From positions 1 through 22,147 of IMG/VR virus record IMGVR_UViG_3300004804_000034: a DNA stretch of 22,147 nt. One strand, written 5' to 3'. Origin of the DNA: a virus. Each line of letters opens with the position of its first letter. The stretch's first letter is position 1. Below are positions 1-22,147 of this stretch, piece after piece. A program made the position numbers and the translations under genes. Below the pieces are notes generated by a model, which worked only from the letters and a program-made list of their open reading frames with translations, did not search any database and was not told the origin of the DNA.

Positions 1-710
1 GGCGGGCTGGTATAAGCGGCAGGCACTTGCGTCTCGAGTTGCGCACGCAATTCTGCCGCAGGCAAGGCTGCAACGCTCTCGTATGGCAGAGCGGCGCGAA
101 TCGACACCGGCGTAAAAAAACTAGCAGTCGCATAACGCAACCAAGCTTCAGCTTCGGCGCGATCAACGAACCGCACACATGGTTCCGATGGTCCGCCGAG
201 TGATAGCGAACGACAGCCTATCCACCGCGTTGCCGAATAAACCGGCATGATACGCACAGGCTGTTCAACCGTGCCAAGCATGCCGGCAGCATAACGCGCG
301 ACTGTTATAGAAAAGAAATTGGTTTGGCCGGAGGGTGTCTGTAAAACACAACCAGCAGCATCAACAATATACCAATAAGCAACTGTGCGCTCAGGATCAA
401 CCGGCGCTTCGGTATACACAACCGGCGCGCTGATTTCTGCTGCGGCCTGATCAATCAGCGCGGCGGGGACGCGCAGCAGTCCGTACAATTCCTGCGCCGC
501 CAAGATCGGCTGTAATGACACTTCTGCAGATGCGGGTTCCGCGCCAAGATCCGGCACCGGATCATCTGGCGCGGCTGTGTCTGCGCGAGTTGTTAAATAG
601 GCACGCCGCAGCTCGGCACAACGTGCGTCAAACGCAGGCTGATCGATCATACCAGCGCGAAACAAGACGTCCAGCGCAGACAGGCGGCGCTCGTACTCTT
701 GGTCGTTCAT
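1..710 (-). CDS. Hypothetical protein with SHOCT-like N-terminus, 3' end cut by the window
   Basis: An open frame runs from an ATG at 710 to the first base of the window without a stop, giving at least 236 residues, so the C-terminus is missing. Residues 4-33 (ERRLSALDVLFRAGM...FDARCAEL) resemble the short SHOCT helical domain, in which an L..L..L..aG pattern precedes an F.a+...L helix; here it is N-terminal instead of the usual C-terminal. An Asp/Pro/Ala-rich linker follows, then a mixed region with aromatic beta-type stretches (YWYIVDAAG, TNFFSITVARY). The start overlaps the stop of the upstream gene as ATGA, which supports translational coupling and the start choice. Function is not recognised. 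SHOCT domains are generally found in proteins with oligomerisation or nucleic-acid roles, but nothing here fixes a role. Confidence 0.8.
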   Translation of the reverse strand, partial: MNDQEYERRLSALDVLFRAGMIDQPAFDARCAELRRAYLTTRADTAAPDDPVPDLGAEPASAEVSLQPILAAQELYGLLRVPAALIDQAAAEISAPVVYTEAPVDPERTVAYWYIVDAAGCVLQTPSGQTNFFSITVARYAAGMLGTVEQPVRIMPVYSATRWIGCRSLSLGGPSEPCVRFVDRAEAEAWLRYATASFFTPVSIRAALPYESVAALPAAELRAQLETQVPAAYTSP

Positions 711-1021
711 GCTCTGCTCCGAGTGACGAACCGCACAAAAAGCGGCCCATGTTCGCCGACATACGCACCGAGCGTATTGAACTGCAAAAATTCGTCAGCG
801 TCGTCATAGTCCATGCCGTCACGAGAAATAAGTACCTGGACGCATTTCTCGTAGTCGTACACGGCAACAACAGCATGATGCTGGTTAATCGTGTAGCCGA
901 CGTAAGCAGCCTCAAGGCCATCAGCCAGCAGAGCTTCCGGGTTGATCAGCCGCAGCTCGGCAAACGGGTCGTCCATCGGGCTGGCGCCGTCGACCTGCTC
1001 TGCAAGAAAACCACTATCCAT
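707..1021 (-). CDS. Hypothetical acidic protein, 104 aa
   Basis: I do not recognise this protein. The ATG at 1021 is preferred over a longer reading from 1111 because AAGGA lies ten bases upstream of it, and the extra N-terminus would read through low-quality coding sequence. The protein starts MDSGFLAEQVDG, is acidic throughout (DYDDADEFLQF near the C-terminus) and has a central beta-rich part (AVVAVYDYEKCVQVLISRDG). It ends in an ATGA overlap with the next gene, so the two are probably co-translated. The 106 bases upstream lack a gene and contain a possible promoter. Confidence 0.7.
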   Translation of the reverse strand: MDSGFLAEQVDGASPMDDPFAELRLINPEALLADGLEAAYVGYTINQHHAVVAVYDYEKCVQVLISRDGMDYDDADEFLQFNTLGAYVGEHGPLFVRFVTRSRA

Positions 1022-1065
1022 AAGCTTAGGGTCCTTTTTTACGCGTCGTGCGCAAAGCTGTGCTG

Positions 1066-1093
1066 ATCGTACCGGGTATACAAACCCAGTCAA
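1066..1093 (-). promoter_or_regulatory. Possible sigma70-type promoter for the 1021 gene
   Basis: On the minus strand TTGACT (5 of 6 matches to the -35 consensus) is followed after 16 bases by TACGAT (4 of 6 to the -10). It lies in the only non-coding gap upstream of the 707-1021 gene. The spacer contains the short inverted repeat GGGT...ACCC. The assignment is weak because phage and host sigma preferences are unknown. Confidence 0.3.
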
Positions 1094-1127
1094 GACAAAT
1101 AGCCGCTGCAAAAAACATGACCGGTTG

Positions 1128-1661
1128 TCAGTTCAGTGAGCGAAGCTGTGTCGCCACCTCAGCCAGCAGTTCGCGCCGCCATGCGTTTATTGGCTCGGCG
1201 TCCTTGTCGAGCTGGTGCACGGCGGCCAAAAAATCCTGCACGGCTTCGGCGGAAAGGCTGTCGTCCGCAGGGAGCGCCGCCAGCCGCGCCCGAAGGACGG
1301 CCACACGCGCAATGAGCTGCGGGCAAAGTTCTTGCACCCTGGAATCCGCGTGCCACAAACCGCTCTTCAGCACTGTTTTGATCGTCTGATCCCGCGGCGA
1401 GCTAGCCGGAATGTCATTGGCCAAGCTGTGCGCAACACTTTCACAAACCTGCAGCGTTCCCTGCAGCATTTGCTCCGTGTGCTGCAAACTGGCAAGCAAC
1501 ATTGGCCGACTGCTCGCAAAAACAATGTGCAGCGGCATAGCCAGCAGCGCCTGCATCGCCGCCATGGCATCGAAGGCCTGACCGCCAGCGCTATCGGCAC
1601 TACCGGCGGCACTACCGGCGGCAGAACCAAAGCCAAAACTGGAGAAATTGAACCGAGGCAT
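1128..1661 (-). CDS. Hypothetical helical protein with Gly/Ala/Ser repeat N-terminus, 177 aa
   Basis: The ATG at 1661 has GGAG eight bases upstream. Residues 1-12 are aromatic (MPRFNFSSFGFG). A low-complexity GSAAGSAAGSAD stretch follows, coded by near-perfect 12-base tandem repeats (GCCGGTAGTGCC units). The remaining 150 residues are Ala/Leu-rich and predicted by eye to be helical, with heptad-like spacing around residues 55-175. The small repeat could expand or contract by slippage. It is the last-but-two gene of the minus-strand run and is separated from hldD by a 276-base gap, so it probably has its own promoter. No family is recognised; the disordered repeat plus helical bundle would fit a scaffold or structural role, but that is speculation. 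Confidence 0.72.
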   Translation of the reverse strand: MPRFNFSSFGFGSAAGSAAGSADSAGGQAFDAMAAMQALLAMPLHIVFASSRPMLLASLQHTEQMLQGTLQVCESVAHSLANDIPASSPRDQTIKTVLKSGLWHADSRVQELCPQLIARVAVLRARLAALPADDSLSAEAVQDFLAAVHQLDKDAEPINAWRRELLAEVATQLRSLN

Positions 1662-1705
1662 AGCTAAACTCCGTCAAAGTTCGAGCAACCAAACAGCCAG
1701 GATTA

Positions 1706-1713
1706 GATATCTT
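1706..1713. repeat. AGATATCT element, copy 1
   Basis: Plus-strand context is GATTAGATATCTTTGCG. It lies in the spacer, about 45 bases upstream of the start codon at 1661, a position compatible with an operator or promoter element for that gene. Confidence 0.6.
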
Positions 1714-1856
1714 TGCGCGGCTAGAAACGCAAAAATCGGGCAAATTAGCACGTAAATTCAAGCGCCGCAAGCACTTAGAAAAACATGTGGCGCAAATCAC
1801 GCGCAGCTAGCGCATCTAAACAGCTATTTTTGCGGCACTTACAACAAGTGCAGCTG

Positions 1857-1905
1857 CAAAAACCTGTCCGATTTAACCGGACCTAGTAAGCCCACTACGT
1901 GGGCT
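1857..1905 (-). terminator. Tandem hairpins downstream of hldD
   Basis: Read on the minus strand, the first hairpin has 7-base arms AGCCCAC/GTGGGCT (1889-1905, 3-base loop). The second has 5-base arms GTCCG/CGGAC (1866-1882) and is followed after AGG by five Ts (1858-1862). Together with the stronger hairpin inside the hldD 3' end this looks like the end of the long small-gene transcript. The second stem is short, so termination efficiency is uncertain. Confidence 0.45.
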
Positions 1906-1937
1906 ATAAAGGTCTAAGAGTGGAACCCGGCAGAATT

Positions 1938-2906
1938 TTAGAAGTTGGAAGGGCTTTGACGCCCTTCCAAACGAACTGGGCAGCGCGACTTGATGCGCTG
2001 CCAGTAGTCTGCGATTCCGTTTTCCAGAGAAACGAAGTCACGAGTATAACCGGCCGCACGAAGTTTTTCAAGGTTCGCACAGGTGTACATCTGATACTGA
2101 TCTTGAAGATCTTCTGGAAACGGTATCATCCGGCATTCGCCGGGATAACCAACATACTGCGCAACACATTGAAACAGTTCGTAAAACGATCGGGCGGTGC
2201 CGGTTCCGACGTTGTAAATCCCGGTTGGCGCTGTTTTCAACGCCCACAGTACGACTTGTACAACGTCGTCAACATAGACAAAATCACGATAGATATCTTT
2301 GCTGCCTGTAAACAACGTGAAATAACAGCCGGCGTTGCTTTGGTTAACCAGGCTGTGCGCTACGCTTGCCATTTTTCCTTTGTGATTTTCACCGGGGCCG
2401 TAAACGTTAAAAAACCGCAAACCGACTACACGCGGCGTAATAACAGGTCCCCATGTTTCAACGTGCTGGTCAAACGCCAATTTTGAATACGCGTATGGCG
2501 CTGTAAGCTTGCTTGAAACCTCATGCTCACGAAAAGGCGCAAACTGTTCTTTTCCGTATACAGCCGCCGAGCTGGCATACACAAACGGGCAATTGAATTC
2601 TTTTGCCAGATTAAGCATGTCAACAGAAAATGTGTAGTTGTTAAGCATCATTGCGCGGCCGTCGGTACAAGTAGTGTCCGTGTTGGCGCCCAAATGAATG
2701 ATGCTTGTGAGCTGCCTATTGCGCGTTTTAACTTTGTCCAGATCGCGATAGTCGCAGTAATAGTAGTACTTGCAGTCGCTGATGTTCTGCACTTTACGGC
2801 CGTCGGTCAGGTCGTCGACGCACAGAATGTCAAACGCTCCTGCGGCGTTTAATGCCCGCAAAACGTTTGAGCCGATGAAACCGGCAGCGCCAGTAAGCAG
2901 AATCAT
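1938..2906 (-). CDS. hldD: ADP-L-glycero-D-manno-heptose 6-epimerase (HldD/RfaD family)
   Basis: This NAD(P)-dependent short-chain epimerase family interconverts ADP-D-glycero- and ADP-L-glycero-manno-heptose, the donor of heptose in the LPS inner core. Co-linearity with E. coli HldD is clear along the whole protein: the nucleotide motif TGAAGFIGS at residues 5-13, ASSAAVYG at 111-118 with the active-site serine region, YAYSK with Tyr138/Lys142 as the YxxxK pair, FFNVYGPGENHKGKMASVA at 165-183, RDFVYVDDV at 207-215, and the C-terminal YQMYTCANLEKLRAAGY. No key residue appears to be missing. It is 322 aa, slightly longer than the usual ~310 because of an Arg/Ser/Pro-rich tail. It starts in an ATGA overlap with the gene before it. 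On a phage it may remodel host LPS or glycosylate virion components; no heptosyltransferase is seen nearby. Confidence 0.95.
   Translation of the reverse strand: MILLTGAAGFIGSNVLRALNAAGAFDILCVDDLTDGRKVQNISDCKYYYYCDYRDLDKVKTRNRQLTSIIHLGANTDTTCTDGRAMMLNNYTFSVDMLNLAKEFNCPFVYASSAAVYGKEQFAPFREHEVSSKLTAPYAYSKLAFDQHVETWGPVITPRVVGLRFFNVYGPGENHKGKMASVAHSLVNQSNAGCYFTLFTGSKDIYRDFVYVDDVVQVVLWALKTAPTGIYNVGTGTARSFYELFQCVAQYVGYPGECRMIPFPEDLQDQYQMYTCANLEKLRAAGYTRDFVSLENGIADYWQRIKSRCPVRLEGRQSPSNF
1945..1970 (-). terminator. Perfect 10-bp hairpin overlapping the hldD 3' end
   Basis: The arms TTGGAAGGGC and GCCCTTCCAA are perfectly complementary around a 6-base loop. The hairpin lies in the last codons of hldD, with the stop codon five bases after the stem on the minus strand. 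It is followed by CTTCTAAAATTCT, only a weak T-rich run, so it may act as a terminator or as a 3' mRNA-protecting stem. Confidence 0.5.
2291..2298. repeat. AGATATCT element, copy 2, inside hldD
   Basis: Plus-strand context is CGATAGATATCTTTGCT. This copy is within coding sequence, encoding part of KDIYRDF on the minus strand. Confidence 0.55.
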
Positions 2907-3115
2907 TCGTCGTCCTCAGTTTGTTCGTCGGCGGATTTGAACCCAGTTGCAAGCGCGATGAGGTCAAGCAAGTTTGATACGTCGGTATCTTCAAATTCTT
3001 CGTCCAGCGCGTCATTCACGTCGTCAATATTGGACTGCATGTACGACAGCGCCGCGTCGAGTATGTCCAACTGGTGCGCTGTGACTGTCAGCGTGTATTC
3101 GGGCATGTTTGCCAT
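2903..3115 (-). CDS. Small acidic hypothetical protein, 70 aa
   Basis: The protein begins MANMPEYTLTVTAHQLDILDAALSYM and continues as a strongly acidic helical segment (DDVNDALDEEFEDTDVSNLLDLI), ending DEQTEDDE. The shape (short beta strand, long helix, acidic tail) is typical of small phage accessory proteins. An alternative ATG at 3106 lacks a ribosome site; the one at 3115 has only a weak GAG. It ends in an ATGA overlap with hldD, so hldD translation is probably coupled to it. No family is recognised. Confidence 0.68.
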   Translation of the reverse strand: MANMPEYTLTVTAHQLDILDAALSYMQSNIDDVNDALDEEFEDTDVSNLLDLIALATGFKSADEQTEDDE

Positions 3116-3145
3116 CGTGTGCTCAGCTAGTGGTTAGGTTGTTAA

Positions 3146-3607
3146 TCAAGCTTCTTGCGGCGCGCTGCTCAAATTTGGCAGCAAAACAGCCATGCGCGAG
3201 ATGAAATGCCTGATCAGCGCCTCCGGTTCACGAAATGACTGCGTGCCGCCTGTCACATATCGGATGTGGTACTCCATGGCGCCCTGCGGAGTTTCACGCA
3301 CCCACCAGCTCTCGCCGCTAACGCCGGCTGGGCCTACGAGCGTGAGCGATCTGGCTGTGATGGCGTGAAGGTGGTCGCTCAGCGCTATTCGTTCCAGATT
3401 CGTGTCGCGCCAGTGCGGCGCCGTAATATCATGCTGGTCGCAATACGTGGTCAACTGCTCCCACATTTCAGCGATGCCGGTGGCCTGAAACGCCGCAATC
3501 TCACGAGCGTGCTTTTCACGTTGCGCTGTTTCTCGGGCCGTCTGCTCGTCTTCGATGCGCTGCTGCACTTCCGCAACACGCCGCACAGCCTCTGGAACGT
3601 CTGCCAT
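3146..3607 (-). CDS. Hypothetical protein with N-terminal coiled coil, 153 aa
   Basis: Residues 1-45 (RRVAEVQQRIEDEQTARETAQREKH) form a charged helix that looks like a coiled coil. A mixed domain follows with WWVRETPQGAMEYHIRYVTGG and a final helical segment (ALIRHFISRMAVLL). The ATG at 3607 is six bases beyond the stop of the upstream gene; its ribosome site GGCGGA lies in that gene's last codons, and an AGATATCT element sits immediately between them. Function is unknown. Confidence 0.7.
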   Translation of the reverse strand: MADVPEAVRRVAEVQQRIEDEQTARETAQREKHAREIAAFQATGIAEMWEQLTTYCDQHDITAPHWRDTNLERIALSDHLHAITARSLTLVGPAGVSGESWWVRETPQGAMEYHIRYVTGGTQSFREPEALIRHFISRMAVLLPNLSSAPQEA

Positions 3608-3615
3608 AGATATCT
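3608..3615. repeat. AGATATCT element, copy 3, at a start codon
   Basis: Minus-strand context is GAATAGATATCTATGGC. The element overlaps the TAG stop of the gene ending at 3614 and touches the ATG at 3607, between the ribosome site and the start codon of the downstream gene. Confidence 0.6.
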
Positions 3616-3940
3616 ATTCCGCCGACGCGGCCTCCTGTGTAGTTGTGGTTTGCGGCTTTACGCGCTCGAGCATACTGTCTACTGTCGGGAGCAGGTCCCA
3701 GCAGCCCATCTCGACGTCGATTGAAAACATGCCGCCGTTGTGCCTGAATACGCACCGCACGTGCGGGTCACACGGCTTTCCGGCCTTGTGCTCGTGCAGC
3801 AGGGTGATGAACGGCACGTAGAACTGATCAGCTGGCAGGTTTTCCAAAAACGCCACGTCACAGACGCGGTTGTAGCCCTGCACCTGCGCCATCCGATTCA
3901 CTGAAAGTAACGTGCCCTTGTCGAAAACACGCGTGGTCAT
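3614..3940 (-). CDS. Hypothetical protein, 108 aa
   Basis: Starts MTTRVFDKGTLLSVNRMAQVQGYN, with GAG six bases upstream located in the end of the preceding gene. The middle has two Cys in CDPHVRC (about residues 57-63), a hydrophobic beta segment (GGMFSIDVEMGCWDLLPTVD) and a Thr/Gln-rich tail. It may fold as a small alpha/beta domain. It is part of the coupled small-gene train and I cannot assign a function. Confidence 0.68.
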   Translation of the reverse strand: MTTRVFDKGTLLSVNRMAQVQGYNRVCDVAFLENLPADQFYVPFITLLHEHKAGKPCDPHVRCVFRHNGGMFSIDVEMGCWDLLPTVDSMLERVKPQTTTTQEAASAE

Positions 3941-3943
3941 GGT

Positions 3944-4414
3944 TTACTCGGCTTTCTGCGCAGCAGCCTGCGCGGTTTTCTTTGCTTCTTCTTCTTTCCA
4001 GAGCTTCTGGAGCTGGTCCCGCACGACCAGATCATGCCCGGCCTGAATCAACGCCAGCTCGCGCAGGACTTGCTTTTCCCACGTGGTTGACACAGAAAGA
4101 TTGTCCGGCCACACGGCGTAATCATCCAGATAGTTGGGATTCCAGCCGCTGTCGACGAAGATCTTGCGCAAGCAATCGCAGAAGTACTTTTCAGCCGCCT
4201 GCGGGCTATTGATGAACTCCGCGTCACCATCAAGCTCGTCTTCTGTCGCGCAGCGGTACTCGAAGATCGCCGTGCTCAGAGAATCAACAATCTCGGGCAC
4301 GCTGCCGCAGTCCTCTTCGAACGACCCGGCAAACAGGTCGTAAATGATCTCGCGCATATGCGCAGGATCGAAACTGTTATCATGCCGCATGATGTAGGCA
4401 AGCTTGGCGCTCAT
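3944..4414 (-). CDS. Hypothetical protein, 156 aa
   Basis: The ATG at 4414 is chosen because it forms an ATGA overlap with the upstream stop at 4411; a longer frame up to 4465 is unlikely. The protein (MSAKLAYIMRHDNSFD...) is acidic in the middle (YRCATEDELDGDAEF) and ends in an Ala/Lys/Glu-rich helical tail (WKEEEAKKTAQAAAQKAE) likely to be a coiled coil. It contains CDCLRKIF, but no complete metal-binding motif is visible. No known family is recognised. Confidence 0.7.
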   Translation of the reverse strand: MSAKLAYIMRHDNSFDPAHMREIIYDLFAGSFEEDCGSVPEIVDSLSTAIFEYRCATEDELDGDAEFINSPQAAEKYFCDCLRKIFVDSGWNPNYLDDYAVWPDNLSVSTTWEKQVLRELALIQAGHDLVVRDQLQKLWKEEEAKKTAQAAAQKAE

Positions 4415-4713
4415 TGGGCTGTTCCTTTCTCGGCGGTGTTGATAGCTTTTACGGCTTCCTGCCATTCTTCGATAGCGTCGTGGCCTGCGTAGTCGCGTTC
4501 AATCAGCGCGACGCAATGCTGGAGCGCCGCAAGCAACACGGGCGCCGCAACCAGGAGCCGCGCGTCGTCGAGCGTCTCAGGGTCATCGTCGTCGATGTAA
4601 ACCTTGGCGACTTCCCACTGGCGCTCTGCTGATAGCTCGTTGATCACCGACACGTGCCGATCACCAGTAAAACTCTCCCGAATCTCGCTCAGTTTCCATT
4701 TGCGCTCGGTCAT
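4411..4713 (-). CDS. Phage small protein with AAPVLLAAL motif, 100 aa
   Basis: The segment DARLLVAAPVLLAALQHCVALIE (residues about 50-72) matches a pattern common in small phage proteins of unknown function, in which a residue run ending LIAAAPELL precedes a helix. The gene at 5613-5918 carries a closer match, so the two are probably paralogues or share a module. It starts MTERKWKLSEIRESFTGDRH, and an acidic IDDDDPETL precedes the motif. It is coupled by ATGA overlaps on both sides. The role is unknown. Confidence 0.75.
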   Translation of the reverse strand: MTERKWKLSEIRESFTGDRHVSVINELSAERQWEVAKVYIDDDDPETLDDARLLVAAPVLLAALQHCVALIERDYAGHDAIEEWQEAVKAINTAEKGTAQ

Positions 4714-5102
4714 AGGGCTGTTACCTCTTCTTGCAGGACCAGGTCTTCTTCGAGCAGTACGCGATTGACCAAGTTCATGACGTTTGGCGCCAACTCTTTG
4801 CAGTTATTGCGCACCTGTGCGACAAGCTCGAGCAGTTTCTTTTCGCTGTAGCGCTTGACCTCTTCAAGTTTTGCTTTCAGGCCCCTGAACATCATAAACG
4901 TCTTGATTTCTGCACCGTTATAGTGCTCGATTGTGATCGGCGTGACGTGCATATAAAAGCTGCGCCCGGTTCCCCTGCCGCCGCCCAGATCTGTGAAACT
5001 GGCTCCGCCATCGCTATAAGCAACTTTGATTTCGATGAACTTGTTTGGCACATTTGTTGCAAACCTGTGCGCTACGTAACTGCGTTTGCCGCCGTGAGCC
5101 AT
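4710..5102 (-). CDS. Hypothetical protein, 130 aa
   Basis: A Gly-rich N-terminal half (YSDGGASFTDLGGGRGTGRSF) leads into YMHVTPITIEHYNGAEIKTFMMFRG, which looks like beta hairpins. The C-terminal half is a long charged helix (LKAKLEEVKRYSEKKLLELVAQVRNN). The start codon overlaps the upstream stop by one base (TAATG). I have the impression that similar proteins occur in planctomycete mobile DNA, but I cannot name a family. Confidence 0.7.
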   Translation of the reverse strand: MAHGGKRSYVAHRFATNVPNKFIEIKVAYSDGGASFTDLGGGRGTGRSFYMHVTPITIEHYNGAEIKTFMMFRGLKAKLEEVKRYSEKKLLELVAQVRNNCKELAPNVMNLVNRVLLEEDLVLQEEVTAL

Positions 5103-5353
5103 TAATCGGTTTCCTGGGTGTTGTTAGTCGGGCCCGCGCCACGATAATACTGCTGGGCGGTTTCGACCAGTTGTTCCACGTGGTTGTTTACCCTGTCCCA
5201 GTCGCCGTCTTCGACCATCTCGGTAATATCCGGCCAGCTTGCATCTAGTTCCAGCAGCCCAAAGTCCTGCGCCGTCCAGTGCGACAGGATCACGTGCGTG
5301 ACGCCCTTTTTCTTTTCGGCGTTCAGCAACTCGATTGCGTCGTCGATAGTCAT
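5102..5353 (-). CDS. Small hypothetical protein, 83 aa
   Basis: The ATG at 5353 overlaps the upstream stop as ATGA; the longer frame up to 5434 runs antisense-like through the preceding gene and is rejected. The protein starts MTIDDAIELLNAEKKKGVTHVILSHWTAQDFG and is acidic, alternating helix and strand. It ends with one-base overlap to the next gene. No family is recognised. Confidence 0.72.
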   Translation of the reverse strand: MTIDDAIELLNAEKKKGVTHVILSHWTAQDFGLLELDASWPDITEMVEDGDWDRVNNHVEQLVETAQQYYRGAGPTNNTQETD

Positions 5354-5616
5354 GCTTGGTCGTCCTTCGGCTCGGGAACAGCGTATTTGCTCAAATCCCT
5401 CAGCACGCCCTGCGAGACAAGCCCGGCGCCCCACGCTTCAAAGGCCGCGATTGCCGTTGGCGTCCAGCCGCCGTTGCTGTCGCGCATGTTGTCCCAGTCG
5501 ACGATTTCGACGTCGACGCCGCGGTCGGCAACGATGTCAGCAACGCCGCCACTGACATACACGATAGCGCGCAGCGGTTTGGCTTTGGGTTTGGCTTTGA
5601 TCTTCTTTTTCGTCAT
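5350..5616 (-). CDS. Small protein with VxVVDWDN-type motif, 88 aa
   Basis: After a Lys-rich start (MTKKKIKAKPKAKP) comes AIVYVSGGVADIVADRG followed by VDVEIVDWDNMRD (about residues 33-46). A strand, a GGV turn and an acidic V.V.DWDN segment are recurrent in short proteins on phages and plasmids, where the function is unknown. The rest is helical. The start overlaps the upstream gene (CTATGA) and the end overlaps the next (ATGA). Confidence 0.75.
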   Translation of the reverse strand: MTKKKIKAKPKAKPLRAIVYVSGGVADIVADRGVDVEIVDWDNMRDSNGGWTPTAIAAFEAWGAGLVSQGVLRDLSKYAVPEPKDDQA

Positions 5617-5918
5617 AGGTGGCTCCTCGTCGCTTTTGCGATGGCCGCGCGCATATCTTTGCGCACTTGCTTCCAGCGCGTGTCTGCAGGGTGCGCGTCG
5701 TTATCTTCGAGTGCGCACAGTAACTGGCAGGCCTGTAACAACTCTGGCGCCGCAGCGATAAGCGCGCCGTCTGCTTCGATGGCAAGGTTTGTGCCTTGTC
5801 CTTTGTCGTCGTATTCTTGCTCTAGCGGGCAAATCAGCTTGCCGTTTGCGTCATAGATGTCCAATTCGTGATCACCGTACTCTTCGGCGACCCACGGAGC
5901 CGGGCTGTGTGCGGGCAT
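5613..5918 (-). CDS. Phage small protein with HSPAPW and LIAAAPELL motifs, 101 aa
   Basis: The protein begins MPAHSPAPWVAEEYG, continues with LDIYDANGKLICPL and then NLAIEADGALIAAAPELLQACQLL. This order (HsPaPW, I.DanGk.I, a.LIAAAPELL) is a familiar signature of small conserved phage proteins of unknown function. The 4411-4713 protein has the same terminal module. It is the first gene of the ten-gene coupled train that ends with hldD. The ATG has GGAGAG upstream, and a T6 terminator-like hairpin lies just above that, only 20 bases from the start. Confidence 0.82.
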   Translation of the reverse strand: MPAHSPAPWVAEEYGDHELDIYDANGKLICPLEQEYDDKGQGTNLAIEADGALIAAAPELLQACQLLCALEDNDAHPADTRWKQVRKDMRAAIAKATRSHL

Positions 5919-5933
5919 AAGACTCTCCAGGTG

Positions 5934-5969
5934 AAAAAACAGCGGCCGCCTGCATAGGCGCGCCGCTGT
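5934..5969 (-). terminator. Rho-independent-type hairpin with T6 tract
   Basis: On the minus strand the 8-base arms ACAGCGGC and GCCGCTGT enclose an inner 5-bp stem CGCCT/AGGCG with a GCAT loop and a single bulged base, followed directly by six Ts (5934-5939). It lies after the 6007-6579 gene and only 20 bases before the next ATG. The inner stem and loop match the hairpin at 12311-12337. Confidence 0.8.
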
Positions 5970-5977
5970 AGATATCT
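5970..5977. repeat. AGATATCT element, copy 4, abutting a hairpin
   Basis: Minus-strand context is GAATAGATATCTACAGC. It directly touches the stem of the 5939-5969 hairpin on its promoter-proximal side. Confidence 0.6.
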
Positions 5978-6006
5978 ATTCGATCAGCGGAATTTCAGCG
6001 GGTCGA

Positions 6007-6579
6007 TCAGTCGAGGACGCGCTGGATTTGCTCCGCGTCGTCCACTGTGCGCTGGAAGATCACCAGGTAGGTCCCGGTCGGCAGCGCCCAGTCGCCGTGT
6101 TCGGGGTGCGTGACCGTGTTGGGCTGGTTGCACTTGAAGACCGGCCCGGCGAGCATGATCGCGGTCTCGAGCTTGCGGCGCTCGTCCGTGAATTCTAACT
6201 CCCACGTTCGGGCAGCGGACTTGGGCACCTTGCGGCCGTTCTTGGCGTAGACGTGCTGCGCCGCGGCCAGGTCGGTTTGGACCGGCACCCACATCTCGAG
6301 CCCGTCGGTGCTGGCCAGGATGTGGCGGGAGCCCTTGGTGTTGCCCGGCGCCAGCTGAAGGTTGCTGGCCAGCTCGCTGTCATTGAGCTTCCGGTAAATG
6401 TAATCCAGCTTCTCAACGTCGGCATCGTCGATCTTCTGGACGTAGATATCGCCCTGGCGCACAGCGTCGCCGATACTGGCGGCCTCGGGGAAATGCTGCA
6501 GCTCGTCGTTCTTCACGCGCTCGACGGCGTCCGCGATGGCGGAAAGGGTGTTCGTGACGGAAAGGGTGGCAGTAGCCAT
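6007..6579 (-). CDS. Conserved-type hypothetical protein with QGDIYV and HPEHG motifs, 190 aa
   Basis: The ATG at 6579 with AGGT eight bases upstream is preferred to a TTG reading from 6624. Three blocks stand out: RQGDIYVQKI (about 40-50), LAPGNTKGSRHIL (about 77-89), and FKCNQPNTVTHPEHGDWALP followed by GTYLVIFQRTVDD near the C-terminus. The same ordered blocks occur, as I recall, in hypothetical proteins of planctomycetes. The conserved Asp, His, Glu and Gln are suggestive of a small beta-rich enzyme or binding fold, but no activity is known to me. The coding sequence is more GC-rich than neighbouring genes, like the Ycf46 trio. It follows the 501-aa gene by 28 bases. Confidence 0.8.
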   Translation of the reverse strand: MATATLSVTNTLSAIADAVERVKNDELQHFPEAASIGDAVRQGDIYVQKIDDADVEKLDYIYRKLNDSELASNLQLAPGNTKGSRHILASTDGLEMWVPVQTDLAAAQHVYAKNGRKVPKSAARTWELEFTDERRKLETAIMLAGPVFKCNQPNTVTHPEHGDWALPTGTYLVIFQRTVDDAEQIQRVLD

Positions 6580-6607
6580 GGTCAGGACCTCGTGTAAGGG
6601 AGAAAGT

Positions 6608-8113
6608 TCAGGACGCGCCAACAAGCCGCGCCGGATAGTTCAGCGCAGGCACAACATCGGTAGCAGCTCCGCTGCTTATCCATTTTTGACCTGCTTCGCA
6701 CGTGCGCGTGTCTTCAGGCACAGACAAGAAATACTGCCGACCAGTAGACCGGCAGGCCAGAACCAGCTTGCGTTTCTTGATGGCGATGGTTTCTTTGCGC
6801 CGCGGCTGATTCCAAGAAACCCATACTTCGCGATCTCGGTGTTCCGTCAGCTCGACCAGCGCCTCGATGGTGTTGTCAACCCAGTTTTCGCGCCGGTCGA
6901 TAACAACCGCCTTGATGTCGGCGAGATACCTCGGCCAGCCGTACTTGTCGATCAGCACGCGCTTGATCTCTTCGTTTTCTTCGGTCTTGATGGCGTTGAG
7001 CGTGATTTGGTCTGGCGTATCGCAGATCATCTTGCCGTTTGTGCGCAGCGAATGGCCATCGATGTAGTACATTTTGGCGCCGTCCGGCCATTGCACAGCC
7101 GGGCCGTCCTCGCAATGGAGCTCGCCCGCGCTGTTGTGCTTGATCACCGGCCGCGAATCCAGCACCAGGGCGCTGTGCGTGAACGTCATGACGCACGCGG
7201 CTTCGTGCATCAGTTCATAGCGCCAGGTTTGCTGCAAATCCGACACGCCAAGCATTTTGAGCATGATTTCGGCGTCGATAAAGCCATGGGTGTGCCGATT
7301 GTCGAGCCACAGCAAATCTATCCGGTCGAACAACGCCGATAGCGCGGCAGAGCTGTCTGCCACATGGCCGAGTTTGAGCATTTCGCTGCTGGTGAGGTCG
7401 GCGGCGTAAAACTCACCGAGCACCGCCCGCTCAACGCTGCTTTGGCCGCTGTTCCTGTTGATCCCGAAATGGCTTATGCGGCTGACCTGGTTATTGGTCA
7501 ATTGAATATTCGCCGCGCTGTAGTCGTATTCCGGCAGCGCTGTGAAAGACTTCTCGAACATCTTTCTTATGCGGGTGGTGTCGGATTCTGTGACCTCTCG
7601 CCCGCGGCGAAGTCGCGATACTGGCTCTCGCGCGAAAGCCGCGGACGTCGCACCGTGTACATAATCAGTCAGCGTATCGTCCCAGACGCGCAATAGCGGT
7701 TGATGCGAGCCGCCCCAGGTATAGCGCGGCGTGTACTTGAACGAGCGCATCGAGTCGCGGCGCAGCGGCTCGATAAAACTTGGATCAATGTCCATGTTCT
7801 TGGCAGCGTCGCGCGCTTGCTTTTTGGACATCAATCCGCGCATAACAGCCGCGGCGATTCTGAACGCTGCCGGCGACTGTACGATAAAGAGCGCGGGTTC
7901 GTTCAGCTTGATCTTCTTGAAAGTAGTGCGGCTCGCGCCGGTTTTCTTGTTTTTGATGCGCTTTCTTTTAGTTATGGTTTCGTTCTTGTAGGCGGCGCGC
8001 AGCAACTCGCGCACGCGGTCCAGATTGAACGGCCGTGTTCCGGCGAGCGTGTGAGCCCAGCGCGTTACGACATCAACGATGAGGTTCTTGTGCTTCTTTG
8101 AAAGACGGGCCAT
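6608..8113 (-). CDS. DUF6745-like protein, 501 aa
   Basis: The N-terminal third is basic (KRKRIKNKKTGASRTTFKKIK around residues 50-70). The region around residues 310-405 carries the order typical of DUF6745 proteins: RPVIKHNSAGELHCEDGP, then VQWPDGAKMYYIDGHSL, then EENEEIKRVLIDKYGWPRYL and VVIDRRENW. A C-terminal block follows (KLVLACRSTGRQYFLSVPEDTRTCEAGQKW), corresponding to the R.Y.L.VP.D.....A..W ending I recall for the family. The family is known from actinobacteria and planctomycetes with no assigned biochemistry. The ATG at 8113 has TGGAG upstream; a strong hairpin lies 23 bases from it. It likely forms an operon with 6007-6579. Confidence 0.82.
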   Translation of the reverse strand: MARLSKKHKNLIVDVVTRWAHTLAGTRPFNLDRVRELLRAAYKNETITKRKRIKNKKTGASRTTFKKIKLNEPALFIVQSPAAFRIAAAVMRGLMSKKQARDAAKNMDIDPSFIEPLRRDSMRSFKYTPRYTWGGSHQPLLRVWDDTLTDYVHGATSAAFAREPVSRLRRGREVTESDTTRIRKMFEKSFTALPEYDYSAANIQLTNNQVSRISHFGINRNSGQSSVERAVLGEFYAADLTSSEMLKLGHVADSSAALSALFDRIDLLWLDNRHTHGFIDAEIMLKMLGVSDLQQTWRYELMHEAACVMTFTHSALVLDSRPVIKHNSAGELHCEDGPAVQWPDGAKMYYIDGHSLRTNGKMICDTPDQITLNAIKTEENEEIKRVLIDKYGWPRYLADIKAVVIDRRENWVDNTIEALVELTEHRDREVWVSWNQPRRKETIAIKKRKLVLACRSTGRQYFLSVPEDTRTCEAGQKWISSGAATDVVPALNYPARLVGAS

Positions 8114-8130
8114 TGGTTCTCCAGGGAAAT

Positions 8131-8164
8131 GAGAAAGGGCACCCGGATACGCATCCGGGTGCCC
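8131..8164 (-). terminator. 12-bp hairpin followed by TTTCTC
   Basis: The perfect arms GGGCACCCGGAT and ATCCGGGTGCCC (8137-8164) have a 4-base loop and are followed on the minus strand by TTTCTC. It lies about 45 bases after the stop of the 8209-8556 gene and 23 bases before the ATG at 8113. The T-run is short, so it may be a partial terminator or a 5' leader stem. Confidence 0.7.
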
Positions 8165-8208
8165 TCTGTGGCGACGAGACTGGCAGGCTAGCTGGCTTAG
8201 CTAACTAT

Positions 8209-8556
8209 TCAACGCACCGGCTTGACGACCGTCCGAGTGCCCTTGCGGGTCACCGAGCCGCCTAACAGGCGGTGTCGGTGAAAATCGTTCTGCTGCTGAT
8301 CAACGCTGAACAGCTTGCACTTGCCGTTGGCGCAGGGATTGCGCGACGGCTGCTGCACAGCGATCACGGCCGGTCGCGATTCCACAACAACCGGAGCGGA
8401 CTCGACCACCACAACGGGCGCAGGGGTCACCACAGTGGTCACAGCGGCCTTGGGCGCCGCATGGTTGTGGTTGAGCACGCTGACCGTCTCTCCAGCAACG
8501 GCTGCCGAATAGCAGCAGGTCAGAATCGCACAGAGGGTAAAGAATGCCTTCTTCAT
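8209..8556 (-). CDS. Exported Val/Pro-rich small protein, 115 aa
   Basis: A signal peptide is clear: MKKAFFTLCAILTCCYSAAVAG, with probable cleavage after AVA (residue 21). The mature part has a low-complexity Val/Pro/Ser region (VVTPAPVVVVESAPVVVESRP), then a short Cys motif (NPCANGKCK) and a basic tail ending RTVVKPVR. Such Val-rich, CxxGxC-containing exported proteins are a style I associate with planctomycete cell-surface proteins. The gene starts five bases after the secreted HExxH gene with AAAGGA in that gene's last codons, so the two are an operon. A cell-envelope role is inferred from the export signal only. Confidence 0.82.
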   Translation of the reverse strand: MKKAFFTLCAILTCCYSAAVAGETVSVLNHNHAAPKAAVTTVVTPAPVVVVESAPVVVESRPAVIAVQQPSRNPCANGKCKLFSVDQQQNDFHRHRLLGGSVTRKGTRTVVKPVR

Positions 8557-8561
8557 GGGAA

Positions 8562-9269
8562 TCAGTCCTTTTTGAGGTCCATCAGGTCAATAGCCGGAGC
8601 GTACTTTGCTGCGGCTACACTCACAAACGCCGGCAAACCGTTCCATCGGTTTCCAGTGATTTCTCGGCCGCGGGCGACGTTCCAACGAACGAACGTCACC
8701 AGCGGCGCAAGATCGTACTTCGGATCTTCGACGGCTGTCAAGCTTACAAGGGCGCTCACGTACACGCCCATCTCGGCCATGTGAGCTTCTGTCTCTGCCC
8801 GTTTTGCCCAGCCTAGCTCTTTTCGCACCTGTGAGCCGTTGGTGTAAGCCGTCCACTCGTGCAACACGTACAGTGGCTCTGTGTTCCATTGCGGAACTGC
8901 AAGCACAAGATACCTGTCAAAAATCTGCCCGCGCAGTTTAGGCGGTATATGCGCAGCCAGCCTGTCCAGTGTAATTTTCGGCTGCAGCAGGTACGCCAGC
9001 CGGCCGCGCAGCACATAAAACGCGCGCCGGGGCATGTTGTTGTAGCGCAGATCTATTGCGTGAGTGCCCTCGTGGGCCCACGTAATAAAATCTTCGCGGT
9101 GAAAATCATGCCCCGGCAGCAGCCGAGCCTCAATATCTTGCAGGCTTGGAGGCAGCCCGGTGTTTGTTGGGCGCAGCGGCGCGAGAAACGAAAACACCGG
9201 CTCGTCGCCAGAAGCGGCGGCGCAGCTTGCTGCCAATAGTGCTGCCAGTATGAACTGCCGGGCAACCAT
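8562..9269 (-). CDS. Secreted HExxH putative zinc metallopeptidase, 235 aa
   Basis: A signal peptide (MVARQFILAALLAASCAAASG) precedes a mature domain with WAHEGTHAIDLRYN, so His66-Glu67-x-x-His70 form an HExxH zinc-binding and catalytic motif. Glu138 in LHEWTAYTNG is a plausible third ligand, giving a gluzincin-like arrangement. The rest has no family I can name; the HEGTH motif with a downstream EW.AY segment is reminiscent of uncharacterised planctomycete proteins. It has a near-ideal ribosome site, AAGGAGG six bases before the ATG. The substrate is unknown: host envelope proteins, peptidoglycan-linked peptides, or none. It is co-transcribed with the exported Val/Pro-rich protein. Confidence 0.83.
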   Translation of the reverse strand: MVARQFILAALLAASCAAASGDEPVFSFLAPLRPTNTGLPPSLQDIEARLLPGHDFHREDFITWAHEGTHAIDLRYNNMPRRAFYVLRGRLAYLLQPKITLDRLAAHIPPKLRGQIFDRYLVLAVPQWNTEPLYVLHEWTAYTNGSQVRKELGWAKRAETEAHMAEMGVYVSALVSLTAVEDPKYDLAPLVTFVRWNVARGREITGNRWNGLPAFVSVAAAKYAPAIDLMDLKKD

Positions 9270-9273
9270 ACCC

Positions 9274-9290
9274 CGCCTCCTTGCTAGGCG
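9274..9290 (-). promoter_or_regulatory. Small hairpin overlapping the Shine-Dalgarno of the HExxH gene
   Basis: CGCCT (9286-9290) can pair with AGGCG (9274-9278) on the minus-strand mRNA. This places part of the AAGGAGG ribosome site (9276-9282) in the stem and the rest in the 7-base loop. The stem is short, so regulation is only a possibility. Confidence 0.3.
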
Positions 9291-9329
9291 TTGGTATTAG
9301 TTTACCCTTTGCCGGGCTGTATTACGGCA

Positions 9330-9662
9330 TCAGTCGAGCCAGTTATCCCCGCCGTATTCGACGTAAGAATTTTCAAATGCCAGCTTGGTGACGCTGTTTA
9401 TGTCGACGGAATTGCAATCCAGACCGTTTTCCAGCCAGTCGTTGAGCTCGCGCTGTTCTTCTTCGGTTGGGGCGCGCGGCTGCTCGTGATCAAAACAAAC
9501 TTCCGTGCACTCGACACTCAGAATATCCATCGTCGGTTCGGCTAGAAAATCTTCGTCGCCGAAGTTGATTTCGTACCAGATCCGAAACTCGAAGTTGCCG
9601 GCCTGGCCTGTCGGGTTGTCGCCGTGTTCGTCAACGGTGGTCCAGCAGAGACAGCTACTCAC
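9330..9662 (-). CDS. Acidic hypothetical protein, 110 aa, GTG start
   Basis: GTG at 9662 is used with AGG six bases upstream, overlapping the previous gene by eight bases. The protein is very acidic and contains five Cys, including SCLCW at the N-terminus and VECTEVC in the middle. Aromatic strands (FEFRIWYEINFGDEDF) suggest a small beta domain. The final part is acidic and Asn-rich. No family is recognised. It is the last gene of the run starting at 12303, followed by a 60-base gap. Confidence 0.7.
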   Translation of the reverse strand: MSSCLCWTTVDEHGDNPTGQAGNFEFRIWYEINFGDEDFLAEPTMDILSVECTEVCFDHEQPRAPTEEEQRELNDWLENGLDCNSVDINSVTKLAFENSYVEYGGDNWLD

Positions 9663-9930
9663 TGGGCACCTGTTTCACCTGCACGTGACGCGCGGCCATC
9701 TGCGCCTCGAGCCACGCGATCTCGTATGCCAGCGCGTCGGCGCGGTTGGCAAACCCAGTGACCTTCGGCCCGCCGACCGGGCTTAGATCGGCAAACCAGG
9801 TTCCGGGATAGCGCGGATCTGGTTCGACGTGGCTGGCGCGTTTGATATCAATCGCGCCGATTTCTTGCAGCGAAAGTTTTTCATCGTAGATGCACTGGGC
9901 GGATCCGTCCGGTCGGATGTAGAGGTTCAT
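9655..9930 (-). CDS. Small hypothetical protein with MNLYIRPDG start, 91 aa
   Basis: The protein opens MNLYIRPDGSAQCIYDEKLSLQEIG, continues with IKRASHVEPDPRYPGTWFADLSPVGGP and ends in a helix (ADALAYEIAWLEAQMAARHV). The order lYiRpDG...ciY, RASHVEPD...W.aDL.pvGGP and a final A...E..WLE helix matches a short hypothetical family that I recall from planctomycetes and their phages. The start forms an ATGA overlap with the beta-helix gene. Function is unknown. Confidence 0.78.
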   Translation of the reverse strand: MNLYIRPDGSAQCIYDEKLSLQEIGAIDIKRASHVEPDPRYPGTWFADLSPVGGPKVTGFANRADALAYEIAWLEAQMAARHVQVKQVPSE

Positions 9931-11042
9931 GCTGTTGGCTCCTCCAACCGCAGCAAGCGGCGTTGACGGACAATCTCCAGGTTTGCCGGCGCAATACCAC
10001 GACTTGTCGCAGCAGCGATTGCTGCCGCCACGTTCGGGTTGTTTGGCCGATCACCGCCGTCAGCGACAAACCTGCGCAGCGCGTTGATGTTACTGCTGCG
10101 CATATTGCCAAACAAATGACAATTTGCGGTTGAATCCAACTCATCAAAAAAGCGGATTGTGTCGCCTGCTTCTGCGATGGAAATCGCTAAACTTGCGTGC
10201 ACAAAAGCAGAATTGTGACGGACAAAACAGCGCGGCAACCGGAGCTCGCTATGCACAGCTGTACCCGTAAATTCAAAACGCTCGTCGGCCATTGCGTTCA
10301 TTACAGCTATCTCTGTTGTTTCCGGTGCGATGACGACGCCTGTTTGGGCGACGAGGTTGACTCGATTTGCCAAAGCGTGCGGCACCGTTGCGTCGGGGCT
10401 TCGCAAGTAATTGCTATACAAATAATGCCATTCAGTAGTTAGCGTACTGCTTAAAAGCATTGCGCTGTGCCGCAACGCAACATTGTTAATGCGGCTATCA
10501 ACGACAACTACCGCGTCTTCAATATAAGTGAATCCATAAATAAACGAATCTGAAAGCAGTGCGCGGCCGCCGATATACGCCGCTTTTCGCGCGGGCGGGC
10601 CGTGTAAACGCGTTGTACGAAGTACAGCGTTATCGGCAACAGTTGAGTGACCATCTACATATGAGCCGGCGGCGACGACGGCATAACCTGTAACGAACGC
10701 GTCGTCTTTGAGCTGCGAGCCGTCACAAACTGCCAGGCCGTTGATATGCGCGCGGTGAAAGAGCGACGAGGAATTAATCAGCTTCGCTCGGCCGCACACG
10801 TGTGAAGTCCCAGTGACGCGGCAGTCGTCATAAACACGGGCAAGGCCGTAAACCTGCGCGTTGCGTGTGACTTGCGCGGATTTAGCCACAAATGCCGTGT
10901 CTGCAACCCAACCGCCGCCGTTTTCATGGCGGTGCGCAAATACCTTGCCGTTGCCGTCTTTGAAGTCGTGCTTGGGCGCGCGAATCTTTCTGATCTTGAC
11001 GCTGCCCGCAGGTTCTGCGGGCAAAGAGAACATGTCGTCCAT
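9927..11042 (-). CDS. Left-handed beta-helix-like repeat protein, 371 aa
   Basis: From about residue 40 to 160 the sequence repeats a short hydrophobic period: GGWVADTAFVAKSAQVTRNAQVYGLARVYDDCRV, then HINGLAVCDGSQLKDDAFVTGYAVVAAGSYVDGHSTVADNAVL. Such runs of A.V..nA.Vyg.A.V are characteristic of parallel beta-helices with hexapeptide-like repeats, as in YdcK-type and other phage proteins. The C-terminal 150 residues are non-repetitive and end in an Arg-rich helix (EIVRQRRLLRLEE). No acetyltransferase signature is seen, so this is probably a structural or binding scaffold, possibly virion-associated given the tail-type gene two genes upstream. TAATG couples it to the preceding gene. Confidence 0.8.
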   Translation of the reverse strand: MDDMFSLPAEPAGSVKIRKIRAPKHDFKDGNGKVFAHRHENGGGWVADTAFVAKSAQVTRNAQVYGLARVYDDCRVTGTSHVCGRAKLINSSSLFHRAHINGLAVCDGSQLKDDAFVTGYAVVAAGSYVDGHSTVADNAVLRTTRLHGPPARKAAYIGGRALLSDSFIYGFTYIEDAVVVVDSRINNVALRHSAMLLSSTLTTEWHYLYSNYLRSPDATVPHALANRVNLVAQTGVVIAPETTEIAVMNAMADERFEFTGTAVHSELRLPRCFVRHNSAFVHASLAISIAEAGDTIRFFDELDSTANCHLFGNMRSSNINALRRFVADGGDRPNNPNVAAAIAAATSRGIAPANLEIVRQRRLLRLEEPTA

Positions 11043-12010
11043 TAGTCGTCCAACCGCTGCAGGCGGCGCCGGGGGGCAGTCTGCAGATGGCCATCGAGCG
11101 CCGTTTGCAACTCGCCCATCTGCTCGCGAAGAGCCTCGCGAAGGTTTTGGCTTTTGCGCAGATCGTTGGCCTCGATACCGGAGATCAGATCGTTCGCGCG
11201 GCCGACGAGCGCATCAAGCTCGGTGTTGCCGCGGATATTGAGATGCCGAAATTCCTGATAGAACTCGCGGAAGTTTTCCACGGTGCTCGGCTGAAACTTC
11301 TTGGGCTGGCCGTCCGGTGAGTCGGTCAGGCGCTCGATCAAGTGATTGATCAGTTCCTGAAGCTTCTCGCCGAACGCGCTCTCCGCCATTTCGATGGCCT
11401 GCTCGAACCGACGCTGGATGCGTTGCTGCTCCTGGGCGTACAGCTCCGGGTTGAACGTGCGCAGATAGCGCGGCGGCTCGACCGACGGGTATTCCCAGGA
11501 GATGCTGAATGCCCCCGCGAGCGTCGTTGGATAATCAGCTGCGTTGTAAAGCGTGCCGAGATGCTCGCGCGCACGTGTCTTGAGCGTTTCGTACTCCAGC
11601 TGCAGCTGCGCGACAGCTTCGGTGAGCCGAGTGCGGAACGCCTGCATTCGTGCTTCAAACTCTGTGATGTCATCGTACTTGATAAGCCTGACACCATCGG
11701 TTGGATAGGGCAGCGTCACGCCGCGCCAGTAACTTACTACCTGGCTCTTGATGGCGTTGACCGCTTTGAAAGCCGGGTGGCTGGTGTCGATCATCTTCTT
11801 GTACGCCGTCAGCAAACTGGCGTCGGCGTCGAACTGATCGGCGGCCTGGCGGGTCTGATTGTCGTTCAGGCTGCGGCGCGTGCCGAGCCAGGAGAACGAC
11901 ACCTTGATGGCACCCATAGTTTGCCGCATGTCGGCAACGGCTTCCGCAACCGGAATTGGATCGACCGGGGCTGTCGTGGTCGGAACGTTGGGCTCGAGCG
12001 TGGCGCTCAT
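11042..12010 (-). CDS. Long helical hypothetical protein, 322 aa
   Basis: After a disordered Pro/Thr-rich N-terminus the protein is almost entirely helical, with the segments FSWLGTRRSLNDNQTRQAAD, HPAFKAVNAIKSQVVSYWRG and long charged stretches (QEQQRIQRRFEQAIEMAESAF). A Pro-containing SWEYPSVEPPRYL interrupts the helices in the middle. It resembles hypothetical coiled-coil proteins I associate with planctomycete mobile DNA, perhaps distantly like the DUF3150 type that neighbours AAA ATPases on plasmids, but I cannot confirm this. AGGAG sits five bases before the ATG. Codons are GC-rich like the Ycf46 trio just upstream, suggesting common ancestry or partnership. Confidence 0.8.
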   Translation of the reverse strand: MSATLEPNVPTTTAPVDPIPVAEAVADMRQTMGAIKVSFSWLGTRRSLNDNQTRQAADQFDADASLLTAYKKMIDTSHPAFKAVNAIKSQVVSYWRGVTLPYPTDGVRLIKYDDITEFEARMQAFRTRLTEAVAQLQLEYETLKTRAREHLGTLYNAADYPTTLAGAFSISWEYPSVEPPRYLRTFNPELYAQEQQRIQRRFEQAIEMAESAFGEKLQELINHLIERLTDSPDGQPKKFQPSTVENFREFYQEFRHLNIRGNTELDALVGRANDLISGIEANDLRKSQNLREALREQMGELQTALDGHLQTAPRRRLQRLDD

Positions 12011-12018
12011 TGTTTCTC

Positions 12019-12303
12019 CTAGTCTTCGAAAGGCAGTAAGCGTCGCCGTACACCGGTCGACGTGTATCCATTTGTGGGGGCTGGTGCGAGCGGCACAGCC
12101 GCCGTGCTGCTGGCCTGGTCCCGCAATTCCAGCAGCTGGCCAACCTCGACCGCGCTGCCGGCTGCAATTTGATGCGGTTGGCCGTCGGGCCCGCCGATGT
12201 ACAGCAGCCCGTCTGCGAAATTGTAAGCCAGTTCGCCATACGCAAGGTTTTGCGGGGCGCCGCCGGGCGTCGTCGAGCGTTTGATGCGGATAATGTGTGT
12301 CAT
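12019..12303 (-). CDS. Phage tail / tropism-determinant N-terminal-type protein, 94 aa
   Basis: Residues 4-37 (IIRIKRSTTPGGAPQNLAYG followed by ELAYNFADGLLYIG) match the motif iKRS....P..L..GElAyn..dg.LyiG found at the N-termini of phage tail fibres and of the major tropism determinant. Only this module plus a short Ala/Pro-rich tail is present, so it may be a small adaptor or a truncated fibre base. The start codon lies seven bases after a hairpin and has no recognisable Shine-Dalgarno, which is unusual here. AGGAG of the next gene overlaps its stop. A role in tail or host recognition is inferred from the motif alone. Confidence 0.8.
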   Translation of the reverse strand: MTHIIRIKRSTTPGGAPQNLAYGELAYNFADGLLYIGGPDGQPHQIAAGSAVEVGQLLELRDQASSTAAVPLAPAPTNGYTSTGVRRRLLPFED

Positions 12304-12306
12304 AAT

Positions 12307-12337
12307 AAAACCCGGGCGCCTACATAGGCGGCCCGGG
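12307..12337 (-). terminator. 11-bp hairpin with TTTTATT tract before a start codon
   Basis: On the minus strand the arms CCCGGGC and GCCCGGG enclose an inner GCCT/AGGC stem with a 4-base loop and one unpaired base. TTTTATT and then the ATG at 12303 follow. It is downstream of the Ycf46-like gene (stop at 12381) and would be its terminator, or a leader stem for the next gene. The inner stem and loop resemble those of the hairpin at 5939-5969. Confidence 0.75.
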
Positions 12338-12352
12338 GTGCGGGAACGTCAA

Positions 12353-12360
12353 AGATATCT
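12353..12360. repeat. AGATATCT element, copy 5, before a hairpin
   Basis: Minus-strand context is GAGTAGATATCTTTGAC. It lies between the Ycf46-like stop codon and the 12311-12337 hairpin, 15 bases from the stem. Its flanks match copy 6 almost exactly in opposite orientation. Confidence 0.6.
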
Positions 12361-12380
12361 ACTCGCTGCCGGTGCGCCGG

Positions 12381-13868
12381 TCAGTTGTTGCTGGGATTGA
12401 GCTTGCGTCGGGTGCCGGCTTTGGCGGCCGCCACCGAGCGCTTGAAGAAACCCTTGAAGTCCGCCGAGAGGCACCGGCCGTCGGCCCAGCCGCGCAGGTT
12501 CTCGATCGACTCGGCGTTCGTCACCGCGATCGGCACCACGTTCTGCGCCGCCTCGATGAGCGGCACGTCCAGCAGCGCCGCCAGACGGCAGCAGCTCTTG
12601 ATCTCGGCGCCGGTCCAGTTGGCGTCGTCGGGCCGAGCCTGTGCGGCGTTCAGCCCGAACTTCTTGAGGTACAGCTCCCAGATGTACTGCCGGGCGTTCT
12701 CGCCGGGCAGATCCACGAAGAACACGCCGTCGAAGCGCTCGGCGCGCGTGAACTCCGGCGGGAGCTTGCTGGCGTCGTTGCAGGTGCCGATGAAGAACAC
12801 GTCGCTCTTGTGGTCGTTGAGCCACGTGAGCAGCGTGCCGAACAGCCGGGCCGTCACGCCCGAGTCCGTCTGGCCGGAGCTACCGGTGCCCGCCAGCGCC
12901 TTCTCGATCTCGTCGCAGAACAGGATGCACGGCGCCATCGCGTCCACCAGCGCCAGCGCGCGCCGCATGTTGGCCTCCGACTCGCCGACGAACTTGCCCA
13001 TCAGGCTGCCGAAGTCCAGCATCACCGTGGGCCGCCCGACCTCGTTGCCCAGCGCCTTGGCGAACTGGGACTTGCCGCAGCCCGGAGGCGACAGCAGGAG
13101 CACGCCGCGGGGACGCTTCTCCGGATCCGACTCGCCCTGCCGCTTCATGGCGCGGATGCAGAACGCCTTGAGGTTCTCCAAGCCGCCGAGACCCTCAAAG
13201 CTGGCGTCGCCGCGGTACAGCTGCAGCGTGCCCGCTTTCTCGAGTGTCTGGCTCTTGAGGTTCCACACTACGTCCGGTGAAAGCGTGTTGTGGCGGATGA
13301 GCGACAGCGAGAACGCATTCTCGGCCTCGAGTCGCGTCATGCCGGCCGCCGCGTCAACCACCAGCCCGATCACCTCGTCCGACGGCTTGACGAACGAGTT
13401 GTTTTCGCCGCTGAACAGCTCGTTGACGATCGTCGCGAGCTGCTCCCGGGTCGGCAGCTCGTGATGCACGATCGTGAACAGCTTCTCGACCTCCGGCTGC
13501 AGCTGCAGCACGGGGCTCACCACGATTACGTGCTGACCGATGGCCTTGCCGGTGGCCACACGGTTTTGCAGCACCTGCATCACCTCCGGATTGGGCAAGA
13601 ACCGGTGAAAGTTCTTGACGATCAGCAGCTGCGTGCTGTTGGTCTTGGCCTCCGCCGTGTCCAGCCAGCGCAGCGCGTGCACCGGGCCCGGCGCCGGTGT
13701 GGGCCGGCCATACAGCTGCCGGTCCAAGTCCCAGATATCGCAGCCCCAGCTGCGGTTGTCGGCCATCTTCTTGATCGTCGCGATGGCGTCGTCGGCCTCC
13801 TGGGAGTCAACCCAGATGCCGGAAAAACCCGCGCAGATCAGTTCCTTGATGTCGTTTTCGAGAGACAT
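12381..13868 (-). CDS. Ycf46-like AAA+ ATPase
   Basis: The 495-residue protein has the two-part layout of Ycf46-type ATPases. Residues 1-220 form the N-terminal region (GFSGIWVDSQEADDAI, LIVKNFHRFL, HVIVVSPVLQLQPEVEKL, LPTREQL). A AAA+ module follows, with GLGGLENLK at 226-234, Walker A PPGCGKS (261-267), GKFVGESEANMRRAL (291-305), Walker B ILFCDEIEK (315-323), DSGVTARLFGTLLTWL, sensor-1 region around Asn364, arginine-finger candidates in TRAERFD (374-380) and sensor-2 region WTGAEIKS. All ATPase residues appear intact. It is the last gene of a DUF1257-DUF2997-AAA operon with a 12-base gap and a good AGGAG. The family is known in cyanobacteria, plastids and many bacteria, with no settled substrate. 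Codons are strikingly GC-rich. The AAA+ call is certain, the Ycf46 subfamily very likely. Confidence 0.93.
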   Translation of the reverse strand: MSLENDIKELICAGFSGIWVDSQEADDAIATIKKMADNRSWGCDIWDLDRQLYGRPTPAPGPVHALRWLDTAEAKTNSTQLLIVKNFHRFLPNPEVMQVLQNRVATGKAIGQHVIVVSPVLQLQPEVEKLFTIVHHELPTREQLATIVNELFSGENNSFVKPSDEVIGLVVDAAAGMTRLEAENAFSLSLIRHNTLSPDVVWNLKSQTLEKAGTLQLYRGDASFEGLGGLENLKAFCIRAMKRQGESDPEKRPRGVLLLSPPGCGKSQFAKALGNEVGRPTVMLDFGSLMGKFVGESEANMRRALALVDAMAPCILFCDEIEKALAGTGSSGQTDSGVTARLFGTLLTWLNDHKSDVFFIGTCNDASKLPPEFTRAERFDGVFFVDLPGENARQYIWELYLKKFGLNAAQARPDDANWTGAEIKSCCRLAALLDVPLIEAAQNVVPIAVTNAESIENLRGWADGRCLSADFKGFFKRSVAAAKAGTRRKLNPSNN

Positions 13869-13880
13869 GAATTCTCCTGG

Positions 13881-14072
13881 TTAGTTCTGGACATCGATCT
13901 GGTTGGTCTCGGTCTCGGCGTAATACTCCGAGGTCATATTCTCGCCGGAGGACTTGCCCAGCGCGGCCTCGAAGGCCCGCGAGGCGTCCTGGCAACTGCC
14001 GCCCGTGAACCCCTTGGTCTCGAGCTTGGTCTCGCCCTTGGGAGAGACGACGATTTCGATGGTCTTGCTCAT
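13881..14072 (-). CDS. DUF2997 family protein, 63 aa
   Basis: The short protein MSKTIEIVVSPKGETKLETKG continues with FTGGSCQDASRAFEAALGK and ends NMTSEYYAETETN. This is the canonical DUF2997 pattern: an I.I.v.p.G....e..GF.G..C beta hairpin, an invariant-looking Cys at residue 27, an amphipathic helix with the form fe.alG, then T.EYY. The members I recall sit next to DUF1257 and AAA ATPase genes, as here. Its biochemical role is unknown; the hairpin-plus-helix shape might suggest a small modifier or adaptor. It starts five bases after the DUF1257 stop, with GGAGG in that gene's end. Confidence 0.9.
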   Translation of the reverse strand: MSKTIEIVVSPKGETKLETKGFTGGSCQDASRAFEAALGKSSGENMTSEYYAETETNQIDVQN

Positions 14073-14077
14073 GTGCT

Positions 14078-14440
14078 TCAAGCCTCCAGGGTGACGGTGA
14101 GCTTCACGGAGCCGTCGGACAGCGGCTCCTCGTAAACCGAATAGCCATTCTTGGCGGCCTCGAGCTTGGCCTTCTCGATGGCGTAGGCCTGCAGAAACGA
14201 ATCGAGCGTTTCCTGCTTGCCCCACGCGCCGTTGTAGTTGTCGAAATCCACGGCGCCGGTGCCGAGGTTCACGACCACCGGAAATTGCCAGCCGGGCAGC
14301 TTGACGCCGAGCCCTTCGCGCTGGACGCTGAAAACACTGAACTTGCCGACTGTGGGCTGCTCCCACTTCAGGCGCAGGCAGGCGGCACGAACAGCCTGCT
14401 CGTCACGCAGCTCGGTCTTGATCTGAACGATGTGAGACAT
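14078..14440 (-). CDS. DUF1257 (Ycf35-like) protein, 120 aa
   Basis: The protein starts MSHIVQIKTELRDEQAVRAAC, the typical DUF1257/Ycf35 opening. It continues with LGVKLPGWQFPVVVNLGTGAVDFDNYNGAWG and a helix LDSFLQAYAIEKAKLEAAKNG, then YSVYEEPLSDGSVKLTVTLE. This order (H....ikT...d..a...a, lpGW..Pvv, DNY.G.WG, L..f.Q.Y...ka, D Gsv.L) is what I recall for the family. Ycf35 proteins occur with Ycf46 in cyanobacteria and red-algal plastids, with unknown function. An excellent AGGAG lies six bases before the ATG. It is the first gene of the trio. Confidence 0.9.
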   Translation of the reverse strand: MSHIVQIKTELRDEQAVRAACLRLKWEQPTVGKFSVFSVQREGLGVKLPGWQFPVVVNLGTGAVDFDNYNGAWGKQETLDSFLQAYAIEKAKLEAAKNGYSVYEEPLSDGSVKLTVTLEA

Positions 14441-14443
14441 GAC

Positions 14444-14521
14444 TCACTCCTGGGTTTTGTTTTCGAACTGCTGCTGCTGCTGGCGATAGTCCAGCATGGC
14501 CAAATAAATCGCTTCCGACAC
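14444..14521 (-). pseudogene. 25-codon fragment duplicated from the 15029-15349 gene end
   Basis: From a GTG at 14521 the frame reads 25 codons (SEAIYLAMLDYRQQQQQFEN...) to a TGA at 14444. The C-terminus of the 15029-15349 protein reads QVAQYALKDYRQQHNNSKND, and the DNA of the two places is also very similar around the CGATAGTC / TCGAA blocks. The piece is therefore a partial duplication of that gene's 3' end, inserted between the 14523 gene and the DUF1257 gene. It may be translated as a leader peptide, since AGGAG of the DUF1257 gene overlaps its last codons, or it may be a relic. Confidence 0.6.
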
Positions 14522-14522
14522 G

Positions 14523-14993
14523 TTACTTTTTCTTGCGGGGTTTCTTGGCAGCCGCTTTGAGGCCGCACGGCCGTTTAGCAGCTGACGCCCGCCGACTAAC
14601 CTTCGCTTTTTTATCTGCTCGTTTCGCCTCAGCAATTCTGGAAACGAGCGCAGTGATGTCCGCATAAGTATCGTAATCCAAGTTTTCGGTTTCTTGCACC
14701 GGCGGGCAATGAAGCGCACAGTCGGCAATGCTTTCTAGTGCCTCCCAAAACGCGCGTTGTTCGCGCACTGCCTTGCAATACTCCGTAACGTATTCGCCGC
14801 GCACTTTGCCGGACTCAACATCAGTGATTTTTGCCAGCAATTCTTCGCATTTCTTGTCAGCGCGCTTAAACTTAGAAAGCACCTGATCGCGAATCCAATT
14901 GACTGTCTTTTTGTACCGTTCGCGTTCTGTTTTGTTCCGGCGCGCGACAATTTTTTTGACGCTCTCTTCGATTTGTGCTTTGATCGGCGTCAT
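14523..14993 (-). CDS. Lys/Arg-rich hypothetical protein, 156 aa
   Basis: The first 120 residues are helical and highly charged (MTPIKAQIEESVKKIVARRNKTERERYKKTVNWIRDQ...). Two Cys pairs are spread through the middle (KKCEELLAKI, DCALHCPPVQE). The last 35 residues are a low-complexity basic tail (KADKKAKVSRRASAAKRP...KKPRKKK) like those of DNA- or RNA-binding proteins. The ribosome site is weak (GGAG is 14 bases upstream). No family is recognised. Nucleic-acid binding is inferred only from the basic tail. Confidence 0.72.
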   Translation of the reverse strand: MTPIKAQIEESVKKIVARRNKTERERYKKTVNWIRDQVLSKFKRADKKCEELLAKITDVESGKVRGEYVTEYCKAVREQRAFWEALESIADCALHCPPVQETENLDYDTYADITALVSRIAEAKRADKKAKVSRRASAAKRPCGLKAAAKKPRKKK

Positions 14994-15028
14994 TCGTTAG
15001 TTTTGAACTCCAAGTTTGCTGCTGTGCG

Positions 15029-15349
15029 CTAATCGTTCTTCGAATTGTTGTGCTGCTGACGATAGTCTTTCAACGCATACTGAGCTACCTGCGCTGGATC
15101 TGCGCAGGCGTTATCTTCGAAGGCAAATCCCTCGAGGATGGCGACCATTTCTTCTCGACTGCAGTAATCGCCGATCTTTTGCGGGCCACGACTTGTGTCC
15201 AGCGTCATCTCGGCGACGTCTTTGAGAGTAATTGCGAAAGGAATTGCAATTACGTCGGCAAACTCTTTCCGGATGTTGTCAAGATACTGCAGCGCGTTTG
15301 CTACCGCGCCGGCATCTTGATCGCGTTCTTCGAGTGTGTACTTTGTCAT
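15029..15349 (-). CDS. Hypothetical protein, 106 aa, source of a duplicated fragment
   Basis: The ATG at 15349 overlaps the upstream stop as ATGA; a longer frame to 15397 is rejected. The protein (MTKYTLEERDQDAGAVANALQYLDNIRKEFAD...) is acidic and helical, with a central AEMTLDTSRGPQKIGDYCSREEMVAILEGF and a C-terminus YALKDYRQQHNNSKND. That end reappears as a diverged copy at 14444-14521. The domain may be a small alpha-helical regulator, but I do not recognise it. Confidence 0.75.
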   Translation of the reverse strand: MTKYTLEERDQDAGAVANALQYLDNIRKEFADVIAIPFAITLKDVAEMTLDTSRGPQKIGDYCSREEMVAILEGFAFEDNACADPAQVAQYALKDYRQQHNNSKND

Positions 15350-15627
15350 GAGACCTCTACTTCGGCTCTGGTTTCGATCCAAATACGTGCGCCGCACGAA
15401 AGCGGTTTATCCATACGCTGTACGACGACGCTTCCGCCGCGAATAGATATCTTTGAGCCAGTGTACGACTTGCCTTTCCACTGCACAGTCGTTGCTGGCG
15501 CGTCGCGTTTAGTTTTGATGTTGCTGCGGATTATGTGCTGGTTAACATGTATCCGCTTCAACGTTCCCGCAGGCATTACCACTGGCGTAGCTTTCCGCAC
15601 TGGTAACACCGGGCAGTCATTGGGCAT
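15346..15627 (-). CDS. Conserved-type hypothetical with IHVNQHIIR and PLSCGARIWIET motifs, 93 aa
   Basis: The order KRIHVNQHIIRSN (residues about 24-36), then TVQWKGKSYTGSKISIRGGS, then DKPLSCGARIWIETRAEV (about 72-89) follows a small, widespread hypothetical family that I recall from planctomycetes, actinobacteria and mobile elements, in which the vNQH and rPLSCGArvWvET blocks are most constant. No function is known to me. AAGGAG five bases before the ATG gives a confident start. A 15-bp hairpin lies 24 bases upstream. It starts the operon leading into the Ycf46 trio. Confidence 0.82.
   Translation of the reverse strand: MPNDCPVLPVRKATPVVMPAGTLKRIHVNQHIIRSNIKTKRDAPATTVQWKGKSYTGSKISIRGGSVVVQRMDKPLSCGARIWIETRAEVEVS
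15445..15452. repeat. AGATATCT element, copy 6, inside the 15346-15627 gene
   Basis: Plus-strand context is GAATAGATATCTTTGAG. It is within coding sequence but matches the intergenic copy at 12353 over 15 of 17 positions in reverse orientation. Confidence 0.55.
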
Positions 15628-15651
15628 GGCAGCTCCTTGCGCGCCAGGCCA

Positions 15652-15693
15652 ACCGCACCCGACAAAGTTTTACAGTCGTTTGTCGGGTGCGGT
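15652..15693 (-). terminator. Perfect 15-bp inverted repeat with 12-base loop
   Basis: ACCGCACCCGACAAA and TTTGTCGGGTGCGGT are perfectly complementary around a 12-base loop (15667-15678). It lies 13 bases after the 15707 gene's stop and 24 bases before the ATG at 15627. There is no T-run after it on either strand, so it may be a protein-binding operator, a leader stem, or a Rho-independent terminator of poor efficiency. Terminator is the weakest of these readings. Confidence 0.5.
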
Positions 15694-15706
15694 AACGGCC
15701 GGCAGG

Positions 15707-16381
15707 TCACTTCGGCAGATTCAGCAGCTGCTCGTAGGCGTTCAGCAGATCGCGAGCCGCTGGCAGCCCGCCACGCGCAGTGACAAACGCGGCTGCCGCT
15801 TGCAGCGCGTCGTAGCTGGGACCGCCGCCGACATGAGCAGGCCTGGCGCCAGGCGTCGATTTGACGCTGGACAGACTTCGCTTGGTGTCCGCCGCAGCGG
15901 GCTTGCCGGCCTTCTCCGCTTTGGGCTTGCTGCGGCGCGGCTCTGCGTTCTCGGCAGCTGTAGCATCACGTAGCGCGACGCTGACCTGCGGCGCGTGGAC
16001 AGTAACGCCCTTCGCCTTCAGCGCAGCAACGATATCGCGCGGGCGGATTTTTTCCTCTCCGGCCGCAACACGCGAAGCAATTTCCGATCGAATCAACTCA
16101 GCCTTGGTAGGCTCGGACTTTGTGGCATCAGCCATGAGTTCAACCTTCTTCTTTTTGGCGGCAGCCTGCTTAACGGCTCTTGCAGCCGCGGCCATCGCCG
16201 GGGACGGATCGTCGCTTCCAACAGCAGAAGCGACTGGCGCGGGCTGACCCCGCTCCAGTTCTGTAATGTCATCCTCGCCGCCGTCGATCACATCGCCTAG
16301 CGCAGGCAAAAAATCGGGGAGGACAATTTCGGCTTCCGGGCCAGCGTTCTGCATCCGTGCGCTTTTCGCGCGCTTGGCCAT
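15707..16381 (-). CDS. Planctomycete-type helix-turn-helix-like protein, 224 aa
   Basis: The ATG at 16381 is supported by GGAG six bases upstream. Residues 1-90 are Ala/Lys-rich and disordered. Residues 92-140 (TKAELIRSEIASRV...IRPRDIVAALKAKGVTVHAPQVSVALRDA) form a winged-helix-like DNA-binding pattern. Residues 141-190 are a basic linker. Residues 190-220 (DALQAAAAFVTARGGLPAARDLLNAYEQLL) form a C-terminal helical motif with GG...A...L. I know this architecture from many small planctomycete proteins, so host-derived origin is likely. The gene at 16447-16812 has the same two modules. Likely a DNA-binding regulator or chromatin-type protein; inferred, not shown. Confidence 0.82.
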   Translation of the reverse strand: MAKRAKSARMQNAGPEAEIVLPDFLPALGDVIDGGEDDITELERGQPAPVASAVGSDDPSPAMAAAARAVKQAAAKKKKVELMADATKSEPTKAELIRSEIASRVAAGEEKIRPRDIVAALKAKGVTVHAPQVSVALRDATAAENAEPRRSKPKAEKAGKPAAADTKRSLSSVKSTPGARPAHVGGGPSYDALQAAAAFVTARGGLPAARDLLNAYEQLLNLPK

Positions 16382-16446
16382 GATTGGCTCCAGAGGTCTA
16401 TCAATCACACTAACGCGTAAAAACTCAAAATCAAGTGGCTGATTTC

Positions 16447-16812
16447 TTACGGCTGGAACGCGCTCACAACGAGCTCAAATTCGTCCAGGCGTGCTTTGGC
16501 CTGCTTGAAGCCGCCGCAAACCTTGACAAGCTTCGCGGCGACATCGAGCCACTCGGGCTTTCCGCACGAAGAGCTTGCCGGCGTCGCCACTTTTTCGGCG
16601 ACTTTGTTTGCGCGGCGGCAGCGACTAAACCGCTTGCGGGTGAATTCATGCACTACACGATTAGCGTGACCGGCAGAAACCCAGACACCCTTTGCCGCCA
16701 TCGCAGCCACGACGTCAGCCGGCGCAGGAACTTCTTCATCGCGTTCCTGCAGTCTGGCAACGACGGCGCGCATCTGCTGCGCTTTGGTGGGGGCGTAAGT
16801 CTTGAACGCCAT
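16447..16812 (-). CDS. Planctomycete-type helix-turn-helix-like protein, short paralogue, 121 aa
   Basis: AGGAG five bases before the ATG at 16812 fixes the start (MAFKTYAPTKAQQMRAVVARLQ). Residues 9-55 (TKAQQMRAVVARLQERDEEVPAPADVVAAMAAKGVWVSAGHANRVV) align with residues 92-138 of the 224-aa neighbour. Residues 86-118 (EWLDVAAKLVKVCGGFKQAKARLDEFELVV) align with its C-terminal GG module. The central linker is basic and Ser/Cys-containing. It appears to be a condensed paralogue lacking the disordered N-terminus. The predicted role is DNA binding in the same regulatory circuit. Confidence 0.8.
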   Translation of the reverse strand: MAFKTYAPTKAQQMRAVVARLQERDEEVPAPADVVAAMAAKGVWVSAGHANRVVHEFTRKRFSRCRRANKVAEKVATPASSSCGKPEWLDVAAKLVKVCGGFKQAKARLDEFELVVSAFQP

Positions 16813-16830
16813 GAACACTCCTACAGATGG

Positions 16831-16856
16831 AAAGAAACCCGCGCGTAATGCTCGGG
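16831..16856 (-). terminator. Weak hairpin with TTTCTTT tract
   Basis: On the minus strand CCCG/CGGG arms with one mismatch and two inner pairs enclose ATTAC, followed by TTTCTTT. It lies between the 16889 gene and the ATG at 16812. The stem is short, so this is a tentative terminator. Confidence 0.35.
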
Positions 16857-16888
16857 CAAAGAAAGCGCGCGCAGATATCGGCGCTAAC

Positions 16889-17188
16889 TCAGACCGGTTT
16901 TACGTCTGGCTGAAACAAGAAATAAAACCGCGGAGAATCTAGATACATGGCCGTTCCGCGCTGTTTGGTTGGCAGCTCGACGACGGTGACGTACGGCGGA
17001 TGTACCGATTCGATCTTAAACTGCTGGGCGAACTCTTCTTCGTTCCACACCGTCGAATAAGCGGTTTCGAGCGCCGCGCGGGCCTCCCCGGCGTCAAAAT
17101 GCCCGTATTGTTGCGTCAGAATTGATACCAGCGTTTCGTTGTTTGCTGGAATACTGATCTCTGTGGTTGGCGTTGGTTTAGTCGCCAT
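16889..17188 (-). CDS. Hypothetical protein, 99 aa
   Basis: Starts MATKPTPTTEISIPANNETLVSILTQQYGHFDAGEARAALETAYSTVW, an N-terminal helical half. The C-terminal half contains strands (YVTVVELPTKQRGTAMYLDSPRFYFLFQPD). The start overlaps the previous gene by eleven bases, with GAG five bases upstream. No family is recognised. Confidence 0.72.
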   Translation of the reverse strand: MATKPTPTTEISIPANNETLVSILTQQYGHFDAGEARAALETAYSTVWNEEEFAQQFKIESVHPPYVTVVELPTKQRGTAMYLDSPRFYFLFQPDVKPV

Positions 17189-17558
17189 TTTTCTCGTCTG
17201 TTTTGTTTAATTGCGCCAGTTCATCGATTCGTGCCTTGATTTGTGAGGACAGTTCAGCGGCGTAACGATCGATCATCTCAAATTGCGAGAAAAGATCGTG
17301 TGTTACTTGAGTCGAAAACGCCGCCAGTCGTTTCAACAACATCAGCAGGCTAGCCAGGTAGGGCGGTTGCGGATTACGCAAACGCAGCAGTCCGGCCGGC
17401 GTGTTTTTTGGTTGCGTAGACCAAAGCGGGACAATCGCAATACCGTGCAGTTCTGGTACAGCGGTCATGGCAGCGCTGCAAAATTCGTCTGCGCGTTTGT
17501 ACAGTTCGACATCAAACGGAAGGCGGTCGGACTGAATTTCCTGCGGCGGCTGATCCAT
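17178..17558 (-). CDS. Hypothetical helical protein, 126 aa
   Basis: The ATG at 17558 has AAGGA eight bases upstream and is preferred to the ATG at 17567, which would put the ribosome site directly on the start codon. The protein (MDQPPQEIQSDRLPFD...) contains CSAAMTAVPELHGIAIVPLW and long helices (MLLKRLAAFSTQVTHDLF, IDRYAAELSSQIKARIDELAQLNK). The terminal part looks like a coiled coil. It overlaps the end of the membrane-protein gene by 47 bases. No function is recognised. Confidence 0.7.
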   Translation of the reverse strand: MDQPPQEIQSDRLPFDVELYKRADEFCSAAMTAVPELHGIAIVPLWSTQPKNTPAGLLRLRNPQPPYLASLLMLLKRLAAFSTQVTHDLFSQFEMIDRYAAELSSQIKARIDELAQLNKTDEKNGD

Positions 17559-17919
17559 TGTCGGCATCCTTGCCTGGCGGCGAATAACGCATTCGGGGCG
17601 GTAAAAACCCGTCCAGCAGATTTGACAGCCGCGTTGCCGCTAAGCTGTAGACCACCAGGCGGGCGACAGCTCCAATCGTAGCGCCGCACCAATCACCTAG
17701 CAAGACGAGCGCCAGCAGGTAAAACGGCACGTGGTAGCTTTTGCAGAAAGGGCACAGCAACAGTTCCAGCCACTTGCCCTTGAGCGTGTCGGGGTCGGTC
17801 GTATCTTGCAGCGCCTGGGCGTAAGCCCGAAGATCTGCAAAAATTGAACCCTTGTGCCAAACCTCGATAACTGCGCCAGTGGCAAACACGCTGGTGAAAA
17901 CGTCAAAAAAGTTGATCAT
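17512..17919 (-). CDS. Membrane protein with CPFC motif, 135 aa
   Basis: The ATG at 17919 has GAGG four bases upstream. The N-terminus (MINFFDVFTSVFATGAVIEV) is hydrophobic. LELLLCPFCKSYHVPFYLLALVLLGDW (residues 51-77) combines a Cys-Pro-x-Cys pair (56-59) with a transmembrane helix, and GAVARLVVYSLAATRLSNLL (83-102) is a second one. The CPFC...transmembrane layout recalls DUF1360-type membrane proteins. The tail is Pro/Gly-rich. Near a terminase it could be a lysis component, but no holin signature is definitive. Confidence 0.72.
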   Translation of the reverse strand: MINFFDVFTSVFATGAVIEVWHKGSIFADLRAYAQALQDTTDPDTLKGKWLELLLCPFCKSYHVPFYLLALVLLGDWCGATIGAVARLVVYSLAATRLSNLLDGFLPPRMRYSPPGKDADNGSAAAGNSVRPPSV

Positions 17920-17925
17920 GTGGCC

Positions 17926-18108
17926 TCACTTTTTTTTGTTTTCGGCTCGCTGCATCGTGTTGACAATCCGTAAAACGACGTAAGCCGCGACGAGTGCGGC
18001 AGCAAAGTCGACGCCGGTTGTGGTTCCAAGTCCCCAACCTAGGGCGGCGACAAAAATTAACCCAAGGCCGAAAATCAGAAAGTTGTTCTCATGTTTGTAG
18101 GGGGTCAC
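17926..18108 (-). CDS. Small two-helix membrane protein, 60 aa, GTG start
   Basis: GTG at 18108 overlaps the preceding stop as GTGA and is preferred to an upstream start at 18165 that would overlap the previous gene by 61 bases. The protein has two hydrophobic segments, NNFLIFGLGLIFVAALGWGLG and AAALVAAYVVLRIV, with a charged C-terminus (QRAENKKK). Size, two membrane segments and a charged tail fit a class II holin, but no family match is claimed. It precedes the CPFC membrane protein by six bases. Confidence 0.65.
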   Translation of the reverse strand: MTPYKHENNFLIFGLGLIFVAALGWGLGTTTGVDFAAALVAAYVVLRIVNTMQRAENKKK

Positions 18109-18329
18109 GGGGCGGTTGTGTCTCCGTGCGGCCAGACTTGCGTGCGCGCGTTGTCTGGCGCGCATTTGTCGTGAATCAAAGTGGGCAGCGGAAGCGGCGC
18201 TTCCAGCTTGAAGTGCAGTGCAAGATTATCCGGCAAGTACACGTTCGGGCCGGGGCCGCGCAACGTGGACCGCAGATACGGCTCGCGACGTTCTTGGTAC
18301 AACTTAGCGTTATGGCCAATGGTAGGCAT
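18105..18329 (-). CDS. Small hypothetical protein, 74 aa
   Basis: GGAG six bases before the ATG at 18329 fixes the start (MPTIGHNAKLYQERREPYLRSTLRGPGPNVYLPDNLALHF). The protein is basic and Pro-rich and ends WPHGDTTAP. The stop overlaps the next gene's GTG. A strong inverted repeat with T5 lies 15 bases upstream. No family is recognised. Confidence 0.68.
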   Translation of the reverse strand: MPTIGHNAKLYQERREPYLRSTLRGPGPNVYLPDNLALHFKLEAPLPLPTLIHDKCAPDNARTQVWPHGDTTAP

Positions 18330-18340
18330 GTGCAACTCCA

Positions 18341-18383
18341 TAAAAACCTGGACGAGTCACCGTTTAGTATACTCGTCCAGGTT
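18341..18383 (-). terminator. 13-bp inverted repeat with T5 tract and AGTATACT in the loop
   Basis: The arms AACCTGGACGAGT and ACTCGTCCAGGTT (18345-18383) are perfect and enclose 13 bases, followed on the minus strand by TTTTT. It lies ten bases after the stop of the 18394-18549 gene. The loop edge contains the palindrome AGTATACT (18366-18373), which includes a good -10-like TATACT on both strands, but no -35 partner was found. It could be a terminator, an operator over a promoter, or both. Confidence 0.62.
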
Positions 18384-18393
18384 CTGTAACATA

Positions 18394-18549
18394 TCAGCCG
18401 CGACGACGGCCGTTGCCAAAGATAGTCGTTAAAACCCAACACAAAAGCACCCAAACAGAAGTTGTTGCTGTCTGAGCAATTTCATGGATGGAGTCTTCCA
18501 ACCACTGCAGCTCTGGTTCGTCGTCTGACTCGTCAGGATACTTGCGCAT
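18394..18549 (-). CDS. Small single-pass membrane protein, 51 aa
   Basis: The protein MRKYPDESDDEPELQWLEDSIHEIA is acidic at first, then has one transmembrane helix (TTSVWVLLCWVLTTIFGN) and a basic tail GRRRG, which suggests an N-out/C-in topology. The ATG at 18549 touches the terminase ATG. No Shine-Dalgarno is visible upstream, which lowers confidence; a longer frame to 18585 would overlap the terminase gene. A role in lysis or envelope interaction is only suggested by its neighbours. Confidence 0.55.
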   Translation of the reverse strand: MRKYPDESDDEPELQWLEDSIHEIAQTATTSVWVLLCWVLTTIFGNGRRRG

Positions 18550-20475
18550 ATGGCACCAGGAATAGCGCGGGATGTGAACCCGCAAGAATTAACAGGCTTA
18601 GAAGCTCCCAACGCGGAAATTCGTCACCTGTTAGAAGAACTGGGCGGCATCGACGTTACGGATGCCGCGTCGATGAATGCGCGGTCTGCGGTGTTTCAAG
18701 AGTTGGCTAAGCAACGCGCGTTTCCGTCGCTAGAGCCAATTTTGCCACTCGTGTTAAACTTGAACGGCAGGCCATACAGCACGGCCGACCATTACCCGTT
18801 CTCGCCGCTTTTTCGGTTGCTTATGCCGAAGAATCTGTGTTTGAAAACCGGTCGACAGGTTTCAAAATCGACGAGCCTTTCTGCACACGGCGTCATCGTC
18901 TCAAACTGCATTCCGTTTTTCAAAACGTTGTTTGTAACGCCGCTTTTTGAACAGATTCGGCGTTTCAGTAACAACTATGTGCGGCCGTTTATTGAGCAGT
19001 CACCGTTGAAGTCGCAATGGTCCGGCACAGACACTGAAAACAACGTGCTGCAGCGCAGTTTCAAGAACAAGTCAATCATGCTGTTCTCGTTTGCACTGCT
19101 TGACGCGGACCGCGTGCGCGGCGTGTCCAGTGACCGTGTCGTGCTTGACGAAATTCAAGACATGGATCCAGATCATATTCCAATTATCCAGGAAACCATG
19201 TCTTATTCGCGTTTTGCGCTTACTCATATGGCAGGAACGCCAAAATCTTTGGATAACCCTTTAGAGGGGTCTTATCGTCGCAGCAGCGGAGCCGAATGGT
19301 TTATTCCGTGTCAATCTTGTCGGCACTGGAACATCCCATCATTGGAGCACGATCTTGACGCGATGATCGGTCCATACAACATTCATATCAGCGAAAAGTA
19401 TCCTGGGACTGTGTGCGCAAAGTGTCGCAAACCTATTAATCCGCGGCAGGGCCGTTGGGTCCACCGGCATCCGGATCGCCGGTGGCAGTTTGCGGGTTAT
19501 CACGTGCCGCAAATGATTCTGCCGCTGCACTTCGCCGACGCTGAAAAATGGTCCACGTTGCTACTCAAGCGCGAAGGCTTCGGCAATATGACGCAGGCAC
19601 AATTTTACAACGAGGTGATGGGCGAAAGCATTGACGCGGGACAGAAGCTCATCTCAGAAACCGAGCTGCGCAACGCTTGTTTGCTGCCGTGGAAAAACGC
19701 TAAAGAACCCACGCCAGAGTGTGTTGAAAATCTTTCAAACTACAAACACCGCATGCTTGCAATCGACTGGGGCGGCGGCGGCGAAGCTGGTATTTCGTTT
19801 ACCGTACTTGCCGTGTTGGGTTTTCGCCACGACGGAACAATCGACGTGCTGTGGGCCAAAAAGCTGCTAATCGGCGGCGATCACTTAGCCGAAGCTGTCC
19901 AGTGCATGAAATACAGCAATTTGTTCAATTGCGACTTTGTAGCTCACGACTACACCGGCGCCGGCACAGTTCGCGAAACTGTGATGGTGCAGGCTGGTTT
20001 TAACTTGGATCGTGTGATGGCAATGCGGCTGGTCAGAAGCGCGGCACAAGATTTTTGCGTCTACAAAGCTCCGACTGTCATCAATCATCGGGCGCACTAT
20101 TCATTGGATAAAACCCGGTCGCTGCTGTACACCTGCCAAGCAATCAAACTCAAACAGGTCCGCTTTTTTGCATATGACTGGGAATCGCAGGATCAACCCG
20201 GACTGATTGCAGACTTTTTGGCGCTGACCGAAAACAAGCAAGACAGCCGGTCTGGTGGAGACATTTACACGATCACGCGCAATACGCTGCTGTCAGACGA
20301 CTTTGCGCAGGCTGTGAACCTGGGCTGCGCAGCGCTTTGGCACATCAACGACGCCGTACCGAACTTTGCAGAGTTAGCCGGCGTGGCCCGCCTGAGCAAC
20401 AAAATCATGGAAGCCGAAAGCCCCGAGCACTGGACCGACGACGACATGGGCGGGAAGTTTTTTGGCGGCTATTGA
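18550..20475 (+). CDS. Phage terminase large subunit
   Basis: The 641-aa protein is the ATPase-nuclease motor that packages phage DNA into proheads. Residues 101-108 (GRQVSKST) are the Walker A variant typical of terminases, with Ser in place of the usual Gly before Lys. VVLDEIQDM (197-205) is Walker B, with Asp200-Glu201. MAGTP (227-231) fits the coupling motif. A zinc-ribbon-like insert has CxxC at 254-257 and 289-292. The RNase H-like nuclease has Asp406 in LAIDWGGGGE, Asp467 in VAHDYTGAG, and a plausible third Asp in DDFAQAVNLG (583-592). It is the only plus-strand gene. AGGA lies 11 bases before the ATG, in the divergent small membrane gene. No small terminase subunit was identified. Confidence 0.95.
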   Translation: MAPGIARDVNPQELTGLEAPNAEIRHLLEELGGIDVTDAASMNARSAVFQELAKQRAFPSLEPILPLVLNLNGRPYSTADHYPFSPLFRLLMPKNLCLKTGRQVSKSTSLSAHGVIVSNCIPFFKTLFVTPLFEQIRRFSNNYVRPFIEQSPLKSQWSGTDTENNVLQRSFKNKSIMLFSFALLDADRVRGVSSDRVVLDEIQDMDPDHIPIIQETMSYSRFALTHMAGTPKSLDNPLEGSYRRSSGAEWFIPCQSCRHWNIPSLEHDLDAMIGPYNIHISEKYPGTVCAKCRKPINPRQGRWVHRHPDRRWQFAGYHVPQMILPLHFADAEKWSTLLLKREGFGNMTQAQFYNEVMGESIDAGQKLISETELRNACLLPWKNAKEPTPECVENLSNYKHRMLAIDWGGGGEAGISFTVLAVLGFRHDGTIDVLWAKKLLIGGDHLAEAVQCMKYSNLFNCDFVAHDYTGAGTVRETVMVQAGFNLDRVMAMRLVRSAAQDFCVYKAPTVINHRAHYSLDKTRSLLYTCQAIKLKQVRFFAYDWESQDQPGLIADFLALTENKQDSRSGGDIYTITRNTLLSDDFAQAVNLGCAALWHINDAVPNFAELAGVARLSNKIMEAESPEHWTDDDMGGKFFGGY

Positions 20476-20481
20476 TTCGCC

Positions 20482-20823
20482 TTACGAGTACCGCCAGCAA
20501 TAATCGCGCAGGTATTTGTTGAGCTCGAGGCTTTGCCCGAGCGGGCAATTTTGAATGATATCTACGGCTGCCTGGGCGGCCTGATGCAGCGCCGCCGCGG
20601 CGGTGGTGCAGTCCATGCTGCTGGCGTACAGTTCCCAGGCGCCGGCGCTAGTCGGTACGCGAACTGGCACGCCTTGCGCGGCGTGCTTTAGCAGGCCTTG
20701 AAACAAGCCATCTGGCTCCGTGTCAGACGCGCCGTACTGGCGATATTGCCGTTGGATAGCCTCAAAATTGCTAACGGCTTCGCGGAGTTGTGTGACGACA
20801 GTGTCAGCTGCGGCGGCTGTCAT
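20482..20823 (-). CDS. Helical hypothetical protein, 113 aa
   Basis: The protein (MTAAAADTVVTQLREAVSNFEAIQRQYRQYG...) is Ala-rich and helical, with SAGAWELYASSMDCTTAAAALHQAAQAAVDIIQ in the middle and LNKYLRDYCWRY at the end. The start overlaps the upstream gene as ATGA. The stop faces the terminase stop with six bases between. A possible degenerate AGATATCT relative (GAATGATATCTACGGC at 20553) lies within the gene. Function is unknown. Confidence 0.72.
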   Translation of the reverse strand: MTAAAADTVVTQLREAVSNFEAIQRQYRQYGASDTEPDGLFQGLLKHAAQGVPVRVPTSAGAWELYASSMDCTTAAAALHQAAQAAVDIIQNCPLGQSLELNKYLRDYCWRYS

Positions 20824-21149
20824 ACAACATTTGCCTCCTCAAAGTTTTCCTCGATTTTCAGCCGCGCAGCCACAAGCGCCGCCTCGAACTGCGCCCTGGC
20901 GCGGATTTTCCTGGCCACGGCATCGCGGAGCTGCGTCAGATACGCGGCGTACTCCGGATCCAGGTTCACGACCGCCTCAGCCGAGCTGGCGGAGTGCGGC
21001 TTGCCTGTCAGCGGGTTATCGCCGCTGTGCATGATACGCTCGATCGCGGCAAACTTGATGTTGGCGCGCATGTCCTCGAGCGTCATTTCGTCTTTCGTGG
21101 CCTGCGCCAGGATGTCTCCCGCGTCTACGATCTGCTTGGCGTAATCCAT
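20820..21149 (-). CDS. Phage hypothetical protein with TGKPHSASSAE motif, 109 aa
   Basis: AAGGA nine bases before the ATG at 21149 supports the start (MDYAKQIVDAGDILAQATKDEMTLEDM); a TTG one codon earlier is less likely. The segment GDNPLTGKPHSASSAEAVVNLDPEYAAYLTQLRDAVARKIRARAQFEAALVAAR resembles a phage-type helical protein in which a TGKp.Sa..Ae block precedes a long helix rich in Arg/Ala/Glu. I recall such proteins among phage early genes but cannot name the family. It is coupled to the preceding gene by TGATG. Confidence 0.78.
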   Translation of the reverse strand: MDYAKQIVDAGDILAQATKDEMTLEDMRANIKFAAIERIMHSGDNPLTGKPHSASSAEAVVNLDPEYAAYLTQLRDAVARKIRARAQFEAALVAARLKIEENFEEANVV

Positions 21150-21427
21150 CAATTGTTTTCCTTGTTAGCGGTTTTGGCTGTGTACTTACGAGGTACCGGC
21201 AATTCGTTGCCGGCACTATCAGAAATTATGGCGCAATAGGTCGGGCCATCGGCGTGAGTACCGAGCATCTCGTAATCATCCCAATCCAGGCACATAGCGT
21301 TGCCGATTGCTTCGCTTGGGCTTGAAGCCTCGACCTCAAATGTGCACTGGATCGGCGTCATTAGCTCGAGCGTGACCGTATAGGTCTGCAGTTTAGAGGT
21401 CTTCGTGGTTTTCCGGGAGCGGGCCAT
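21149..21427 (-). CDS. Small hypothetical protein, 92 aa
   Basis: After a basic start (MARSRKTTKTSK) the protein has strand-like LQTYTVTLELMTPIQCTFEVEASSPSEAIGNAMCLDWDDYEM, in which the ASSPSEAI helix is reminiscent of small phage proteins with a split beta-alpha-beta fold. The ATG at 21427 overlaps the upstream gene by 35 bases and has only a weak ribosome site, so the exact start is uncertain. Function is unknown. Confidence 0.66.
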   Translation of the reverse strand: MARSRKTTKTSKLQTYTVTLELMTPIQCTFEVEASSPSEAIGNAMCLDWDDYEMLGTHADGPTYCAIISDSAGNELPVPRKYTAKTANKENN

Positions 21428-21761
21428 TGAGATCTACCAAGAATTGCTTGGCGCCTTCAAGAAAGTTGAAATCTGCAATTGCCTGAGCAAGCGCGCAACC
21501 ATCGTCGCGCTTGTCAGGATTGAAACGGCCGTAAACGGTGTAGAAAATCGGCCCGACAGCAAGTTGCTCGTCAGTTGCTTCGTCTTCCGTTGAGACAACA
21601 GCAATTTCTGTGACGTCGGTACCGGGTATTAGAAATCTACGCACCGAGCGCAACTCGAAATGCGAAAATGCGCTGTTGGGATTGCTGTTAGGCACTGACA
21701 GATTGATCAACACAGGTTTGGTCAACGGACTGAACCTCCTCGCGAAAACGGACTTGCGCAT
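21393..21761 (-). CDS. Hypothetical protein, up to 122 aa
   Basis: The core (VPNSNPNSAFSHFELRSVRRFLIPGTDVTEIAVVSTEDEATDEQ) is beta-rich. ADFNFLEGAKQFLVDLNGP ends it. The given ATG has only GAG four bases upstream. A TTG at 21725 has an excellent AGGAGG nine bases upstream and would cut the overlap with the preceding gene from 74 to 38 bases, so a 110-aa product beginning MTKPVLINL is a strong alternative. No family is recognised. Confidence 0.66.
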   Translation of the reverse strand: MRKSVFARRFSPLTKPVLINLSVPNSNPNSAFSHFELRSVRRFLIPGTDVTEIAVVSTEDEATDEQLAVGPIFYTVYGRFNPDKRDDGCALAQAIADFNFLEGAKQFLVDLNGPLPENHEDL

Positions 21762-21981
21762 GCTGCTCTTGACGTGTCAGCAAACGCTTTGGGAACTTTT
21801 CTGGGTGACACATGTGGCAGCGCGCTCTGCGGCAGCCGCCGCATTTTAGTGTCTTGCGGAACAACCCAGTTGTCGGCATGTAATCTTCGCCGGACAGTCC
21901 GCGCAGGCTGGCGCCGCTGAGCTGTCGGTAGCGTTTGACGCGCTTTGCGATGATGTGCTGTTCTTCCTGGTAACGTTTCAC
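21688..21981 (-). CDS. Cys-rich small protein (CxxC...CHMCH), 97 aa, GTG start
   Basis: The start codon is GTG (21981). The middle LKCGGCRRARCHMCHPEKFPKRLLTRQEQHAQVRFREEV has four Cys in two CxxC-like pairs (CGGC, CHMC), a likely zinc ribbon, followed by a basic Lys/Arg-Thr-Arg-Gln-Glu helix. This order resembles a hypothetical family (C...C..CHg.K.pkr..Tr.E..A) that I recall from planctomycetes and actinobacteria. The first 15 codons lie in the terminal inverted repeat, so they are duplicated in mirror image at 22102-22147. Confidence 0.74.
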   Translation of the reverse strand: MKRYQEEQHIIAKRVKRYRQLSGASLRGLSGEDYMPTTGLFRKTLKCGGCRRARCHMCHPEKFPKRLLTRQEQHAQVRFREEVQSVDQTCVDQSVSA

Positions 21982-22147
21982 GTGTTTGCCTCACACAGTA
22001 AGACTTGTTTGCACCCACACTGTTGGGCAAGATGCAGCGCTGGCGCTGCATCTTGCCCAACAGTGTGGGTGCAAACAAGTCTTACTGTGTGAGGCAAACA
22101 CGTGAAACGTTACCAGGAAGAACAGCACATCATCGCAAAGCGCGTCA
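21936..22147. repeat. Perfect 105-base inverted repeat ending at the last base
   Basis: 21936-22040 and 22043-22147 are exact reverse complements around a 2-base centre (TG). Both arms contain the first 15 codons of the Cys-rich gene and its 60-base upstream region, so the plus strand carries an open mirror copy starting GTG at 22102 that runs off the window. The arm reaches the final base, so its full length cannot be judged. A hairpin genome end or an assembly fold-back would both give this. Confidence 0.9.

Follow-up and report, generated by a model that had tools for sequence, protein, structure and literature searches.

The window analysed here is a stretch of 22,147 nucleotides (positions 1 to 22,147 of the IMG/VR record IMGVR_UViG_3300004804_000034) and, because it encodes a large terminase, it derives from a phage. 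On its minus strand lie three genes with gaps of only 5 and 12 bases, each with an AGGAG- or GGAGG-like ribosome site ahead of it, and these genes are present and intact. They open a longer module, and the features of the locus are as follows:

14078..14440, minus strand: DUF1257-like (Ycf35-like) protein of 120 aa, opening the module (PF06868 17.4 bits; profile-profile E 5.3e-18)
13881..14072, minus strand: DUF2997 protein, 63 aa, with Cys27 present (PF11211 E 3.6e-15, 56 bits against a cut-off of 24.1)
12381..13868, minus strand: AAA+ ATPase, 495 aa, probably two-part (PF00004 E 5.5e-27; phrog_8638 E 1.9e-79)
12019..12303, minus strand: 94-aa ORF between the AAA and DUF3150 genes (phrog_15769 E 9.5e-4; tail fibre phrog_19966 E 0.08)
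11042..12010, minus strand: the module's fourth member, a DUF3150-family protein of 322 aa (lineage-only HMM against the Manganitrophus DUF3150 protein, 5.5e-48)
9927..11042, minus strand: left-handed beta-helix-like protein, 371 aa, between DUF3150 and s84 (phrog_7964 E 2.4e-16)
9655..9930, minus strand: small protein “s84”, 91 aa, fifth member (E 2.1e-27 against a planctomycete/Nitrospirota model)
15029..15397, minus strand: 122-aa gene flanking the module, a locus marker that also flanks a MoxR-VWA pair in three sister phages
8209..8556, minus strand: 115-aa gene on the opposite flank, with homologues beyond the MoxR-VWA pair of sister phages, some of these matches being short
18550..20475, plus strand: large terminase, 641 aa (phrog_675 E 9.5e-52)

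The preliminary description of this DNA had given the coordinates, strand and gaps of the first three genes exactly, and the residues that it listed as intact are conserved. Walker A (SPPGCGKS, 260-267), Walker B D319/E320, N364 and R375/R378 of the ATPase are nearly invariant across the phage lineage, and Cys27 of the DUF2997 protein is invariant in alignment A1 (9 sequences). Membership of DUF2997, which had been proposed from the letters alone, was borne out by the curated PF11211 cut-off, and the same family scored above cut-off in 17/17 phage records, a count that is not independent because the records were picked for matching. The assignment to DUF1257 held by one route and not by another: in a single-sequence search the window protein missed the curated PF06868 cut-off (17.4 vs 22.2 bits), but an alignment of its family matched one built from DUF1257 proteins, of which several clear the PF06868 cut-off, over 118 columns with hhalign. 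Because of this profile-profile match we regard 14078-14440 as a DUF1257 homologue despite its Pfam score. An AlphaFold model of the protein (pLDDT 87.8) gave no significant match to PDB folds, and the DUF2997 profile had no match in the PDB. The ATPase matched PF00004, and its nearest solved chains are Cdc48/p97, with which it has the AAA domain and probably a two-part architecture in common. It probably consists of a degenerate N-terminal AAA-like half followed by an active-type AAA domain (~220-470); the two halves gave a partial alignment (P 3.8e-4, probability 36%). Unlike in Cdc48/p97, the N-terminal half is probably degenerate, and no p97 N-domain was recognised. A Pfam search found no CbbQ_C domain in the protein, and it does not classify as the ATPase of a MoxR AAA+/VWA pair.

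The tight phage-borne cluster of Ycf46-like AAA, DUF2997 and DUF1257 genes had been described as a complete trio. The cluster stands, but it is not complete, as the conserved unit comprises five genes and extends to 9655, taking in DUF3150 and s84. The window's DUF3150-family protein gave nothing at E 0.1 against PF11348 and did not reach the curated cut-off; its Manganitrophus homologue clears that cut-off (35.3 vs 24.9 bits), and in an alignment the window protein is 42-48% identical to planctomycete proteins. A structural model of it (pLDDT 86.8) had no significant fold match in the PDB. The s84 protein has no Pfam family and is recognised by the pattern RASHVEP...W.ADL.PVGGP...F..R..AL..E..WL. 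Two other genes lie among these five. The 94-aa ORF, whose tail-fibre-like matches are weak, has homologues in contigs L007, L022 and L027 and is probably an insertion carried by only some relatives, and the beta-helix-like gene is kept across the phage lineage and had no match in 80 cellular loci. Outside the module, positions 6608-8113 encode a DUF6745-domain protein (501 aa, E 2.9e-17) that is kept in near relatives only.

The survey of phage genomes called for by the preliminary description recovered the trio at one place. In a scan of viral contigs, the order DUF1257-DUF2997-AAA was found beside the terminase in 48 contigs, of which nine measure 197-205 kb, and because of this recurrence the arrangement is not due to chance. 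The idea that the trio is odd phage cargo is ruled out by its fixed place in the lineage. In some relatives a group I intron (RF00028) of ~810 bases interrupts the AAA gene, with its insertion point between the Walker B codons for Asp319 and Glu320; it was confirmed in four contigs (L022, L030, L037 and L041), and in contigs L023 and L024 the gene is broken at the same point. An intein was considered for this interruption and rejected in favour of the intron. Group I introns usually occupy conserved phage genes. Six contigs (L018, L028, L032, L036, L049 and L055) carry an ORF of ~130 aa for a GNAT-like acetyltransferase between DUF2997 and AAA. A scan of some intergenic gaps found no tRNA genes.

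The trio or parts of it also occur in cultured phages of Rhizobium, Aeromonas, Agrobacterium, Rhodobacter and Pseudomonas (Samunavirus), as well as in Tunturiibacter phages; in phage RHph_I4, DUF1257 and DUF2997 are already annotated. The AAA gene occurs alone in Mycobacterium phage Catdawg and in Javan368. In Tunturi_3, gp96 (L079, 8384-9343) is annotated as an HNH endonuclease, yet it is a DUF3150-family homologue with no HNH match. In the cyanophage P-SSM7 (L086), the “hypothetical” proteins T4-GC 174 and 175 are DUF2997 and DUF1257 (Ycf35), encoded near psbA and ferredoxin; the AAA gene is not nearby. Among plasmids, those of Candidatus Manganitrophus carry AAA, DUF1257, DUF2997 and DUF3150 with a small gene of the s84 family; a supposed JAB gene near this module proved to be RadC-like instead of ubiquitin-type. 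The drug-resistance conjugative plasmids of the IncC group (backbone pSRC119-A/C) resemble the phage in clustering AAA, DUF1257-like, DUF2997 and a weak s84-like gene, here upstream of type IV secretion genes. They differ from it in that their DUF3150 gene sits elsewhere, with MoxR and VWA genes, and the sequences are far diverged.

The closest counterpart of the phage module is a chromosomal cluster of Planctomycetota. All five genes were present in 41 of the 80 cellular loci, which are mostly from this phylum, and the commonest cellular order is DUF1257-DUF2997-AAA-DUF3150-s84. The phage module has the same five families, usually in the same order, with best matches 50-56% identical, but it has the added beta-helix gene and sometimes other insertions. 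DUF2997 was found in 44/294 sampled Planctomycetota genomes, in up to 7 copies. In the ATPase tree, the phage proteins form one clade within a clade of phages and Planctomycetota (100% for the joint clade; 90% with L109/L121), and a homologue from a cyanobacterial plasmid (L170) falls outside it on a weakly supported branch. Because the phage ATPases nest in this supported clade, a planctomycete is likely to be the host of the phage or the donor of the genes. This assignment rests on the gene tree, as a terminase search of 392 planctomycete genomes gave remote matches in only 9. One planctomycete locus (L182, G167:C36) has AAA-DUF1257-DUF2997-s84, a gene for a PD-(D/E)XK-like nuclease and one for a terminase-like ATPase within ~12 kb, and is possibly an unrecognised mobile element.

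A further view of the module came from sister phages, which were scanned for by terminase alone, so that the module was not a selection criterion. Their terminases are 74-81% identical, and at 17 of their loci a MoxR ATPase, called with the MoxR model alone, stands in the module's place; the remaining close relatives with enough sequence carry the module. Both sister-phage MoxR proteins tested (n=2) have AAA_5 and CbbQ_C, and wherever the sequence is long enough the MoxR gene is followed by one for a protein of ~1,055-1,173 aa, with a CobT-type VWA domain in both of those tested (n=2). The flanking genes on both sides are common to the two locus types. Module and MoxR were found together in no contig searched, the MoxR-type records being partial (28-120 kb). 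A MoxR query in 15 module-type records picked up nothing but the P-loop of the module's own ATPase, apart from one weak match in G007, and DUF2997 and DUF3150 are absent from the MoxR-type records tested. A more distant relative (G424) keeps the module in a different gene order. On the terminase tree the swap requires at least two changes, one of them forced by well-supported branches, and the evidence for replacement may thus come down to a single event. The two sets belong to different AAA clades, and the module has no VWA protein. On IncC plasmids, DUF3150 lies beside a MoxR gene (AAA_5, CbbQ_C) and a CobT-like VWA gene, and its presence there as well as in the module suggests that it serves both machines.

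Pairs of MoxR AAA+ and VWA proteins (CbbQO, NorQD, RavA-ViaA, CobST) serve to remodel target proteins and to insert metal ions (PMC13036017). The MoxR-VWA pair of Acidianus two-tailed virus has a reported chaperone role in tail development, and that of jumbo phages has been proposed to act in virion assembly (PMC7824862). Gene content, conservation, co-occurrence and syntenic replacement of the module are observed directly, and because of the swap and the common DUF3150 we believe that assembly or remodelling is its most likely task. We propose, with moderate confidence, that the five proteins form an ATP-driven chaperone machine that does the job of MoxR-VWA, most likely on a phage complex such as the virion. 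The five would sit in one complex. To judge from its family, the AAA+ protein would be the ring motor, DUF1257 and DUF2997 would be its standing small partners, and DUF3150 and s84 may be substrate-side or regulatory subunits. In this lineage the module would take the role that MoxR AAA+ and the CobT-type VWA protein have in sister phages, and would most likely help a phage protein complex, e.g., the virion, to mature or assemble. The losses of ycf35 and ycf46 from the plastids of red algae are correlated (PMC5940233), which fits such a joint machine. A common locus need not mean a common function, as hot spots may also trade unrelated cargo, and it speaks against an assembly role that in other phages the trio has replication genes rather than structural ones for neighbours. 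The preliminary description had suggested a remodelling ATPase with a small partner and an adaptor; this remains the best reading, but the unit is larger and is fixed in the phage lineage.

That description had also contemplated use against the host, and the ATPase could be a segregase that dismantles or inactivates host complexes (e.g., in defence or transcription) during infection, with the small partners selecting targets. The Cdc48/p97 segregases are its nearest solved relatives, and core parts of the module travel on such varied invading elements as phages, IncC conjugative plasmids and transposon-linked loci. The fixed place by the terminase and the swap with a MoxR-VWA pair speak against this, and PADLOC returned no full match to an anti-phage system for the module proteins: the similarity was weak and partial, to IetA in the AAA domain only, with none for the four partners, and we consider such a role possible but unlikely. 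A DNA transaction, be it support of packaging, replication or recombination, would suit the terminase next door, the replication genes that follow the module in Rhizobium, Agrobacterium and Pseudomonas phages, the nuclease and terminase-like genes of the planctomycete locus L182, and the IncC plasmids, where MoxR, DUF3150 and VWA genes flank ssb, bet and an exonuclease gene. But no DNA-binding family was detected in any of the five proteins and the position of the module differs among phages, which makes this role quite unlikely.

A link of such cassettes to ubiquitin-like conjugation, mentioned in the preliminary description, is real: genes for a ThiS-type Ubl, a ThiF-type E1, a JAB protein and an E2/RING-like protein occur together beside the module in 8 planctomycete loci. 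At one of these (L102, 199-6028), tnsA/B/C/tniQ-like genes, Tn7-like by eye, lie directly upstream of the module and the Ubl, E2/RING-like, JAB and E1 genes. The phage might then have captured part of a conflict system of the ubiquitin-like kind from planctomycetes and turned it on rivals or on the host's own copy, and the branching of its ATPase with Planctomycetota would fit. However, the conjugation genes adjoin only a minority of the cellular loci, and Nitrospirota, plasmids and many phages have the module but lack these genes. As the preliminary description had noted for this DNA, E1, E2 and JAB are missing; searches with planctomycete models for these and for Ubl found none in the window, the phage loci or one near-complete phage genome. 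We therefore regard the capture as very unlikely. The relatives in cyanobacteria and red algal plastids raise the prospect of an auxiliary metabolic set, for iron-sulphur or photosynthesis-like maturation. They share the DUF2997 and DUF1257 families and an AAA protein of SpoVK/Ycf46/Vps4 type, and are linked by gene neighbourhood, as in the cyanobacterial DUF2997-ycf35-fed7 cluster (PMC4284462), and by the plastid gene losses already described. Radical-SAM/4Fe-4S protein genes also lie beside the trio on Paenibacillus and Paenarthrobacter plasmids. In contrast, the module of the window has neither a ferredoxin nor a radical-SAM gene, its host is likely non-photosynthetic, and it is a fixed phage gene set, unlike patchy cargo. 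A metabolic role is highly improbable. Compared with the cyanobacterial and plastid set, the phage DUF1257 is divergent, below the Pfam cut-off, and neither DUF3150 nor s84 is reported for that set.

Returning to the assembly machine, the open literature searched yielded no account of the five-gene unit, its phage distribution or its exchange with MoxR-VWA, nor any paper on DUF3150 or functional paper on DUF2997 or DUF1257. A biochemical role is still to be settled for Ycf46, Ycf35, DUF2997 and DUF3150, and a unit that is fixed in phages and planctomycetes, is partly kept on conjugative plasmids and is naturally swapped with MoxR-VWA yields a concrete functional hypothesis for them. It is tempting to go further, and we do so tentatively: mobile elements may use a second type of AAA+ assembly machine, exchangeable for MoxR-VWA at one locus, and this could also explain plastid ycf35 and ycf46 as general protein-maturation parts. 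Culturable systems for a test exist in the Samunavirus phages of Pseudomonas and in IncC plasmids in laboratory E. coli. Lastly, the window, and with it the contig, ends in an inverted repeat of 105 nt (21936-22147), which is perfect and has a 2-nt spacer. Contig L186, otherwise identical to the window, departs from it at this repeat, which is probably an assembly artefact.
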